From assembly GCA_003058495.1 (NCBI GenBank), contig QBVC01000027.1, positions 1 to 64,000 on the forward strand: DNA of 64,000 bases, written 5' to 3'. Under the pieces are notes generated by a model. That model searched no databases and was not told the DNA's origin. It saw nothing but the letters and a program-made list of their open reading frames with translations. The stretch is from a gamma proteobacterium symbiont of Ctena orbiculata (GTDB lineage Bacteria; Pseudomonadota; Gammaproteobacteria; Chromatiales; Chromatiaceae). The translations under genes and the position numbers were made by a program. How positions within the stretch are numbered: position 1 is the stretch's first letter; every line of letters begins with the position of its first letter. Below, piece after piece: positions 1 through 64,000 of the stretch.

Positions 1-351
1 CAGCCCGATTGCCTGAAGACCGATCTGAATCCCAACCAGGAGATGCAGGCGCTGCGTATCGTGCAGGAGGCGCTTGCCAATATCCGTAAACACGCCAAAG
101 CCCACACAATCCGCATCTTGTTACGCTGTCGCAGTCCGGGTAGTTATCTGATACTGGTCGAGGATGACGGTGTCGGTTTCGAGGGCGCGGTGCCCCAGGG
201 CAACCCGGGTGAGCATATCGGGCTGTCGATCATGGAGGAGCGCGCCCGGCGAGTCGATGGCGAGTTGTCGATCGAGAGCGAGCCCGGCGAGGGTACCCGG
301 GTCGAGCTGGTGATCCGCAGTGAAAAAAGCGAAGCGAGTCTACAGAGGTAA
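1..351 (+). CDS. NarX/NarQ-type sensor histidine kinase, C-terminal part (5' end outside window)
   Basis: Only the last ~116 codons are present; the frame is open to base 1, so the gene begins before the window. The fragment is a complete HATPase_c ATP-binding domain: an N-box (IVQEALANIRKHAKA), a D-box (VEDDGVGF) and a G-box (GLSIMEERARRVDG). Spacing and wording match the HisKA_3/NarX class, which phosphorylates LuxR-type response regulators. The partner follows after 6 bases (358-1008), so the two form one operon. The input domain is not visible, so nitrate sensing is inferred only from similarity of the pair to NarXL; another redox or respiratory signal is possible. Confidence 0.85.
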   Translation, partial: QPDCLKTDLNPNQEMQALRIVQEALANIRKHAKAHTIRILLRCRSPGSYLILVEDDGVGFEGAVPQGNPGEHIGLSIMEERARRVDGELSIESEPGEGTRVELVIRSEKSEASLQR

Positions 352-357
352 AGCAAG

Positions 358-1008
358 ATGCGGGTATTACTGATAGATGATCACGCCCTGTTTCGTATCG
401 GCCTGCAGGAGCTGCTGGAGCGTCGCGGCATCGATGTCATCGCCATCGGTGACTGCCTGAAGGGTATTGAGACCGTGGCCACGGATCGGCCCGATGTGGT
501 GCTGCTCGACATGCGCATGCCCGATATGACCGGCACCGAGGTGTTGAGCGTGTTGCGCAAGCACTATCCGGAGATGCCTATCAGCATGCTGACCACCAGC
601 CGCGAGGAGTCGGACGTCATCGAGGCCCTGCAAAACGGCGCCCAGGGATACCTGCTGAAGGATATGGAACCCGACGAGCTTATCGATGCGCTGCAGCAGA
701 TCAAACAGGGACAGACCGTGGTGGCCAAGGAGCTGACGGGGGTGTTGGCCAAGGCGGTGCAGGGGGAGGGGCAGAGCAGCACGCCGCCGACCTCCTCACT
801 GGATGACCTGACCCCTCGCGAGCGGGAGATCCTCTGCCACCTGGCCGATGGGCAGAGCAACAAGGTGATTGCGCGTAACCTGGGTATTTCCGACGGTACG
901 GTAAAGCTCCATGTCAAGGCGATACTGCGCAAGCTGGATGTCCACTCCCGGGTAGAGGCGGCGGTGATAGCCGTGGAACAGAACCTCTGTTCCAGAGGGC
1001 AGCTATAG
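358..1008 (+). CDS. NarL-family (LuxR-type) response regulator
   Basis: 216 aa, full length for a NarL/FixJ regulator. The N-terminal receiver has the acidic pair D7-D8, the phosphoacceptor D51 (VVLLDMRMP) and the conserved lysine in YLLKD. The C-terminal LuxR-type helix-turn-helix starts at LTPREREILCHLADG and includes IARNLGISDGTVKLHVK. It lies 6 bases after the kinase fragment, so both are probably co-transcribed and this is its cognate output. Targets cannot be read from the sequence; NarL-like proteins usually control anaerobic respiration genes. The rhodanese at 1066 follows on the same strand and may be in the same unit. Confidence 0.9.
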   Translation: MRVLLIDDHALFRIGLQELLERRGIDVIAIGDCLKGIETVATDRPDVVLLDMRMPDMTGTEVLSVLRKHYPEMPISMLTTSREESDVIEALQNGAQGYLLKDMEPDELIDALQQIKQGQTVVAKELTGVLAKAVQGEGQSSTPPTSSLDDLTPREREILCHLADGQSNKVIARNLGISDGTVKLHVKAILRKLDVHSRVEAAVIAVEQNLCSRGQL

Positions 1009-1065
1009 CAGCGACCGGCCGACGCGCCCTGTGGCACGGGAACCAGGAACAGATACAGAGAATAG

Positions 1066-1533
1066 ATGAAAAACTTCCTAAATTTGATCAGTGACAGCCT
1101 GAGCGACGTCGACGAGATTATGCCCTGGGACCTCGAGGAGAGGATGGTGGCCAACCCCGATCTGCTGATCGTCGATGTGCGCGAGCCCTACGAGTACGAC
1201 GCCATGCATATCGAGGGTTCTCTCGCCGTCCCCCGCGGTATTCTCGAATCGGCCTGCGAATGGGACTATGAGGAGACGCTTCCCGAACTGGTGAATGCGC
1301 GGCAGCGTGAAATCGTCGTCGTCTGCCGCTCCGGCTACCGCAGCGTGCTTGCCACCTTCTCCATGCATGTGCTCGGTTATGAGAATGTGGTCTCCCTGAA
1401 GACCGGACTGCGCGGCTGGAACGACTACGAACAGCCGTTGGTGGACAAAGAGGGGAAGCTGGTGGAGATTGAAGATGCGGATGACTACTTCACTCCCAAG
1501 CTGCGAGGGGACCAGCTAAGACCGAAGCTTTAG
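1066..1533 (+). CDS. Rhodanese-domain protein
   Basis: 155 aa with one rhodanese fold: LLIVDVREPYEYDAMHIEG (the CH2A-like segment) and the active loop CRSGYRS with catalytic C87. No signal peptide or membrane segment, so probably cytoplasmic. Rhodaneses carry sulfane sulfur as a cysteine persulfide and pass it to acceptor proteins. The ~20 residues before the domain and the acidic tail (EIEDADDYF) are extra to the core fold. It sits 57 bases after the NarL-like regulator with no terminator between, so co-expression is likely. Donor and acceptor are unknown. Its stop codon lies at the edge of an inverted repeat. Confidence 0.85.
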   Translation: MKNFLNLISDSLSDVDEIMPWDLEERMVANPDLLIVDVREPYEYDAMHIEGSLAVPRGILESACEWDYEETLPELVNARQREIVVVCRSGYRSVLATFSMHVLGYENVVSLKTGLRGWNDYEQPLVDKEGKLVEIEDADDYFTPKLRGDQLRPKL

Positions 1534-1606
1534 AGTTTTGAGTTAATCAAGAGAAAAGCGTGAGCGAAGCGAACCCGACAATTCAAAACTCATAACTCAA
1601 AACTCT
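1532..1606. repeat. Inverted-repeat element in spacer (gttttgagt family)
   Basis: A perfect 13-bp inverted repeat (AGAGTTTTGAGTT at 1532-1544 and its complement at 1594-1606) bounds about 49 bp containing AGCGAAGCGAAC. Terminal TTTTGA-type repeats and a GTTCGCTTCGC core are also seen in the two longer elements next to soeB (37673 and 38534), so this looks like a shorter or diverged relative. It overlaps the rhodanese stop codon. No ORF. Confidence 0.6.
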
Positions 1607-1687
1607 TCAGACAATCTATAATCCCCCGAATCGATTGAGAATAACCAGCGGTGCGGCAAGCCGCACCCTGCATTGGTTAAAATTCAA

Positions 1688-1716
1688 TTTGCGTTTATTC
1701 GCGTTCATTTGCGGAC
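1688..1716. repeat. Dispersed repeat, TTTGCG-TTTATT-GCG-TTCATTTGCGGAC type
   Basis: Twenty-nine bases built from TTTGCGTTTATT, CGCGTTCATT and TGCGGAC. Nearly the same string occurs in reverse orientation at 4658-4687, shorter versions at 4813-4834, and a relative flanks the composite repeat at 58438-58633. The last base coincides with the cysG stop codon. Function unknown; it looks like a dispersed non-coding repeat. Confidence 0.65.
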
Positions 1717-3140
1717 TAATAATCGATCGGTGAAGTCGCCCCCTGTTCGGAATGGGGCGGGGCCTCGTACCACGAGAGCTTCTCCTGCAGTTCGACTACG
1801 CGGCCGACGATGATCAGGGTCGGCGGTTTCGGGCGCTCCCGCTCGACCAGATCGAGGATCGTCTCCAGGGTGCCGGTGAACACCCGTTGCATCTGGGTGG
1901 TGCCCTGCTGAATCAGTGCAATCGGCATGTCACCGTCGACACCCTGGTTCTTCAGTTCCCTGCAGATTACGGGCAGGCCGACCAAGCCCATGTAGAAGAC
2001 GATGGTCTGACTTGGCTGCGCCAGCATCTCCCAGTTCAGGTTCATGGTGCCATCCTTGAGATGGCCGGTGACGAAGGTCACCGATTGGGCATAGTCCCTG
2101 TGGGTCAGGGGTATGCCCGCATAGGAGGCGCATCCCGAGGCGGCGGTTATCCCCGGAATCACCTGGAAGGGGACGCCCTCGGCGGCCAGGGTGTCGATCT
2201 CCTCGCCGCCGCGCCCGAAGATGAAGGGGTCGCCGCCCTTCAGCCGCAATACCCGCTTCCCCTGCTTGGCCAGCTTCGCCAGCAGCTGGTTGATCTCCTC
2301 CTGGCGCATGGTGTGCTTGTCGCGCTCCTTGCCGACATAGATGTGCTCGGCATCGTGGCGGGTCATGTCCAGGATCGGCTTGGCCACGAGGCGGTCGTAG
2401 ATCACCACATCGGCCTGCTGCATCAGCCGCAAGGCGCGGAAGGTCAACAGGTCTGGATCGCCGGGACCGGCGCCGACCAGGTAGACCTCACCCATCTTCT
2501 GTTGCGACAGGGGGGTGCCGAGGATCTGTTCCATGAGTTGATCGGCCTCATCCTGATGACCGGAAAAGACCCGCTCGGCAACCCTGCCCTGGAGCACGCG
2601 ATCCCAGAACAAGCGCCGATCGACGGGCTCGGCGTAGCGCTCTTTCACCCGTTGGCGAAAACGCTTGCAGAGTTCGGCCAGGCGGCCGTATCCGGCTGGG
2701 ATCAGGGACTCGAGACGGGAGCGTATCAGGCGTGCCAAAACCGGGGAGGCGCCACCGGTGGAGACCGCTGCGACCACCGGAGAGCGGTCGATGATGGAAG
2801 GGACGATGAATCTGCAGAGTTCCGGTTGATCGACCACGTTGACCGGGATGCGCTGACGGGTTGCGATTTCCGCAACCCGCCGGTTCACCGCCGGATCGTT
2901 GGTGGCCGCGATGGCGAGATACTGGCCATTCAGGTCCTCGTCCCGGAACCCTCTTGCCCGGTGTGTAAGGCGCCCCATATCGCGCCATGTGGCGAGGTTA
3001 TGGCACAGATCGGGAGAGACCAGGGTCACATCGGCACCCGATCTCAGGAGCAGGGCGGTTTTTCTCTCGGCGATCGAGCCACCCCCCACGACCAGGCAGG
3101 GGCGGCTCTTTAAATCAAGGAAAATAGGGAAAAAATCCAT
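1716..3140 (-). CDS. cysG: Sirohaem synthase (dehydrogenase/ferrochelatase + uroporphyrinogen-III methyltransferase)
   Basis: 474 aa, the usual length of the CysG fusion. The N-terminal half is the precorrin-2 dehydrogenase/sirohydrochlorin ferrochelatase: VVGGGSIAERK (NAD binding, residues 18-27), D104 in NVVDQPE and the serine in STGGASP. The second half is the SAM-dependent methyltransferase, from GEVYLVGAGPGDPD (residues 218-230), with GGDPFIFGRGGEE further on. It makes sirohaem from uroporphyrinogen III for sulfite/nitrite reductases. It is divergent from the rhodanese-tusA-dsrE2 cluster, which fits supply of sirohaem to a reverse dissimilatory sulfite reductase; that enzyme is not in the window, so the link is inference. 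Confidence 0.95.
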   Translation of the reverse strand: MDFFPIFLDLKSRPCLVVGGGSIAERKTALLLRSGADVTLVSPDLCHNLATWRDMGRLTHRARGFRDEDLNGQYLAIAATNDPAVNRRVAEIATRQRIPVNVVDQPELCRFIVPSIIDRSPVVAAVSTGGASPVLARLIRSRLESLIPAGYGRLAELCKRFRQRVKERYAEPVDRRLFWDRVLQGRVAERVFSGHQDEADQLMEQILGTPLSQQKMGEVYLVGAGPGDPDLLTFRALRLMQQADVVIYDRLVAKPILDMTRHDAEHIYVGKERDKHTMRQEEINQLLAKLAKQGKRVLRLKGGDPFIFGRGGEEIDTLAAEGVPFQVIPGITAASGCASYAGIPLTHRDYAQSVTFVTGHLKDGTMNLNWEMLAQPSQTIVFYMGLVGLPVICRELKNQGVDGDMPIALIQQGTTQMQRVFTGTLETILDLVERERPKPPTLIIVGRVVELQEKLSWYEAPPHSEQGATSPIDY

Positions 3141-3319
3141 ATAATATCAATTGGTTGGTTAGATTTAATCTGATCTGCAAGTTGCTGTGAACGACTCTAT
3201 CATGACTCAATCACCCCGATAAACCAAAGGCTAATTGAACCAATCCAGCTTGCAATATTTAAACGCATTAATATACTAATATATTCCGTAATCTGTTTTT
3301 TTAAAAGGCGACCCAGCAA

Positions 3320-3649
3320 GTGATGATAAAGGAAATTGATGCGCACGATCTTCAGACCCGTCTCAATGAGGGCGATAATTTTCTGCTCCTGGATATTCGC
3401 AGCGCAGGGGAGCTCGCCCAGGGTGTACTGCCTGACGCGGTACATATGCCCATGCATCTAATTCCCTTGAGAATCAGCGAATTGCCTAAAGACAAAGAGA
3501 TCATACTCTATTGTCACAGCGGTGCGCGTTCCTACCACGCCTGTGCCTATCTGGCACAGCAGGGTATCGACAACGCGATCAATCTGCGCGGTGGCATCCT
3601 GGGCTGGGCAAGATCGGGTTTTCAACTGGACGCCAGACTGGCGAGCTAG
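3320..3649 (+). CDS. Single-domain rhodanese of the rhd-tusA-dsrE2 cluster
   Basis: 109 aa, one rhodanese domain: FLLLDIRSAGELAQG and the active loop CHSGARS with C65. No export signal. The order rhodanese, TusA, DsrE2 on one strand matches the rhd_2599-tusA-dsrE2 unit known from Allochromatium vinosum, where the proteins pass sulfur from low-molecular-weight persulfide towards the Dsr machinery. I infer the same role: first cytoplasmic acceptor of sulfane sulfur. Two adjacent ATGs (3320 and 3323) are possible starts. The spacer upstream is AT-rich and divergent with cysG, so the promoter is probably in 3141-3319, where I see no clear operator. Confidence 0.9.
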   Translation: MMIKEIDAHDLQTRLNEGDNFLLLDIRSAGELAQGVLPDAVHMPMHLIPLRISELPKDKEIILYCHSGARSYHACAYLAQQGIDNAINLRGGILGWARSGFQLDARLAS

Positions 3650-3802
3650 TGATCCACGGCGGCTATCGATTCGGGTAGCACTGTGGAGGGTGGCAGCCGG
3701 ACCATCCGACGACTTGCGTTTATCAGACGCATGACATATAAAGGTCCGTCTGTTTTTAACGGCATACAAAACACATTAAATTAAATAGCTGGAGGTCATA
3801 CC

Positions 3803-4033
3803 ATGGCAGATTTTGATCAAGAACTGGACGCAAGCGGGCTTAACTGCCCACTGCCTATTCTGCGTGCTAAGAAAACCCTGAATGGTATGGAATCCGGAAA
3901 AGTATTGCACATCATCGCGACCGATCCCGGTTCAGTGAAGGATTTCGAGGCGTTCGCCAACCAGACCGGTAACGAGTTGATGGAGTCGAAGGAAGTTGGC
4001 GGTAAATTTGAATTTCTGATCAAGAAAGCCTGA
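3803..4033 (+). CDS. tusA: TusA-family sulfur carrier protein
   Basis: 76 aa, standard TusA size. The signature GLNCPLPILRAKKTL gives the CPxP motif with the sulfur-carrying C15; the rest (IIATDPGSVKDFEAF, GGKFEFLIKKA) is the small beta-alpha fold. A clear GGAGG ribosome site lies just before the ATG. TusA carries persulfide between rhodanese, DsrE-type proteins and final acceptors. Here it sits between a rhodanese (153 bases upstream) and dsrE2 (25 bases downstream), so in this context it most likely serves sulfur oxidation rather than tRNA thiolation. Co-translation with dsrE2 is likely given the short gap. Confidence 0.93.
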   Translation: MADFDQELDASGLNCPLPILRAKKTLNGMESGKVLHIIATDPGSVKDFEAFANQTGNELMESKEVGGKFEFLIKKA

Positions 4034-4058
4034 TTGGAGTTTTTCAGGAGACACTATC

Positions 4059-4541
4059 ATGTCAGACGAAAAAAAACTTGCCATTATCGCCACCAAAGGC
4101 TCCCTTGATTGGGCCTATCCCCCATTCATTCTTGCCTCCACCGCCGCTGCCCTTGGCTATGAGACGGAGATATTCTTCACCTTCTATGGCCTGCAGCTGC
4201 TGAAAAAGAATCTCGATCTGGAAGTGACGCCACTGGGAAATCCGGGCATGCCCATGCCCATGGGTATGGATAAGTGGTTTCCGGTACTGGGTCTCGCGCT
4301 ACCGGGCATGCAGGGCATGATGACCGGTATGATGAAGAAAAAGATGGCCTCCAAAGGGGTCGCCGATCTCACCGAGCTGCGCGAGCTTTGCCAGGAGGCC
4401 GAGGTCAAACTGATTGCCTGTCAGATGACGGTGGATCTGTTTGAGATGAATACCAGCGAATTCATTGACGGTATCGAATATGCGGGTGCCGCACGCTTCT
4501 TTGAATTTGCCGGCAACAGCGATATCTGCCTTTACATCTAA
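4059..4541 (+). CDS. dsrE2: DsrE2-like sulfur transfer protein (DsrE/DsrF-like family)
   Basis: 160 aa with the DsrE2A pattern: LAIIATKGSLDWAYPPFILA at the start, a methionine/glycine-rich hydrophobic middle (PMPMGM, MQGMMTGMM, about residues 64-92) and the ACQMTVDLF motif carrying C121. C111 and C157 are also present. DsrE2 proteins of purple sulfur bacteria are membrane-associated sulfurtransferases interacting with TusA and rhodanese; membrane attachment through the hydrophobic middle is plausible here. AGGAG precedes the start. It ends the operon: a strong rho-independent terminator follows at 4565-4593. Confidence 0.88.
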   Translation: MSDEKKLAIIATKGSLDWAYPPFILASTAAALGYETEIFFTFYGLQLLKKNLDLEVTPLGNPGMPMPMGMDKWFPVLGLALPGMQGMMTGMMKKKMASKGVADLTELRELCQEAEVKLIACQMTVDLFEMNTSEFIDGIEYAGAARFFEFAGNSDICLYI

Positions 4542-4564
4542 CCCGTTGTAAAATGCAGTCACGG

Positions 4565-4593
4565 CGCCGCCCCACAAGGGCGGCGTTTTTTTT
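4565..4593 (+). terminator. Rho-independent terminator of rhd-tusA-dsrE2
   Basis: An 8-bp perfect GC stem (CGCCGCCC / GGGCGGCG, 4565-4572 and 4578-4585) with a 5-base loop is followed by eight T. It sits 24 bases after the dsrE2 stop. Confidence 0.93.
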
Positions 4594-4633
4594 GTGCTAA
4601 AAAAACCTGATCAGGTGGAAAACAGATCGAGAA

Positions 4634-4834
4634 CGAGCCGCAAATGGATTTATTATAAGTCCGCAAATGAACGCTAATAAACGCAGATAATGTTAGTTAC
4701 TGTTGTCTTTACTGATACGGGACCTATCCAGTAGGAATCTGGCCTATCCACCTGGGAAGATGTGGCTGGCTAATCCAATGTGCCGCTCCGTTACTACATA
4801 AAAAAATCAATCTATTTGCGTCCATTTGCGGACT
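4634..4834. repeat. Inverted-repeat remnant of the TTTGCG repeat family
   Basis: The spacer between dsrE2 and the porin gene carries CCGCAAATGGA (about 4637) facing TCCATTTGCGG (4820-4830), plus a reverse copy of the 1688 repeat at 4658-4687. Together they form a ~200-bp segment with inverted ends. Between them (about 4690-4810) I see no gene, RNA or operator. Most of this 384-base gap is therefore repeat plus two terminators. Confidence 0.55.
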
Positions 4835-4869
4835 TTTTTATTCTGCCGTTCCGACCTGTGGAAAGAAGC

Positions 4870-4898
4870 AAAAAAACCCCGAGCGGGTACTCGGGGTT
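4870..4898 (-). terminator. Rho-independent terminator of the FadL-like porin gene
   Basis: On the minus strand the porin gene is followed by a 9-bp stem (AACCCCGAG / CTCGGGGTT, loop of 6) and a run of seven T (A-tract 4870-4876 on the plus strand). It lies 27 bases after the stop codon. Confidence 0.92.
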
Positions 4899-4924
4899 CG
4901 AGTGTCAATCAATACAGTATCTGT

Positions 4925-6226
4925 TTACATGAAGCTTTTCTTCACGCCGATGCCGAACAGGTGGACGCTCGACTCGTAGTCGCCGTTGACGGCGCTGGTG
5001 CCGTTGGTTTCAGCGGCGTCCGGTGCCGCATGGACGAATGTGGGATCGATATCCAGGGTCCTGTCGTCGAATTTGACATACATATAGCCGACATCGACGG
5101 TCCAGCCGTTAGTCAGGGTATGCCCCACCCCAAGGCTGAACAGCTGGCGGTCCGCGTCGGGTATGCGCGGGCTGTAGAAGTCGTCGTCCTGGGGCGTTTC
5201 ATCGAAGGTGTATCCGATCCGCAGCTGGGTCGCCTGGGTGAAGTCGTAGCTGATGCCGATCCTGTAGGCATTGGCGTCATCCCACTGGTTGTTGCTGGTG
5301 ACGATATTGACGTCGTACTGGTCATGATCGACGACAAGCTTGTCGAAGGAACTCCAGCCCGTGCGGGTGACATCGAACTCAATGGCAAGTTTCTGGGTGG
5401 TCTGATTTCTTACCCCGACCTGCAGGCGCCAGGGTACGGTCAATTCCGCATCGACCCTGTTGGAAAAGAATGAAGGGAGGGCGCCTGCGGGGAGATCGAC
5501 CCTGCCCTCTACCGGGATGTTCGCCTCCGAGTGGTAGCTGGCGCCGAAGCTCCAATCACCCTGATCGACCATAAAACCCAGGTTGAAGCCTACGCCGCGT
5601 CCGTCACCCTCAAGGTCGGCTGCGGGATTGGAGCCTGGCATGCCCGCATTGATGTCGCCGTTGAAGATGACTTCGCGCATCCAGTAGTAGTCGACACCGC
5701 CTGAGAGGCTGGCTTTATCGTTGATTTTGTAGGCGACACTGGGTGAAAAAGCGATGATCTCCAGTTTACTCTGGGTGGGTATGGTGGCGGCGGGGGGGTA
5801 CTGGGCGTCGAAGGTCCCCGCGGGCCAATCGGTCTCCAGTCCAAAAGGCGCATTGACGGAAATACCCAGCGACCAGGTTTCGTTGAGCTGGGCAAAGGCT
5901 GTCAGGGCCGGGATCGCCACGGCATCGTTGGCGTCGCTGTCGACACTGCCGCTGCCCGTATTGACGCTCAGATCGGGCTCCACCAGCATCAGGCCAAGCT
6001 CGACGGCCTTGCCCTGGTGAAAGGCCATGGCGGCGGGGTTATAGGCGATGGCCGACAGGGAATCGGGATTCGCAACCATGGCATTGGAGAGGGCAAGCCC
6101 GGTGATGTTCAACTCGGGAACTGCAAAACCCGATGCCTGGGCGGTCTGGTTCAGGGTAAACAGGGCAGCACCGCATGCCATTGCCAGTCGAGAAAGTTGA
6201 AGCTTCTTGTTGAAATGCATCCGCAT
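4925..6226 (-). CDS. FadL/OmpP1-family outer-membrane channel
   Basis: 433 aa. A signal peptide (RLAMACGAALFTLNQTAQAS) is followed at once by the mature start SGFAVPELNITGLALSNA, then NPDSLSAIAYNPAAMAFHQG, the hallmark of the FadL/TodX family. The rest is rich in alternating beta strands typical of a 14-strand barrel. The chain ends VKKSFM, one residue beyond the usual terminal aromatic. Family members take up long-chain fatty acids or other hydrophobic compounds through the outer membrane; the substrate is not evident. GGAGG lies 5 bases before the ATG. A strong terminator follows. Monocistronic; divergent from the LysR gene at 6548. Confidence 0.9.
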   Translation of the reverse strand: MRMHFNKKLQLSRLAMACGAALFTLNQTAQASGFAVPELNITGLALSNAMVANPDSLSAIAYNPAAMAFHQGKAVELGLMLVEPDLSVNTGSGSVDSDANDAVAIPALTAFAQLNETWSLGISVNAPFGLETDWPAGTFDAQYPPAATIPTQSKLEIIAFSPSVAYKINDKASLSGGVDYYWMREVIFNGDINAGMPGSNPAADLEGDGRGVGFNLGFMVDQGDWSFGASYHSEANIPVEGRVDLPAGALPSFFSNRVDAELTVPWRLQVGVRNQTTQKLAIEFDVTRTGWSSFDKLVVDHDQYDVNIVTSNNQWDDANAYRIGISYDFTQATQLRIGYTFDETPQDDDFYSPRIPDADRQLFSLGVGHTLTNGWTVDVGYMYVKFDDRTLDIDPTFVHAAPDAAETNGTSAVNGDYESSVHLFGIGVKKSFM

Positions 6227-6547
6227 ATTTCCTCCGCCTTAGTTATCAATTATTTTTAGCCTGCCCCTCTTCTGCCAAAAGAAGGCCGGCAGGGTCAGGC
6301 CGGTTCATTGCGACATTGATCCCCCAATGACGCCACAATGGGTCCATTTTGTGAGGCTAGAGGATTTTTCATCGAATTTCCATGTTTTCTGGACAAGTAA
6401 TTGCACTATGGGTGTTTTTTGCCTTCGCGCCACCCAACCCCGCCTCGATTTTTCCGGTTTTGTTTAACAGCTCCCATAGCCTGTTGAGTTATGGTATAAA
6501 TTGAGTTTATCTACGTTAAAGAACGGTTGATTGGACCCATAAATACA

Positions 6548-7456
6548 ATGGCGGATCGAAGATTACAAGTTTTTCATACGGTTGCACGTCTATTAAGTTT
6601 CACCAAGGCGGCGGAGACGCTGCATATGACTCAACCGGCCGTGACCTTTCAGGTCCGACAGCTGGAGGAGTACTTCAATACCCGTCTCTTCGATCGTACC
6701 CATAACCGCATCAGTCTGACCGAGGCGGGAGAGCGGGTCTATGAGTATGCCGACAGGATCTTCGATCTCTATGCCGATATGGAGAATTCTGTTCGTGAGA
6801 TGACGGGTGAGATCAGGGGTGCCCTGACCATCGGTGCCAGTACCACCATCGCCGAATATATGCTGCCCGCCCTGCTGGGGGATTTCGGCGCCCGCTTCCC
6901 GGAGGTCACGATCCACTTGCGCGTTTCCAATTCAGACGGCATCGTCTCGATGGTCGAGAACAACACCATCGATCTGGGTGTCGTCGAGGCGCCGGTGGGC
7001 AACAAGAACCTGGTGGTCGAGATGTGCCGTGAGGATCACCTGGTGGCGATCGTACCCCCGAACCACGACCTCGCCGAGCTGGAGTCGGTCGAGATAGGCC
7101 GGCTCATCGAATACCCCTTCATCTGCCGCGAAGAGGGGTCCGGCACCCGGGAGGTGATCAACGAGTATCTGGAAACCAACTCATGCGACTCGGCATTGAA
7201 TATCTCCATGGAGCTGGGCAGCCCCGAAGCGGTCAAAGGGGCGGTCGAGGCGGGCATGGGCGTCTCCGTGGTCTCCCGTGCCACCATTCAGAAAGAGCTG
7301 AAGCTGGATACCCTGCGGGCGATCAACCTGGAGCCTAAACTGGAACGCCCCTTCTCATTCGTACACCAAAAGCAGAAATTCAGGCTGCGCGCCATGGAGG
7401 AGCTGCTCGACTTTGCCAGAGGCTATTGTGAAGATCACGCCGAGGAGCAGCTGTAA
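6548..7456 (+). CDS. LysR-family transcriptional regulator (CysL/YeiE-like)
   Basis: 302 aa from the ATG; an in-frame TTG 21 bases upstream (6527) is the alternative, and neither has a strong ribosome site. The N-terminal winged helix reads ADRRLQVFHTVARLLSFTKA ... MTQPAVTFQVRQLEEYF, the canonical LysR HTH, followed by a periplasmic-binding-like effector domain (GALTIGASTTIAEYMLPALL onward). Wording resembles the CysL/YeiE branch, whose members often regulate sulfite or sulfur metabolism genes; that assignment is by recall only. It diverges from the FadL-like gene with a ~320-base spacer in which I found no convincing LysR box (T-N11-A), although one could be hidden. Confidence 0.88.
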   Translation: MADRRLQVFHTVARLLSFTKAAETLHMTQPAVTFQVRQLEEYFNTRLFDRTHNRISLTEAGERVYEYADRIFDLYADMENSVREMTGEIRGALTIGASTTIAEYMLPALLGDFGARFPEVTIHLRVSNSDGIVSMVENNTIDLGVVEAPVGNKNLVVEMCREDHLVAIVPPNHDLAELESVEIGRLIEYPFICREEGSGTREVINEYLETNSCDSALNISMELGSPEAVKGAVEAGMGVSVVSRATIQKELKLDTLRAINLEPKLERPFSFVHQKQKFRLRAMEELLDFARGYCEDHAEEQL

Positions 7457-7514
7457 CAGCGATCCCCGTGGTGACAGCCGGCCGGGTCTTCAAGATCTTT
7501 AAGGTGGAACCATT

Positions 7515-7916
7515 GTGCAAATAGTTCCTACACAGAAAAGACTGGCCGCCGACCAGCAGAGGCTGCTGGAGCTCTTTGCGCGACTCGATCACCAACAGCG
7601 GCAGAGCTTGCTCTCTTTTGCCGCCTTTCTGACAAGCCAGGAGGGTGCGGAGAGCGAGTCCGAGGATGAGCAGGTCCATCAACCCAAGCGCATCGATCGA
7701 CCCCGGGAGGAGTCCGTGGTGAAGGCGATCAAGCGCCTTTCGGAAACCTATTTCATGGTCGAGAAAGAGCTGCTGTTGGATGAGACATCATCATTGATGA
7801 TGGCCCACATGATGCAAGGACGTGACGCGAAGTCTGTAATCGATGAGTTGGAGGCATTGTTTGCCCGGCACTACCAGAACTATCTGGATGATCGCAGAGA
7901 CGGTGGCGCCGAATAG
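7515..7916 (+). CDS. Conserved hypothetical protein upstream of perM
   Basis: 133 aa, no family recognised. It starts at a GTG with a good AAGGTGG ribosome site 7 bases upstream. The protein is hydrophilic and predicted helical: a leucine/glutamine-rich N-terminus (RLAADQQRLLELFARLDHQQ), an acidic-to-basic middle (about residues 44-66) and helical segments with a methionine patch (SSLMMAHMMQG). No signal peptide or membrane span. It ends 8 bases before the PerM-like permease, so the two are likely translated together and may work together, for example as a cytoplasmic partner. That is inference from spacing. Confidence 0.7.
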   Translation: MQIVPTQKRLAADQQRLLELFARLDHQQRQSLLSFAAFLTSQEGAESESEDEQVHQPKRIDRPREESVVKAIKRLSETYFMVEKELLLDETSSLMMAHMMQGRDAKSVIDELEALFARHYQNYLDDRRDGGAE

Positions 7917-7924
7917 GTAGTCCT

Positions 7925-8995
7925 ATGCAGGTAGTTACAAACTGGTTCAAGCGTTACTTTTCCGATCCTCAGATCGTCTTCCTAACGCTCTTTCTGCTGC
8001 TGTTCTTCGGCATCGTCATCACCATGGGGGACATGCTCGCGCCGGTGTTGGCGAGTATCGTCATCGCCTATCTGTTGGAGGGCGTCATATTTCTGCTGGA
8101 GAAGCGATCCTGGCCGAGAACCATTTCAGTGGTGATCGTTTTTATCCTGTTTCTGCTCTTCGTGGCGCTGCTGCTGTTGGGGCTGCTGCCGCTGTTGTCG
8201 CGACAGGTGACCGATTTTCTGCAGCAGCTGCCGGTAATGATATCCATGGGTCAGCAGGCACTGATGCAGCTGCCCGAACGCTATCCGGACCTGATACCCC
8301 AGGAACAGGTCGACCAGCTGATTCGACAGCTGCGAAACGAGATTGCCTCGTTCGCTCAGCAGGCCGTTACCTGGTCCCTCGCCTCGGTGGTCGGGGTCAT
8401 AACCCTGATCGTCTACCTGATTCTGATGCCGCTGCTGGTGTTCTTCTTTCTGAAGGACAAGCGTCTGATCATCGACTGGTTTGTGGAGTATCTGCCGAAG
8501 CACAGGCGCTTTGCCGGTACGGTCTGGCAGGATGTTGACAAGCAGATTGCCAACTATGTGCGGGGTAAGTTCTGGGAGATTGTCATCGTATGGGCGGTCA
8601 GCTTCGTCACTTTCAGGCTGCTTGGTTTGAATTATGCCCTGCTGTTGTCGATGTTGGTGGGGCTCTCCGTGATCATTCCCTACATCGGCGCAGCGGTGGT
8701 CACCATCCCGGTGCTTTTCATCGCCTGGTTTCAATGGGGCTGGAGCAGCGATTTCGCATGGCTGGCCGTCGCCTATTTCATCATCCAGGCGCTGGACGGC
8801 AATGTGCTGGTGCCCCTGCTCTTTTCCGAGGTGGTGAATCTGCACCCGGTTGCTATCATCGTTGCGATATTGGTGTTTGGCGGCTTCTGGGGTTTTTGGG
8901 GCGTTTTTTTCGCGATTCCGCTGGCCACCCTGGTACAGGCAGTGCTGGTGGCCTGGCCGAAGAGCAGCGAGGAGAAGGTTGAAGCCGGGGCTTAG
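7925..8995 (+). CDS. perM: AI-2E/PerM-family membrane permease
   Basis: 356 aa polytopic membrane protein with the AI-2E transporter layout: two N-terminal hydrophobic segments (residues ~16-45 and ~58-85), a helical soluble stretch with DFLQQLPVMISMGQ, then five or so C-terminal segments with the conserved ALDGNVLVPLLFSEVVNLHP motif and VFFAIPLATLVQAVL. Families include TqsA, PerM and the sodium/proton antiporter-like YdiK; the transported substrate here is unknown. It follows the 133-aa hypothetical by 8 bases. Downstream is a hairpin lacking a T-tract (9001-9036). Confidence 0.88.
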   Translation: MQVVTNWFKRYFSDPQIVFLTLFLLLFFGIVITMGDMLAPVLASIVIAYLLEGVIFLLEKRSWPRTISVVIVFILFLLFVALLLLGLLPLLSRQVTDFLQQLPVMISMGQQALMQLPERYPDLIPQEQVDQLIRQLRNEIASFAQQAVTWSLASVVGVITLIVYLILMPLLVFFFLKDKRLIIDWFVEYLPKHRRFAGTVWQDVDKQIANYVRGKFWEIVIVWAVSFVTFRLLGLNYALLLSMLVGLSVIIPYIGAAVVTIPVLFIAWFQWGWSSDFAWLAVAYFIIQALDGNVLVPLLFSEVVNLHPVAIIVAILVFGGFWGFWGVFFAIPLATLVQAVLVAWPKSSEEKVEAGA

Positions 8996-9000
8996 CGTTC

Positions 9001-9036
9001 CGCCAGGCTGTAACGATCAATCCCGTCAGCCTGGCG
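9001..9036 (+). other. Perfect 10-bp hairpin after perM
   Basis: CGCCAGGCTG (9001-9010) pairs exactly with CAGCCTGGCG (9027-9036) around a 16-base loop, 5 bases after the perM stop. There is no T-run, so it is not a classic terminator; it could stabilise the transcript 3' end or be an attenuated terminator. Confidence 0.5.
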
Positions 9037-9068
9037 GAGCGCTCTCAGCAGACGCTAAATGCGGCTCC

Positions 9069-9263
9069 TCAGGCTGTCTTCTTGGTGTTGATACCGAACA
9101 GGGTCCAGAGCGGGCAAAAGGAGACAATGCCGGTGACCAATGGAATGGCGCCGATTGCGCCCCACCAGTTGATCGGCTCGCTCAAGAGGAATCCCCAGGC
9201 GAGAATCGCCAGGCCTGCAACTATTCGGATAATACGTTCAATACTGCCTACATTCTGAGTCAT
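9069..9263 (-). CDS. DUF2892 (YgaP-like transmembrane) inner-membrane protein
   Basis: 64 aa with the complete DUF2892 fold: NVGSIERIIRIVAGLAILA, then two hydrophobic segments (residues ~14-30 and ~34-52) ending in FCPLWTLFGINT. This domain also forms the membrane part of the YgaP rhodanese. On its own it is a small two-span inner-membrane protein; an amphipathic N-terminal helix precedes the spans. The lone conserved cysteine is in FCPLW. Function unknown, though copies are frequent in sulfur oxidisers and near rhodaneses. It is monocistronic; a 15-bp perfect palindrome lies about 115 bases upstream of its start. Confidence 0.88.
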   Translation of the reverse strand: MTQNVGSIERIIRIVAGLAILAWGFLLSEPINWWGAIGAIPLVTGIVSFCPLWTLFGINTKKTA

Positions 9264-9378
9264 GATCCGCTCCTTACATTAAAGTGGCTAATCGTAAAAA
9301 CGCCTGCCCATGAATGGCTCTTTACAGAGAAAACGGCGCTGTTGACGGCTAACCCTACCCGCAGACGGCAGACAAGTA

Positions 9379-9393
9379 TGTGACTAAGTCACA
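9379..9393. promoter_or_regulatory. 15-bp perfect palindrome, possible operator
   Basis: TGTGACT-A-AGTCACA is perfectly symmetrical. It resembles a Crp half-site pair (TGTGA/TCACA) but with a 5-base rather than 6-base spacer. It lies between the 3' end of the Crp/Fnr gene and the start of the DUF2892 gene, so it could serve the latter. No promoter elements were identified with confidence. Confidence 0.35.
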
Positions 9394-9429
9394 CAGCGCG
9401 AAGCCTGGCCGGCAAGCGGGGCCGGTCAC

Positions 9430-10110
9430 TCATTCGCTGAGCTTCGCGCTCAGGCGATGCCGATCCTCCAGGGTTATCGTGCCGCGGGAGGTAGAGATCA
9501 TCCCCTGCTGCTCAAAGTCCTTTAATATTCGACTCACCACTTCACGGGAAGTGCCCAGGTCGGATGCGATCGACTGGTGCGTGATCCGCAGGCGCGCACT
9601 GTCGTCGCCGGTGTGCTGCAACAGATAGTCGGCAAGCCTGCGGTCAACCCTTCTGAATGCAACCTCTTCGACAACGCTTATCACATCGCTGAGACGATCG
9701 CTGATGAGTTGGAAAAGGTAGTCTCTCCAAGCCGGTTCCCGGTTGGACCAGCGCACCACGTTTGCGGTGGATACGATCAGGGCCTTGATCGGCTCCTCGC
9801 TGACAGCGAAGGCGGGAAAGGGCTTTTGGCTCATGATACAGGAGGCGGTGAGGATGCAGCTCTCCCCGGGGCCGATCCGATAGAGGGTGATTTCACGTCC
9901 GCTTTCACCTATCTTGTAGACCCGTGCCGTGCCTTCGATCACCAGCGCCAAGTGGCTGCAGTGCATTCCCTGCTGACATATCGGCTGATCGGAGTCCAGC
10001 TGTATGATCGTGGTGCTGCTGAAGAAATGGCGAGTGAAGTCGTCGTCGGCACGCTGTAAGAAACGAAACCGAGCGGTTAGATCTTCGATGATGCTTGAAT
10101 CGGCTATCAC
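9430..10110 (-). CDS. Crp/Fnr-family transcriptional regulator
   Basis: 226 aa from the GTG at 10110; an ATG at 10248 in the same frame would add 46 residues (MCNLGHGGSCPGRP...) that do not resemble the family, so the GTG is preferred although its ribosome site is weak. A cyclic-nucleotide-binding-like beta barrel (LDSDQPICQQGMHCSHLALV, GESCILTASCIM) is followed by the helix-turn-helix IASDLGTSREVVSRILKDF. The ILTASCIM segment resembles Crp-type regulators studied in sulfur and denitrifying bacteria, which lack the FNR iron-sulfur cysteines. Signal unknown. It diverges from the hybrid kinase at 10323; the spacer holds TTGTGTTAATTTAAACAA (10273-10290), a possible but weak self-binding site. 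Confidence 0.85.
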   Translation of the reverse strand: MIADSSIIEDLTARFRFLQRADDDFTRHFFSSTTIIQLDSDQPICQQGMHCSHLALVIEGTARVYKIGESGREITLYRIGPGESCILTASCIMSQKPFPAFAVSEEPIKALIVSTANVVRWSNREPAWRDYLFQLISDRLSDVISVVEEVAFRRVDRRLADYLLQHTGDDSARLRITHQSIASDLGTSREVVSRILKDFEQQGMISTSRGTITLEDRHRLSAKLSE

Positions 10111-10322
10111 GATGGCGTATTCGGCTATCCAGGTTTTGGCAACGGCAAGACGGGTATCGAGTCTACTATAGTCAACGGCCCGGCCGAAATGGACGGCGCC
10201 AACGCCGGGTCGCCCCGGGCAGCTCCCGCCATGCCCCAAATTGCACAACTTTGCTACACTTGTGCAGGGTTATTGTGTTAATTTAAACAAAATTAGCGGG
10301 GTTTATAACCCGGGCATCGGGC

Positions 10323-13169
10323 ATGACTGATCCAAACGAAGAGGCGGTAAAAATAAGAAAAGAGCGGGTACGTTTGCTCTATGCAAACGGCACAACGCTG
10401 ATTATTGCCAACCTAATTGCCGGCTTGATATTTTTCTATCTTAACAGAGTCTGGGAGACTCCCCTGGGCGCAATTTGGGGTGGCTTGCTCGCGGTTGTTC
10501 TCATCGGTCAGACTGCGCTCACGATTATTGTCCGCAGAAGCAATTTAGAACGAATACAAATGTGGCGCTATGCCCTGCTCCCAGGCATATCCATGCTCGG
10601 CTTGTTGTGGGCTGCCGCGCTCATTCACCTGCTCACCAACCCGATGGACACCGATTACCTGGTCATCGACTTGGTACTCATAGGTACCGTTTTTCTCCTC
10701 ACGGCCCTGCTGCTCACCATCGACACCTTCTTCAGCATCGTCTACGTACTGGCCGCCACCGGTCTGGTGGTTCTCAGCATTTCCGGGAATCGGGATCTAG
10801 TATCCAGTGAGTTCCTCATCGGCATGATCGCCTATGCCCTGGCGCTGTTGATCCTGTCAGCCTGGATGATGGTCTATCAACAGGGATATCTGCTGCTCGC
10901 AGCCAACCGCGTGCTGCTGCATGAACGCATGGTTGCCTCCGAAACCGAGCTCAGTGAAATGAGAAGCCGCCTGATTGTCGAGAATGATCAGCGGCAATCG
11001 GTGGAACAGGAGCTGTTTCTCGCGAAAGAGGCGGCGGAGAGTGCGAATCTGGCCAAGTCGGAATTTTTGGCCACCATGAGTCATGAGATCAGGACGCCGC
11101 TGAACGGCATCCTGCCGATTCTCGATATGCTCTTGGAGACCAAGCTGAACACCGAGCAAAAGCAGTTTGTCACCACCGCGCTCAATTCGTCCCAGGTTCT
11201 GCTCAGTATCATCAATGACATCCTCGACTTCTCCAAGATCGAGGCCGGCAAGCTCGATCTGGAGTTTATCGATGTCACCCTGAAGGATGTTGTCTCCCAG
11301 GTGACCTCGTTGATGAAAAATGCCGCCGACCGGCGCGGTCTCAACCTCAAATACAACATCGCCCGGGATGTGCCGAGAATCGTGCGTGGCGATCCGATCC
11401 GGCTGCGCCAGATCCTCACCAACCTGGTGAGCAATGCGGTCAAGTTCACCGAGAAGGGAGAGGTCACGGTCGAGGTCTCCACGCGCCAGTCCACACGCAC
11501 CGAAGTGGAGTTGCTGTTTGCGGTCAGGGACACCGGGATGGGAATGTCGGACGAGCATGTGGGTCGCCTCTTCGAGCCCTTTTCCCAGGCCGACGCTTCC
11601 ACCACCCGTAAGCATGGCGGCACCGGTTTGGGATTGGTTATCTGTAAGCGCCTGACGGAGCTGATGGGTGGACGCATCGGCGTCAAGTCCCAGCTGGGCA
11701 AGGGATCCTATTTCTGGTTCGTCCTGCCGATGCGAAAATCGCTGCAGGAGATCCCATCCAGCCGGCGCAACCTCAACGACATCCGCACCCTGCTGCTGGC
11801 GGCGAAGAGCGATCCCGAGATCGCGGCGCTGGCGAACTCCCTCAAAGAGCAGGGGATGATTCTGGAGCAGACCGATGATCAGTACGATGCCCTCTCCAAG
11901 CTGAAGACATCGGCCAATCTCGGCGCCAGCTGGCGCTATGAATTGATTGTCGTCGATGCCGCCTTCTCCAGCGTCAACCTGCTTCAGGTCGTCAATTCCG
12001 CCCGTGAGATCTCCCACATGAGGGATGTCTCCGCGTTGGCGATCAACGTGCCTCAGGAGAGCATCGAAACCCTCGAGGGTTTGAATATCGAGTGTGTCAG
12101 CGGCGGCGGCAGGAGCAAGGAGATCACGCAGCGACTCAACAGGATCTTCGATGTGGAACAGGTTACGGGTGTCACAACTACACCCGAAGAGGCCCCGATT
12201 CCCCGCCTGCCGGATGATCACATGAACTGGCTCGACAAGCAGGGAGATAATGTGAGTCAGCTCCCCGGCAGTGAACGTGCCGAGGATCGCGAGGCGGCAG
12301 ACCGACACACCAGGCTCGCCGGACGGGTACTGGTGGTCGAGGACAACCCGGTCAATCAGGCGGTGGTGAAAAAAATGCTGGAAAAGGCGGGACTCTCGCC
12401 GATAACAGCAAATGATGGCGTGGAAGCGATGGAAGCCATGCATGAGGAGCAGTTTGACGTGGTTCTGATGGATTGCCAGATGCCGCGAATGGATGGCTAT
12501 GAGGCCACCGAGGCGATCAGGGACCGGGAGGTGAACCAGGGATTGATGCGTACCCCGGTGATTGCGATGACGGCAAATGCGATGGCCGGGGATCGGGAGC
12601 GCTGTCTGGCGGTAGGCATGGACGACTATCTCTCAAAACCCGTGAAACCGGCACAGCTTGAGAATATGCTGCGTCAGTGGCTGCCCATGGAGGAGATGAT
12701 CAGCCATGGAGAGGAGAGCGCGCTGGCGGAAGAGCCTGCTCATGAGGAGCTGTCAGAGCCTTCCAGCGAGCTATCTGTCGAAGATTCAGAGAGCACAGGA
12801 GACGTCGATATGTCTGCAGGCGGCATGATAGACCGCAGTGTTTTGGAAGAGTTGTATGAAATCATGGAAGATGAGTTCGTCTCTGTTCTCGAGAGCTACC
12901 TCAAAAGCGCTCCCGGACTTATGCATGGGATACGCGATGCAGTGAAGGATCGAGACATGGATGCCCTGGTTAAATCTGCCCATCCGCTTAAATCGAGCAG
13001 CGCCAATGTAGGGGCGATGGAACTCTCGATCCTCGCCCGCGATCTGGAATTCAAGGGACGCCAGAATGACAGCTCCGGCCTGGTGAACAGCTACAATCAG
13101 GCCGCCGATGTCTATCGCCGCACCATTGCGGAACTGAAGACCATCGTCGATCGGGGCAGCATCCACTAA
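10323..13169 (+). CDS. Membrane hybrid sensor histidine kinase with receiver and Hpt domains
   Basis: 948 aa. Residues ~22-195 hold about six membrane spans with no large periplasmic domain, so sensing is within or near the membrane. A coiled linker leads to the HisKA domain with H254 (ATMSHEIRTPLNG), then HATPase_c with the N-box NLVSNAVKF, DTGMGM and GGTGLGLVICKRL. A degenerate receiver-like region (residues ~485-612) lacks a clear phosphoacceptor. The true receiver has VVEDN and D717 (VVLMDCQMP), and a C-terminal Hpt domain carries H887 (SAHPLKSSSANVGA). The layout is that of BarA/ArcB-like tripartite kinases which pass phosphate to a separate regulator. Regulated target unknown; divergent from a Crp/Fnr gene. 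Confidence 0.92.
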   Translation: MTDPNEEAVKIRKERVRLLYANGTTLIIANLIAGLIFFYLNRVWETPLGAIWGGLLAVVLIGQTALTIIVRRSNLERIQMWRYALLPGISMLGLLWAAALIHLLTNPMDTDYLVIDLVLIGTVFLLTALLLTIDTFFSIVYVLAATGLVVLSISGNRDLVSSEFLIGMIAYALALLILSAWMMVYQQGYLLLAANRVLLHERMVASETELSEMRSRLIVENDQRQSVEQELFLAKEAAESANLAKSEFLATMSHEIRTPLNGILPILDMLLETKLNTEQKQFVTTALNSSQVLLSIINDILDFSKIEAGKLDLEFIDVTLKDVVSQVTSLMKNAADRRGLNLKYNIARDVPRIVRGDPIRLRQILTNLVSNAVKFTEKGEVTVEVSTRQSTRTEVELLFAVRDTGMGMSDEHVGRLFEPFSQADASTTRKHGGTGLGLVICKRLTELMGGRIGVKSQLGKGSYFWFVLPMRKSLQEIPSSRRNLNDIRTLLLAAKSDPEIAALANSLKEQGMILEQTDDQYDALSKLKTSANLGASWRYELIVVDAAFSSVNLLQVVNSAREISHMRDVSALAINVPQESIETLEGLNIECVSGGGRSKEITQRLNRIFDVEQVTGVTTTPEEAPIPRLPDDHMNWLDKQGDNVSQLPGSERAEDREAADRHTRLAGRVLVVEDNPVNQAVVKKMLEKAGLSPITANDGVEAMEAMHEEQFDVVLMDCQMPRMDGYEATEAIRDREVNQGLMRTPVIAMTANAMAGDRERCLAVGMDDYLSKPVKPAQLENMLRQWLPMEEMISHGEESALAEEPAHEELSEPSSELSVEDSESTGDVDMSAGGMIDRSVLEELYEIMEDEFVSVLESYLKSAPGLMHGIRDAVKDRDMDALVKSAHPLKSSSANVGAMELSILARDLEFKGRQNDSSGLVNSYNQAADVYRRTIAELKTIVDRGSIH

Positions 13170-13274
13170 CCCATCACCTCAGCTGTATACAGAACTTTTC
13201 TTGATTGAGTTTCAGGTAGCGCCGGTACGAATCCATTCGAACTGGAAGAGCCACTCTCCTATACAATCGTGTTT

Positions 13275-13374
13275 GGTGGGGCAGGGCCCCACCCTACTAC
13301 ACCCTCATCAACAGGCTAGGATGTGTACCATGTCGCACCCTTTACTACTGGGTAGGGTGGGGCCCTGCCCCACC
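13275..13374. repeat. Inverted pair of the GTAGGGTGGGGC palindromic repeat (REP-like)
   Basis: One copy reads GGTGGGGCAGGGCCCCACC plus CTAC (13275-13297) and the second is its reverse complement (13352-13374), separated by ~54 bases. Each copy is itself nearly palindromic. The same pair arrangement recurs at 20767-20835 and a mirrored one at 58507-58579. It sits between two convergent genes, a usual place for REP/BIME elements. The rest of the 260-base spacer shows nothing else. Confidence 0.8.
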
Positions 13375-13431
13375 ATCTCAGACCCTGTTTGATAACAAGC
13401 TATCGCTATAACACCCTGAAACAACATTGGC

Positions 13432-14841
13432 TTAGAGATTCTCGGAGGCGTAGTCCGCGAGCCGCGAGCGCTCGCCTCTCTGCAGGGTGATATGTCCGCT
13501 GTGAGGCCAGTTTTTGAAGCGGTCGACGGCATAGGTCAGGCCCGATGTGGTCTCTGTCAGGTAGGGGGTATCGATCTGTGCCACATTGCCGAGACAGACG
13601 ATCTTTGTCCCGGGTCCGGCCCGGGTGACCAGGGTCTTCATCTGTTTCGGGGTCAGGTTCTGGGCCTCGTCGAGGATGATGTACTTGTTGAGGAAGGTGC
13701 GCCCGCGCATGAAATTGAGGGAATGAATGCGGATCCGGCTGCGCAGCAGATCCTCGGTGGCGGCACGGCCCCACTCGCCGCCCTCGGTTTGGGTCAAGAC
13801 CTCCAGGTTGTCCATCAGCGCCCCCATCCAGGGGGTCATCTTCTCCTCCTCCGTACCCGGTAGAAAGCCGATATCCTCGCCCACCGGAACGGTGACCCGG
13901 GTCATGATGATCTCCCGATAGAGATTGAGATCGAGGGTCTGCACCAGTCCGGCCGCGAGGGTGAGCAGGGTCTTGCCGGTCCCTGCCGTCCCCAGCAGGG
14001 AGACAAAATCGAGCTCGGGATCGAGCAGGAGGTTGAGGGCGAAATTCTGCTCCTGGTTACGCGCCGTTATCCCCCACACCGAGTGTTTGGGATTGGTGTA
14101 GTCCTCCACCAGCTCGATGGTTGCGTTGTTCTCCTCCTTTTTTCTGACGATGGCCTGAAAACCATCTTCTCCGGGCAGGTGCAGGCACTGACTGGGGTAC
14201 CAGGCCTCCGTATCGGGTCCGGCGATGCGGTAGTAGGTCCGTCCCTCCTCCTGCCAGGACTCGACCTCCCGGGTGTGCTGGTCCCAGAAATCCTCCGCCA
14301 TACTCTCAATGCCGCTGTAGAGCAGATTGACGTCCTCCAGCACCTTGTCATTGGAGTAGTCTTCCGCGTGAATGCCCACCACCGCGGCCTTGATCCGCAG
14401 ATTGATATCCTTGGAGACCAGGATGATCTGTCGGTCGGGATACTCCGCCTGCAGGCTGAGGGCGGTGGCGAGTATGGTGTTGTCCGGGGTATTGCCAGGG
14501 AGGGTCGACGGCAGGTCTCCACTCAGCGGCTTGGTCTGGAAAAAGAGATGTCCGGTGAGGGATTCGATACCGCCGTTCAATTGCAGGGTGTTGAGGGGGA
14601 TGCCGTCGCAGATGGCGGCTTGCGGGATGTTGCCCATCAGTTCATCGAGGAAGCGGCTGGTCTGGCGCACATTTCTCGCAACCTCCGACATCCCCTTTTT
14701 GCCTTTGTCCAACTCCTCCAGCACCACCATCGGCAGGTAGATGTCATGCTCCTTGAAGCGGAACAGCGCCGACGGATCGTGCATCAGCACATTTGTATCG
14801 AGGACGAAGAGGCGGGATTGGTTGGGTCGTTTTTCTGACAT
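13432..14841 (-). CDS. PhoH-like protein: PIN domain + PhoH ATPase
   Basis: 469 aa. The N-terminal PIN nuclease domain begins LFVLDTNVLMHDPSALFRF (D15) and includes EELDKGKKG and the later acidic residues (PDNTILATAL, VSKDINLR). The C-terminal PhoH domain is a RecA-like ATPase: Walker A GTAGTGKT (residues 284-291), Walker B IILDEAQN and the motif GPGTKIVCLGN. PhoH2/YlaK proteins are RNA helicase-RNases of toxin-antitoxin origin in some bacteria; here no antitoxin gene is adjacent, so a housekeeping RNA role is more likely. Monocistronic, convergent with the hybrid kinase. Confidence 0.93.
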   Translation of the reverse strand: MSEKRPNQSRLFVLDTNVLMHDPSALFRFKEHDIYLPMVVLEELDKGKKGMSEVARNVRQTSRFLDELMGNIPQAAICDGIPLNTLQLNGGIESLTGHLFFQTKPLSGDLPSTLPGNTPDNTILATALSLQAEYPDRQIILVSKDINLRIKAAVVGIHAEDYSNDKVLEDVNLLYSGIESMAEDFWDQHTREVESWQEEGRTYYRIAGPDTEAWYPSQCLHLPGEDGFQAIVRKKEENNATIELVEDYTNPKHSVWGITARNQEQNFALNLLLDPELDFVSLLGTAGTGKTLLTLAAGLVQTLDLNLYREIIMTRVTVPVGEDIGFLPGTEEEKMTPWMGALMDNLEVLTQTEGGEWGRAATEDLLRSRIRIHSLNFMRGRTFLNKYIILDEAQNLTPKQMKTLVTRAGPGTKIVCLGNVAQIDTPYLTETTSGLTYAVDRFKNWPHSGHITLQRGERSRLADYASENL

Positions 14842-14960
14842 ACGCTAATTTCGACTTGTCTAATAGGGATGGCGGCGATCCACGGCAAGCGCAGCGAATC
14901 GATGGTGCACCGCTGCATTGCGAGGCTGTTGTCTGAAGTTGAGAAAGGGTTCGACGCTGT

Positions 14961-15446
14961 TCAGGCTAGTTTACCGGCGCGCATCGCCTTCAGTGTTTCC
15001 AGGACCTCGTCTACGTGTCCCTTGACCTTGACCTTGCGCCACTCCCGGCGCAGACGGCCACCCTCATCGATCAAAAAGGTGCTGCGTTCGATACCGCGAA
15101 CCTGTTTGCCGTACAGCGACTTCATTTTTATGACATCGAACGCCGAGCACAGTTTCTCCTCTGTGTCGGCGATTAATTCGAAAGGAAAGCCTTGTTTTTG
15201 CTTGAAATTTTCCTGGGCCTTGAGGCTGTCCCTGGAGACGCCGAGGATCACTGCCGACTGGCGTCTGAACTTTGCGATGGCGGCGCTGAAATCGAGCCCC
15301 TCCTGGGTGCACCCCGGTGTGCTCGCTTTTGGATAGAAATAGAGAACGATGGGTTTGCCGTGAAAGTCGGTGAGCCTGATCTTCCTGTCACCGGTGGCGA
15401 GTAACTCGATCTTGGGCACGGCCTTGCCGATGGTAGTGACGGGCAT
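14961..15446 (-). CDS. bcp: Peroxiredoxin Bcp/PrxQ
   Basis: 161 aa starting at the ATG that has GAGGAGGA upstream; a TTG 21 bases further out lies inside that ribosome site and is rejected. The active site is FYPKASTPGCTQEG with the peroxidatic C46. The usual resolving cysteine five residues later (position 51) is absent (TQEGLDFS), so this is of the type lacking the nearby partner; C88-like cysteine in EEKLCSAF could substitute. It reduces peroxides with thioredoxin. It directly follows gcvR on the same strand, the gene order known from E. coli (gcvR-bcp). Confidence 0.93.
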   Translation of the reverse strand: MPVTTIGKAVPKIELLATGDRKIRLTDFHGKPIVLYFYPKASTPGCTQEGLDFSAAIAKFRRQSAVILGVSRDSLKAQENFKQKQGFPFELIADTEEKLCSAFDVIKMKSLYGKQVRGIERSTFLIDEGGRLRREWRKVKVKGHVDEVLETLKAMRAGKLA

Positions 15447-15463
15447 GGTTTGCAGATTCCTCC

Positions 15464-16003
15464 TCAACCCTTGATGGGTTCAATAACGGCATCCAGATTG
15501 AGGGCATCGCAGTAGTCCATGAACTCCTCCCGCAGTGCCGCGATGTGGATATCCGAGGGGATGCCTACACTCATATGAACCGAAAACATGGGGGTGCCGG
15601 TATGGGCGGCCGAATAGCTTGCGGTTACCATATCCTCTATGTTGATGTCGCGTTCGGAGAAAAATTCCGCCAGTTGATTGACGATGCCGGGATGGTCCAT
15701 GGAGACGACTTCAACCATGTAGGGCAGGAGATTGCTGCTGCGAATCCTCCCCTCGGTGCGCTTGCATATGATGGTGAGCCCCAGGTCCTGCTGGAGCTCC
15801 GGAACAGCCGACTCGAGCTTGGCCAGGGTGTTCCAGGGGCCTTCGATCAACAGCAGGATTGCGAACTCGCCCCCCAATACCGTCATCCTGCTGTCGCTGA
15901 TATTACAGCCTTCGTCAAGTATCTTTCTCGAGAGGTTTTTGACAATACCGGGCTGATCCTTTCCAAGTGCTGAGATAACCAGGTAATTCTTTGGCGTGGA
16001 CAT
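15464..16003 (-). CDS. gcvR: GcvR-type two-ACT-domain regulator
   Basis: 179 aa from MSTPKNYLVISALGKDQPG; the open frame continues 51 codons upstream but that part is not family-like. Two ACT domains are visible: residues ~7-75 (ALGKDQPGIVKNLSRKILDEG) and ~90-170 (VSMDHPGIVNQLAEFFSERDINIEDM). In E. coli GcvR binds glycine and blocks the activator GcvA of the glycine-cleavage operon. No gcvA is in the window, so the target is inferred. It is divergent from dapA and its stop codon lies 17 bases from the bcp ATG, so the two are one operon. Confidence 0.88.
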   Translation of the reverse strand: MSTPKNYLVISALGKDQPGIVKNLSRKILDEGCNISDSRMTVLGGEFAILLLIEGPWNTLAKLESAVPELQQDLGLTIICKRTEGRIRSSNLLPYMVEVVSMDHPGIVNQLAEFFSERDINIEDMVTASYSAAHTGTPMFSVHMSVGIPSDIHIAALREEFMDYCDALNLDAVIEPIKG

Positions 16004-16175
16004 ATAAATAGCTTGGTGTCGTGTTATTGGATGATTTGAGAAGAGTGTACCATCTGTTATCTCTGTCAAGCGATATTTTTGCGCCCCTTGCCCGGCACGC
16101 ATTTCATGCCCCTTGTCATCATCGCAAGCCACAGGATACCATTGCCGATTATTCAATAAATCGGGGTGTGTGGTG

Positions 16176-17051
16176 ATGTTTCAAGGCAGTATGGTAGCAA
16201 TGATCACTCCCATGGGGGAGGATGGCAGCCTGGATGATGCCGCATTACGCTCACTTGTGGAGTTTCACATCGAGCAAGGGAGCGACGCGATCGTGGCCGT
16301 GGGCACCACCGGCGAGTCCGCGACGCTGGATGAGGAGGAGCACTGCGATGTGATCCGGCGGGTTGCCGGCTATGTCGACGGCAGGTTGCCGGTCATTGCG
16401 GGTACCGGTGCCAATTCGACCCGTGAAGCCGTTATTTTGACCCAGTGCGCCAAGGAGTCGGGCGCGGACGCCTGCCTGCTGGTGACGCCCTACTACAACA
16501 AGCCAACCCAGGAAGGGCTCTATCTGCACCACAAGGCGGTTGCCGAGGCGGTGGATATACCGCAGATTCTCTATAACGTGCCCGGTCGGACCGCCTGCGA
16601 CATGCTGCCGGAGACGATCGCCAGATTGGCGGAAGTGCCCAACATAGTCGGCGTCAAGGAGGCGACCGGGGATCTGTCGCGCCTGCAGCAGTTGCGCGAG
16701 CAGTGCGACGCCTCATTCAGCCTGCTCAGTGGCGACGATGCCACAGGTTGCGACTTTCTGCTGCAGGGCGGTCATGGGGTCATCTCGGTGACCGCAAATG
16801 CCGCGCCCCGTCTGATGCACGAGATGACCGACGCGGCGCTGGCGGGGAGAGATGAGGAGGCACGGGCCATCGATGCAAAACTGGCCGGTCTGCATCGGGC
16901 GCTGTTCGTGGAATCCAATCCCATTCCGGTGAAATGGGCGATGATGAAACTGGGTTTGGCAAAGCCCGGCATCCGCTTGCCGCTGACCTGGCTGAGCCCG
17001 TCGGCGGAGCAAGAGGTGGTGCAGGCGATGCGGCAGGCTGGGATTCTATGA
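16176..17051 (+). CDS. dapA: 4-hydroxy-tetrahydrodipicolinate synthase
   Basis: 291 aa from the ATG at [13 protein letters not shown]; the upstream in-frame codons are not conserved. Catalytic residues fall at the E. coli positions: T44-T45 in GTTGES, Y107 in [12 protein letters not shown]133 in ILYNVPGRT and the Schiff-base K161 in [10 protein letters not shown]. It condenses pyruvate with aspartate semialdehyde in the lysine/diaminopimelate pathway, in the cytoplasm. It is followed after ~150 bases by bamC, the conserved gammaproteobacterial dapA-bamC order, and is divergent from gcvR-bcp. Confidence 0.97.
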
Positions 17052-17199
17052 CCGCGCCGCAGATCCCTTCTCCACTCGTTGGTATCGCTCCTGGGCGGCA
17101 GTCTTGCGCCAGAGTCGATGAAGTGTGATTCACCATCAAACTTATCACTTGGTTCCACTGTCATAGGCAACACATCAAATATCTGACGATTTCTTAGAC

Positions 17200-18345
17200 A
17201 TGCAATCAGCTTTAGTTTTTCTGTTGATCACCCTGCTGCCCCTGGCCTTGATCGGCTGCAGCTCCGGTGGCGGTTATTTTTCAGATTCCGAGCGCGTCTA
17301 CCGCTCCCAGAAAGAGACGGTTGACGATCTCGAAATACCCCCCGACCTGAGCCGTTCCACAATTCAGGATGCGATGGTCGTTCCGGGCGCCGGCAGCGCC
17401 TCGTACGAGGAGTATGCCAACAAACGGGAGAGTGGCAGGGGCAGGGCGGCGAGCCCATCCGACGAGGTACTGCCCGAGTTCGAGAATATCAGGGTTGAGC
17501 GTGACGGCGATCAGCGCTGGCTGGTCATCAACGCCGCTCCGACATCCGTCTGGCCCAAGGTTGTCGCCTTCTGGCGAAACAATGGCCTGCTGCTGGTGGA
17601 GCAGGACCCCACCATCGGTGTCATGAAGACCGACTGGCTGGAGAGTCGGGCCGATATCAAGCAGGGGGTGATTACCGAATTCTTCCGCAAGACCCTCGGC
17701 AGCATCTACAGTTCAGCCACCCGCGATCAATTCCGGGTGCGCCTGGAGCAGGGCCTCGAACCTGGAACCACGGAACTCTACCTGACCCATCGTGGCATGG
17801 AGGAGAAGCTGAAAGAGGATGTCAGCGGAAATGCGGACACCACCTACTGGACCCCCCGGCCCAATGATCCGGGGATCGAGGCGGCAATGCTTCGCAGCCT
17901 CATGGTCTATCTCGGCATGGCCCGCGAACAGGCGGAAGCGGCCCTGGCCAAGGGGGAGGAGAGGGAGCAACGCTCACAGCTGGTCAGGACCGGTGAACGC
18001 GCCGAGCTCTGGATCAATGAAGGCTTTGCCCGTGCCTGGCGGATGACGGGGGTTGCCCTCGACCGGGTGGGGTTTGCCGTGGAAGACAGGGATCGCTCGT
18101 CCGGAATCTATTTTGTCAGATACAGTGAACTATCGGGCGCCAGTGACGAGAACAAGGGTTTCTTCTCCAAACTCGCATTCTGGCGTGACGATGAAGAGAG
18201 TATCGATAAAGAGACGCAATACCAGGTCAGGCTCTCTGAACTCGACCAAAGAACCCAGGTGGTGATTCGGGATCAGGACGGCGTCGAGACAGACCACAAG
18301 GCCGCAGGGAGGATCCTGACCCTGATCCACGAACAGATTCGCTGA
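17200..18345 (+). CDS. bamC: Outer-membrane assembly lipoprotein BamC
   Basis: 381 aa. The signal peptide ends in a lipobox LIGC with the lipidated C20. Then comes the BamC unstructured region with YRSQKETVDDLEIPPDLSRS, followed by two helix-grip domains (from about residue 100 and 265). BamC is part of the BAM complex that inserts beta-barrel proteins in the outer membrane. The length is a little above E. coli BamC (344 aa) because of longer linkers. It lies in the usual place after dapA, and the WalJ-like hydrolase starts 3 bases after its stop, so they are co-translated. Confidence 0.93.
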   Translation: MQSALVFLLITLLPLALIGCSSGGGYFSDSERVYRSQKETVDDLEIPPDLSRSTIQDAMVVPGAGSASYEEYANKRESGRGRAASPSDEVLPEFENIRVERDGDQRWLVINAAPTSVWPKVVAFWRNNGLLLVEQDPTIGVMKTDWLESRADIKQGVITEFFRKTLGSIYSSATRDQFRVRLEQGLEPGTTELYLTHRGMEEKLKEDVSGNADTTYWTPRPNDPGIEAAMLRSLMVYLGMAREQAEAALAKGEEREQRSQLVRTGERAELWINEGFARAWRMTGVALDRVGFAVEDRDRSSGIYFVRYSELSGASDENKGFFSKLAFWRDDEESIDKETQYQVRLSELDQRTQVVIRDQDGVETDHKAAGRILTLIHEQIR

Positions 18346-18348
18346 AGC

Positions 18349-19122
18349 GTGTCCCTGAATTTCGCTCTACTCGGCAGCGGCAGTCAGGGAAATGCGCTGG
18401 TCATCGAAACCCCGTCGGTCAGGGTGCTGGTGGATTGCGGCTTTCCCGCCCGCGTCATCGAGCAGCGCCTGGGCGGTCTTGGAATAGATGCGGAATCGCT
18501 TTCGGCGATCCTTGTCACCCACGAACACACGGATCATGTCCGGGGAGTGGGGGCCCTGGCGAGGCGCTACAGGATCCCGGTCTGGATGACCCCCGGCACA
18601 TTTCACGGTGCCAACTACGGTAAGCTGCCGTTTATCAATACGATCGACTGCCATGGGGGCTGGTGGAGCATCGGCGACCTGGCTGTTACCCCCTATCCGG
18701 TGCCGCACGACTCGAGGGAACCCTGCCAGTTTCTCTTCCGTGCCGCTGGCGACACCCTGGGTCTGCTCACCGATGCGGGTTACATCACGCCCCATATCGC
18801 GGGCATACTGCAGGCCTGCGACAGCCTGATTCTCGAATTCAACCACGATCCGCAGATGCTGGCCAACGGGCCCTATCCACCCAGCCTGCGGTCGAGGGTC
18901 GGCGGCTCCCATGGCCATTTGAACAATCAGCAGGCGGTGGGATTGTTGCAGCGACTGCAGACTTCACGTCTGCAGCGGGTGGTCGCTTCCCACCTCAGCG
19001 AGAAGAACAATTCACCCGAACTGGTGGCGCAGCTGATTCATCAGCAGTTACCCGATTTGAGTGATCGGTTCGCCATCGCAACCCAGCATAGCGCCACTGA
19101 CTGGTTTCAGCTGGGGGGCTGA
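18349..19122 (+). CDS. Metallo-beta-lactamase-fold hydrolase (WalJ/YycJ-like)
   Basis: 257 aa, GTG start 3 bases after bamC. The metal-binding motif THEHTDH gives H58, H60, D62 and H63; further ligands are likely in VPHDS, LTDAG and SHGHLNN, and VASHLSEKNN completes the fold. It matches the VicX/YycJ/WalJ group, proposed exonucleases acting on nucleic acids. It sits in the dapA-bamC-MBL block common in gammaproteobacteria. Cytoplasmic, no signal peptide. The function in Gram-negatives is not established. Confidence 0.88.
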   Translation: MSLNFALLGSGSQGNALVIETPSVRVLVDCGFPARVIEQRLGGLGIDAESLSAILVTHEHTDHVRGVGALARRYRIPVWMTPGTFHGANYGKLPFINTIDCHGGWWSIGDLAVTPYPVPHDSREPCQFLFRAAGDTLGLLTDAGYITPHIAGILQACDSLILEFNHDPQMLANGPYPPSLRSRVGGSHGHLNNQQAVGLLQRLQTSRLQRVVASHLSEKNNSPELVAQLIHQQLPDLSDRFAIATQHSATDWFQLGG

Positions 19123-19285
19123 GAATCCCCTTTAGAATCGGCATATCAGCAAATTACAAATTACTTTAATAGTTTTAAATTTCAGGTAGTTGAGTATACA
19201 CTGTGCGCAGTTTGAAGACGCGGTTCAGCCACCTCTCCTGGCTTTGCCGCAATCAATAATTTCGGAGAGGTTGGAGGTTTTGTGA

Positions 19286-20554
<1,269 letters not shown>

Positions 20555-20574
20555 TTTGCCTTTAAGCGCAATGA

Positions 20575-20600
20575 AGCCCGGTTACCAGCCGGGCTTTTTT
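20575..20600 (+). terminator. Rho-independent terminator of sqr
   Basis: A 7-bp stem AGCCCGG / CCGGGCT with a 7-base loop is followed by six T, 20 bases after the sqr stop. Confidence 0.93.
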
Positions 20601-20766
20601 GTGTCTGATCCAGAGTCTTATCTCTCCCGTTCAACGGCTCGAGCGCTTCCTCCCCACGTTTCGCGGCTGAGGGTCGGCGGTATCAGCGGACAACGGTGGC
20701 CGGGTGATTTTTGGGGGGTGATTCATCCCTGGGTAGATGAAACTCGATACAAAAGGTGAATGGTTC

Positions 20767-20835
20767 GGTGGGGCAGGGCCCCACCCTTTTAAGGCAGCCC
20801 AACGGCTTCAGGGTAGGGTGGGGCCCTGCCCCACC
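20767..20835. repeat. Inverted pair of the GTAGGGTGGGGC palindromic repeat
   Basis: Copies at 20767-20787 (GGTGGGGCAGGGCCCCACC) and 20813-20835 (its reverse complement) are 25 bases apart, the same head-to-head order as at 13275. They fill the middle of the ~440-base gap between sqr and ispG; apart from the sqr terminator nothing else is evident in that gap. Confidence 0.8.
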
Positions 20836-20998
20836 AATATTCTTGCGTCGAAGTCCAGCTGGGGGATGGCTGAGATCCAACCCCAACAAATGAGTGGGAT
20901 ACCCGGTTGGAAAAGCAACCGCTATTTGAAAATCTAATCAGCTTAAGGTTCTTTTGGTATCCTTCTCATCCAGTTTACAACCCGAGGCAGAGAGAGGC

Positions 20999-22207
20999 GT
21001 GGCAATCGAAAGACACAAAACCCGTGGCGTGATGGTGGACGGCGTGCAGATCGGTGGGGATGCGCCGGTGGTCGTGCAGTCGATGACCAACACCGACACC
21101 GCGGATATTGACGCCACGACAGACCAGGTGGCGGAGCTTGCCAGGGCGGGCTCGGAACTGGTCCGTATCACGGTGAATACCGAGGAGGCGGCCAGGGCGG
21201 TGCCAGGGATCCGCGATCGGCTCGACCGGATGGGGCTCGAAGTGCCTTTGGTGGGGGATTTTCACTTCAACGGTCATCGCTTGCTGAGTGATTTTCCCGC
21301 CTGTGCCCAAGCCCTTGCCAAATACCGCATCAACCCGGGCAACGTGGGCAGCGGCGCCAAGCGCGACAGCCAGTTCGCGCGCATGATAGAGATCGCGTGC
21401 CGCTACGGGAAAGCGGTGAGAATCGGGGTCAACTGGGGTAGCCTGGACAAGGCGCTGGTGGCCAGAATGATGGATGAAAATGCGCGTTCGCCGGAGCCGC
21501 TGGATGCGGATCAGATGACCCGGGAGGTGATGGTGGTCTCCGCCCTGGAGAGCGCCCGGCGCGCCCGGGATGTCGGACTTGCCGAGGAGAGAATCGTGCT
21601 CTCCTGTAAAATGAGCGGCGTCCAGGACCTGATTGCGGTCTACCGGACCCTGGCACGCCGCTGCGCCTATGCGCTGCACCTGGGGTTGACCGAGGCGGGT
21701 ATGGGTTCCAAGGGCATCGTCGCCTCGAGTGCCGCCCTCGCGGTCCTGCTGCAGGAGGGGATCGGGGATACGATACGCATCTCGTTGACGCCGGAGCCTG
21801 GCGGTTCGAGAAGCCAGGAGGTGGTGGTCGCCCAGGAACTGCTGCAATCGATGGGCATTCGCGCATTTACCCCGATGGTTGTCGCCTGTCCGGGCTGCGG
21901 CCGCACTACCAGCAGCTACTTCCAGCAGTTGGCGAAGGATGTGCAAAACCATCTGCGGCGGATGATGCCCGGGTGGAAGCGGGAACACCCGGGGGTGGAG
22001 TCGATGTCCGTGGCCGTGATGGGGTGCGTGGTAAACGGGCCCGGTGAGAGCAAGCAGGCCAATATCGGTATCAGTCTGCCGGGAACCGGCGAGTCCCCAT
22101 CGGCACCTGTCTACGTGGATGGTGAAAAGGTGGCGACACTGAAAGGCGATGACATCTCGGATCAATTCATGAAATTGGTGGATGGCTATGTAAGAGAAAA
22201 CTACTGA
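20999..22207 (+). CDS. ispG: 4-hydroxy-3-methylbut-2-enyl diphosphate synthase
   Basis: 402 aa from the GTG that follows a GAGAGAGG ribosome site; a TTG 45 bases upstream (20954) is possible but less likely. Typical IspG features: [39 protein letters not shown] and the C-terminal [4Fe-4S] cysteines in CPGCGRT and GCVVNGPGE. It is the penultimate step of the methylerythritol phosphate isoprenoid pathway and takes electrons from ferredoxin or flavodoxin. Length fits the bacterial single-chain type without the plant-like insert. Followed closely by a GlcG-like gene. Confidence 0.95.
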
Positions 22208-22307
22208 GGGGCGGTTGCAGGGCCGGCAAAAGGTGGATCAACGGGTTTGGCACGGAACCGAACCATGGGATAGGATCAGCAGTATAACAATCAGACCGGA
22301 GGAGATG

Positions 22308-22799
22308 ATGAAACAAGAACTTATCACCGCTGTCCTGATAGCGGGTATCTCGGGCTGGGCGGTAGCGGATGAAGATGCGCCCAGCGTGAACCTGAAACGC
22401 CTGTCGCTGGAGTCTGCGAACAGGATTGCCCTGGGCGCGGTCGAGGCCTGTCGTAAAAAGGGGATCCAGATAGGGGTCACGGTGGTCGATCGGGACGGTA
22501 CGGTTCAGGCCGTGATGCGTGACACCATCGCCGCCCAGATCACGGTGCCGATCAGCCGCATGAAGGCCTTTACCGCGGCCAACTTCAATGCCGCGACATC
22601 CGCCTTGAAGAGTCGTGCCAACACGCCCATCGGGCGTATCGACGGCCTGGTGATGTCCGCGGGGGGGTTGCCGATACAGGCCGGCGGTCAGCTGCTCGGT
22701 GCCGTGGGGGTAAGCGGCGCACCGTCGGGAGAGACCGATGAGGAGTGCGCCCAGGCCGGGATCGATACGATTATCGATGACCTGGAAATGGAGATGTAG
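22308..22799 (+). CDS. GlcG/HbpS-like protein, exported
   Basis: 163 aa from the ATG preceded by GGAGGAG; longer in-frame starts lack a ribosome site. A signal peptide (KQELITAVLIAGISGWAVAD) is followed by the GlcG/HbpS domain: LSLESANRIALGAVEACRKK, GVTVVDRDGTVQAVMRD, then GLVMSAGGLPIQAGGQLLGAVGVSGA. Relatives bind haem or act as accessory proteins of unknown role; exported copies are common near oxidoreductase genes. It is 100 bases behind ispG on the same strand. Periplasmic location is inferred from the signal peptide, haem binding is only a family suggestion. Confidence 0.85.
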   Translation: MKQELITAVLIAGISGWAVADEDAPSVNLKRLSLESANRIALGAVEACRKKGIQIGVTVVDRDGTVQAVMRDTIAAQITVPISRMKAFTAANFNAATSALKSRANTPIGRIDGLVMSAGGLPIQAGGQLLGAVGVSGAPSGETDEECAQAGIDTIIDDLEMEM

Positions 22800-22818
22800 C
22801 CGTCATCCCCGGCAAGCG

Positions 22819-23274
22819 CTATGGCGTCTGCCGGGCGTCGCCCTCCTGGCCTGACCTGGCCGAGGTCGGGAGCTGTTGTTTCTCGTCAAGCAGCAGGGAC
22901 TTCGCCCACTGCTCCATGAGCGCATTGGCCACCGGCATGGGGGCCTCGACAAAGGAGATGGAGATCTTGCCGCCGCATTGACACACGCCGATCGAGCGGG
23001 GTCTCGTGGCCAGTTGCTCCGCATCCTGCAGGCTGAAGCCGAAACAGAAAACGATGTTGTAAGCGGCCTCGATATCGTCTGCGACTCTGCCTTCCGGCAA
23101 CCCGGTGGTGTGCTGCAGGTGGTTGAAGGTGGCGATATAGCACGCGGCCCTGTGGCTTCGCACCTGCTCCTCGAAATAGCTGACGATCGCTTCGACCGTA
23201 TCGAACCTGCACTCGGCGAACTCCATTTCGATATTGAAGATCGGTAGCGCAATCTCCCTGACGACCTGTTTCAA
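22819..23274 (-). CDS. Conserved hypothetical protein (DUF6858-like)
   Basis: 151 aa. A TTG start is supported by GGGAGAGG about 6 bases upstream. The protein reads KQVVREIALPIFNIEMEFAE, then ATFNHLQHTTGLPEG, NIVFCFGF and ARPRSIGVC-type segments; the pattern of a small cytoplasmic alpha/beta protein with HTT, FCFGF and VCQCGG resembles a conserved family I remember from sulfur oxidisers, but the name is uncertain. The cysteines in VCQCGGKISISF could bind metal. It follows the FNR-like gene on the same strand with an ~80-base gap, so they may share a transcript. Confidence 0.65.
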   Translation of the reverse strand: MKQVVREIALPIFNIEMEFAECRFDTVEAIVSYFEEQVRSHRAACYIATFNHLQHTTGLPEGRVADDIEAAYNIVFCFGFSLQDAEQLATRPRSIGVCQCGGKISISFVEAPMPVANALMEQWAKSLLLDEKQQLPTSARSGQEGDARQTP

Positions 23275-23355
23275 CTTGCCTCTCCCCTGCCTAGCTTACC
23301 CGGCCAATCAAGCCTGTAGGGTATGGAGGCGGAGCGCACTTGGCATTGAAAATGG

Positions 23356-24063
23356 TCAATCCTCGGCGATGCGCTGCAGATTGGGGATGTCGAGCAGAAA
23401 CTGGTTGACGCTGGTCTCGACCAGCAGGCTCTGTCTCTTGAATTCCGCGATCGTGCGGCTCGCCGTTTCGGTGGTGATCCCCAGCATGGCGCCCATATCT
23501 TCCCGCGCGAACAGGCTGCATTTGCTCTCTTCGGTGTCCTTGACCAGGCGCAGCAGCAGGCGGGCCACGCGCTGCTTGGCCGATCCCGTGGAGAGTTCGG
23601 TGAGCCAGGCGTCGGCCTCCTTCAGGGCGCGTTGCCAGCGGTTGAGCAGTTCATGGTGAAGCGCGGGATTCTCATTGCTCAGGTTTTCCACGACACGCAC
23701 CGGGAGGGCGCAGACTTCGGTCTCCTGGAGCACGACGGCGTCATGCTGATAGCTCTCACCGACGATACACTCGAGCCCGGTGATATCGGTTGAACGGATC
23801 AGGCGCACGATGCGCTGGCTGCCGTCGGGCAGATATTGCACCAGTTTCAGGATGCCGGAGCGAACCGTGTAGAGACGGTCCCCCCTGTCGCCCGTGTGGT
23901 AGAGGGTAGCACCCACCGGTAGCGTATATTGGTCGATGGGATCGTGGAGCTTCTCAAAGTCCTTCTCTTCCAGTTTTGCAAACAGGACAGACTCGCGCAG
24001 GGAGCAGTTCAAACAGTCGGCGACGCCATCCCTGGCCTCCTTGAAAGAGACATTTTTTACCAT
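23356..24063 (-). CDS. FNR-like Crp-family regulator with partial cysteine set
   Basis: 235 aa from MVKNVSFKEARDG. The N-terminus has C17-x2-C20 (DCLNCSLRES) and one further cysteine in TEVCALP at the position of FNR Cys122; the two remaining FNR cluster cysteines are not visible, so a [4Fe-4S] sensor cannot be assumed. The cNMP-like barrel (LPVGATLYHTGDRGDRLYTV) is followed by HTH MGAMLGITTETASRTIAEF, whose E-T-A-S-R matches FNR DNA-recognition residues, so it probably binds TTGAT-N4-ATCAA-type sites. Divergent from the response regulator at 24323. Confidence 0.88.
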   Translation of the reverse strand: MVKNVSFKEARDGVADCLNCSLRESVLFAKLEEKDFEKLHDPIDQYTLPVGATLYHTGDRGDRLYTVRSGILKLVQYLPDGSQRIVRLIRSTDITGLECIVGESYQHDAVVLQETEVCALPVRVVENLSNENPALHHELLNRWQRALKEADAWLTELSTGSAKQRVARLLLRLVKDTEESKCSLFAREDMGAMLGITTETASRTIAEFKRQSLLVETSVNQFLLDIPNLQRIAED

Positions 24064-24322
24064 TGCAGTGTCGAGTCCTTCACGGATGACCAATTATCAT
24101 CCAGCCGTTTTCTGATTAACAGGGTAGTTCAGTCAACAATACCAGATTGGTGCAAGAAAGGCAGCTGAGCCTGACAACCAACCTTGGTTTTATAGTGCTG
24201 GGGTTGTCGAACCATTTATGACAAGATGTATCCGGCCATGCTGATTCAGACCACCGGTCTTGTGTTTAGCTACGAACCTGCAGTTGTTGCTCAGCGAATT
24301 GTGTAGGACATGGAGGAGGGTA

Positions 24323-25318
24323 ATGGTATCCGAACAGGAGGAGGCAAAGCCCCAGCATATCCTGGTGGTCGATGACCAGCCGGAGAATCTGAAAAGCCTC
24401 GAACAGATATTGCGCTTCAGTTACCAGGTCTCATTGGCGGCCAGCGGAGAGGCCTGTCTCAAGCTGGTGGCAGCGCGGGAACCGCCGGATCTGATCCTGC
24501 TCGACGTGGACATGCCAAGGATGGATGGGCTGACCGTGTGCCGTCGGCTCAAGGCGGATCCCGTCACATCCCTGATCCCGGTTATCTTTGTCTCCGCCCT
24601 ATCCCGTCTCAGCGAACGCCTCGCCGGATATCATGCCGGCGCGGATGACTATGTCGCCAAGCCCTATGATGTGGAGGAACTGCTGGTAAAGATCCGCATC
24701 GCACTCAACAACCGGCACGACCTCGAGACCGCCCGTGAGCGATCCAGCCTTGCCCGGGAAGAGATGGAGACCTCCCTTGCCGCCTGTACCGAGCTGAACC
24801 TGATGGCCGATTTTTTCCATCGCAGCCTCGAATGCGACGATCTCAGGGCCCTGGGCGAGCGGCTGCTGGATACCTTCGACCGCTTCGGCCTGCGGGTGAT
24901 TGTCAGGCTGGTGGAGAGCGGCCACTACTTTTCCCATGCCGGTGAAGTCGGTGTCCTGGACCAGGAGATGATGGAGAGTCTCTACGAAAAAGGGAACATT
25001 ATCGATTTCGGCCACCGCACCCTGATAAACGCCAAGTTTGTCTCGGTGCTTGTGCGTAATATGCCGCTGCACGACGATGCCCGCTACCAGCGCTGGCGAG
25101 ACAATCTGAAACTGCTGGTTGAGGTGGTGAACAGCCTTATCGACAATCTGCAGCGCAAGAGCAACAGACAGAAGGAGCGTGAGCGTCTGCAGTCCCTGAT
25201 CGGGGGTATTCACCAATTGATAGAGCAATTGCAGGGCTCGGGAGACGACCTCAACTGGGATCAGGCATGCCACGACCTGAACCGCTTGCGCATGGCCTGG
25301 GAGTCCCATCAGCCATGA
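24323..25318 (+). CDS. Response regulator with unknown output domain
   Basis: 331 aa; the ATG follows GGAGGAGGG. The receiver (residues ~10-130) has VVDDQ, the phosphoacceptor D61 (LILLDVDMPRMDG) and the lysine in YVAKPYD. Beyond it lies a coiled coil (ETARERSSLAREEMETSLA) and a region that reads like a sensory/GAF-type module (LMADFFHRSLECDDLRALGE ... LRVIVRLVESGHYFSHAGE), then another coiled segment (residues ~270-320). No HTH, GGDEF, EAL or HD motif is present. The layout suggests protein-protein output. No kinase is adjacent. Confidence 0.8.
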   Translation: MVSEQEEAKPQHILVVDDQPENLKSLEQILRFSYQVSLAASGEACLKLVAAREPPDLILLDVDMPRMDGLTVCRRLKADPVTSLIPVIFVSALSRLSERLAGYHAGADDYVAKPYDVEELLVKIRIALNNRHDLETARERSSLAREEMETSLAACTELNLMADFFHRSLECDDLRALGERLLDTFDRFGLRVIVRLVESGHYFSHAGEVGVLDQEMMESLYEKGNIIDFGHRTLINAKFVSVLVRNMPLHDDARYQRWRDNLKLLVEVVNSLIDNLQRKSNRQKERERLQSLIGGIHQLIEQLQGSGDDLNWDQACHDLNRLRMAWESHQP

Positions 25319-25337
25319 CAACAGCGGCGGCGTTGGC

Positions 25338-26687
25338 TCAGCCGACCTTCGGCAGGTGGGCCAATGACGCCTGGATCGCCTCGTCCGGGTAGTCGAAGTC
25401 CTCCAACTCCCCCTTGAAATAGCGGTCATAGGCGCTCATGTCGAAATGGCCATGCCCGGAGAGGTTGAACAGCAGGGTCTTCGCCTCCCCCGTCTCGGCG
25501 CAGCGTTTCGCCTCACGGATCACCGCCGCCACCGCATGGCAGGATTCGGGCGCCGGGATAATGCCCTGGGTCTTGGCGAACAGCTCCCCGGCCTGGAAGG
25601 TCTCAAGCTGGGGAATGGCCACGGCGCTCAGCAGGCCCTCGTCGTAGAGTTGACTGACCAGGGCCGAATCGCCGTGATAGCGCAGACCGCCGGCGTGGAT
25701 TCCGGGGGGCATGAAATCGTGGCCCAGGGTATACATCTTGGTCAGCGGCGTGAGGCCCTCGGTGTCGCCGAAGTCATAGGCGTATACGCCCTTGGTCAGG
25801 GTCGGACAGGAGGTCGGTTCGACCGCCACCAGCTCGATCTCCCTGCCCGCGGCCTTGTCGGCAAAGAAGGGGAAGGCGATACCGCCGAAGTTTGAGCCGC
25901 CCCCGCAGGGGGCATAGATCGCATCCGGGTAGTCCCCCACCAGCTGCAGCTGCTTTTTCGCCTCCTCGCCGATGATGGTCTGGTGCAGCAGCACATGGTT
26001 GAGCACCGAGCCCAGGGAGTAGTTGGTATCCGCCCGGCCCGCCGCCTCCTCCACCGCCTCGGAGATGGCGATCCCCAGCGAACCCGGGGATTCGGGGTCT
26101 TGCTCCAGGATATGTCGCCCCGACTGGGTCATCTCGGTGGGGCTGGCGAAGACCTCCGCGCCCCAGGTCTGCATCATCGAGCGCCGATAGGGCTTCTGTT
26201 GATAGCTGACATTCACCATATAGACCCGCACCTCCATGTCGAACAGCTGTCCCGCCAGGGCCAGGGAGCAGCCCCACTGACCCGCCCCCGTCTCGGTGGT
26301 GAGCCGATTGATCCCCTCCTGCTTGTTGTAGTAGGCCTGGGCGACCGCGGTGTTCGGTTTGTGCGATCCCGCCGGACTCACGGCTTCGTTCTTGAAGTAG
26401 ATCTTGGCCGGGGTCTTCAGCGCCATCTCCAGGCGTTCCGCCCGGTAGAGCGGGGATGGCCGCCACAGACGCAGCATTTCACGGACCTCATCGGGGATGG
26501 GGACCCAGCGTTCCGCGCTGACCTCCTGCTCGATGATGGCGTTGGGGAAGATGGCGCTGAGGGCGTCGGGGGTTACCGGCGAACCGTCGGGAGCGAGGAT
26601 GGGGGCCGGCGGATTAGGCATGTCGGCCACGACGTTATACCAGTGGGTCGGCATCTCCGCCTCTTTCAGCAGAATCTTTGTCTTCAT
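25338..26687 (-). CDS. trpB2: Tryptophan synthase beta-like protein TrpB2
   Basis: 449 aa from [18 protein letters not shown] with GGGAGAGA upstream; the open frame goes further but without a ribosome site. The length and the N-terminal extension mark the TrpB2 subgroup rather than the canonical ~400-aa TrpB. PLP is bound at K110 ([11 protein letters not shown]), with the glycine loop CGGGSNFGG and the substrate segment [10 protein letters not shown]. TrpB2 enzymes make tryptophan from indole and serine, often as a stand-alone salvage route. No trpA is nearby, which fits that. Convergent with the response regulator, divergent from uup. Confidence 0.93.
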
Positions 26688-26831
26688 CGATTGGTCTCTC
26701 CCGCTACTTGGCCCGAGTCCTGAATAGTGATTTGATAGCCCATCCATGACGCCGAGATTTGTAAAGTCGGCATTTTGCCATCTGCGAGGACCATTTTGCT
26801 TGAGATAAGTCATGAATGATAGGAAGTTTCA

Positions 26832-28733
26832 ATGCCGCTGATTACCCTGCGCAATCTGCAGCTCAGCTATGGCGATAGGCCGTTGCTGGATGGGCTTGAT
26901 CTCACCATCGAGAAGGGGGAGAGGATTGCCCTGCTGGGACGCAACGGTGCGGGTAAATCGACCCTGATGCGGGTGATCCGGGGCAGTGTCGTCGCCGATG
27001 ATGGAGAGCGCGTGGTGGGCAGCGGGGTAGGAATCGCGCACTTGATCCAGGAGGTGCCGGAAGCGGCGGTCGGGAGTGTCTTCGATATGGTGGCGGACGG
27101 GGTAGGAGAGCTTGCCGAGAAGATCAAGGCCTACCACAGAATCAGCCACCGCCTCGCGGAGACAGGAGACGAGAACCTGCTGTCATCCCTGGCGCGGGCT
27201 CAGCATGAGCTGGAGGCCGTACATGGCTGGCAGCTGGAGCAGCGGGTGGAGACGGTCATCTCCCGTTTCGGCCTGGACGCCGATGCGACGTTCAGCGCCC
27301 TGTCCGGCGGCCTCAAGCGCCGTGTCCTGCTGGCCCAGGCCCTGGTGAACGAGCCCGAGCTGCTGCTCCTCGATGAACCCACCAATCATCTCGATATCGA
27401 GGCGATCCGCTGGATGGAGGAGTTTCTGCTCGGCTACTCCGGGGCCATCCTCTTCGTCACCCATGACCGGGCCTTCCTGCGCCGCATCGCCACCCGGATC
27501 CTCGAGCTGGATCGCGGCAGGCTCAGCGACTGGCCGGGTGATTACGGCAACTTTCTGCGCCGCAAGCAGGAGATGCTGCATGCCGAGGAGCAGGCCAATC
27601 AGCGTTTCGACAAGAAACTGGCCCAGGAGGAGGTCTGGATCCGTCAGGGTATCAAGGCGCGGCGTACCCGCAACGAAGGCCGGGTGCGGGCGCTCAAGGC
27701 GATGCGCGAGGCGCGCAGGCAACGCCGCGAGCAGAGCGGCAAGGCACAGATGCAGATCACAACGGGTGAGCGCTCCGGCAAGCTGGTGGTGGAGGTGGAG
27801 AAGATCAGCTATGCATGGGAGAACACACCGATCGTCCGCGATCTCTCCACCGCCATCCTGCGCGGTGACCGGGTCGGCGTCATCGGTCCCAACGGATCGG
27901 GCAAGACCACCCTGCTCAAGCTGCTGCTTGGGCGGCTCGAACCCGACAAGGGCCGGGTCAGGCTCGGCACCAACCTGCAACTGGCCTATTTCGACCAACT
28001 GCGCAGCCAGCTCGATGAGGAGCGCTCGGTGCAGGACAACGTGGGCGGCGGCAGCGACAAGGTGGAGGTCGGCGGCAGAAGCAGACACATTATCGGTTAT
28101 CTGCAGGATTTTCTCTTCACCCCGGCGCGGGCGAGGAGCCCGGTAAAGGCCCTCTCCGGGGGGGAACGCAACCGCCTGCTGCTGGCCAAGCTGTTTACCA
28201 GACCGGCCAATGTACTGGTGCTCGACGAGCCCACCAACGACCTGGATGTGGAGACCCTGGAGCTGCTCGAGGAGCTGCTCTCCGACTACCCGGGCACCCT
28301 GCTGCTGGTGAGCCACGATCGTGAGTTTCTCGATAATGCGGTGACCAGCTGCCTGGTGTTCGAGGGTGATGGCAGGGTAGCGGAATATATCGGCGGCTAC
28401 AGCGACTGGGAGGCGTATCACCGGGGCAGTCGGCCGTCGCCGTCCAAGCCCAAGCAGAAGCGGGCGGTCAAGTCTGCCCCCGGGAAGCCGAAAAAGAGGA
28501 GTGAGAAGCTGAGTTACAGGGAGCAGCGGGAACTGGAGGCGCTGCCCCAGACTATCGAGCAGCTGGAGCAGCGGCTCGGCGAGCTGCAGACCCAGCTCGG
28601 AGACCCGGAACTCTATCGCACCCAGGGGGGGCGGGTCGCAGAACTTCAGCAGCGGATGTCCGAGGTGCAGCAGCAACTGGATCAGGCCTATGAACGTTGG
28701 GAAAGACTGGAATCGATGCAGACGGGAAGTTGA
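26832..28733 (+). CDS. uup: ABC-F ATPase Uup
   Basis: 633 aa. Two ATPase domains with no membrane part: Walker A LGRNGAGKST and GPNGSGKTT, signatures LSGGLKRRVLL and LSGGERNRLLL, and Walker B LLLLDEPTNHLD and VLVLDEPTNDLD. A linker with basic residues joins them, and a C-terminal coiled-coil region (SYREQRELEALPQTIEQLEQ to the end) matches Uup. It binds ribosomes and branched DNA and has been tied to precise transposon excision and translation restart. The next gene overlaps its 3' end by 44 bases. Confidence 0.95.
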   Translation: MPLITLRNLQLSYGDRPLLDGLDLTIEKGERIALLGRNGAGKSTLMRVIRGSVVADDGERVVGSGVGIAHLIQEVPEAAVGSVFDMVADGVGELAEKIKAYHRISHRLAETGDENLLSSLARAQHELEAVHGWQLEQRVETVISRFGLDADATFSALSGGLKRRVLLAQALVNEPELLLLDEPTNHLDIEAIRWMEEFLLGYSGAILFVTHDRAFLRRIATRILELDRGRLSDWPGDYGNFLRRKQEMLHAEEQANQRFDKKLAQEEVWIRQGIKARRTRNEGRVRALKAMREARRQRREQSGKAQMQITTGERSGKLVVEVEKISYAWENTPIVRDLSTAILRGDRVGVIGPNGSGKTTLLKLLLGRLEPDKGRVRLGTNLQLAYFDQLRSQLDEERSVQDNVGGGSDKVEVGGRSRHIIGYLQDFLFTPARARSPVKALSGGERNRLLLAKLFTRPANVLVLDEPTNDLDVETLELLEELLSDYPGTLLLVSHDREFLDNAVTSCLVFEGDGRVAEYIGGYSDWEAYHRGSRPSPSKPKQKRAVKSAPGKPKKRSEKLSYREQRELEALPQTIEQLEQRLGELQTQLGDPELYRTQGGRVAELQQRMSEVQQQLDQAYERWERLESMQTGS

Positions 28734-29166
28734 GCGGTGCGTTCTGCCGCCGCTCCTGCTTGCGCTGGCGGCCCTGTTGTGGACGGCCGAGGCGGCGGCG
28801 GGCGCCAGCTGCGCCGTCGCCAAGCGACTCGGCGACTCGCTGGCCATCGAGTGGGTGGCCGCTGCGGATGAGAGTGTCGAATCGGCCATCTTCAAGGCAA
28901 AACAGCGACTGCTCGATCAGGGTTATCGCAAGAAGGGGCAGGACGTGCACGTCCAGGCGAGCAGCGGGATGCGCCACGCCTTTATGGTGATCGTCAAGAC
29001 AACCTACACCACCCTTACCGGGCGCACCCGCACCAGCTACGGCTGTGGCTACAGCCCGCGCTCGGCCGCCGAAGCGGAACAGGCGGCCCTCTATGACCTG
29101 CGCAACTACTCCTGGGGCTGGAAGCCGGAGAAGGGGTATGAGGTGGTGGAGTCGCTTCGCTATTGA
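28690..29166 (+). CDS. Small exported protein of unknown function
   Basis: 158 aa from the only in-frame ATG, which overlaps the uup 3' end by 44 bases. A signal peptide (PPLLLALAALLWTAEAAAGA) is preceded by a charged 17-residue N-region. The mature part has three cysteines (SCAVAKR, YGCGYS) and a repeated pattern of a short helical stretch (ESAIFKAKQRLLDQGYRKKG). No family recognised. The arrangement suggests a periplasmic or cell-envelope protein. Co-transcribed with uup; there is no evident link between the two functions. Confidence 0.65.
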   Translation: MNVGKDWNRCRREVERCVLPPLLLALAALLWTAEAAAGASCAVAKRLGDSLAIEWVAAADESVESAIFKAKQRLLDQGYRKKGQDVHVQASSGMRHAFMVIVKTTYTTLTGRTRTSYGCGYSPRSAAEAEQAALYDLRNYSWGWKPEKGYEVVESLRY

Positions 29167-29327
29167 TCTCGATCGGGTCGATGCGCCAGCTGAGATCGCC
29201 AGCTTGCCTCTATTATCGCCTAAACTAACGCTATAGCTGTCGCTTCAATTGCAGTTTTGGATCGCAGCCATGAAGCGCATACCAGCCGGCTCATGGTTGC
29301 GAGGCTCTGCAGCTCTCATGGCGAGGT

Positions 29328-29963
29328 GTGGTTGGCGTGGTCGACAAAAAAGCGCATTGGCAGAATCTCTACCGGGAACGAGATCCGACAGACGTGAGTT
29401 GGCATCAATCCGAACCGGGACTATCGCTGCGACTCATCCATCACGGCGGGATTGGCCGGGACGAGGCGATAATCGATGTCGGCGGCGGTGCATCCCTGTT
29501 GGTGGACTGCCTCTGCAAAGAGGGATTCAGCAATCTGGCGGTACTGGATATCTCCGGGCGTGCGCTTGCATTCGCCAAACAGCGATTGGGTGATGCGGCT
29601 GAAGGCATAGAGTGGTTCGAGGCCGATGTCACCGAATTCATCCCGCCACACCCGTTTTCTCTCTGGCATGACCGGGCGGTCTTCCACTTTTTAACCGTTG
29701 AATCGGATAGAGCGAAATATATCGAGGCCTTGAACATGGCGCTGCGTCCGAGCGGTCATCTCATCATTGCGGCATTTGCCATCGGCGGCCCCGAGAAGTG
29801 CAGTGGTCTGGATATCGTGCAGTATGATGCAACCAAGCTGATGCGAGAATTGGGGAGGGGATTCGAATTGATGGAGCAGAGAGACGAACTCCACATCACA
29901 CCGTCAGGCGCTGAACAACAGTTTACCTATTATCGCTTTACGAAAGCGGATACCTCGGGATGA
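29328..29963 (+). CDS. SAM-dependent methyltransferase (class I)
   Basis: 211 aa, GTG start (another GTG 9 bases downstream is equally plausible). Residues DEAIIDVGGGASLLVDCL form the SAM-binding glycine loop; VLDISGRALAFAKQRLG and WFEADVTEF are the following acidic motifs, and LWHDRAVFHFLTVESDR fits the catalytic region. The overall order is that of small-molecule methyltransferases of the UbiE/Methyltransf_25 type; the substrate is not evident. The stop overlaps the next gene's start (ATGA), so translation is coupled to the 56-aa membrane protein. Confidence 0.85.
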   Translation: MVGVVDKKAHWQNLYRERDPTDVSWHQSEPGLSLRLIHHGGIGRDEAIIDVGGGASLLVDCLCKEGFSNLAVLDISGRALAFAKQRLGDAAEGIEWFEADVTEFIPPHPFSLWHDRAVFHFLTVESDRAKYIEALNMALRPSGHLIIAAFAIGGPEKCSGLDIVQYDATKLMRELGRGFELMEQRDELHITPSGAEQQFTYYRFTKADTSG

Positions 29964-30130
29964 TGATCTATCTATTGCTCGCACTGAACATCGCCAGCAT
30001 CGTCATCTGTCATCACATTGCCAAATCACGCGGCGCCAAGACCATTCTCTGGGCGGTGCTGGGCGCGTTCTTCGGGCCTTTGGCCATCCCCTTTGCGTTG
30101 AAGACAAAATCCAGGTCCTCAGTGGATTGA
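29960..30130 (+). CDS. Small membrane protein, 56 aa
   Basis: Begins at an ATG whose TGA-overlap with the methyltransferase (ATGA) indicates coupled translation. The 56-residue product is mostly hydrophobic: a first span MIYLLLALNIASIVICHHI, a short polar turn with KSRGAKT, then a second span LWAVLGAFFGPLAIPFAL and a basic tail. It looks like a two-span inner-membrane peptide. No family recognised; the FFGPLAIP motif resembles small stress-response membrane proteins only weakly. It is too short to be detected by size alone, so it should be treated as probable. Confidence 0.6.
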   Translation: MMIYLLLALNIASIVICHHIAKSRGAKTILWAVLGAFFGPLAIPFALKTKSRSSVD

Positions 30131-30321
30131 AGCAGAGCTGCTGACACTACGCCTATTTGAAATGTACCCGGTTGTGATTTTCGTTATTTTAATTATCATT
30201 TAGTTAGAATGGATCTAGATAAGATTTAATTTTGCACTCTCATCATCACTGTATTATAAATATGTGACGCCAAGACAACGCGCGTGGAAAACAGATCACA
30301 TCCTATCATCGACAAGCATGC

Positions 30322-30711
30322 ATGACTGATTCAGCGGGTACAACAACGGATTATAAGATCTCGATTGACTCGAACGCTCACTACATATTCGTTGATGTGC
30401 TCAGGCCCATGACCAGTGAACTTGGGCGCCGTTGTGCCGAAGATGCCGTAAGGTTGGGAGAACGAAATGGCATTAAATGTTTTCTGGTCGATCTCCGGGG
30501 TTCGCCAAATATCCAATCCACCCTTCCCAACTATCAATTCGCCTACCATGATATGAAAGAGCTTGGCTTTCCCAAGGATAGTCGATCCGCATTGCTGATA
30601 GACCCGGATGACAGGTCCCACGATTTCATGGAGACTGTTTTTAACAATGCCGGATACAACATCCGTATCTTCACGGATCCAGAGCGCGCCCTCGCCTGGT
30701 TGAGCAGTTAA
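30322..30711 (+). CDS. STAS/SpoIIAA-like protein
   Basis: 129 aa with an alpha/beta pattern like the SpoIIAA/STAS fold: DYKISIDSNAHYIFVDVLRPMTSE, then CFLVDLRGSPNIQST and SALLIDPDDRSHDFMET, ending in FTDPERALAWLSS. No clear phosphorylatable DSxG motif is visible. No signal peptide. Upstream is an AT-rich spacer (about 190 bases) after the small membrane gene with no evident promoter or terminator I can defend. Its 3' end overlaps by 4 bases the 3' end of the convergent kinase-nuclease fusion. Assignment is by pattern only. Confidence 0.65.
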   Translation: MTDSAGTTTDYKISIDSNAHYIFVDVLRPMTSELGRRCAEDAVRLGERNGIKCFLVDLRGSPNIQSTLPNYQFAYHDMKELGFPKDSRSALLIDPDDRSHDFMETVFNNAGYNIRIFTDPERALAWLSS

Positions 30712-32660
30712 CGGGATCCCATCGATACCGCCGCGCTGCTTGGGATAACTAGGTGGGGGCAGTGGGCCGCGATCTCCTCATAGAGCTTGAACGACGCCGC
30801 CTCATAGCGGCGGGAAAAATGGAAAGGGATCAGGTGGCGGACCGATGCCCGGGTGGCGATCTCGGCGCAGGCAATGGTGGTCAGATGGCCGGTGCGCCAG
30901 GCCTGCTCGGCATCTTTTTGCATGAATGGCGATTCGCAGAAGAGGGTGTGGGCCCCATCGGCAAGGGCGATGAGTCGCTCGCGATTGCCGGCTGTGTCGG
31001 CGAGATCGGTGGCGTAGACGATCTTACTGCCGGCCGTGGTCAGGGTGAGTTCCTCGGCCAGCCGTTGTACCTTTTCCCTGTTGCCGTTCGGCAGCGAGAG
31101 CCGGCTCTCCAGCTGTTGTTTCAGGATCAGCCGCTTCAGCTCGGTCAACCAGGGACCGGGCTCCAAGCCGCAGGCTTGCAAGCGCTCCTTGCGTATATTG
31201 ATCTGCAGCACCGGCTCGAAGGCGTAGGCGATGACAGGAATCCCGTGATCGAGAGTGACGGCACGGATCTGAAATTCGTCTTCAGCCAGCACGACACCCT
31301 CCCTGACGGGCTTTTCTCCGAGCTGTCGGCGGCCCGGTCTGCCGGCCTGTAGCTCAAACCGCTGCAAGCGATCGCCATGCAGTTCCGAAACCTCGAACCT
31401 GGGTCCCCGGTCACCGATGCGGTCCCAGTGGATCCCTTCGATCAGGTGTTCGATGCGGGTGGCCAGTCCGGGCGGACCGTAGAGCCGGCAGCCCGCCCTT
31501 TCACCGATGCGCACGCGCAGCAGCCAGAGAAAGCCGCAGATATGGTCCATGTGGGCGTGGCTGATGAAGATGTCGCTGACCTGGTGCGCCACCCGCCCCG
31601 GCAGCCGCGTGCCGTCGCCGAGATCGAAGAGCAGGCTGCGCCGCCGATGGGCCAGGCGCAGGTGGAGCTGGGGATCGCCGAAGACCCCGTTCATCAACAG
31701 CGCGGAGGCGCTCCCGGTCTGTACCATGGGGCGGTATCCCCCCTGCGGTGTCTGCGGATAGTCGGGTACCAGATCGGATGGGGGGAGGTAGCGCACCACG
31801 CTGTCGCCAAAGCGCTTGCCGGTTACCAGCATGCCGGATGAGTCGCGCACGGCATCGCGCACCAGCATCGACGAAGAGAGCCTCTCCCGGCGCGGCAGCC
31901 GCAGCCTCAGGGAATCCCCATCCATTGCGATGATCTCACCCAGGCCGACACTGGCCCCATCCCGGAGGAAGGCGGCCTGTTTGCCGATCCAGGCCTCGGG
32001 CGCCTTGCGCGGTGGTGTACCGAGGCTGGTTACCCGGTTCAACGAGACCTCCCTCACCTCGGCATTGGCCAGGTGGTCTTCCCATGCGCGGGTACGTTCG
32101 CGGTTGCGGCTGTTTTTGCCTGGCCGCCTGGCCAAGGGTGAGGCCGCTACCTTGACGACTTCGACCCTGAGTGCCTGCAGCTCCTGCTGGAGGGGCGGCG
32201 CATGGTTCTCACGCACCACCACTGCGACCAGATCGACGGCGGCTGCGGCGACGATCGAGGTCAGCAGTTCAGATCCCGCAACACCCCGTACCACCCCAGG
32301 CGCGTCGATCAACAGCCTGCCCTGGCCTGCCCTTCTTGCCAGCCTGCCCACCGCTTCGATCAGTGGCAAGCGGAAGCGGGCGGCATCGAGGCTGCAGAGG
32401 GCCTCATAGACCTCCAGCTTCCACTTGCCTTGCCGCCACACCCCCAGACTGATAGCACCGGGGGGGCCGAATGCCGGCATCCCCGGGTCGGCTGCCAGGC
32501 AATGGACCTCCCTTCCAGCCATGCCCAGCTGTTGCGCCAGCGTCCTCGCCAGGGTGGATTTGCCGATGCCCGGTTGCCCGAACAGCATCAGACGCCGCTT
32601 CCCGGTCGTGAGCAGCTCGATCAGGGCTAGGGGATGTTCGGCATCGATCGCTTGGTTCAT
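30708..32660 (-). CDS. Clp1-like polynucleotide kinase fused to RNase Z-like metallo-hydrolase
   Basis: 650 aa fusion. Residues ~15-205 match the Clp1/Grc3 polynucleotide 5'-kinase domain: Walker A GQPGIGKST (28-36), AADPGMPAFGPPGAISLG (57-73), LLIDAPGVVRG, and an R/K-rich lid (RRPGKNSRNRERTRAWEDHL). Residues ~205-300 form a linker domain. The C-terminal part (~310-650) is an RNase Z/beta-CASP-like MBL: FDLGDGTRL, SHAHMDH (H368, H370, D372, H373), DHGIPVIAYAFE, TDLADT, ESPF and HLTTIACAEIATRA plus HFSRRYE. The likely role is RNA end processing or repair: the kinase phosphorylates 5' OH ends and the hydrolase trims or cleaves. Function is inferred; the two activities in one chain are unusual. 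Its stop overlaps the STAS gene. Confidence 0.8.
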   Translation of the reverse strand: MNQAIDAEHPLALIELLTTGKRRLMLFGQPGIGKSTLARTLAQQLGMAGREVHCLAADPGMPAFGPPGAISLGVWRQGKWKLEVYEALCSLDAARFRLPLIEAVGRLARRAGQGRLLIDAPGVVRGVAGSELLTSIVAAAAVDLVAVVVRENHAPPLQQELQALRVEVVKVAASPLARRPGKNSRNRERTRAWEDHLANAEVREVSLNRVTSLGTPPRKAPEAWIGKQAAFLRDGASVGLGEIIAMDGDSLRLRLPRRERLSSSMLVRDAVRDSSGMLVTGKRFGDSVVRYLPPSDLVPDYPQTPQGGYRPMVQTGSASALLMNGVFGDPQLHLRLAHRRRSLLFDLGDGTRLPGRVAHQVSDIFISHAHMDHICGFLWLLRVRIGERAGCRLYGPPGLATRIEHLIEGIHWDRIGDRGPRFEVSELHGDRLQRFELQAGRPGRRQLGEKPVREGVVLAEDEFQIRAVTLDHGIPVIAYAFEPVLQINIRKERLQACGLEPGPWLTELKRLILKQQLESRLSLPNGNREKVQRLAEELTLTTAGSKIVYATDLADTAGNRERLIALADGAHTLFCESPFMQKDAEQAWRTGHLTTIACAEIATRASVRHLIPFHFSRRYEAASFKLYEEIAAHCPHLVIPSSAAVSMGSR

Positions 32661-32817
32661 CTGAGAACCTCTATATTGATATATGGTATTCCGTACTTTA
32701 TAGGGCAGATGGTGTCAGGTCAGACAGCACAGAGTTGACATAATTAGGGTGCAGGTCAATCCTTCTCCCTTCATCAGTACGATAAGTTCGTAGCCAATCA
32801 ATAACAGGATCTCAATC

Positions 32818-33420
32818 ATGGCCAGTCTAAAACTCTACAACTACCCCAGATCCGGTAATTGTTACAAGGTGCGCCTGTTCCTCTCCATGCTGGGCCTCGA
32901 CTACGGGCGCATCGATATCGATCTGCTGAAGGGCGAGTCGCTGACCGATGAGTTCAAGCGGATCAATCCTCGCGGGCAGGTGCCGGTATTGGTGGATCGC
33001 GATCTGGTGATCTGGGATTCGATGGCGATACTGGTCTACCTCGCCAGGCGATATGGGGCATCCAACTGGCTGCCGACGGATCCGCTGGGAGAGGCCCGGG
33101 TGATGCAGTGGCTGGCGGTATCGGAGAACGAACTGCTCTACGGGCTTGCGCGGGCCCGTGCTGCGCTGATCTTTGGCAAGCCCTTCGACCTCGAGTTGTG
33201 TCAACAGGATGGCCGTGCCGGACTCTCGGTGTTGGAACTGAGGCTGGCGGAGGGCGACTGGTTGGCCGCAGCCGAGGTCTCCATCGCGGATATCGCCTGT
33301 TATCCCTATGTGGCGCTGGCCGCTGAAGGGGAGGTCCCGCTCCAACCCTATCCGGCTGTGTGCGCCTGGCTCGGGCGGGTTGAGGCATTGCCGGACTGGG
33401 TACCCTTTGCGACCGGGTGA
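32818..33420 (+). CDS. Glutathione S-transferase family protein
   Basis: 200 aa, cytosolic GST layout: N-terminal thioredoxin-like domain (KLYNYPRSGNCYKVRLFLSM, with the family cis-proline segment RGQVPVLVDRD) and an all-helical C-terminal domain from about residue 85. The active serine/cysteine position is SGNCYK. It resembles the bacterial Beta/Theta-like group with ClC-type CPYC absent. Substrate unknown; may detoxify electrophiles or use glutathione persulfide, which would suit sulfur oxidisers, but that is speculation. Single gene, no obvious operon partner. Confidence 0.88.
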   Translation: MASLKLYNYPRSGNCYKVRLFLSMLGLDYGRIDIDLLKGESLTDEFKRINPRGQVPVLVDRDLVIWDSMAILVYLARRYGASNWLPTDPLGEARVMQWLAVSENELLYGLARARAALIFGKPFDLELCQQDGRAGLSVLELRLAEGDWLAAAEVSIADIACYPYVALAAEGEVPLQPYPAVCAWLGRVEALPDWVPFATG

Positions 33421-33526
33421 AGGTCTCGATCAGCGGTGCGATGGGGCTTGATCCCAGGCGCGCTTGAACTCTTGAATTTGGCCTAGTAAGGTGCCGAATC
33501 AACCAGGTTGAGGATAGGGAAGGGTC

Positions 33527-34618
33527 TTGGAGCAGTATATCGGTGAGATTGGCCAGCTTCTGCTGAGCAAGGTAAACAGCGTCTACTCGCTCTTCGACTA
33601 CTTCGTGCTGGGCGTCAATGCCCTGATCTTTCTCTTCTCGTCGAAGATCGTCTCGAAGCTGGGATATGCCGAGAGTGACCGGCGCTACAATGCCTCTGTC
33701 TGGATGCTGCGCCTGGTCAATCTGACCCTGTTCGTGCTCTACTTTCTCGCGGTCTTCTTTACCGAAAAGGCGCGCCCGCTGTCGGTCACCGGTCTGACCC
33801 TGCTCTGCTCCTTTTTGCTGGCGCACCTGTTTCAGCTGCATGCATTGAAGCGCTACGGCCGCACCCGGGAGATCGCCGGCACAGAGACCTTGTCCCATAC
33901 CTACCAGTCGGAAGTCATCGGATTGATCGGCTGGGCCGTGGCCGCCCTGATCTCCTTTCTCATCGTCATCAATGTCTGGGATATGACCAGCTGGCTGCAC
34001 ACCACCTCGGTACTGGGGGCGGTTGTACTCATCGTCTACTCCACCAAGGATGTCTGGGCGCCCGACAATATCAATGGCCTGATCCTGCTCTACAACAACG
34101 ACGTGGAGCCCGGCTCGGTCGTCCAGGTGAGGGAGATCGATCTGCTGGCGGTGGTGGTGCGCACCACGCTTACCCAGACCGTGTTCAAGGATCTGCGTAG
34201 GAAGTACAAGATCCTGCTCCCCAACTCCCGCTTCCGTGCCTGCAAGATCGAGATCCTGACCAGCAACTCGAACGACAATCTCGATTGCAATGCGGATTTC
34301 AAGATCGGCTACGGTTTCAGCAGCGAGCAGATCGAGTCGTTCCTGACCCAGGTCTGGCAGTGGGTCGCCGATGACGGATCGTTGATCAACGAGGAGCGTC
34401 CGCCCAAGGTGCGCATCGTGGAGAACGGCGACCACGCGGTGGTATGGCGGCTCTCCTACCGCATCAACAGCGCCTACCGGCTCATCGAGGCGGAGTACCT
34501 GATCAACAGGGCGGCCTACGATCTCTCCTACGAACTGGGGATCGGCTTGAATACGCCGTTGACCCACTCCATCGATAATCCAACGCTGTCACACCTCGCT
34601 GAAAAGGCTGAACGATAA
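33527..34618 (+). CDS. MscS-like mechanosensitive channel family protein
   Basis: 363 aa, TTG start with a weak GGGAAGGG ribosome site. Four or five N-terminal spans (residues ~20-45, 60-85, 90-110, 130-155, 160-178) are followed by the MscS-type region DNINGLILLYNNDVEPGSVVQ and VVVRTTLTQTVFKDLRRKYKILLPNSRF, then a soluble alpha/beta C-terminal domain. It resembles small-conductance channels but the glycine/alanine-rich pore helix of MscS is not obvious, so it may be a divergent member or a transporter. It ends ~140 bases before soeA. Confidence 0.75.
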   Translation: MEQYIGEIGQLLLSKVNSVYSLFDYFVLGVNALIFLFSSKIVSKLGYAESDRRYNASVWMLRLVNLTLFVLYFLAVFFTEKARPLSVTGLTLLCSFLLAHLFQLHALKRYGRTREIAGTETLSHTYQSEVIGLIGWAVAALISFLIVINVWDMTSWLHTTSVLGAVVLIVYSTKDVWAPDNINGLILLYNNDVEPGSVVQVREIDLLAVVVRTTLTQTVFKDLRRKYKILLPNSRFRACKIEILTSNSNDNLDCNADFKIGYGFSSEQIESFLTQVWQWVADDGSLINEERPPKVRIVENGDHAVVWRLSYRINSAYRLIEAEYLINRAAYDLSYELGIGLNTPLTHSIDNPTLSHLAEKAER

Positions 34619-34720
34619 CGCTGTTTCCATTAACCCAGATATTCCACCCCCAAAGGATTGTGATGGCGACAGGCCTGGCGAGCTAAATCAGAAAAGACTA
34701 ATATAAGTAGATTACCGAAT

Positions 34721-34734
34721 GCCTTATATAAGGC
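34721..34734. promoter_or_regulatory. 14-bp perfect palindrome upstream of soeA
   Basis: GCCTTATATAAGGC is perfectly symmetrical and ends 25 bases before the soeA start. GTAGAT occurs on both sides (34707 and 34735). It is a candidate regulator site or hairpin for the soe operon; no matching protein is known. Confidence 0.4.
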
Positions 34735-34759
34735 GTAGATCTACAAAGGTTATCGTCAG

Positions 34760-37666
34760 ATGCTGGATCCCACTGCCCATTCCGACAGCGACATGGGGCG
34801 TATCGAGGTCAAGGAGACCACCTGCTACATGTGTGCCTGCCGCTGCGGCATTCGCGTGACCCTGCGTGACGGCGAGGTGCGTTATATCGAGGGCAATCCC
34901 GACCATCCCTTGAACAAGGGGGTGATCTGCGCCAAGGGCTCCTCTGGCATCATGAAGCAGTACTCGCCGGCCCGTCTCACCAGGCCCCTGCTGCGCAAGC
35001 CCGGCGCGGAGCGGGGCGCCTCCGAGTTCGAGGAGATCTCCTGGGAGCGGGCATTCGAGATCATGGAGGAACGTCTCGGTGGCATCCGCGCCGAGGACCC
35101 GAAGAAGTTCGCCCTGTTCACCGGCCGCGACCAGATGCAGGCGCTGACCGGCATGTTCGCCAAGCAGTTCGGCACCCCCAACTATGCCGCCCACGGCGGC
35201 TTCTGCTCGGTCAACATGGCGGCCGGGCTGATCTACACCATCGGCGGCTCTTTCTGGGAGTTCGGCGGCCCCGACCTGGAGCGCTCCAAGCTCTTCATCA
35301 TGATCGGCACCGCCGAGGATCACCACTCCAACCCGATGAAGATCGCGCTGGCAGACTTCAAGCGCCGCGGTGGGCGTTTCATCTCCATCAACCCGATCCG
35401 CACCGGCTACTCGGCCATCGCCGACGAGTGGGTGCCGATCAAACCGGGCACCGACGGCGCCCTGCTGCTGGCGATCATCCGTGAGCTGATCCAGACCGGT
35501 CTCTACGACCGGGAGTTCCTGATCAAGTACACCAACGCCGCCGAGCTGGTGGTGGACGATCCCCAGCGGGACGACCATGGTCTCTTCCGCCGCTTCGAAA
35601 CCCACATCGAGGAGGGCTGCTTCGACCCGGAGAACAAGCTCTGGTGGGACCGGGAGCTCGACCGGGAGATCTCCACCCACACCCCCGGCACCGATCCCCG
35701 TCTCCTCGGCAGCTTCACCCTGGAGGACGGCACCCCGGTAAAGCCCGCCATGCAGCTGCTCAAGGAGCGGGTCGAGGAGTACACCCCGGAGTGGGCCGAG
35801 GACATCACCGGCATCCCCGCCGGGACCATCCGCCGCCTGGCCCACGAGATGGGGGTGGTGGCCCGGGACCAGAAGATCGAACTGCCGATCCAGTGGACCG
35901 ACTCCTGGGGCAACGAGCACGACAGCGTCACCGGCAACCCGGTCTCCTTCCACGCCATGCGGGGCCTGGCGGCCCACTCCAACGGCTTCCAGACCATCCG
36001 CGCCCTGGGCATTCTGATGACCATCCTCGGCACCATCGACCGCCCCGGCGGCTTCCGCCACAAGGCGCCGTTCCCGCGGCCGATCCCGCCCTGTCCCAAG
36101 CCGCCCAGGGGACCGCAAGGGGTACAGCCCAACACCCCGCTGGACGGCATGCCCCTGGGCTGGCCGGCCAAACCGGACGATCTCTTCGTCGACGGGGCGG
36201 GGGAGGCGGTACGCATCGACAAGGCCTTCTCCTGGGAGTACCCCCTCTCGGTCCACGGCCTGATGCACAATGTCATCACCAACGCCTGGCGCGGCGACCC
36301 CTACAAGATCGACACCCTGCTGCTGTTCATGGCCAACATGGCCTGGAACTCGTCGATGAACACGGAGAGCGTGCGCGAGATGCTGCGGGACAGGGACGAG
36401 AACGGGGAGTACAAGATCCCCTTCATCATCGTCGCCGACGCCTTCCAATCCGAGACCGTGGCCTTCGCCGACCTGGTGCTGCCCGACACCAGCTATCTGG
36501 AGCGCCACGATGCCATGTCGATGCTCGACCGGCCCATCTCCGAGTACGACGGCCCGGTGGATTCGGTACGCATCCCGGTGGTTGAGCCCCGGGGCGACTG
36601 CAAGCCCTTCCAGGAGGTGCTGATCGAGCTGGGCAGCCGGCTCGGCCTGCCCGCCTTCGTCAAAGGGGACGGCAGCCGCAAGTTCCGCAACTACCCCGAC
36701 TTCGTCACCAACTACGAGACCTCCCCGGGTTCCGGCATCGGCTTTCTCGCCGGCTGGCGGGGCAAGGGAGGGGAGAAGTTCCTCAAGGGCGAGCCCAATC
36801 CGCGCCAGTGGGAGATGTACAAGGAGAACGGCTGCGTCTACCACTACGAGCTGCCCAGGTCCTACCAGTACATGCGCAACTGGAACCAGGGTTACCTGGA
36901 GTGGGCCCGCTACCACGGTATGACCCGCTACGTGGAGCCGATCACCCTGCATCTCTACTCCGAGGTGCTGCAGCGCTTCCGCCTCGCCGCCCAGGGCAAG
37001 CTGCCCGGCAAGCAGCCCCCCGAGCGCCTGCGCAAGCGGGTGGCGGAGCACTTCGATCCGCTGCCCTTCTACACCGCGCCGCTGGAGCACAAGCTGGTCG
37101 ACACCCACCACTATCCGATCAACGCCCTGACCCAGCGGCCCATGGCCATGTACCACTCCTGGGACTCCCAGAACGCCTGGCTGCGGCAGATTCACACCCA
37201 CAACTATCTCTTCGTCAATCCCAAGCTGGGGGAGGCCTGCGGCTTCGGCGACGGGGAGTGGATCTGGGTCGAGTCCCCCACCAGCAAGGTGCGCTGCATG
37301 GCCCGCTTCACCGAGGCGGTGGAGCCGGGCACGGTCTGGACCTGGAACGCCATCGGCAAGGCCGCCGGCGCCTGGGGCCTGTCGCCCAGGGCCAACGAGT
37401 CGCAGAAGGGATTCCTGCTCAACCATCTGATCGCCGAGGAGCTGCCCCCCTGCGAGGCGGGCGACCATATGTCCAACTCCGACCCGGTCACCGGCCAGGC
37501 CGCCTGGTTCGACGTACGGGTGCGCCTCTACCCGGCGGGAGCGGAAGAACCGAAGCAGACCTCGCCCCAGTTCGAACCAATGAAACGGCTGCCGGGGCAG
37601 GAATCGCGGCGCGGGAAATGGCAGGGGTACTTTGCCGGGAGGTTTCGGCGGAAAAAAGAAAAGTAG
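34760..37666 (+). CDS. soeA: Sulfite dehydrogenase catalytic subunit (molybdopterin)
   Basis: 968 aa of the DMSO-reductase superfamily. The N-terminal [4Fe-4S] site is CYMCACRCG with C22, C25, C29, and the fourth cysteine in GVICAKG. No twin-arginine signal, so it works in the cytoplasm, which is the mark of SoeA rather than exported relatives. Molybdopterin contacts include the WSWGNEHDS-like stretch (TDSWGNEHDSVTGNP). SoeABC oxidises sulfite to sulfate and passes electrons to the quinone pool. The gene uses almost only G/C in third positions, more than its neighbours, suggesting high expression. It is followed by soeB after a 146-base repeat-bearing gap. Confidence 0.93.
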   Translation: MLDPTAHSDSDMGRIEVKETTCYMCACRCGIRVTLRDGEVRYIEGNPDHPLNKGVICAKGSSGIMKQYSPARLTRPLLRKPGAERGASEFEEISWERAFEIMEERLGGIRAEDPKKFALFTGRDQMQALTGMFAKQFGTPNYAAHGGFCSVNMAAGLIYTIGGSFWEFGGPDLERSKLFIMIGTAEDHHSNPMKIALADFKRRGGRFISINPIRTGYSAIADEWVPIKPGTDGALLLAIIRELIQTGLYDREFLIKYTNAAELVVDDPQRDDHGLFRRFETHIEEGCFDPENKLWWDRELDREISTHTPGTDPRLLGSFTLEDGTPVKPAMQLLKERVEEYTPEWAEDITGIPAGTIRRLAHEMGVVARDQKIELPIQWTDSWGNEHDSVTGNPVSFHAMRGLAAHSNGFQTIRALGILMTILGTIDRPGGFRHKAPFPRPIPPCPKPPRGPQGVQPNTPLDGMPLGWPAKPDDLFVDGAGEAVRIDKAFSWEYPLSVHGLMHNVITNAWRGDPYKIDTLLLFMANMAWNSSMNTESVREMLRDRDENGEYKIPFIIVADAFQSETVAFADLVLPDTSYLERHDAMSMLDRPISEYDGPVDSVRIPVVEPRGDCKPFQEVLIELGSRLGLPAFVKGDGSRKFRNYPDFVTNYETSPGSGIGFLAGWRGKGGEKFLKGEPNPRQWEMYKENGCVYHYELPRSYQYMRNWNQGYLEWARYHGMTRYVEPITLHLYSEVLQRFRLAAQGKLPGKQPPERLRKRVAEHFDPLPFYTAPLEHKLVDTHHYPINALTQRPMAMYHSWDSQNAWLRQIHTHNYLFVNPKLGEACGFGDGEWIWVESPTSKVRCMARFTEAVEPGTVWTWNAIGKAAGAWGLSPRANESQKGFLLNHLIAEELPPCEAGDHMSNSDPVTGQAAWFDVRVRLYPAGAEEPKQTSPQFEPMKRLPGQESRRGKWQGYFAGRFRRKKEK

Positions 37667-37672
37667 GGGCTG

Positions 37673-37801
37673 ATTAATTATGAATTTTGAATGTTGAATT
37701 TTGAATTGAGGTGTTCGCTTCGCAAACGCCTGTTTAAAACTTATAAACCGTGCGCGTAGCACACTCATCAATTCAAAATTAACAATTCAAAATTCAAAAT
37801 T
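37673..37801. repeat. Inverted-repeat element copy A (soeA-soeB spacer)
   Basis: A spacer of about 129 bases with termini built from AATTTTGAA... facing ...TTCAAAATT and an internal segment with GTTCGCTTCGC, CTGTTTAAAAC and CGTGCGCGTAGCACACTC. Copy B, next to soeB, has the internal segment in the opposite orientation. MITE-like; no ORF and no transposase. Confidence 0.75.
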
Positions 37802-37812
37802 GGATTAAACAG

Positions 37813-38535
37813 ATGACACAACTAGCACTAGTAATCGACCTCAACGTCTGCGTCGGCTGCCACGCCTGCGTCACCAGCTGCAAGGAGTGGAACACCTCCG
37901 GCTGGGCGGGTCCCATGACCGACCTGCGCCCCTATGACGCGGATCCCAGCGGGACCTTCTTCAACCGGGTGCAGACCTACGAAGCGGGGGTCTTCCCCCA
38001 CACCGAGACCTACCACTTCCCCAAGTCGTGCCTCCACTGCGAGGATCCCCCCTGCGTGCCGGTCTGTCCCACCGGGGCCTCCTACAAGCGGGAGGACAAT
38101 GGGGTGGTGCTGGTCGATTACGACAAGTGCATCGGCTGCAAATACTGCGCCTGGGCCTGCCCCTACGGCGCCCGAGAGATCGACGAGAAGCAACGGGTGA
38201 TGAAGAAATGCACCCTCTGCATCGACCGCATCACCGACTTGACGCTTGCCGAATCCCAGCGCAAGCCCGCCTGCGTGCTGGCCTGCCCGACCAATGCCCG
38301 CCTCTTCGGTGATGTGCACGATTCCAACTCGGCGGTCTCGGTGGCGATCCGCGAGGAGGGCGGCTACCAGCTGCAGCCGGAGTGGGGCACCAAGCCGGCC
38401 AACCACTACCTGCCCAGGCGCAAGACCCGCATCCAGATCCACGAGGATGAACTGGTGCGGGCGGACAATCCGCTGAAGAAGGAACAGCTGCCGACGCCGG
38501 AGGCGGGCGAAACACTGGACGATGTGGCATGGTAA
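37813..38535 (+). CDS. soeB: Sulfite dehydrogenase iron-sulfur subunit
   Basis: 240 aa ferredoxin-type electron carrier. Four cysteine clusters are visible: CVGCHACVTSC, CLHCEDPPCVPVC, CIGCKYCAWAC and the CTLCIDR plus CVLAC pair, giving four [4Fe-4S] centres that relay electrons from SoeA to SoeC. No signal peptide, so cytoplasmic, at the membrane face. It is part of soeABC; the spacers on both sides hold copies of the same repeat element in opposite orientation (37673-37801 and 38534-38643). Confidence 0.95.
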   Translation: MTQLALVIDLNVCVGCHACVTSCKEWNTSGWAGPMTDLRPYDADPSGTFFNRVQTYEAGVFPHTETYHFPKSCLHCEDPPCVPVCPTGASYKREDNGVVLVDYDKCIGCKYCAWACPYGAREIDEKQRVMKKCTLCIDRITDLTLAESQRKPACVLACPTNARLFGDVHDSNSAVSVAIREEGGYQLQPEWGTKPANHYLPRRKTRIQIHEDELVRADNPLKKEQLPTPEAGETLDDVAW

Positions 38536-38643
38536 TTAATTATGAATTTTGAATGTTGAATTTTGAATTGATGAGTGCGCTTTGCGCACGGTTTATACGT
38601 TTTAAACAGGTGTTCGCGAAGCGAACACCTCAATTCAAAATTA
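38534..38643. repeat. Inverted-repeat element copy B (soeB-soeC spacer)
   Basis: About 110 bases starting inside the soeB stop codon. The left terminus matches copy A, but the middle (GAGTGCGC, GGTTTATACGTTTTAAACAGG, TTCGCGAAGCGAACACC) is the reverse complement of copy A's middle. Right end truncated at CAATTCAAAATTA. See the finding on inverted copies. Confidence 0.75.
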
Positions 38644-38664
38644 TTTTTTTCGGAGAAAAAATAG

Positions 38665-39642
38665 ATGCATCCGGCTTTCTCGGTAATCTTTCTAACCACC
38701 CTGATCGGCGCCGGCCAGGGCCTGTTCCTGGCGCTGTACACCGGTCAGCTCTACTCCCTGGCCCAGCTGCTGCCGGTGCAGAGTGAGTACTTCTACGCCC
38801 TGGGCAGTATCTTCGCCCTCGCGCTGTTGGTGGCCGGTCTGGTCGCTTCGGTGTTCCACCTGGGCCGTCCGGAACGGGCCTGGCGCGCCGCCACCCAGTG
38901 GCGCAGCTCCTGGCTCTCCCGTGAGGTCATCGCATTGCCGGCGGCCATGGGGCTGATCCTTCTCTATGGCCTCTTTCACTACCTGGGCTGGACCAACCCC
39001 CTGTTCGTGGTCTCCGCAACCCTACCGGTGGATATCACCCTGATCGTCGGCGCCCTCGCCACCCTTGCCAGCTTCGTGCTCTTTCTCTGCACGGCGATGA
39101 TCTACGCCAGCCTGCGCTTCATCAAGGCCTGGCACTCGCCGCTGACGGTGGCCAATTTCCTCTTTCTCGGCATCGCCTCGGGCTTTATGCTGGCCGCCGC
39201 CTTGTCCGCCTACATGGGTACCGAGCTGGTCGCCTTCTACGGCACCTGGGCGGTAATCGCGACCCTGTTGGGTGGGGTCAGCCGGGGCTCGTCCCTCTAT
39301 CGCAACAGCCGTTTCCGTTGCAAAGTGGACATGCAGTCGGCGTTGGGTGTTCACCATGCCCAGCTGCATCAGAAGGCCCAGGGCTTCATGGGGGGGTCCT
39401 TCAATACCCGTGAGTTCTTTCACGGAAAATCGGACGCCTTTCTGCTCATGCTTCGCTACCTGTTTCTGCTGATGGTGTTTGTGCTACCCGTTTTGTTGAT
39501 TCTGTTCGCCTATCTGCTGGAGTCGTCAAGGTTGCCCGTTGCCGCCTTTGTCATTCAATACATCGGTTTGGTTATGGAGCGCTACCACTTCTTCACGGAA
39601 GCCAGGCATCCGCAGAATCTCTACTACCAGAGTATGGCTTGA
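38665..39642 (+). CDS. soeC: Sulfite dehydrogenase membrane anchor
   Basis: 325 aa, DmsC-like integral membrane subunit with about eight hydrophobic segments from the N-terminus (HPAFSVIFLTTLIGAGQGLFL) to FVIQYIGLVMERYHFFTEA. A strong GGAG ribosome site precedes the ATG. It anchors SoeAB to the inner membrane and passes electrons to quinone. The conserved GRPERAWRAATQWRSSWLSRE segment is typical of this family and lies on the loop that contacts SoeB. It ends soeABC; the lipase gene follows after 25 bases. Confidence 0.93.
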   Translation: MHPAFSVIFLTTLIGAGQGLFLALYTGQLYSLAQLLPVQSEYFYALGSIFALALLVAGLVASVFHLGRPERAWRAATQWRSSWLSREVIALPAAMGLILLYGLFHYLGWTNPLFVVSATLPVDITLIVGALATLASFVLFLCTAMIYASLRFIKAWHSPLTVANFLFLGIASGFMLAAALSAYMGTELVAFYGTWAVIATLLGGVSRGSSLYRNSRFRCKVDMQSALGVHHAQLHQKAQGFMGGSFNTREFFHGKSDAFLLMLRYLFLLMVFVLPVLLILFAYLLESSRLPVAAFVIQYIGLVMERYHFFTEARHPQNLYYQSMA

Positions 39643-39667
39643 TAATAGATTCCCACCGGAGGTCGAT

Positions 39668-40465
39668 ATGAAAGGTTTCATGCTGTCACTGTTGTTGGCT
39701 CTGCTTAGCCTGCCGCTCCATGCAGACGTCGTGGTATTGATCCATGGCTATCTCGGCAGCGCCCACTCCTGGCACGCCAGCGGTGTCAATGCGGCTCTGA
39801 TCCGGCACGGTTGGCAACCTGGCGGCGTCTTCACCCCAAGGGGATTGCTGCCTGCGGCCAGCGAGACCCCGGGGAACAAGTTCTATAGCGTCGAATTGCC
39901 TTCGATGGATGCGGTGGGTCTGCAGGCTGAGCTGCTGCGGGGGATGCTGGCGCAGCTGGCGCAGCGCCATCCCGATGAACCGATTATCCTGGTCGGTCAC
40001 TCCGCGGGGGGTGTCGTGGCGAGGATGGCCTTAGTGCGGGGCGGGGTGAAAAATCCAAAGGCCTTGATTACCATCGCCTCTCCCCACCTGGGAACGGTGC
40101 GCGCCGTGGAGGCTCTGGATGAGACCGACGATCCATTTCCCATCAGCATGGTCAAGGAGTTCTTCAGCGGTGAACTCTATGACGTGGTGCGCGACTCCTG
40201 GGCGGTGCTGCTCGATCTGGTACCCGAGCGACCGGGCAATCTTCTGTTTTGGCTGAACCGGCAGTCCCACCCCTCGATCCGATACATCTCGATCGTGCGT
40301 ACCGGACCGGTTGGCATGGGAGACGAACTGGTGCCCGCTTTCAGTCAGGATATGAACAATATTCAAGCGCTGAAAGGGCAGTCCGCGACCCGTCTTTACG
40401 CGGTCAGCCATGCCCTGCAGCCAATTGACGGGCGTGTGCTCGCGGAATTGCTGGCAGAACTCTGA
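39668..40465 (+). CDS. Exported alpha/beta-hydrolase (lipase-like)
   Basis: 265 aa from the ATG with GGAGG 6 bases upstream. A signal peptide (KGFMLSLLLALLSLPLHAD) is followed by VVVLIHGYLGSAHSW (oxyanion region) and the nucleophile elbow GHSAGGVVA. An aspartate and a histidine for the triad are expected near DELVPAFS and VSHALQP. It is an esterase or lipase of the alpha/beta-hydrolase fold in the periplasm. It follows soeC closely on the same strand, so read-through from soe is possible, but no metabolic link is apparent. Convergent with the RRM-like gene. Confidence 0.85.
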   Translation: MKGFMLSLLLALLSLPLHADVVVLIHGYLGSAHSWHASGVNAALIRHGWQPGGVFTPRGLLPAASETPGNKFYSVELPSMDAVGLQAELLRGMLAQLAQRHPDEPIILVGHSAGGVVARMALVRGGVKNPKALITIASPHLGTVRAVEALDETDDPFPISMVKEFFSGELYDVVRDSWAVLLDLVPERPGNLLFWLNRQSHPSIRYISIVRTGPVGMGDELVPAFSQDMNNIQALKGQSATRLYAVSHALQPIDGRVLAELLAEL

Positions 40466-40529
40466 CCATAGGTCTGCCAATGGCCGCCATTCCTTAGCGA
40501 CCGGCTCTGTCGGGTAGTGGGTTTTCGCG

Positions 40530-40928
40530 TCAGTTGATGTCCAATACCCGCGTGATCAGGTTGTGTCTGCGTCTGTCCTGCTTGCGTCGCTCTTCGTCCA
40601 GCCCGGTCCCTTGTTCACTGACGCGCCGGTCGCGGTTTGGGAATCTGCGGTGGTAGCGATGGGGCTTGAGAAACAGGCCGTTTACGGTCCTGCCATCCAG
40701 ATTCTCGATAATGGTGTCCGCCAGCACGGGAGACTCGACCTGGACGATGGCGTGGTATTCTGTCGACTCGGTATTTAAGTCCTTGATGCGAATTATTTTG
40801 GTACGTCTTACGGCACTCTTTTTTGTCACCGGTAACAGTGACCAGCTGGGCCTTGTGCCTCTCAACGTGACCTTTTTAATCTCCTTGGTGGAAACCCCAC
40901 GGGGGAGATGCTTATAAAAGATCCACAT
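40530..40928 (-). CDS. RRM-like RNA-binding protein (putative)
   Basis: 132 aa from MWIFYKHLPRGVSTKEIKK with GAGGAA about 7 bases upstream. The N-terminal stretch (RGTRPSWSLLPV, KKSAVRRTKIIRIKDLN) is basic. The segment YHAIVQVESPVLADTIIENLDGRTVNGLFLKPHRYHRR reads like the second half of an RNA recognition motif (alpha2-beta4) with variable RNP residues; the tail (HRRFPNRDRRVSEQ, EERRKQDRRRHNLITRV) is arginine-rich. A small RNA- or nucleic-acid-binding protein is therefore likely. No partner gene. The ~540-base gap upstream to 41468 shows nothing identifiable. Confidence 0.65.
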   Translation of the reverse strand: MWIFYKHLPRGVSTKEIKKVTLRGTRPSWSLLPVTKKSAVRRTKIIRIKDLNTESTEYHAIVQVESPVLADTIIENLDGRTVNGLFLKPHRYHRRFPNRDRRVSEQGTGLDEERRKQDRRRHNLITRVLDIN

Positions 40929-41467
40929 GTGCGTTCCTCGAATTGTCATGATGGTCATCGCCATGACATAAGAAGGATCACCGAATTCTCCACCTGAGTC
41001 ATCCATTCTCCAGGCATCCCTGAGGCGCGTGATCGCTTCTTCTCCATTAAGGCTGGCGGCCGCCGGGTGAGAGCCGCGACCTTACCAAGACCACCTTTGT
41101 TGATTTTTATCTCTCTCGTCCCTCCAGTATAACTTTTTATGCTGTGGCTGTGTGATTTGTTCGGAAACACAGGGCAGGATCGTGGGGGGGGAAGGGGTGT
41201 GAAAGTATAACTTATTGTTTTTATAGTTATTTATGCATAATATACCCGATCGGGATAATACTAAACCAGGGATGGTATTCAATATTCTTGTTTTTTTTCA
41301 AGGGTTAATAAGCTGTCATTCCTGGATTCGCAGTAACCTGAACGACACCGATGCATCATCCTGTCGCCATCTCATTACAATGGAATGGCTGGGCCGGGGC
41401 GTTCTCCGGTGAGCTGATCGTCCAGACTCACTGTCAGATCGGTAACTATCTGGAATAGAAAATTAAG

Positions 41468-42469
41468 ATGCGAATTATCAACCTGTCACCACTCATTTTC
41501 GGTCTCGTACTGTTGCCGCCCGACAACTTCGCGGATGATCGCCTGGTGACGGCCAGGCCGGCGTTGCAGCGTGAAGTCCTTTCCGGTTTCACCCGCGCCC
41601 GCTCCCGGGTCCTGCTGGCGGCGGAGAACGCAGGCCGCATCGAATCGGTCAGTGGCGACGTGGGAGACCGGATCGAGGAGGGTGAACCGTTCGCCTGCCA
41701 GGATCAGACCTTCATCAACATGGAATTGCGCAGCAATGAGGCCGAGCGCGATGCCCTGGCCGTGGATAAGGCCTATTTTCGCAAGGAGGTGGCCCGCTAC
41801 CGTCGATTGCTGCAGCAGAACAGCTCATCTCAGAGTCAACTCGACGCGGCACTGCGCAGCCTGGATAAAATCAATACCCAGCTTGTCGCTTTAACCGTTG
41901 CCGCCGATATTCTGAAGGAGCGCAAAAAACGGCTCTGTATCATGGCCCCCGCCGGCTGGCGGGTGGTGAAGCGCTATATCGAACCCGGCGAGTGGGTCAA
42001 TACGGGAGAGCCGGTGGTGGATCTGGGTGACTATCACAGCCTGGTTGTCCCCTTTGCCCTCAGCATGGCAGAGTATCAGGCATTGAAAGCGTTGGAGGGA
42101 GAGCTCAGGCTGACCCTGCCTGACTTGAACAGCGAGGTCGACGCCGCAATTCTGAGGGTATCACCCGCCTTTGACGAGGTCTCCCGCAAGATCAACATCG
42201 AGCTGGAGATCGCTCTCGACCCGTCCCTTGCCCGGGGCGGACTGAGGGTGGAGCTGGCACTTGATATCCCCCTTCGCGGCGATGCCGTTCTGATTCCCGA
42301 GCGGGCGCTCAAGCAGCGTTATGAACAGTACTGGCTGAAGCGCGCGGACGGCGAGGAGTTGCGGGTGGTCTATCTCGGACGCATCAAGGGTGATGACGAG
42401 GCATGGGTGCGGGTAACCGGTCCGGGGATCAAGCCGGGGGATCAATTCAAGTTGAACCAAGAGCAGTGA
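41468..42469 (+). CDS. RND efflux periplasmic adaptor (membrane fusion protein)
   Basis: 333 aa with an N-terminal export signal (MRIINLSPLIFGLVLLPPDNFAD) but no lipobox. The middle shows the adaptor features: a beta-strand lipoyl half (SGFTRARSRVLLAAENAGRIESV), a helical hairpin (LRSNEAERDALAVDKAYFRKEVARYRRLLQQNS) and the second lipoyl half with a beta barrel (APAGWRVVKRYIEPGEWVN). The hairpin is short, so an outer-membrane partner may be loosely bound. It is 3 bases from the RND transporter gene, so both are one operon. Substrate unknown; no outer-membrane TolC-like gene is nearby. Confidence 0.85.
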   Translation: MRIINLSPLIFGLVLLPPDNFADDRLVTARPALQREVLSGFTRARSRVLLAAENAGRIESVSGDVGDRIEEGEPFACQDQTFINMELRSNEAERDALAVDKAYFRKEVARYRRLLQQNSSSQSQLDAALRSLDKINTQLVALTVAADILKERKKRLCIMAPAGWRVVKRYIEPGEWVNTGEPVVDLGDYHSLVVPFALSMAEYQALKALEGELRLTLPDLNSEVDAAILRVSPAFDEVSRKINIELEIALDPSLARGGLRVELALDIPLRGDAVLIPERALKQRYEQYWLKRADGEELRVVYLGRIKGDDEAWVRVTGPGIKPGDQFKLNQEQ

Positions 42470-42472
42470 TCG

Positions 42473-45400
42473 ATGCATGAGGTAGTCGCCTTTTCGCTCA
42501 AACAGCGGGTCTTCTACAACCTGATGTTTGTGGTCTTGATCGTGATTGGCTTCTATACCCTGTTCGCCCTGCCCGCGGAGCGCTACCCCAACTTCGGATT
42601 TGGCGAGGTGATCATCTCCACTGTCTATCCGGGCGCCTCGCCGGTGGAGGTCGAGACCCTGGTTACGCGGAAAATCGAGGACGCCATTGAACAGGTCGAC
42701 GATGTCGAGTGGATCAGCTCCACATCTTTTAGCGGACGCTCCAACATACGTCTCAAGTTCGTAGACGACTCCGACTACGACGCCCTCTATAACGAAGTCA
42801 GGTTCGAGGTGCTCAACATCATCAGCGAGCTGCCCGAGGGGGTGGACCCTCCGTCTCTGCTGAATGCCAAGGTCCAGGACTGGCTGCCGGTTATCGCCAT
42901 CAATCTCGTTGGCGACCACAGCAACCGCGCCCTGGCCCTGATGGGGGAGGAGATCAAGACAAGGCTGCTGAGGATTCCCCATGTGCAGCAGGTCGACTTT
43001 TCCGGTAAGCAGACCCAGGAGTTTCATGTCTATCTCGATCCCCAGAAGCTGCGCGAGTTCGGCATCGGCTTCGACCAGGTGGCGCGGGCGCTGAGCGCGG
43101 CCAATCTCACCATACCGGCGGGGAAGTATACCAACCGAAGCGGCGAATACCTGGTAAAGCTGGACGAACGATTCCACTCCCTTGAGCAGGTACATTCGAC
43201 GGTGGTACGCAGGGATGCGGACGGCAGTCTGGTTCGCGTCATGGATCTGATCACCCATACCGGGATGGGATATCGCGATTCCATCGTCATCTCATCCGTC
43301 AACGGCAAGCCCGCCTTGGGACTCAAGGTGGTCAAGTCGGACCAGGGCAATGCGATGGAGATTCGGGATCAGGTCGTGGCCGTGATCGACGAGTTCCGGC
43401 CAGTGCTGAAGGCACAGGGGGTGGATGTGGTGCTGACCCAGGATTCAACCGTCTACATCAAGGATGGATTGACGACCCTGGGCATGAACATGCTGGTGGG
43501 TATTTTTCTGGTGTCGCTGATCATCTGGTACTTCATGGGCATACGCAATGCCGGCCTGGTGACCATCGGCATCCCCTTTTCGTTCATGATCACCATGTTG
43601 ATCATGTATCTTACCGGCAACAGCCTCAACGAGATCACCCTCTTCTCCTTCGTCCTGGTGACCGGCATCGTGGTGGATGATGCGATCGTCGTGACCGAGA
43701 ACATCTATCGTCACGTGCAGGAAGGAAAACCGCTGCGCGACGCGATCATCAACGGTACGGCCGAGGTGGCGCTGCCGGTGATATCGGCCACCATGACCAC
43801 CGTGGCCGCATTCCTGCCGATGTTGATCATGTCGGGTTCCACCGGTCAATTCTTCGCATTGGTACCCAAGGCGGTGAGCTTCGCCATCATTGCCTCGTTG
43901 ATCGAGTGTCTGCTGATCCTGCCGATCCACTATCTGGATTTCGGTCCCCGTCAGCAGGGCGCGCTGGAACTGCAGCAGCGGGACAACGCAATGATGCGGG
44001 TGGCGCGCCGCTTTACCGACTGGCTGTTGTCCCTGACCATGCGCTATCGCCTGACCTCCCTGATGGTTGTCACGCTGCTGTTTGGCGTGGCGGTTATGAT
44101 TCTTGCGCTGTCCGCGAGCGGCAAGGTTCCGTTGATTCGAATCCAGTTCTTTCCCGACGACTACAAGCTCTACTACGTCGATATTGTCGGGCCGAGCAAC
44201 ATTGCGCTTGAAGAGGTGGATGAGCGGGTCAAGCGGATCGCCGAGAGCGTCATGGAGGATGGGCCGGGAATGGCCAGTGCCGCGGCGGGACTTGCCGGCC
44301 TCTATTTCAACGAGGACTATGAACCGATCTACGGCAACAATCACGGCTCGGTGATGGTAACCATGCCGAGCGCCTCCGATCAGACCTTCGATGATCCACT
44401 GGCCCACCTCGACCGCATGCGCGAACGTTTGAAGCCGATCTATGAAACCGATGGCTACAGGCTCCATATCCATCCGCAAAATGACGGTCCGCCGAGCGGC
44501 AAGGATATCAATGTCCGGGTGGTGGGTGCGAATGTGGATGCTGTTTCAGGACTGGCCAGGGAGTTGCTGCAATTCATGCGTGAATCCCCCGAGATCGGCC
44601 CCCATCTGATCGGACTGAATGACGACCGCGGGGTCCCCAAGCGTGTATTCCGACTCCAGGTCGAGCAGGAGAGAGTGGCGGAGTACGGGTTGGACAACGG
44701 TCAGGTTGCGCAGCTGGCGGCGAGCGTGCTCGACGGCCGCTACCTGGGCAAGTACCGGCATATCGATGAGGAGGTCGATCTCAAGCTCCGGATCGATCCG
44801 CAAGCGCTGCGGGATCCGGAAAATGCCCTCTATATACCGGTGGTTGAGGATGCGGAGCGCCCTATCTATCTCGCCGACCTGGTGAGCGTGCAGACCTACA
44901 ACGAGTCCGGTGAGATCAAACGCTACCAGGGGCAGAGGGCGATCAGTCTCAAGGCCGACATCCGCGACGGGGCACCCACATCGACGCCGGCGGTGGTGAA
45001 CCGGGTCAAGAGCCATTTTGAGACCATTCGCGAACGCTATCCCGGAGCCACGGTGACCTTCGGCGGCGAACACGAGGATACCCAGCGCTCCTTCGAATCG
45101 CTGGCCTATGCCTTCATCATTGCGGTGCTGGTGATGTATGTGATTCTGGCGACGCAGTTCCAATCCTATCTGCAGCCGCTGATCATACTCTCGGCCATCG
45201 TCTTTGCGCTGATCGGGGTGGTATTCGGCAAATTGGTGACCCAGTCGCTGTTTACCGTAAACAGCTTCATTGCTGTCATCGGGGTGGCGGGCGTTGTGGT
45301 CAATGACGCCTTGGTGCTGATCGACTTCATCAACAAACGCTATCGCAAGGGGCTCTCCAGGCGCGAGGCGATCATAGAAGGCGTCAATATCAGACTGCGA

Positions 45401-45631
45401 CCGATCCTGTTGACCACGCTGACCACCTCATTGGGTCTGCTGCCCATGGCGATAGGTTTTCCCAGCTACTCGCTGATCTGGGGAACCATGGCTTCGACCT
45501 TTGTCACCGGGCTGGCGACCGCGACGGCCCTTACCCTGTTTATCATTCCGGTATTATGGGACCTGGTGCAGGGGCTGCAGGAGTGGATTCATCGTCGCCG
45601 GGCTGGCCGGGCGGGGGAAGAGTGGCGGTAA
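42473..45631 (+). CDS. RND-family efflux transporter
   Basis: 1052 aa, typical RND length and layout: first span at residues ~11-30 (VFYNLMFVVLIVIGFYTLFA), large periplasmic domain, then clusters of spans around 330-500 and 865-1030. Charged residues in the transmembrane region (VTGIVVDDAIVVTEN in the first half, VVNDALVLIDF in the second) are the proton-relay site. No metal-binding methionine/heavy-metal signature is evident, so HAE-type organic substrates are more likely than metals. It works with the adaptor upstream. It ends at a bidirectional terminator (45634-45659). Confidence 0.93.
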   Translation: MHEVVAFSLKQRVFYNLMFVVLIVIGFYTLFALPAERYPNFGFGEVIISTVYPGASPVEVETLVTRKIEDAIEQVDDVEWISSTSFSGRSNIRLKFVDDSDYDALYNEVRFEVLNIISELPEGVDPPSLLNAKVQDWLPVIAINLVGDHSNRALALMGEEIKTRLLRIPHVQQVDFSGKQTQEFHVYLDPQKLREFGIGFDQVARALSAANLTIPAGKYTNRSGEYLVKLDERFHSLEQVHSTVVRRDADGSLVRVMDLITHTGMGYRDSIVISSVNGKPALGLKVVKSDQGNAMEIRDQVVAVIDEFRPVLKAQGVDVVLTQDSTVYIKDGLTTLGMNMLVGIFLVSLIIWYFMGIRNAGLVTIGIPFSFMITMLIMYLTGNSLNEITLFSFVLVTGIVVDDAIVVTENIYRHVQEGKPLRDAIINGTAEVALPVISATMTTVAAFLPMLIMSGSTGQFFALVPKAVSFAIIASLIECLLILPIHYLDFGPRQQGALELQQRDNAMMRVARRFTDWLLSLTMRYRLTSLMVVTLLFGVAVMILALSASGKVPLIRIQFFPDDYKLYYVDIVGPSNIALEEVDERVKRIAESVMEDGPGMASAAAGLAGLYFNEDYEPIYGNNHGSVMVTMPSASDQTFDDPLAHLDRMRERLKPIYETDGYRLHIHPQNDGPPSGKDINVRVVGANVDAVSGLARELLQFMRESPEIGPHLIGLNDDRGVPKRVFRLQVEQERVAEYGLDNGQVAQLAASVLDGRYLGKYRHIDEEVDLKLRIDPQALRDPENALYIPVVEDAERPIYLADLVSVQTYNESGEIKRYQGQRAISLKADIRDGAPTSTPAVVNRVKSHFETIRERYPGATVTFGGEHEDTQRSFESLAYAFIIAVLVMYVILATQFQSYLQPLIILSAIVFALIGVVFGKLVTQSLFTVNSFIAVIGVAGVVVNDALVLIDFINKRYRKGLSRREAIIEGVNIRLRPILLTTLTTSLGLLPMAIGFPSYSLIWGTMASTFVTGLATATALTLFIIPVLWDLVQGLQEWIHRRRAGRAGEEWR

Positions 45632-45633
45632 AA

Positions 45634-45659
45634 AAAACGCCCACTTGCGTGGGCGTTTT
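45634..45659. terminator. Bidirectional rho-independent terminator
   Basis: An 11-bp stem AAAACGCCCAC / GTGGGCGTTTT with a 4-base loop, A-tract upstream and T-tract downstream, serves both the RND gene (+) and the convergent PEP-CTERM gene (-). Confidence 0.93.
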
Positions 45660-45679
45660 AAAGATATGAAAGCAAGTGA

Positions 45680-46459
45680 CTAGCTTTTCTTGCGGCCTAT
45701 GCGGCTTGCTCCCATGCCTAGAAGTCCGAGTCCGAGCAATGCCAGCGTAGACGGCTCAGGAACGTTGTACTGCGGTTCCGGTTCTACCTCATCATAGATG
45801 CCGTCATCGTAGAGGTAACTGACGTAGAGGCTGCCGCTCCATGCATTCTCTTTGTTTCTCTGATAGCAGGTGTCGTAGTAACCGCAGCGGGTCAGATCGG
45901 AGATCAGGGTGCGTACGATCCTGAAATCGAGATCATCGGTGCCGACGAAATCGCTCAACGAGAATCCGTCATCCAGGTCGAACAGGCCGTTGAAGCTGCC
46001 TGAATCACTGGAGACATCGTTACAGCTACTCTCGCCTCTGCAGTTAGAACGGACGACCTCGCGATTGCGCTCGACCTCTCTGTCGGGGTCGACGAGCCGG
46101 ATCGACTGTCTGGAGATCGACCTGCCAGCCGCGGACGCGGTCCAGGCGCGCGTCCTTTCGTCATAGGAGTGAACGATGGAGGTGAGGGACCAGTCGCTGG
46201 TAAACCCGATCTGCACGTCCAGCAGCTCACCCAGACTGCCGTTGAAGCGGTCCAGGCTGACAGTCTGCACATCAGTGACCACAGTACGGATGTTGTTTCC
46301 GGCACTGTCGACACCGTCATTCCAGTCGTAGATGATTCCGTTTGAACCAAAACTGAAAGAGGCTACGTCTCCGATGGACATAATGCTTGCGTTGACAGCA
46401 GCGCTGCAGGCAAACAGGGCAGCAAATGCCGCTTTTGTAATAATGTGTTTGGTGTTCAT
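45680..46459 (-). CDS. PEP-CTERM sorting-domain exported protein
   Basis: 259 aa from the ATG with GAGGA 6 bases upstream; a GTG one codon earlier is possible. Signal peptide (KAAFAALFACSAAVNAS), then a beta-rich body with several cysteines (SNCRGESSCND, RCGYYDTC). The tail is a PEP-CTERM sorting signal: VPEPSTLALLGLGLLGMG followed by the basic RIGRKKS. Such proteins are cut and anchored by an exosortase (EpsH/XrtA family) and are linked with exopolysaccharide. No exosortase or other PEP-CTERM gene is in the window, so the machinery must be elsewhere. Ligand unknown. Confidence 0.85.
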   Translation of the reverse strand: MNTKHIITKAAFAALFACSAAVNASIMSIGDVASFSFGSNGIIYDWNDGVDSAGNNIRTVVTDVQTVSLDRFNGSLGELLDVQIGFTSDWSLTSIVHSYDERTRAWTASAAGRSISRQSIRLVDPDREVERNREVVRSNCRGESSCNDVSSDSGSFNGLFDLDDGFSLSDFVGTDDLDFRIVRTLISDLTRCGYYDTCYQRNKENAWSGSLYVSYLYDDGIYDEVEPEPQYNVPEPSTLALLGLGLLGMGASRIGRKKS

Positions 46460-46727
46460 CACAAGTCCTCTAGGCTTCCATTTATTACAACTCTGCCCAG
46501 AATAATGCAGTATGCGTGCCAGTATGTATTTTTCTTTTAATTACAAATGGATATGTTTTTAAGTGATAATAGGGCCCAGGCGATGTGTAAAGAGATCCGA
46601 CATTGGGAAGTAAATGATATTTTTGTTATTAATCAATATGTTAAAATTTGTCCTTACGGAAAATAGGCGTTTTTTTTCTAATATGCCCTACCATCCTGTC
46701 ATCGACCTGTAAGAGATTATAGAAACC

Positions 46728-47405
46728 ATGAAACTGATCGCCATCGAAACCGCATCCGAGACCTGTTCCGCGGCCCTCTTCCATGACGGGGAGATCTATC
46801 TGCGCTATGAGGTAAGGCCCCGCGGCCATAGCGAGCTGATCCTGAAGATGATGGATGAGGTCTTGGCGGAAGCGGAGCTCAGACTCGCCGAGCTGGATGC
46901 GGTGGCCTATGGGCGCGGTCCCGGCTCGTTCACCGGGGTTCGTATCGCGGCGGGGGTGATTCAGGGTGTGGCGTTCGCGGCGGATCTGCCGGTGGTGCCC
47001 GTTTCAACGCTGGCCGCACTGGCGCAGCGCGCCTATCGGGAGAAGGGTGAGCCGAAGCTGCTGACCGCGTTCGATGCGCGGATGGGTGAGCTCTACTGGG
47101 CCGGCTATCGCCTCGGCGAGAATGAACTGGTGACGCCGGCAATCCCGGAACAGGTCGCCAGCGCAGCGCGGGTCGAGATTCCCGTCGACGATGAATGGTA
47201 TGGTGTCGGCTCGGGCTGGGGGGTCTATGCCGAGCAACTTGAACATCGTTTAAATGGGGCCCTTTTGGGCTACAAGGCCGACCTCTATTGCAGCGCACGG
47301 GATGTCGCGCAGCTGGCCGCCGACTACTTCCACCGGGGTGAGGCGGTTGCCCCGGAGCATGCGCTGCCGGTCTATCTGCGCAATCAGGTTGCCGAGAAGA
47401 TGTAG
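46728..47405 (+). CDS. tsaB: tRNA threonylcarbamoyladenosine protein TsaB
   Basis: 225 aa, typical TsaB. N-terminal ASKHA fold MKLIAIETASETCSAALF with the HGHSEL-like segment (RPRGHSELILKMMDEVL) and GRGPGSFTGVRIAAGVIQG. TsaB pairs with TsaD and TsaE in t6A tRNA modification. Upstream promoter region is AT-rich (about 270 bases after the PEP-CTERM gene, opposite strand). No tsaE or rimI neighbour, so the gene stands alone. Confidence 0.95.
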   Translation: MKLIAIETASETCSAALFHDGEIYLRYEVRPRGHSELILKMMDEVLAEAELRLAELDAVAYGRGPGSFTGVRIAAGVIQGVAFAADLPVVPVSTLAALAQRAYREKGEPKLLTAFDARMGELYWAGYRLGENELVTPAIPEQVASAARVEIPVDDEWYGVGSGWGVYAEQLEHRLNGALLGYKADLYCSARDVAQLAADYFHRGEAVAPEHALPVYLRNQVAEKM

Positions 47406-47419
47406 CGACCCCGGGGCAT

Positions 47420-47929
47420 TCAGAAGCTGATGCCGATGGAGCCGAAACCCCGTCCGCCCGAACTGGCGCCGAAACCGAAATGGATGCGGGGCTTGGGCCT
47501 CGGTTCCCGTTCAGGCCATAGGGTGAGCTCGTCACAGGCCAGAACCGGGAAGGTGTAGCTGCTGTCGGCGACCATGCCTTCGCGGTTCGCCGTGAATCTG
47601 CCCGTCGCCGTTACCCTGCGGCCCACCGCATACTCCTCCAGTTCAAGATAGCCGGGCAGGAGGGCGATGAAACGCCCGATCGAGGTGGCGTCGGTTTCGG
47701 GACGCCCATCCGCGTCCAGTGGAAAGGCGAGGATCTGAACCTCCGTCGTTTGCTGCAGGTTTTGGCTCTCGACGATAACTCCGCCCCACTGCAGCGGCGC
47801 CTCTTCCCTGGCGGGCTGGGTGCCGGCCGCCTGTTTTGGCGTGATGCTACGGTCGGCGACAGGAACGACCGGTTGGGTGCTGCAGGCCTGCAGCAAGGAG
47901 AGCATGATGATGAGAGACCAGCGTCCCAT
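47420..47929 (-). CDS. slp: Slp-family outer-membrane lipoprotein, copy 1
   Basis: 169 aa. Signal peptide with lipobox (MLSLLQAC at residues ~9-16). The Slp core is WGGVIVESQNLQQTTEVQIL, SIGRFIALLPGYLELEEYAVGRRVTATGRF and YTFPVLACDELTLWPE. The C-terminal end is glycine-rich (FGFGASSGGRGFGSIGISF). Slp proteins are starvation- or acid-induced outer-membrane lipoproteins of unknown function. The gene lies 5 bases after the second Slp gene, so both are one operon, and its end is convergent with tsaB. Confidence 0.88.
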   Translation of the reverse strand: MGRWSLIIMLSLLQACSTQPVVPVADRSITPKQAAGTQPAREEAPLQWGGVIVESQNLQQTTEVQILAFPLDADGRPETDATSIGRFIALLPGYLELEEYAVGRRVTATGRFTANREGMVADSSYTFPVLACDELTLWPEREPRPKPRIHFGFGASSGGRGFGSIGISF

Positions 47930-47934
47930 GTGGA

Positions 47935-48483
47935 TTACCAGTAGTAGTAGGGGTATCTACGCCAGTAAGGAAAATAGAATGGATCGTAGAACGGGTCGTA
48001 ATAGTAGGGACGGTGGTAGACCTTCTCCTCGGGCCAGAGATAGTAGGCCTCTACTTCGACCACGGGATAGGGGTAGGGATAGTCGCCGACCGGTCTCTTC
48101 ACCACCTCGAGCAGGGTGCCGGTGACCGTGATCTGTCTGTTTTTCGGATACTCCTCGGGCTCCAGGTAGCCCTCGATACGGGCGATGAAGCGGCCGATGC
48201 TGCGCTGGTCGTCGTCGGGCTTGCCCTTATCGGATAGCTGCCGGGAGAGAATCTCGATATGGGTCTCATCGGCCAGGTTCTCCACCGAGATGATATCCCC
48301 GCCCCAGCGCACTCTGGAGTTGGCGAACTGCTGCTGATGCTGCTGCACCTCGTCCACCCGTATATCACCCGCAGGCGGAGTGCCGATTACCTTGGGAACT
48401 TTCGAGGCGCAGCCCGCGAGCAGAAATAGGGTGAGGATAGTTAGAGCTATCTGACGGTTGCATCTGGTCATTGCACGCATCAT
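47935..48483 (-). CDS. slp: Slp-family outer-membrane lipoprotein, copy 2, with aromatic-rich tail
   Basis: 182 aa. Lipobox LLAGC (residues ~21-25). The Slp core parallels copy 1: WGGDIISVENLADETHIEIL, SIGRFIARIEGYLEPEEYPKNRQITVTGTL and EVEAYYLWPEE. The last ~28 residues (VYHRPYYYDPFYDPFYFPYW then RRYPYYYW) are almost only aromatic, proline and charged residues, a feature absent from copy 1. The tail could pack on the outer-membrane surface or mediate binding. First gene of the pair; its start has two adjacent ATGs. Confidence 0.88.
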   Translation of the reverse strand: MMRAMTRCNRQIALTILTLFLLAGCASKVPKVIGTPPAGDIRVDEVQQHQQQFANSRVRWGGDIISVENLADETHIEILSRQLSDKGKPDDDQRSIGRFIARIEGYLEPEEYPKNRQITVTGTLLEVVKRPVGDYPYPYPVVEVEAYYLWPEEKVYHRPYYYDPFYDPFYFPYWRRYPYYYW

Positions 48484-48589
48484 CGCATCCTGGACATGAT
48501 TGTCTCGCTGCCAAATTTGACTCTATCGCTGCGATTAAATTCCTTTCCCGCAAGTGTGCTGGTATCGAGCCTACCGTTTGCGGCTCAAT

Positions 48590-49591
48590 CTACTCAACGA
48601 TACGTTCCTTTTCCGCCTCTTCCTGGTAGTAGTAGTCATAATTCTGATGCATATGATTGGTGAACGACCAGGCCTCGTTATATGAGAGGCCGCTGTTTTT
48701 TGGGATGATGACCTTGACGTAGAGATTGTCATCCTTCTGTTTCAGGCGCTTCAGATTCTGTTCGAGCCTTTTCCGCGAGATCGAGGAGAAGCCGCTATCC
48801 TCCGGTCCTTTGTAATCGATGCGGAAGTATTTTCCGGACTTTGTATAACGCACCTCCACCACCGTCTTGCCCTTGGCGGTGCGGGCCGGGCGCAACAGCT
48901 TGTTGTACTGGATCTTCAGCTTTGAATAGTCCTGCTTCAGATCGACAAGCTGTTCATCCGCTTCCTGGCTGCGGGTCAGGGCCGCCAGCAGCTCCCGGTC
49001 TTTTTCGCTCAGGGTGATGCGAAGCTGTTCCAGATCCTGCTGGGTGGCCGCCTGGCGGGCATTTGCCTGTTCCAGGTCGGCCCGCAGGTTGTCGATACTG
49101 CGGTTTGACTCGGTGATCAGGTCTTGCAGCCTGCTGGTCTCCTGGTTCAGGCGAGTCACCTGGGAGGTCAGGCTGTCCCGCTCCTGGGTCAACAGCTTGC
49201 GCTTGCTTTCAAGCTCGTCCCGCTCGCGGCTGAGGTTGGTGATCTGGAAGCGCTGACTGGAGATCGCCGCTTCCTGCTCCTCGGTGCGTTCGGTCATGCG
49301 CATCAGCTGCATGCGCAGCATGGTGATTTCGTGCTCGCGGGCGATCAGCCGCTCCTCCAGGGTTTCATTCTCTTCATCCGTGGTGCGGACCAGTTCCAGG
49401 GCCTCCTGCTCCGACTCTATGGACATCCTGAGCTGGGAGAGCAGCTCCATGTTGCGCAGCAGCAGGATCACCATCGCCAGCAGGAAGATCATGACGATCA
49501 CGGTCATGATATCGGTGAAGGAGGGCCAGAAACTGTCCTCCCCCTGACTGCCCTGCTGGTTGAGACGAAGATCGATGAAGTTGTTATCCAT
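48590..49591 (-). CDS. MotB-like stator protein with long periplasmic coiled coil
   Basis: 333 aa from the ATG at 49591 (a TTG 9 bases upstream overlaps the channel gene stop as TTGA). A short cytoplasmic N-terminus is followed by one span, PSFTDIMTVIVMIFLLAMVI, with D27 in the place of the proton-binding aspartate of MotB/ExbD. Residues ~55-240 are a long coiled coil (heptads such as LEERLIAREHEITMLRMQLM, and ESKRKLLTQERDSLTSQVTR). A ~100-residue globular C-terminus (VVEVRYTKSGKYFRIDYKGP) is not an OmpA peptidoglycan-binding domain. It pairs with the MotA/TolQ-like gene just upstream. Partner of the motor is unknown. Confidence 0.8.
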   Translation of the reverse strand: MDNNFIDLRLNQQGSQGEDSFWPSFTDIMTVIVMIFLLAMVILLLRNMELLSQLRMSIESEQEALELVRTTDEENETLEERLIAREHEITMLRMQLMRMTERTEEQEAAISSQRFQITNLSRERDELESKRKLLTQERDSLTSQVTRLNQETSRLQDLITESNRSIDNLRADLEQANARQAATQQDLEQLRITLSEKDRELLAALTRSQEADEQLVDLKQDYSKLKIQYNKLLRPARTAKGKTVVEVRYTKSGKYFRIDYKGPEDSGFSSISRKRLEQNLKRLKQKDDNLYVKVIIPKNSGLSYNEAWSFTNHMHQNYDYYYQEEAEKERIVE

Positions 49592-49596
49592 CGGGA

Positions 49597-50526
49597 TCAA
49601 TCGTCCTCGTGCAGACGGAAGCCGCGCTTCAATACATGCTTGATCTCTGCCATGTCGCTATGCAGCGCCTCTTCCCGCTCTTCTTGTCCCTGCAGGGACT
49701 CCAGGATGCGTTGCTCCACCGTTTCAAAGGTTTGCTGGGACTGCTCCATCTGATTGACCAGTTCCTGCAGGGAGCGGACCAGACCGGTGAATTCATAGAG
49801 TGCGCTGTCGGTCTGAACCTGGAATCTGGGAATCAGCTCATTCACCGTTACCTGTTCCACCGCGCTGAGCAGGTTGGTCTGGACATCACCCAGCTTGAGA
49901 TTGAAATAGCCGAAAAAGATGAAGCAGACAATCGCGGTGATGGTGGTCGAGAGTGCGGTGGACATACCATGCACCACCAGGCCCATGCCGCTTGTATTGA
50001 TCGAGGTGGCGAGCTGGTCGGAGGCGCCGATCAAGGCGATGGAGAGGGAGACGATGGTGCCGAATACACCGGTCAAAATGAGAATGTTGTTGATGAATTT
50101 CGGCAGACTGTTGCGGGTGCTCTCGCTGGCGACCAGGGTGGAGGCCAGGGATCCGTGGTTGATCGGGCAATTCGCCTTGTGCAGGCCGAGCATGGTCCGG
50201 TAGCGGTTGGCGATTATCGCCTTCTTGTTGATCTTCTTCAGAGGATCCGGTTCGCCTTCCCGGAGATTGCGCAGGAACCGGATCAGGGCGTTCTCCTCCC
50301 CCGCGTAGTGGAGGAAGATGGTGATCATGCGCAGGATTCCGATGGCAAACAGCCCGACGATGGTGCCGTTGATGATCAGGCCGGTACTGGTCAACTGATT
50401 GCGGAAATAGACGTCATTGATGAATTCATACTTCCAGACAATGAGTGCCGCGATCACAACGGACAGGAGTATCATCCGTATCAGGATGTTACGGCTGAGG
50501 TTTCGACGTAACTGTATGCTTCCCAA
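49597..50526 (-). CDS. MotA/TolQ/ExbB-family proton channel protein
   Basis: 309 aa, TTG start with GGGGAGC upstream. Four hydrophobic segments are visible at residues ~13-35, ~48-72, ~143-167 (NNILILTGVFGTIVSLSIALIG) and ~178-207 (GMGLVVHGMSTALSTTITAIVCFIFFGYF), the last two forming the conserved channel pair of MotA/TolQ/ExbB. A long cytoplasmic region follows the channel helices, ending in a helical tail (VNQMEQSQQTFETVEQRIL). It forms a proton channel with the MotB-like protein encoded next. No flagellar, Tol-Pal or TonB genes are adjacent, so the driven machine is unknown. Confidence 0.85.
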   Translation of the reverse strand: MGSIQLRRNLSRNILIRMILLSVVIAALIVWKYEFINDVYFRNQLTSTGLIINGTIVGLFAIGILRMITIFLHYAGEENALIRFLRNLREGEPDPLKKINKKAIIANRYRTMLGLHKANCPINHGSLASTLVASESTRNSLPKFINNILILTGVFGTIVSLSIALIGASDQLATSINTSGMGLVVHGMSTALSTTITAIVCFIFFGYFNLKLGDVQTNLLSAVEQVTVNELIPRFQVQTDSALYEFTGLVRSLQELVNQMEQSQQTFETVEQRILESLQGQEEREEALHSDMAEIKHVLKRGFRLHEDD

Positions 50527-50951
50527 CGCTCTGCTCCCCGGGGATATGAAATTTCGTTATCAGGCACAAAATAGGGTGAGGTCAAGGGCGGATTGCAGAG
50601 TCGTTATTCAGTTGGCGAAATGGCGGGCGGCGGCCGCACAAACTGTAAATGGTTTTTGTAAATCTTATTCCGCTATTTGAATCAATTACTTGCAATAAAC
50701 AGCCACTTCGAACTCACGTCTGTTGGCTGTCACAGTGTAACCCAGCCAAGGGTACCTCGCCATAGATCCCGCTGATTTCTGCCCCATCGCCCGGGCAGCG
50801 GGCGGACTGTCCCAATTCACCGCCAGGCCGCGGCGGAGGCCGGGGAAGCTGTTGCAGGGTCCATCCAGTATTGTTATATGAGGAGGAGGAGAAGAGGATC
50901 GATCACCCTCCTGGCCGAGGGTGGAGATGATGATGGGTAAACGGGTGTGAC

Positions 50952-51767
50952 ATGGGTTTAGAACGGTCTCTATTTCAAGCGGCGAAGCGCTGCCTGCTCT
51001 CGGAAGTCCTGGATGAAAAGCTGCAACTCACTGATGTTGCTGCAGATGCCTGGGCAAACGGCGAGCTGGTTGCAGGGGCGTGGTCAGCCTGCGACAGGAT
51101 AACCCGGGCGGGGCGTCCGCAACGACCCGAACTGGTCCACCCGAGCCGACTGCCGAGACGCGGCCTGGGCAGTGAAAAGGGCCGTCTGGCCTTGATCCAC
51201 GCCATTGCCCATATCGAGTTCAATGCCATCAATCTTGCCTGGGACGCGGTGATGCGATTTCCCGATATGCCGAGGTCATACTATGACGACTGGGTCCAGG
51301 TGGCGCGGGAAGAGGTCTACCACTTTCGTCTGCTGAGAGCGCGGCTGCAGGCCGGCGGCGCCGAGTACGGTGACTTCCCCGCTCACAACGGCTTATGGGA
51401 GATGGCGCAGAGAACGGCCCACGATCCATTGATCAGAATGGCCCTGGTGCCGCGCATGCTCGAGGCCAGGGGGCTGGATGTGACCCCCGGCATCATTCGC
51501 CGTTTCCAAGCCATTGGCGACGACGAGACCGTAGCGGTGTTGGAGGTTATTCTGCGCGAAGAGGTGGGGCATGTTCAGTTTGGCAGCCGCTGGTATCACT
51601 ACCTCTGTCAACGTCGGGGGCTGGATCCGGAGCAGACCTATTTCGCTCTCCTGGAGAACTTTCTCAACGGCGAGATCCGCTGTCCCCTGCACCATGAGGC
51701 AAGACGGCAGGCGGGATTCAGCAAGCGGGAGTTGAGCCGCCTGGAGGCGCTATGTACCGGGGGCTGA
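50952..51767 (+). CDS. DUF455 ferritin-like protein
   Basis: 271 aa, helical. The di-metal ferritin-like ligands are recognisable as HAIAHIEFNAINLAWDAVMR and DDWVQVAREEVYHFRLLRARL, with the second pair in VLEVILREEVGHVQFG. DUF455 members have the diiron fold and unknown chemistry. The ~425-base spacer before it shows no promoter I can defend; a run of GGAGG-like purines lies 40-70 bases before the start. Its 3' end overlaps the next exported protein by ~16 bases (or is 5 bases from its alternative start), so they are an operon. Confidence 0.88.
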   Translation: MGLERSLFQAAKRCLLSEVLDEKLQLTDVAADAWANGELVAGAWSACDRITRAGRPQRPELVHPSRLPRRGLGSEKGRLALIHAIAHIEFNAINLAWDAVMRFPDMPRSYYDDWVQVAREEVYHFRLLRARLQAGGAEYGDFPAHNGLWEMAQRTAHDPLIRMALVPRMLEARGLDVTPGIIRRFQAIGDDETVAVLEVILREEVGHVQFGSRWYHYLCQRRGLDPEQTYFALLENFLNGEIRCPLHHEARRQAGFSKRELSRLEALCTGG

Positions 51768-52474
51768 ACAAGATGAACCTCGTCTGCATGGCGATGCTGT
51801 GGCTGGCCACGCCGGGCGCGGGATCGCTGGCGGATCAGGCCCGGGCCGGACTCCTGCTCTACGGTGAACGCGGGGCAGGCGGCGAAGAGATCGTCACTCG
51901 GCTGCTGTTTACCCCGGGTAAGCTGCGCATCGAGTCACGGGACCGGGCGGAAGGTTACATCCTCTACCACAGCGAGGCGGCATCCATCTACAGCGTGACG
52001 CCTGACGAGAGGACGATTCTGGTCATTCAACCCGAGGCGGAAAAGCCGAGGATCCCTGACGGCATGGCATTGAAGTTGGAGAGGATTGACGACATCGATG
52101 CCCCCGAAATCGGCGGCAGCAAGCCGCAACACTGGCGTCTGACGGTGAATGGGAGCGTCTGTCGCGATGCGATTCTGGCGCCGGGTTTGATGGCGGATCA
52201 GCGGCTGCTCTACCGGGACTACCTGATGCTGCTTGCCAATCAACACTATCTCGGTCTGGCTGCAGTCCCCGCCGAGTATCGCGATCCCTGTGATGATGCG
52301 GTCCATGTCTTCGCGCCGGCCCTGTTTGTGGAGAGAGGACTCCCGGTTCGGGTCTGGGATCAGCACGGTTATCAGCAGAGCCTGCTGGATTTCTCGGTTG
52401 AGAAACAGGTCGGCACCGAGCTCTTCCACTTGCCCGGGGACTATCAGCTCGTACCGATATCACAATCGCGGTGA
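51752..52474 (+). CDS. Exported protein of unknown function, operon with DUF455
   Basis: 240 aa if started at 51752, or 233 at the second ATG (51773). A signal peptide (NLVCMAMLWLATPGAGSLAD) is followed by a soluble domain with ARAGLLLYGERGAGGEEIVTR, IESRDRAEGYILYHSEAASI and two conserved-looking cysteines (GSVCRDAILAPGLMAD, EYRDPCDDAVHVF). The pattern of a signal peptide with an all-beta body suggests a periplasmic protein. No family recognised. It overlaps the end of the ferritin-like gene, so the pair may act together. Confidence 0.6.
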   Translation: MYRGLNKMNLVCMAMLWLATPGAGSLADQARAGLLLYGERGAGGEEIVTRLLFTPGKLRIESRDRAEGYILYHSEAASIYSVTPDERTILVIQPEAEKPRIPDGMALKLERIDDIDAPEIGGSKPQHWRLTVNGSVCRDAILAPGLMADQRLLYRDYLMLLANQHYLGLAAVPAEYRDPCDDAVHVFAPALFVERGLPVRVWDQHGYQQSLLDFSVEKQVGTELFHLPGDYQLVPISQSR

Positions 52475-52578
52475 ATCTGGATGGGTGGGCGGCAACACCG
52501 CCGGATGCAATCTCCACCTTGCGGGCCGACCCCGATGTTCAGGGCCGGCAGCATCGACTCGATTGCTGCCGACAGGCG

Positions 52579-53304
52579 CTAGTGGAATCGCTCTCTGCTG
52601 GCCCCCTCAGGGGTTACGCATAACGATTCGGCCTGATCATGATGCCACTCCGCCAATACATGGCGCTGCACCGGTTTCCCCCGCAGCTCGAACCTATGGT
52701 CGGCGGGCCGATGGGTATGGCCATGGATCAAGCGCTCGGCAGCGTACTCGGTGAGATAGGCTTTCACCGTCTCCTGATTGACATCCATGATCGACTCGGA
52801 CTTGAGCGATTTGGCCTCGCCGCTCATTTCCCGGTAGCGCTGTGCCAGGGCCAAACGCTGCGCCAGCGAATGGGAGAGAAACGCCTTCACATTTTCCGGC
52901 TCACGAATCTCCCGGCGAAACCGCTGGTACGGCTCATCGTCGCTGCACAGGAGATCGCCATGCATCAACAGGGTCGGCGTATCGTAGAGATCCACCAGCG
53001 TCGGATCCTGCAGCAGCGCTGCACCGGTCTCACGGCAGAAGTCATCGCCGATCAGAAAGTCCCTGTTGCCATGCATCAGCCACAAACGGGTCCCGCTATT
53101 GCTCAGCTGCTGCATGGCGAGTTTGATTTCAGGGATCGGGGGCTGCAGATGGTCGTCGCCGACCCAGGCATCGAACAGATCACCGAGGATGTAGAGGTGG
53201 TCAGCCTGCGGGGCCCGGTCGGTGAGAAAACGGAGGAACAGCCGCACCCTATCCGTCTCGTCGACGGACAGGTGCAGATCGGAGATGAACAGGGACTGGG
53301 TCAC
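52579..53304 (-). CDS. lpxH: UDP-2,3-diacylglucosamine diphosphatase LpxH
   Basis: 241 aa; GTG start overlapping the ppiB stop (GTGA), so translation is coupled. Calcineurin-like metallophosphatase motifs: [31 protein letters not shown] and the late histidines in HGDLL and IHGHTHRP. It removes UMP from UDP-diacylglucosamine to make lipid X in lipid A synthesis at the inner face of the inner membrane. The ppiB-lpxH order is common in gammaproteobacteria. Confidence 0.96.
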
Positions 53305-53789
53305 TCAGTGACTTCGGCCTTCTCGATGACGATGTCATCCACCGGTACGTCCTGGTGGCCGGCGCGGGTGGTGGTAGCGGACCCCTTGATCTGATTGACC
53401 ACATCCATGCCGCTGATGACCTTGCCGAAGACACAGTAGCCCCAGCCGTCCTGACCCGGGTGATCGAGGAACTTGTTGTTCGCGACGTTGATGAAAAACT
53501 GGGCGGTGGCCGAGTGGGGATCCATGGTGCGCGCCATGGCGATGCTGCCGACCTCATTCGAGAGGCCGTTCTTGGCCTCGTTTTCAATCGGGTCACCGGT
53601 CTGCTTCTGCACCATGCCGGGCAGAAATCCGCCCCCTTGAATCATGAAATTGTCGATTACGCGATGAAAGATCGTGCCGTCGAAAAAGCCGTCCTCAACA
53701 TATTGTTTGAAGTTTTCGCAGGTTTTCGGGGCGTTGGCCTCGTCCAGTTCAATGACGATGGGCCCGAGGTTCGTGGTCAATGTGATCAT
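53301..53789 (-). CDS. ppiB: Peptidyl-prolyl cis-trans isomerase B (cyclophilin, cytoplasmic)
   Basis: 162 aa cyclophilin without signal peptide. Core motifs: [36 protein letters not shown] and [17 protein letters not shown]. It speeds proline isomerisation in the cytoplasm. Its end overlaps the lpxH start by 4 bases. The periplasmic paralogue ppiA lies 37 bases upstream on the same strand, so both are probably one transcript with lpxH. Confidence 0.95.
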
Positions 53790-53826
53790 AGGATTCCTGT
53801 CTGCAATAGCTTTGGTGTATTAGGCA

Positions 53827-54396
53827 TTACTCGAGTATGGTGACCTTCTCGATGACGATGGATGACCTGGGCACATCACGCATGCCGTTGGAGACGCCGG
53901 TGGGTTGCACCGCGATGCTGTCCACTATGTCCATGCCTGCTGAGACCTTGCCGAATACGGCATAACCCCATCCGTCTTGGCCGGGATAATCGAGAAAACT
54001 GTTGTTTTTGTGGTTGATGAAGAACTGAGCCGTTGCCGAGTGGGGCGCCGAGGTCCGCGCCATGGCGATGGTGCCGCGGAGGTTTCTAAGGCCGTTTTTC
54101 GCCTCGTTCTCCACTGGGTCGCGGGTCTGTTTTCGTTCCATGGACTCGTCGAAGCCACCGCCCTGGATCATAAAGCCCTTGATCACGCGGTGAAAAACCG
54201 TCCCGTCATAAAAGCCATCTTTTACATACTGAGTGAAGTTCGCTACCGATTTCGGCGCCTTTTCCTTGTCGAGGGACAACCTGATTTCGCCCATCGATGT
54301 CTGCATCAGCACCTCGACCTTTTCGGCCCAGGCGTTGCTGGAGAGAGAGGTAACAAAGAGCAGGCATAGGAGAAGGCTTAATCTTGCTTTGTTCAT
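53827..54396 (-). CDS. ppiA: Peptidyl-prolyl cis-trans isomerase A (periplasmic cyclophilin)
   Basis: 189 aa from the ATG with GAGGA upstream; longer in-frame starts lack support. Signal peptide (KARLSLLLCLLFVTSLSSNA) then a cyclophilin domain: [39 protein letters not shown] and GWGYAVFGKVSAGMDIVDSI. It works in the periplasm on outer-membrane and secreted proteins. Probably transcribed first in the ppiA-ppiB-lpxH set; the closest upstream terminator (54512-54543) belongs to the cytochrome gene. Confidence 0.94.
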   Translation of the reverse strand: MNKARLSLLLCLLFVTSLSSNAWAEKVEVLMQTSMGEIRLSLDKEKAPKSVANFTQYVKDGFYDGTVFHRVIKGFMIQGGGFDESMERKQTRDPVENEAKNGLRNLRGTIAMARTSAPHSATAQFFINHKNNSFLDYPGQDGWGYAVFGKVSAGMDIVDSIAVQPTGVSNGMRDVPRSSIVIEKVTILE

Positions 54397-54511
54397 GGCA
54401 TCCTCAGGGTGGTCACTGTCCGGTCGGTGCATCATAACGGTTCACCGGCAGCATAAAAAGGGGTGATTCCTGATGTTGTGGGAAGGCGCGGCAGGCCGTC
54501 TGTCCGGGAAC

Positions 54512-54543
54512 AAAAAAGCCATGCGGTCCGGCATGGCTTTTTT
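54512..54543. terminator. Bidirectional rho-independent terminator
   Basis: A 13-bp stem AAAAAAGCCATGC / GCATGGCTTTTTT with a 6-base loop sits downstream of the minus-strand cytochrome gene (54572). The A and T tracts make it usable in both directions. Confidence 0.9.
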
Positions 54544-54571
54544 ACGCATCGAATCGGGATTTAAGCCGGGA

Positions 54572-54952
54572 TCAGTTGTTCTTGGCCCCCTGGTTGATCC
54601 AGTTCTCTACCGTGGCGATCTCCACCTCACTCAGCGCCTCCTTACCGTGGGGCATGCGGATCGAGGGATCGACCTTACCGGCGATCAGGCGGTAGAAGGA
54701 GCTGGAGAGTGGGTCGCCGGCCACCACCACCGGGCCAAACTTGGTTCCTTTCATGACGTTTTCATAACTGTCGGTGATGAAGCCGCTGGCTTCTGCGCCG
54801 GTACCCCCTGGCAGGTGACACTCGGTACAATACTTGTCGACCAATGGCTTGACCTCTGACTTGAAACTGACCGGTGCCGGACCGGCGCTGCACCCCGCCA
54901 GCAACAGGGCGGTGAGGGTGGATGACAGTAAGAGGGGCGTGCTTTTAGACAT
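54572..54952 (-). CDS. Lipoprotein c-type cytochrome
   Basis: 126 aa. Lipobox LLLAGC (C21) marks an anchored lipoprotein. One c-type haem site CTECH (C42, C45, H46) follows; a distal methionine ligand is likely in IRMPHGKEAL. The pattern of EVKPLVDKYCTECH resembles PSCyt1-like cytochromes found with carbohydrate- or methyl-metabolising enzymes, but the carrier here could be a small periplasmic electron shuttle for respiratory or sulfur enzymes. No oxidoreductase is adjacent. It ends at a bidirectional terminator. Confidence 0.87.
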   Translation of the reverse strand: MSKSTPLLLSSTLTALLLAGCSAGPAPVSFKSEVKPLVDKYCTECHLPGGTGAEASGFITDSYENVMKGTKFGPVVVAGDPLSSSFYRLIAGKVDPSIRMPHGKEALSEVEIATVENWINQGAKNN

Positions 54953-55124
54953 TAATCAGCTCCTTAATGCGTCAATTTATAGGATCCGCTGGATAAGGAT
55001 TCCAGTGATCCACTTGGTATATTCAACCTGTAGATGATTTTACCAATACTCTACCATCAACAGGTGAGAAATTTCGACTGCAGGCTGTGTTTTGTCAGAA
55101 AGGGTACTGCTATCAACACACTGC

Positions 55125-55442
55125 TTACTTCAGGCCCATCACCCAGGTAATCACGCCTTTTATATCGTCCAGGCTCGCCGGACTGGGGGGCATGGCCGCC
55201 GCTCCCCAAACCAGGGGTTCCCCGGGTGTACTGCCGGCCTTTACCTTTGCGGCAAGCCGGTCCACGGCGCCCGCGTCACTCGCATACTTCGCGGCGACAT
55301 CCTTGAATGCGGGTCCGACCAGTTTGGCATCGGTTTTGTGGCAGCCCATGCATCCTGAGCGCATGGCCAGGGTCTGATCGGCAATCACGGCCTGACTGAA
55401 AAGGGTAGCAAGAGTCACTGCAGCAATGGCGATTTTTCGCAT
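55125..55442 (-). CDS. Cytochrome c (c551/c552-like, periplasmic)
   Basis: 105 aa with a signal peptide (RKIAIAAVTLATLFSQAVIA) and one haem site CMGCH (C31, C34, H35). The methionine ligand is in WGAAAMPPSPASL, matching the small class-I c551/c8 type. Total mature size ~84 aa is typical. It can carry electrons to terminal oxidases or from sulfur and nitrogen enzymes; the partner is not evident. It shares the strand with the lipoprotein cytochrome but is 172 bases away with no visible link. Confidence 0.9.
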   Translation of the reverse strand: MRKIAIAAVTLATLFSQAVIADQTLAMRSGCMGCHKTDAKLVGPAFKDVAAKYASDAGAVDRLAAKVKAGSTPGEPLVWGAAAMPPSPASLDDIKGVITWVMGLK

Positions 55443-55720
55443 CTATGTACTCCAAAACTATTTTGAATAGGCCGCACCCGGCGTTGCCGCCCGGTCCGCA
55501 GCCCGTTAGACCACATACACTGTGTCGGGAGGGAGCGCGGATTCTTTAACCCATCATTAAGCGGAAAACCAAGTTAATCAGGGTATTGCAGCGCCAAGTC
55601 ATGGTTGCGCGCGAGTAGATTTTTGAATTTGCTCTTTTTTTTCTCTCCCGGGCCCTGCCCGGTATTTTCTCCACACAGGCGCTTCTACGGCGCAGTTTTG
55701 CCTCTTTACCAGAGATTTAC

Positions 55721-55747
55721 TCAAGAGATTCTGCGAGTTGCCGAAAA
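55721..55747 (+). promoter_or_regulatory. Possible sigma-28 (FliA) promoter of the chemoreceptor
   Basis: GCCGAAAA at 55740-55747 matches the -10 consensus GCCGATAA in 7 of 8 bases, and 11 bases upstream TCAAGAGA (55721-55728) gives a partial -35 (TCAAG versus TAAAG). About 50 bases lie between it and the chemoreceptor ATG. Chemoreceptor genes are often FliA-dependent. Confidence 0.45.
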
Positions 55748-55794
55748 ATAGAGAGGTGTAGGACTTATAGATACTTCAATAAGCAGGTTTGACC

Positions 55795-57402
55795 ATGAGT
55801 AAATACATCTCGGTTCAGTGGAAAATTCTCACACCAATGGCCCTGATCTTCATTCTCATCATGTCAGTTGTAACCGTCTATTCCGCGCATCAGCAGAAGG
55901 AGCGGTTGTTAAGGCTGACTGAGCATCAGATTTTTGATGTCTTGCACGGTTATCTCGACAGCATGAACGCAATGATGTTTACAGGAACGATGGGCAACAG
56001 GGAGATGTTGAAGCAGAAAATCGAGAAACGTGATGGTGTGGTCGAGGTACGGATGCTCCGCGGTGAGGCGGTGAACAAGACCTTTGGTCCCGGATTTGAT
56101 CATGAAAAGCCGTTGGATGAGCTTGATAAGCGGGCATTGAATGGCGAACAGGTTGTCAGGGTAGAGAAGATCAAGGGTGAGCGCATTGTCACCATTATCG
56201 AACCCTTCGCAGCCGTTTCCGATCGCAACGGCACCAACTGCCTGACCTGTCACGCACTGCCGGAAGGGACAATCCTGGGTGCGGGGAGACTGACATTCAA
56301 CCTGGGGCAACGGGACAAGGCGATCGAGAATGAGCTGCTGTTCAGCGCCGTTATCAACTTTCTTGTCTTACTGGCCGGCCTTTTCATCATCAATTTGATC
56401 ATGCGCAAGGTGGTGATCAAACCGCTCTGCGGGCTGCGCAGCACCATGGAGAATATCGGCGCCGATTCCGATCTGCGTCCACGGGTGACCCTCGGCGCCA
56501 ACGACGAGTTCCATCAGGTGGGCACCGCCGTCAACACCATGCTGGATAAGTTTCAGCCGACAATCACCGATCTGGCACAGACCATGGACGGCCTGGCAAA
56601 TTCTGCCGAGCAACTCGCCCATGTCACCAAGACGACCCGTGACGGGGTGGATCAGCAGGATAAGGAGACCAGCCAACTCACCGTGGCCATCGGTGAGCTC
56701 ACCCAGGCGGCGGAAGAGGTGGCGAGGAATGCCGCCGGTGCCGAACAGGCGGCGGTGGATGCGAAGTCCAATGCCAATGGCGGCAGTGACGTGGTGGCCC
56801 AGGTATCCGACTCCATCAAGCGTCTGGCCAAGCGTGTCGACGATGCCGCGGTGGTGGTGCGTCAGCTCGCGGACGGCACCCAGAGCATCGGCCAGGTCTC
56901 CGAATCGATCACCGCGATCGCGGAACAGACCAACCTGCTGGCCCTGAATGCGGCAATCGAAGCGGCGCGGGCCGGCGAGCAGGGTCGCGGCTTTGCCGTG
57001 GTGGCCGATGAAGTGCGCAACCTGGCACAGCGTACCCAGGAGGCGACCCATGAGATTCAGGAAATCATCGAACAGCTGGTCTCAGCCTCCAGGCAAGCGG
57101 TGAAGGTGATGGATGGCAGCAAAAAGGAGGCCGATCAGAGTGTCTCCGACTCCAACCGCGCCGGTGACGCCCTGGCTCAGATCGCCAGTGCCGTGGAATC
57201 GATCAGTGAAATGAACTCGGTGATCGCCACCGCGGCCTCGGAGCAGACCTCCGTGGCCAACGAGATCAACAAGAATATCATCGCCATCAACGAGGTGTCG
57301 CACCAGACGGCCGAGGGTACCTGCCGCACGCTCAAGGAGAGTGAAGAGGTGGCTCGGATATCCTCGCAGCTGGATCAGATGGTAAATCAGTTCAAGGTTT
57401 GA
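55795..57402 (+). CDS. Methyl-accepting chemotaxis protein with c-type haem motif
   Basis: 535 aa from the ATG (a TTG two codons earlier is possible). First span residues ~11-31, a periplasmic sensor of ~155 residues, second span ~188-208, a HAMP region and a cytoplasmic signalling hairpin with [20 protein letters not shown] and [18 protein letters not shown]. The sensor contains [11 protein letters not shown] with a CxxCH haem-attachment motif (C149, C152, H153), so it probably binds haem c and senses redox potential or a ligand such as O2 or NO. No CheW/CheA is nearby. A sigma-28-like promoter precedes it. Confidence 0.9.
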
Positions 57403-57420
57403 TGGGTAGAATCGGGACCG

Positions 57421-57436
57421 CCCGGCGCGAGCCGGG
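57421..57436. other. GNRA-type hairpin between convergent genes
   Basis: CCCGGC-GCGA-GCCGGG is a perfect 6-bp stem capped by a GCGA tetraloop, without T-run. It sits between the chemoreceptor and hybE 3' ends and could slow transcription from either side. Confidence 0.45.
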
Positions 57437-58036
57437 TCAGGTCTCCCGGTTCAGGTCTCCACGCAGCAGTTCGCGACGTGTGATCAGCCTGTCCCGGTCC
57501 ATGCCCGCGGTCTCTGAACCCTCCTCGGCAAGGGCAAATCCGTCGACACCGGCTTCAACCCCTTCCTCCCCCCGCAATATCCGTCCGAGCAGCTCTTCGT
57601 CGTAGGGGTCTTCATCCGGTTCATCGACCTCGACCATCAGGGTCTGCATGAAGCTTCTGGCCGCCGCCAGGGCATGTTCCTGATTGACGAACTCATGCAT
57701 CGGCGAGTAGAGGGAGTGGGTCTGGCAGCGGCCGATACCCTCGACCTCGTTGACCATGAACTTGTATTGGTTGGCGGGAAAGCGGTGCGGTTGTTTATGC
57801 CCCAGCTTCATCTCGCTCCAATCCTCGTTTTCCCCGGGGAAGAGGATCAGGTTCATCATCCAGGGAGTGATGATGACGCCGACAACGCGCCCCTCAAATT
57901 CCTGGAAGCCCACAGTCTCAACCTTCAGCATGGGATTGAGCAGGGGAATGCCCTGCATCTGCTCCTGCTCTATGCCCAGGAAAACATCTTGGATCTGTCG
58001 GGTTAGTGCTTTCAGGTCAGTCATATCGTTGCTCAT
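57437..58036 (-). CDS. hybE: [NiFe]-hydrogenase assembly chaperone HybE
   Basis: 199 aa matching the HybE family core: PLLNPMLKVETVGFQEFEGRVVGVIITPWMMNLIL and LGHKQPHRFPANQYKFMVNEVEGIGRCQTHSLYSPM. Compared with the E. coli protein the C-terminus is longer and acidic (DEPDEDPYDEELLGRIL). HybE assists maturation of the membrane-bound Hyb-type hydrogenase and its export partner. It is last in the hydrogenase operon here; a palindromic repeat (58091) separates it from hypC. Confidence 0.9.
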   Translation of the reverse strand: MSNDMTDLKALTRQIQDVFLGIEQEQMQGIPLLNPMLKVETVGFQEFEGRVVGVIITPWMMNLILFPGENEDWSEMKLGHKQPHRFPANQYKFMVNEVEGIGRCQTHSLYSPMHEFVNQEHALAAARSFMQTLMVEVDEPDEDPYDEELLGRILRGEEGVEAGVDGFALAEEGSETAGMDRDRLITRRELLRGDLNRET

Positions 58037-58090
58037 TGTGGCTCGTCAAGGCGTTCCCTGCCCGGTATGTCTGAGGTCGTCCATTTCCGT

Positions 58091-58117
58091 GTAGGGTGGG
58101 GCAGGGCCCCACCCTAC
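58091..58117. repeat. Full palindromic copy of the GTAGGGTGGGGC repeat
   Basis: GTAGGGTGGGGCAGGGCCCC followed by ACCCTAC is a near-perfect 27-bp palindrome in the hypC-hybE spacer. It combines both ends of the half-copies seen elsewhere. Confidence 0.8.
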
Positions 58118-58132
58118 ACGATTGGATTTGTC

Positions 58133-58405
58133 TTAAGCTGGCTTTATATCGGGGAAGTAGTGATCCACATCGATCTCCTCTTCACCGCTCATGATGGCGC
58201 TGAGACCGTCCAGGGCCTGGTTGATTTGACGGGCGTCCTGTTCAGTGATCACCTCACGGGCGGAGCCGAGAAAGGTCAGCAGCCAGGTCCCCACGGGCTG
58301 GGATCCGGTCAGCATCATATTGACCTGCTCCTCGCCGTTGCGGGTGCGGCAGCGGGCGACAAAATCACCAGCCTCGATCACCTGGGCAGGGATGCCTACG
58401 CACAT
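58133..58405 (-). CDS. hypC: HypC/HupF-family hydrogenase maturation chaperone
   Basis: 90 aa starting MCVGIPAQVIEAGDF, the conserved N-terminal cysteine motif that binds the CO/CN ligand-bearing iron with HypD. GEEQVNMMLTGSQPVGTWLL and EARQINQAL follow as in the family. It is the operon's own HypC-type (HybG) protein delivering Fe(CN)2CO to the large subunit precursor. HypD, HypE, HypF, HypA and HypB are not in this window. It is separated from hybD by a composite repeat. Confidence 0.92.
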   Translation of the reverse strand: MCVGIPAQVIEAGDFVARCRTRNGEEQVNMMLTGSQPVGTWLLTFLGSAREVITEQDARQINQALDGLSAIMSGEEEIDVDHYFPDIKPA

Positions 58406-58437
58406 GTTTCAACTCTCATATTTAATAAATACTCAAA

Positions 58438-58633
58438 CCGCACATGGACGCGAATCACCGCCAATGATCGCGAAAGTTTCGGCTTTATCGATGTCTCGAG
58501 ATTTATGTAGGGTGGAGCCCTGCCCCACCAATATGCCTCTCGTTATTGGGTGATCCGGTGGGGCAGGGCCCCACCCTACACGTTGTTTAAAAATATTCGC
58601 GATCATTGGCGGTGATTCGCGTTAATTTGCGGT
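58438..58633. repeat. Composite nested repeat within the hydrogenase operon
   Basis: Outer arms 58438-58474 and 58596-58633 are inverted copies (26-bp perfect core, CGCGAATCACCGCCAATGAT and its complement). Inside, two copies of the GTAGGGTGG repeat (58507-58529 and 58557-58579) face each other in mirrored order. The outer arms belong to the TTTGCG/GCGGTG family seen at 1688 and 4658. The element fills the hypC-hybD gap. Confidence 0.8.
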
Positions 58634-58641
58634 GAATTATT

Positions 58642-59202
58642 TCACCCTGCCAAACCCGCCGCAGCCTCGTACTCGGCCTCACGTTTCCAATGGCCGTTAC
58701 CGGCCCGGGAGCGGGGTTCGAGTGCAATGCCCAGAGCCGCCAGTTCTTCCACCAGCATCTGCACCATCGCCTCCAGTCCCTCTGCTGCCTCGGGGGTCAG
58801 GCCGAGGCGGTTCTCCAGGGAGTGGGGCACCATGCCGACGATGGTGACCTGCTCCGGCGTCTCGCCCTTGAGGGCAAGCAGGGCCAGCAGATCGGAAATG
58901 CCGAGCTGGTGGTTGGAGAGCTTGGTCTGGAAGAAGGCGGGGATCTCCTCGTTGGCGATGCGCACCAGGCTGCCGTAGGCAGCGCCGGTGTTGACCGCGT
59001 CGGCGATGACCAGGGAGCTGGCGCCGCGCATGGGCTCGAACAGCTCCATGCCGGTGGTGCCGCCGTCGACCACCTCGACCCCGTCGGGGATATGGTAGCG
59101 TTGCTCAAGCTCCTCCACGGCGCGCACGCCGATACCCTCGTCCTGCATCAGCACGTTGCCCATGCCGATGACCAGGACCTTGCCGGTTTTCTCCTCGGCC
59201 AT
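58642..59202 (-). CDS. hybD: Hydrogenase maturation protease HybD
   Basis: 186 aa from the ATG, with a GTG overlap alternative at 59208. Motifs of the HybD/HyaD endopeptidase family: VLVIGMGNVLMQDEGIGVRA, VEVVDGGTTGMELFEPM and IADAVNTGA; the nickel-binding acidic residues (E in MQDEG, D in IADAVN) and a histidine in VGMVPHSLE are present. It removes the C-terminal peptide of HybC after nickel insertion, consistent with the HybC tail seen upstream. A longer C-terminus than E. coli HybD (164 aa) is rich in alanine. Co-translated with hybC. Confidence 0.92.
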   Translation of the reverse strand: MAEEKTGKVLVIGMGNVLMQDEGIGVRAVEELEQRYHIPDGVEVVDGGTTGMELFEPMRGASSLVIADAVNTGAAYGSLVRIANEEIPAFFQTKLSNHQLGISDLLALLALKGETPEQVTIVGMVPHSLENRLGLTPEAAEGLEAMVQMLVEELAALGIALEPRSRAGNGHWKREAEYEAAAGLAG

Positions 59203-59204
59203 GC

Positions 59205-60908
59205 TCACAGCGCCTTGACCCGCACGATCTCCTGCTGCTCGGTGTCGACCATGTGAATGGCGCAGGCGATGCAGGGATCGAAGGAGTGGACGGTGCGCAG
59301 CACCTCCAGGGGCTTCTCCGGGTCGGCCACCGGGTTGTCCATCAGGGAGGACTCGTAGGGGCCGATCTCGTCGTTGGCGTCCCGGGGGCCCGCGTTCCAG
59401 GTGCTGGGCACCACCGCCTGGTAGTTCTTGATCTTGGCATCCTCGATCACCACCCAGTGGGAGAGGGTGCCGCGGGGCGCCTGGTGAAAGCCAACGCCCT
59501 TGATCTCACCCTTGGGGAAGACCGGGGCGTTGAAGGTGTCCAGATCGCCGCTGCCGATGTTGTCGACCAGCTTCTGCCACTGGGCCTCCAGGGTATCCAT
59601 CATCACCGCGCAGCGCACCGCGCGGGCGGCGTGGCGGCCGATGGTGGAGTTGACCGCGGCCAGCGGGATGTCCGGATTCTGCGAGACCGCCCTGAGGACA
59701 TCCAGCGCCTTGTTGAGATAGTCGCTGTAGCCTTCGTGGCCGCTGGCCACGCCCACCAGCACATCGGCCAGGGGTCCCACCTCGGCCCGCTTGCCGTAGA
59801 AGGTGGGGGCCTTGACCCAGGAGTATTTGCCCTCGTCCTGGAAGTCGGTGTAGTCCGGCTCGGTCTCCCCCACCCAGGGGTGGAGGGCGTCGCCGCCGCT
59901 GTACCAGGCGTGCTTGGAGCTCTCCGCCACGCCGTCGCGGAAGTAGGGGTCGCCGAAAGTGGTGATCGGTTTCATGCTTCCGATATCGCCATTCTCGATG
60001 TAGCCGCCGGGCAGGTCGAAGACCGTGCCCTTGGGGTCCTGGGGACAGTCGGGCACGGTCAGATAGTTGTTGACCCCGCCGCCGATGCCGGCCCAGTCGA
60101 GGTAGAAGGCGCCCACCGCCGGCACGTCGACCAGGTAGGTCGATTTGACGAAGTGGTCCAGCTTGTCGATAAAGCCCTTGATCAGCATCAGGCGCTCGAT
60201 ATTGAGCACCGAGGGGGCGTCGTGGCCGATGGAGTTGCTGACCCCGCCCACCGCCACGTTCTGAATGTGGGGGCTCTTGCCGCCGAGGATGGCGACGATC
60301 TTGTTGGCATGGTTCTGCACGTCCAGGGCCTGCAGGTAATGGGCCACCGCCAGCAGGTTGACCTCCGGCGGCAGCTTCATCGCCGGATGGCCCCAGTAGC
60401 CGCTGGCGAAGGGGCCGAGCTGACCGCTGCCGACGAAGGTCTTCAGCCGCTCCTGCACCGCCCTCATCTCGTGGGGGCCGTTCAATGGCCAGTCGGAGAG
60501 GCTCTCCGCCAGCTTGGCGGTGGCCACCGGGTCGGCCTCCAGGGCCGAGACCACATCCACCCAGTCGACGGCGGAGAGGTGATAGAAGTGGACGATGTGA
60601 TCCTGCACCGCATGTGCGGTCTGGATAATGTTGCGGATCAGCTGGGCGTTGACCGGCACCTCCAGGTCGAGGGCGTTCTCCACCGCCCTCACCGAGGTGA
60701 TAGCGTGCACCGTGGTGCAGACACCGCAGAAGCGCTGGGTGTAGCTCCAGGCCTCGCGGGGATCGCGGCCCACCAGGATCTTCTCGATGCCGCGCCACAT
60801 CTGGCCGGATGACCAGGCCTTGCTCACCTTGCCGTCATCCACCTCCACATCGATACGCAGGTGGCCTTCGATACGGGTAATCGGGTCAACAGTAATTCTT
60901 GTCGTCAC
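59205..60908 (-). CDS. hybC: [NiFe] hydrogenase large subunit HybC
   Basis: 567 aa, GTG start with GAGGAGA upstream. Nickel ligands: C61-x2-C64 in RFCGVCTTVH and C546-x2-C549 in DPCIACAIH, followed by a 15-residue tail after H552 that the HybD protease removes. Substrate gating and proton-path segments (GHLRIDVEVDD, GGVNNYLTVP) are as in group 1 uptake enzymes. It holds the Ni-Fe(CN)2CO centre and oxidises H2 in the periplasm, partner of HybO. Gene order hybO-A-B-C resembles the E. coli group 1c operon. Third-position G/C is very high. Confidence 0.95.
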   Translation of the reverse strand: MTTRITVDPITRIEGHLRIDVEVDDGKVSKAWSSGQMWRGIEKILVGRDPREAWSYTQRFCGVCTTVHAITSVRAVENALDLEVPVNAQLIRNIIQTAHAVQDHIVHFYHLSAVDWVDVVSALEADPVATAKLAESLSDWPLNGPHEMRAVQERLKTFVGSGQLGPFASGYWGHPAMKLPPEVNLLAVAHYLQALDVQNHANKIVAILGGKSPHIQNVAVGGVSNSIGHDAPSVLNIERLMLIKGFIDKLDHFVKSTYLVDVPAVGAFYLDWAGIGGGVNNYLTVPDCPQDPKGTVFDLPGGYIENGDIGSMKPITTFGDPYFRDGVAESSKHAWYSGGDALHPWVGETEPDYTDFQDEGKYSWVKAPTFYGKRAEVGPLADVLVGVASGHEGYSDYLNKALDVLRAVSQNPDIPLAAVNSTIGRHAARAVRCAVMMDTLEAQWQKLVDNIGSGDLDTFNAPVFPKGEIKGVGFHQAPRGTLSHWVVIEDAKIKNYQAVVPSTWNAGPRDANDEIGPYESSLMDNPVADPEKPLEVLRTVHSFDPCIACAIHMVDTEQQEIVRVKAL

Positions 60909-60927
60909 TTGGGATTCTCCTCAAAGG

Positions 60928-62067
60928 TCACGCATGTCTTGCGTCGTGTAGCACGGGGAATTTTTTCACCACGAACAGAAAGACCATGATCTCCAGGGCC
61001 ACCATACCGGCGGTGACCATGATCTCCGGAACAGAGGGGAAGTAGCTGTAACCCGCACCCGGATCGTAGGTGATAAGAAAGGCGTTGAAACGGTAGAGCG
61101 AGCCGGCGAACAGCATCGAGACCGAGGCCCAGAGCAGCAGGGATCCATGGCCGCGGTATTTTGCCGAGCTCAACACCAGCAGCGGGAAGACGAACAGGGC
61201 CGTCTCCAGCAGGAACATCAGACTGCCCAGATCGCCGGCGAAGATCAGCCCCAGCTTGCCGTTCACCAGGATCTCGCCGAAGCGGAACAGCAGATAGGCG
61301 GCGAGCAGGCCGACGATGCCCTTGCCGAGACCGGCCAGCAGGGGTGTCTCCGAAGGCCGGCGAAAGCCGACGCTGCTGAAGGAGGCCTCGAAGACCACCA
61401 CCGCGAAGCCCATGGTCAGCGCGGTGAGAATCGCCAGCAGGGGCTGCAGATGGAGCGACTGCCAGAGAGGATGCACCTTCCAGCCCATGGCGATCAGCAT
61501 GGAGCCGAGGGAGGACTGATGCATGGTCGGCAGCAGCACGCCGAGGGCGATGAAGATGAAGAGCACCTTGTTCAACGACCTGATCAGCCCCTTGGCGCCG
61601 ATCTTTTCCAGCAGCGTGGGGGCGAACTCGATGCAGAGCACCAGGATGTAGGTGGCGACACAGAGGCCGACCTCCAGCATCACCGAATTGAAGTTCATGT
61701 GCCAGGGGGTGAAGATGTTGTAGAACTGCCAGTAGCGGCCCATGTCGATCATGGCGCCGACGCCGCCCAGGCCGTAGCCGAGCAGGCTGGCGAGCAGGGC
61801 GGTGCGCATCAGCGGATGGTACTTGCCCTTGTTCATCACATAGACGGTGATGGCCAGGGCGTAGCCGCCGCAGGCAAGGGCGGTGCCCACCACCACGTCG
61901 TAGACCACCCAGACGCCCCAGGCGTAGCCGCCGTTGAGGTTGGTGACTATGCCCATGCCGTGGATGAAGCGCTGGGCCAGGTAGTAGGTGCCGATCAGGG
62001 CGATGACGGTGAGCGCCAGGAAGGGCAGGGTGAGTACCGGCCGCTTGAGGGGTTGATATGCACTCAT
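60928..62067 (-). CDS. hybB: Hydrogenase integral membrane subunit HybB (NrfD family)
   Basis: 379 aa, nine or ten hydrophobic segments from LPFLALTVIALIGTYYLAQ to VTAGMVALEIMVFLFVVKK, of the NrfD/PsrC family. It has no cytochrome b haem ligands, unlike hydrogenases using an Isp1 or HyaC b-type subunit, so it passes electrons to quinone without haem, as in E. coli Hyb. Its ATG overlaps the hybA stop (ATGA), so translation is coupled. It anchors the complex in the inner membrane. Confidence 0.92.
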   Translation of the reverse strand: MSAYQPLKRPVLTLPFLALTVIALIGTYYLAQRFIHGMGIVTNLNGGYAWGVWVVYDVVVGTALACGGYALAITVYVMNKGKYHPLMRTALLASLLGYGLGGVGAMIDMGRYWQFYNIFTPWHMNFNSVMLEVGLCVATYILVLCIEFAPTLLEKIGAKGLIRSLNKVLFIFIALGVLLPTMHQSSLGSMLIAMGWKVHPLWQSLHLQPLLAILTALTMGFAVVVFEASFSSVGFRRPSETPLLAGLGKGIVGLLAAYLLFRFGEILVNGKLGLIFAGDLGSLMFLLETALFVFPLLVLSSAKYRGHGSLLLWASVSMLFAGSLYRFNAFLITYDPGAGYSYFPSVPEIMVTAGMVALEIMVFLFVVKKFPVLHDARHA

Positions 62068-63035
62068 GAGTCGTCTCCTCCCTCGTCATCGGTATTGCGC
62101 CGGACCACGTAGGTAAGACCCGCCAGGGCGATGGCCGGCAGGGCCATATAGCTGTAGAGGGTGTGCTGCACCGTCTCCGAGATGGAGGCGTAGGAGCGCT
62201 CCTCCAGCGGCGGCATGCCCAGCTTGTCGAAGGGGATGGAGGAGATGTGCAGCACATTGGTGCCGCCCGCCTCCTTCTCGCCCCAGACATGGTCCTGGTA
62301 CTCGGGCACCGCCTTTTGGTGGTGACTCTCCGGGTTGCGCACGTCGCCGCGGGGGTAGTTGTAAGTCTCGCCGGGCTTCAGCGCCATGCGGCGCTTGGCC
62401 TCCTCCAGCAGCGCCTTGCGCGAGCCGAACAGGGTGGCGCCGGTGGGGCAGACCTCGGCGCAGCCGGTCATCTGGCCCCTGTCGATGCGCTCCACCCCGG
62501 CCTGGTTGCACATCTGGCACTTGTGGATCTCACCGAAGGGGTTGTCGTAGTCGAACTGGGGCACGTTGTAGGGGCAGCCCACCATGCAGGTGCGGCAGCC
62601 GATGCAGGCATCGGGATGGTGGGTGACGATGCCGGTCTTCGCATCGCGCCGCATGGCGGTCACCGGACAGACCGAGACGCAGCCCGGATCGACACAGTGC
62701 ATGCAGCTGCGCTTTTCGAAGGCGTAGCCGTCTTTCACTGCATCCTTCCGCTCGCCTTTGCCTTCGCTGTAGACCTTGATCACGTTCAGGGTCTCGGCCG
62801 AAAGGTCGTGGGCGGCGTCCCAGGCGGTCTCTTCGCCCAGGGGTGTCGCCGGCATCTCATTGACCTCTTTGCATTTCGCCACGCAGGCCTTGCAGCCGAT
62901 GCAGAGCGTCGAGTCGTAGAGCATGCCGATGGCTTCCTCCGCCGGCTCCAGGTTGCCCCGCGCATCGGCCGTGCCGGCGCCCATCAGGGCCGCGCCGCCG
63001 CCGAGGGAGGCCTTGAGAAAATCTCTGCGTTTCAT
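62064..63035 (-). CDS. hybA: Hydrogenase iron-sulfur protein HybA (TAT signal)
   Basis: 323 aa from the ATG 8 bases downstream of hybO. A twin-arginine signal, MKRRDFLKASLGGGAALMGA, means folded export. Four [4Fe-4S] centres are set by CIGCKACVAKC, CMHCVDPGCVSVC, CIGCRTCMVGC and CQMCNQAGV with CAEVC. A C-terminal membrane span (LPAIALAGLTYVVRR) anchors it. It relays electrons from the periplasmic HybO to HybB. Overlaps hybB by 4 bases. Confidence 0.93.
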   Translation of the reverse strand: MKRRDFLKASLGGGAALMGAGTADARGNLEPAEEAIGMLYDSTLCIGCKACVAKCKEVNEMPATPLGEETAWDAAHDLSAETLNVIKVYSEGKGERKDAVKDGYAFEKRSCMHCVDPGCVSVCPVTAMRRDAKTGIVTHHPDACIGCRTCMVGCPYNVPQFDYDNPFGEIHKCQMCNQAGVERIDRGQMTGCAEVCPTGATLFGSRKALLEEAKRRMALKPGETYNYPRGDVRNPESHHQKAVPEYQDHVWGEKEAGGTNVLHISSIPFDKLGMPPLEERSYASISETVQHTLYSYMALPAIALAGLTYVVRRNTDDEGGDDS

Positions 63036-63042
63036 GCTGCCC

Positions 63043-64000
63043 TCACTCCCCGTCTTTCTCTTTGCCGTCGAGCTTCTTCGAGGCCATGGCGGTGGCGCCC
63101 ACCGCCACCCCGACCGCGGCACCGGCGATCGCCGCGGCACCGGCTGAGATGCCGGCCGTGCCCTCGCGATCCTCGATGCCGGGGAACATGTTGGGCGGGG
63201 TGTGGGTCTTGACGTCGGCCAGGCTGAACAGCGGCTTGTTGAAGCCGACGCCGCCCTCCGAGCAGCCGAAACAGGGGTGGCCGACGCCGATGGGCCAGAC
63301 ACCGCCGCCGACGTTGTTGAACTCCAGGCTGGGGCAGTTGTTGTAGGTCTCGGGACCCTTGCAGCCGAGCTTATAGAGGCACCATCCCTTGCGATGGCCC
63401 TCGTCGCCGAACTCCTTGGCGAAGCGGCCGGCGTCGAAGTGGGGACGGCGGTAGCAGTTCTCGTGGATGAGGCGGCCGTAGGCCCATTTCGGGCGCCCCT
63501 TCTCGTCGATGGGGGGCAGCTTGCCGTAGGTGACGAAGTAGAGCACGGTGCCGATGAAGTTGGCCGGGTTGGGCGGGCAGCCGGGGATGGTGACCACCGT
63601 CTTGCCGGCCAGCAGCTGCGGCGCACCCACCGCCCCTGTGGGATTGGGCTCGGCCGACTGCACCCCGCCCCAGCTGGCGCAGGAGCCGAAGGCGACGATG
63701 GCGGCGGCGTGTTCGGCGGCCTCGTTGGTGATATCGACCATGGTCTCGCCGCCGATCTTGCAGAAGATGCCGTCGTTGGCGAGGGGTATGGCCCCTTCCA
63801 CCACCAGCAGATATTTGCCCTTGTTCTCCTCCATGACCTTCTTCTTGATCTCCTCAACCTGGTGGCCGGCGCCGGTATCGAGGGTCTGGTGGTAGTCGAG
63901 GGAGATGAGGTCGAGGATGAGGTGTTCGAGGGAGGGCTGTTCGGAGCGCAGCAGGGCTTCACTGGGCCCCGTACACTCCTGGCCGTGGAGCCAGATGACG
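63043..64000 (-). CDS. hybO: [NiFe] hydrogenase small subunit HybO (5' end outside window)
   Basis: About 318 codons; the frame is open to the window edge (VIWLHGQECTGPSEALLRSE at the start), so the twin-arginine signal and true start lie beyond. Iron-sulfur ligands visible include C in GQECTG, CKIGG and the late cysteines NCYRRPHFDAGRF, LYKLGCKGP and HPCFGCSEGGVGF. PGCPPNPANFIGTVLYF is typical. The C-terminus has a hydrophobic anchor (AGISAGAAAIAGAAVGVAVG) that fixes the heterodimer to the membrane, like E. coli HybO. It carries electrons from HybC to HybA. Confidence 0.93.
   Translation of the reverse strand, partial: VIWLHGQECTGPSEALLRSEQPSLEHLILDLISLDYHQTLDTGAGHQVEEIKKKVMEENKGKYLLVVEGAIPLANDGIFCKIGGETMVDITNEAAEHAAAIVAFGSCASWGGVQSAEPNPTGAVGAPQLLAGKTVVTIPGCPPNPANFIGTVLYFVTYGKLPPIDEKGRPKWAYGRLIHENCYRRPHFDAGRFAKEFGDEGHRKGWCLYKLGCKGPETYNNCPSLEFNNVGGGVWPIGVGHPCFGCSEGGVGFNKPLFSLADVKTHTPPNMFPGIEDREGTAGISAGAAAIAGAAVGVAVGATAMASKKLDGKEKDGE

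Follow-up and report, generated by a model that had tools for sequence, protein, structure and literature searches.

A Clp1/Grc3-type kinase module and an RNase Z-type metallo-hydrolase joined in a single bacterial polypeptide

The locus and its two-enzyme chain

The window, a 64,000-nucleotide stretch of contig QBVC01000027.1 from a gammaproteobacterial symbiont of Ctena orbiculata, encodes on its reverse strand a 650-residue protein in which a Clp1/Grc3-type kinase module (residues 1-283, including a small beta-domain) is followed by an RNase Z-type domain (Table 1). The open reading frame starts with ATG, and translation of 30708..32660 on the minus strand contains no internal stops. An earlier, sequence-only reading had proposed both domain assignments and their one-chain arrangement; profiles, structure prediction and fold search bear these out, and all of the motifs it quoted are present in the translation. 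A frameshift separating two genes, which that reading had named as a concern, was looked at and is ruled out, as is an assembly artefact: the same chain occurs in 19 other genomes at 48-83% whole-chain identity to the window protein, and the 20 copies align end to end. In this alignment one copy (G345) is truncated at its C-terminus by the end of its contig, and the start codons of the relatives were chosen by hand. We give practically no credence to two genes having been brought together by frameshift, misassembly or chance; no supporting point was found, and this alignment and the purifying selection on both halves described below stand against it.

The sequence-only reading had also described a convergent STAS-like gene as the only close neighbor. 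This gene is indeed convergent and overlaps the fusion gene by 4 bases (30708-30711), but the STAS label is weak, the best Pfam match of its 129-residue product being SpoIIAA-like at E 0.11; it lies close to the fusion gene in three of the eight genus loci compared (the window, L082 and L087). Nor is it the only close neighbor, since a divergent glutathione S-transferase gene had been omitted.

Table 1. Positions in the window of the fusion gene, its parts and its flanking genes
Feature	Positions	Strand	Basis or conservation
129-aa gene, convergent with fusion	30322..30711	+	ORF; weakly SpoIIAA/STAS-like
Fusion gene, kinase module + RNase Z-type metallo-hydrolase, 650 aa	30708..32660	-	ORF, profiles, relatives' alignment
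RNase Z-type metallo-beta-lactamase-fold domain, aa 312-640	30741..31727	-	NF002558 and Foldseek 2fk6
H614 of HFSxRY motif, metal ligand position	30819..30821	-	23/23 fusions
D552, metal ligand position	31005..31007	-	23/23 fusions
Insertion at RNase Z flexible-arm place, aa 474-545	31026..31241	-	Aligned to B. subtilis RNase Z 1y44
H472, RNase Z motif III metal ligand position	31245..31247	-	23/23 fusions; aligned to B. subtilis RNase Z
HxHxDH metal motif, aa 368-373	31542..31559	-	23/23 fusions
Linker between both enzymes, aa 284-311	31728..31811	-	Low confidence, pLDDT <50
Small beta-domain after kinase, aa 201-283	31812..32060	-	Confident strands in predicted structure
Clp1/Grc3-type P-loop kinase domain, aa 1-200	32061..32660	-	CLP1_P match, predicted structure, Foldseek
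Lid arginines R185 and R189, aa 185-189	32094..32108	-	23/23 fusions
D58-P59-G60, position of Clp1 'DxGQ' motif	32481..32489	-	D58 in 23/23 fusions
Walker A, GQPGIGKST, aa 28-36	32553..32579	-	G28, G31, G33, K34 in 23/23 fusions
Glutathione S-transferase gene, divergent from fusion	32818..33420	+	Profile match

Features of the kinase and RNase Z-type halves

The N-terminal half matches the Pfam profile CLP1_P significantly (E 1.7e-17; 64.3 bits, exceeding the cut-off of 26.6) over residues 109-197, lid arginines included. Its predicted structure has a pLDDT of 93, and the first 22 Foldseek matches of this model are all Clp1, TSEN-Clp1, Las1-Grc3 or LAS1L-NOL9 entries (best E 1.1e-16), among them three C. 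elegans Clp1 entries with bound RNA; after rank 22, significance falls to E 7e-4. The entry titles name complexes, for example Las1-Grc3, within which we infer the identity of the matched chain. Membership of another ATPase family had been flagged by the sequence-only reading as a danger to its assignment. Generic P-loop ATPases (Midasin, ArsA and others) do outscore Clp1 in sequence-only PDB searches, over the P-loop alone, but this is not so in the fold search, which places only Clp1/Grc3/Nol9 in the first 22; MeaB, ArsA, AAA and other P-loop ATPase families were rejected for this half. Against Clp1, the best Foldseek alignments run to about 300 columns, gaps included, for a query of 283 residues. 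Because the profile comparison of the kinase part to standalone Clp1 ends at residue 212, the beta-domain (residues 201-283) is drawn from structure only; on the predicted model we read it as the probable counterpart of the Clp1/Grc3 C-terminal domain. Only 27 residues precede the P-loop, leaving no room for the extra N-terminal domain present in eukaryotic Clp1.

Residue conservation was scored in the 20 aligned fusions and 3 further ones, 23 in total. D58-P59-G60 aligns with DADVGQ of standalone Clp1; at this DxGQ (Walker B) position the Asp and Gly are present in 20/20 aligned fusions, and the Gln is absent from all 23. The clasp motif TxG, so named in PMC6777427, was placed in the fusion by alignment to standalone Clp1. 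Its Gly is found in 20/20 aligned fusions and its Thr in four of these and none of the three further fusions, a loss in 19/23. With the Gln lost and the Thr mostly so, the kinase may have low, changed or no activity.

The C-terminal half matches the NCBIfam profile NF002558, 'ribonuclease Z', at E 1.5e-86 over residues 320-639. The score of 290.5 bits, however, misses the 315-bit cut-off, and TIGR02651 (113.5 bits) is below its cut-off of 292.95; we therefore call this half RNase Z-type rather than RNase Z. With the full model, Foldseek returned RNase Z with tRNA (2fk6) at E 1.7e-19, with a TM score of 0.79 by target length, and ELAC1 at E 7.8e-12. Judged by alignment, the predicted active site is complete, with all metal ligands kept, and E576 and H592 are conserved in 20/20 aligned and 3/3 further fusions. 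The insertion at residues 474-545 contains an invariant W504..L508-K509 core in 20/20 aligned fusions and corresponds in alignment to the flexible arm of B. subtilis RNase Z, between motifs III and IV.

Distribution, ancestry and selection

A taxonomic search for the same fusion found it in 9 of the 22 genus genomes; its spread takes in 14 families, of which one lies outside the class. Class-wide, 14 fusions and 2 contig-cut candidates were counted among 369 genomes, so that the earlier description of the combination as unusual in bacteria holds as to rarity but not as to uniqueness. The two-module architecture is conserved, and the catalytic positions are intact in the fusions scored. The RNase Z domains of the fusions form one group in the tree (support 100/100), apart from 22 standalone relatives, and it is therefore possible that the fusion arose once. 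In one related genome (G205), Clp1 (E 1e-31) and RNase Z are encoded by separate genes on one strand, Clp1 being the upstream of the two at a distance of 79 bp; both enzyme families are thus adjacent there as two proteins, and the standalone Clp1 of G205 retains the DxGQ motif and the clasp Thr. A scan of viral_contigs with two short peptide patterns did not find relatives of the fusion. Among plasmids, 22 records match and none contains 80% of the query at a single location; the best 10 of the 22 cover 42-48% of the query, all within the RNase Z half.

Purifying selection acts on both halves, with dN/dS values across eight pairs of 0.19-0.38 for the kinase part and 0.15-0.33 for the metallo-beta-lactamase part; the kinase value is the higher in all eight. 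These values bear on an explanation that we consider unlikely, namely an RNase Z-type hydrolase whose Clp1-like domain binds ATP and binds or positions RNA but is dead as a kinase, for which yeast Clp1 offers a precedent of ATP binding without kinase activity. The higher dN/dS agrees with such a loss, as do the absence of the clasp Thr from 16/20 and of the DxGQ Gln from 20/20 aligned fusions and the range of identity to the window protein, which is 41-82% over the kinase module and 48-83% over the complete chain. However, the P-loop Lys, D58 and the lid arginines are present in 23/23 fusions, conserved more tightly than would be expected of a scaffold.

Candidate roles in RNA end processing

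The sequence-only reading had offered an RNA end-repair or processing enzyme. Both domain assignments stand, but routine tRNA 3′ processing is weakened as a role by two observations: CCA is encoded by all 39 tRNA genes found in the fusion's genome, and 13 of the 22 genus genomes lack a CLP1_P match, and in these no RNase Z match exceeds 39.7 bits. Encoded CCA normally blocks tRNase Z. The protein is thus not an obligatory tRNA 3′-maturase, and it is an accessory, non-essential enzyme. That it serves as the housekeeping tRNase Z, with the kinase incidental, is in our estimation quite improbable on these counts, even though its RNase Z active site is complete and it is the sole strong TIGR02651 match of its genome (113.7 bits; the other two reach 31.6 and 29.8). 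No contrast in CCA between fusion and standalone carriers was seen in the tRNAs sampled from four genomes, where CCA was present in 20/21 (G095), 8/8 (G445), 8/8 (G205) and 20/20 (G310), drawn from 43, 41, 48 and 43 tRNA matches, respectively.

The reading that we favor, with some reserve, is a single-chain RNA end-processing enzyme with a 5′-kinase half and an RNase Z-type 3′-end half. We infer that both halves are active. From its family and predicted fold, the front half most likely binds ATP and phosphorylates 5′-OH RNA ends; the back half, which carries a tRNA-arm-like insertion and is a putative zinc phosphodiesterase of the RNase Z type, most likely acts at RNA 3′ ends. Besides the open frame, the profile and fold matches, the kept catalytic residues, the purifying selection, the single group of fusion RNase Z domains and the shown kinase activity of bacterial Ts-Clp1, this explanation counts in its favor the Clp1 gene next to an RNase Z gene in G205 and the archease and RtcB found near the fusion in one genome (G007). 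Counted against it are the Gln and Thr losses, the higher kinase dN/dS, the RNase Z scores below cut-off, the sparseness of PF09414, the frequency of RtcB among carriers, the ends left by RNase Z cleavage, the neighbors without an RNA label and the lead of generic ATPases in the sequence-only PDB searches.

Cleavage by RNase Z leaves a 5′-phosphate and a 3′-OH (PMC9181182), and the halves of the fusion thus do not work one after the other at a single cut site. They might instead serve both fragments of a broken RNA, for example a tRNA cut by a nuclease, a proposal to which we give tentative credit. The kinase half would place a 5′-phosphate on the 5′-OH fragment and the RNase Z half would leave a clean 3′-OH on the other; the treated RNA could then be rejoined, re-tailed or passed to decay. 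Healing of both ends is plausible from the domain content. A more specific version, which we consider less likely than not, would be a one-chain healer in which a Clp1 5′-kinase and an ELAC1-like RNase Z clearing 2′,3′-cyclic phosphates or damaged 3′ ends repair nuclease-cut tRNAs, an independent invention of the job of T4 Pnkp or the kinase-cyclic phosphodiesterase (CPDase) half of tRNA ligases. DUF6763, PGA_cap and PBP recur as neighbors both of the fusion genes and of standalone RNase Z genes, DUF6763 adjoining the fusion in at least one carrier. None of the three has an RNA-related label, which slightly lowers the odds of end healing.

Linkage of the fusion to an RNA ligase was considered and rejected. 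A profile search at E 0.001 did not find a PF09414 RNA ligase in the fusion's genome, which encodes RtcB on another contig; PF09414 is sparse (2/21 fusion carriers; 4/37 genomes overall), and RtcB is distributed alike in carriers and non-carriers (17/21 carriers; 39/48 genomes overall). RtcB joins unhealed RNA ends and would therefore need no kinase. The scarcity of PF09414 among carriers also fits decay rather than repair, the kinase making 5′-phosphates for 5′-sensing nucleases and the RNase Z half trimming 3′ ends, in the manner of Las1 and Grc3, whose cleavage and phosphorylation supply exonucleases with substrates. The kinase fold, nearest to Clp1 and Grc3 and including Las1-Grc3 processing complexes among its matches, is in keeping with this. 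We nevertheless judge decay rather unlikely: none of the recurrent neighbors seen is a decay gene, and the tRNA-arm-like insertion suggests tRNA-like substrates.

The end-processing reading can be set beside several known systems. The fusion shares with the Clp1/Grc3/Nol9 kinases (CLP1_P; including Ts-Clp1 and C. elegans CLPF-1) the kinase fold, beta-domain, P-loop, Asp of the DxGQ position and lid arginines; unlike them, it lacks the DxGQ Gln and mostly the clasp Thr, and carries an RNase Z domain. With the short tRNase Z enzymes (RNase Z, ELAC1; NCBIfam subfamily PRK02126) it shares metal ligands, HFSxRY, arm-like insertion and fold, whereas it scores under the curated cut-offs, groups outside the 22 standalone relatives and has a kinase. 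Alike in concept, with 5′-kinase and 3′-end activity in one chain, are T4 Pnkp and, in the tRNA ligases of fungi and plants, the half that comprises kinase and cyclic phosphodiesterase; their folds differ from those of the fusion. Las1-Grc3 and LAS1L-NOL9 likewise pair an RNase with a Clp1-family kinase; Las1, however, is a HEPN nuclease on a separate chain from Grc3, while the nuclease-like half of the fusion is a metallo-hydrolase in the same chain as the kinase.

We know of no established role for bacterial Clp1-type kinases. They are rare, occurring in 14 of 1,543 bacterial species, and Ts-Clp1 is a demonstrated RNA 5′-kinase (both from PMC6777427). The conserved fusion with an RNase Z-type hydrolase is a concrete hint at their pathway, and it places two predicted activities, both testable, in one polypeptide. 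Among the literature matches listed, none joins the Clp1 and RNase Z families, and the words RNase Z, lactamase and fusion each occur 0 times in a word search of PMC6777427. The recurrence of the fusion in many related bacteria suggests a one-piece tool for RNA end processing or repair. As the tRNA genes found in the host already carry CCA, it also suggests that RNase Z-type enzymes may do more than mature tRNA 3′ ends.

A part in antiphage defence is disfavored, the PADLOC matches being weak: the fusion matches mad8 at E 1.9e-6 over residues 13-196, and a neighboring methyltransferase matches mad2 at E 3e-10.

Domain composition and active sites

All the motifs quoted by the sequence-only reading, which had proposed a Clp1/Grc3-like kinase fused to an RNase Z-like hydrolase, were found in the translation of the fusion protein, and the kinase assignment was borne out by a Pfam match of the N-terminus to CLP1_P (E 1.7e-17; 64.3 bits against a cut-off of 26.6) and by fold matches to Clp1, Grc3 and Nol9. 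The C-terminus matches Lactamase_B_2 in Pfam (E 8.6e-12); the RNase Z-type assignment holds by the E-value of residues 320-639 with the NCBIfam ribonuclease Z subfamily model NF002558 (1.5e-86), although the score of 290.5 bits falls short of that model's cut-off of 315. By sequence, the best PDB relative is B. subtilis RNase Z (2.1e-13) and the third-best is human ELAC1 (1.9e-8). Assignment of the kinase half by sequence alone is less clear-cut: in PDB profile searches Midasin, ArsA and other generic P-loop proteins outscore Clp1, in the P-loop region only. When its profile was compared with that of four bacterial Clp1 proteins encoded on their own, residues 16-212 aligned (probability 98.5, E 2.4e-15).

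The fusion was modelled with AlphaFold2, using an alignment of 20 homologues as input (mean pLDDT 82.5); the pTM of 0.54 is low, so the model does not predict how the two halves sit relative to each other. In a Foldseek search of the PDB the RNase Z half matched RNase Z bound to tRNA (2fk6, 1.7e-19), E. coli ZiPD and ELAC1. In the full model the kinase half matched a human TSEN-complex chain (6.3e-15), which we read as CLP1, and the RNA-bound Clp1 of C. elegans (2.1e-14). Modelled alone, the N-terminal half reached a pLDDT of 93 and a pTM of 0.90; its first 22 matches all came from Clp1, Las1-Grc3 or LAS1L-NOL9 entries (1.1e-16 to 2.2e-6), the chains being identified by entry titles and lengths, and the next kind of match was a bacterial tyrosine kinase at 7e-4.

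Clp1 motifs, named as in passages of the survey PMC6777427, were placed on the fusion by profile alignment with the standalone Clp1 proteins. On the kinase side, G28, G31, G33, K34, D58, G60, D119, G122, R125, R185 and R189 are invariant in 20/20 homologues, as are the metal-ligand positions H368, H370, D372, H373, H472, D552 and H614 and, near the metal site, E576 and H592. Three further fusions outside this alignment keep all these residues; Y619 is His in one of them. Two hallmarks of Clp1 differ: all 20 sequences have M, S, N, R or T in place of the DxGQ Gln, and 4/20 keep the clasp Thr; the three further fusions have lost both. The N-terminal half thus belongs securely to the Clp1 fold family, and the predicted 5'-kinase activity is likely but not certain; a dead kinase serving as a scaffold is a serious rival.

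Coordinates of the fusion, its predicted domains and the genes discussed
Feature	Position	Remarks
Fusion gene	window 32660 down to 30708	reverse strand; uninterrupted frame of 650 codons from an ATG
Kinase domain	aa 1-200	full AlphaFold2 model
Beta-domain	after kinase, to about aa 283	full AlphaFold2 model
Linker	aa 284-311	pLDDT < 50
Metallo-beta-lactamase fold	aa 312-640	full AlphaFold2 model
DUF6763 gene beside fusion	L090:9742-10065; L095:2190-2495	G086; G070; same strand as fusion
DUF6763 gene beside standalone RNase Z	L106:7095-7403; L107:9347-9670	G170; G344; same strand as RNase Z
PGA_cap (capsule-synthesis-labelled) gene, fusion loci	L097:3559-4794; L092:1036-2037	G370; G229
PGA_cap gene, standalone RNase Z loci	L169:2538-3419; L170:574-1491; L171:409-1332	G583; G599; G570
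Standalone Clp1 gene	L100:7153-8091	G205
Standalone RNase Z gene	L100:8171-9226	G205
Unfused pair	L100:7153-9226	G205
Fusion, RtcB and archease locus	L086:6811-13188	G007
PIN-domain gene	L012:770-1186	G042
tRNA gene lacking CCA	G095:C1:90615-90687	L211
363-aa protein	window 33527-34618
Molybdopterin oxidoreductase	window 34760-37666	968 aa
Methyltransferase gene	window 29328-29963

Predicted activities on RNA ends

The best-supported reading is an RNA end enzyme with two predicted active sites. By family, the kinase half would act on 5'-OH RNA ends, for which Ts-Clp1 is the bacterial case shown, according to passages of PMC6777427, and the RNase Z-type half would be a phosphodiesterase on RNA 3' ends. 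RNase Z cleavage leaves a 3'-OH and a 5'-phosphate, as stated in a passage of PMC9181182. Since such a product is already 5'-phosphorylated, the two activities would be easiest to understand if they acted on different ends of a broken RNA. Human ELAC1 is reported to remove a 2',3'-cyclic phosphate. It has also been reported to repair tRNAs cut during ribosome quality control (Yip et al., 2020), and this makes healing of RNA ends the most interesting of the readings still in play for the fusion. Both domains are individually known; we found no description of a CLP1_P and RNase Z fusion among the papers listed by literature searches of partial coverage, nor by word search in the main text of the Clp1 survey PMC6777427.

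RtcB occurs in 39 of the 48 genomes searched, fusion carriers and non-carriers. Its frames fall into two size classes: 390-427 aa in the genomes of the genus that bear it, the window's own included, with G007 as an exception at 509 aa, and in other families mostly about 480-550 aa. PF09414 RNA ligases occur in 4/37 genomes, the fusion carriers G070 and G095 as well as G018 and G269, which have no fusion match.

An obligatory tRNase Z exposing the 3' end for CCA addition was considered and rejected: CCA follows all 39 tRNA genes found in the window's own genome, so this step is not obligatory here, and 13/22 genomes of the genus do without the fusion. CCA is likewise encoded in 20/21 sampled tRNAs of G095 and 8/8 of G445, both fusion carriers; one tRNA of G095 lacks it. 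In G205 and G310, whose RNase Z is standalone, the sampled tRNAs encode CCA too, which makes this a feature of the wider group rather than of fusion carriers.

Distribution and descent

With the fusion protein as query, 15/56 genomes (own included) gave a match, ten over the full chain: nine of the genus and G042 from another family. CLP1_P occurs in 9/22 genomes of the genus, each time within a 652-701-aa frame; exactly these nine have an RNase Z (TIGR02651) above 100 bits. Of the other 13, 12 have TIGR02651 matches that do not exceed 39.7 bits, and the last has none at 1e-5. Across the class, CLP1_P was found at 1e-4 or better in 34/369 genomes, NF002558 at 1e-10 in 39. Judged by frames and motifs, 14 of the 34 carry fusions, of which one is truncated close to its end at a contig edge, and four carry standalone Clp1 genes (G205, G366, G155, G269); the remaining 16 show the P-loop part only, in short frames, with no frame of at least 180 aa bearing both motifs in the 12 that have loci (the other four have none). 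Two more genomes, G346 and G323, have a fusion-type RNase Z half cut by a contig end. The 20-homologue profile matched 11/398 genomes of the phylum at 1e-20, five with fusions: the window's own, G764, two that do not belong to the class (G445 and G532), and G474, where two contigs each hold part of the fusion. Fusions thus occur in 14 families, 12 in the alignment plus f171 and f207.

Identity to the window protein is 83% in a Ctena orbiculata gamma-proteobacterial symbiont and 66% in a Candidatus Thiodiazotropha, from which the window probably comes from this group of clam symbionts. Members of the alignment outside the genus are 48-53% identical, which means that the fusion is not recent. 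In an RNase Z-domain tree of 48 rows, a long-stemmed branch (1.18; support 100/100) divides 26 domains labelled fused (L115 and L116 by score and contig edge only) from 22 standalone ones; given this split, the fusion may have a single origin. Over eight pairs in the genus, dN/dS was 0.19-0.38 in the kinase part and 0.15-0.33 in the metallo-hydrolase part, greater in the former in 8/8.

Gene neighbourhood

Close relatives share the flanking genes of the fusion; across families the neighbourhoods vary. G205 has the pair in unfused form: a standalone Clp1 gene that keeps its hallmarks and, 79 bp further along that strand, a standalone RNase Z gene. In G007, RtcB and archease are encoded on the strand of the fusion; a nitroreductase-family gene on the opposite strand separates the fusion from RtcB, and a phosphoribosyltransferase gene lies downstream. 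RtcB is about 11 kb from the fusion on the same contig in G086.

A DUF6763 gene lies directly upstream of the fusion at two loci and of a standalone RNase Z at two others, with a fifth copy about 7 kb off (L104); its product is a possible partner. A PGA_cap gene adjoins the fusion in G370, lies about 5 kb off in G229, and adjoins standalone RNase Z in three genomes. In three families (L086, L088, L091) a PBP-family gene is found no more than 6 kb from the fusion, and another lies near the RNase Z of L169. None of these labels has an RNA connection, which counts a little against a role in RNA repair, to which work in RNA decay is a serious rival.

At one locus a PIN-domain gene (Pfam E 8.1e-14) follows the fusion on its own strand after about 300 bp. 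In the window, the best Pfam match of the 363-aa protein is PF04750 (E 0.0023), with none above cut-off; the molybdopterin oxidoreductase is 93-96% identical near the fusion in 4/7 relatives' loci compared. Weak PADLOC matches were returned for the nearby methyltransferase gene (mad2, E 3e-10) and for the fusion (mad8).
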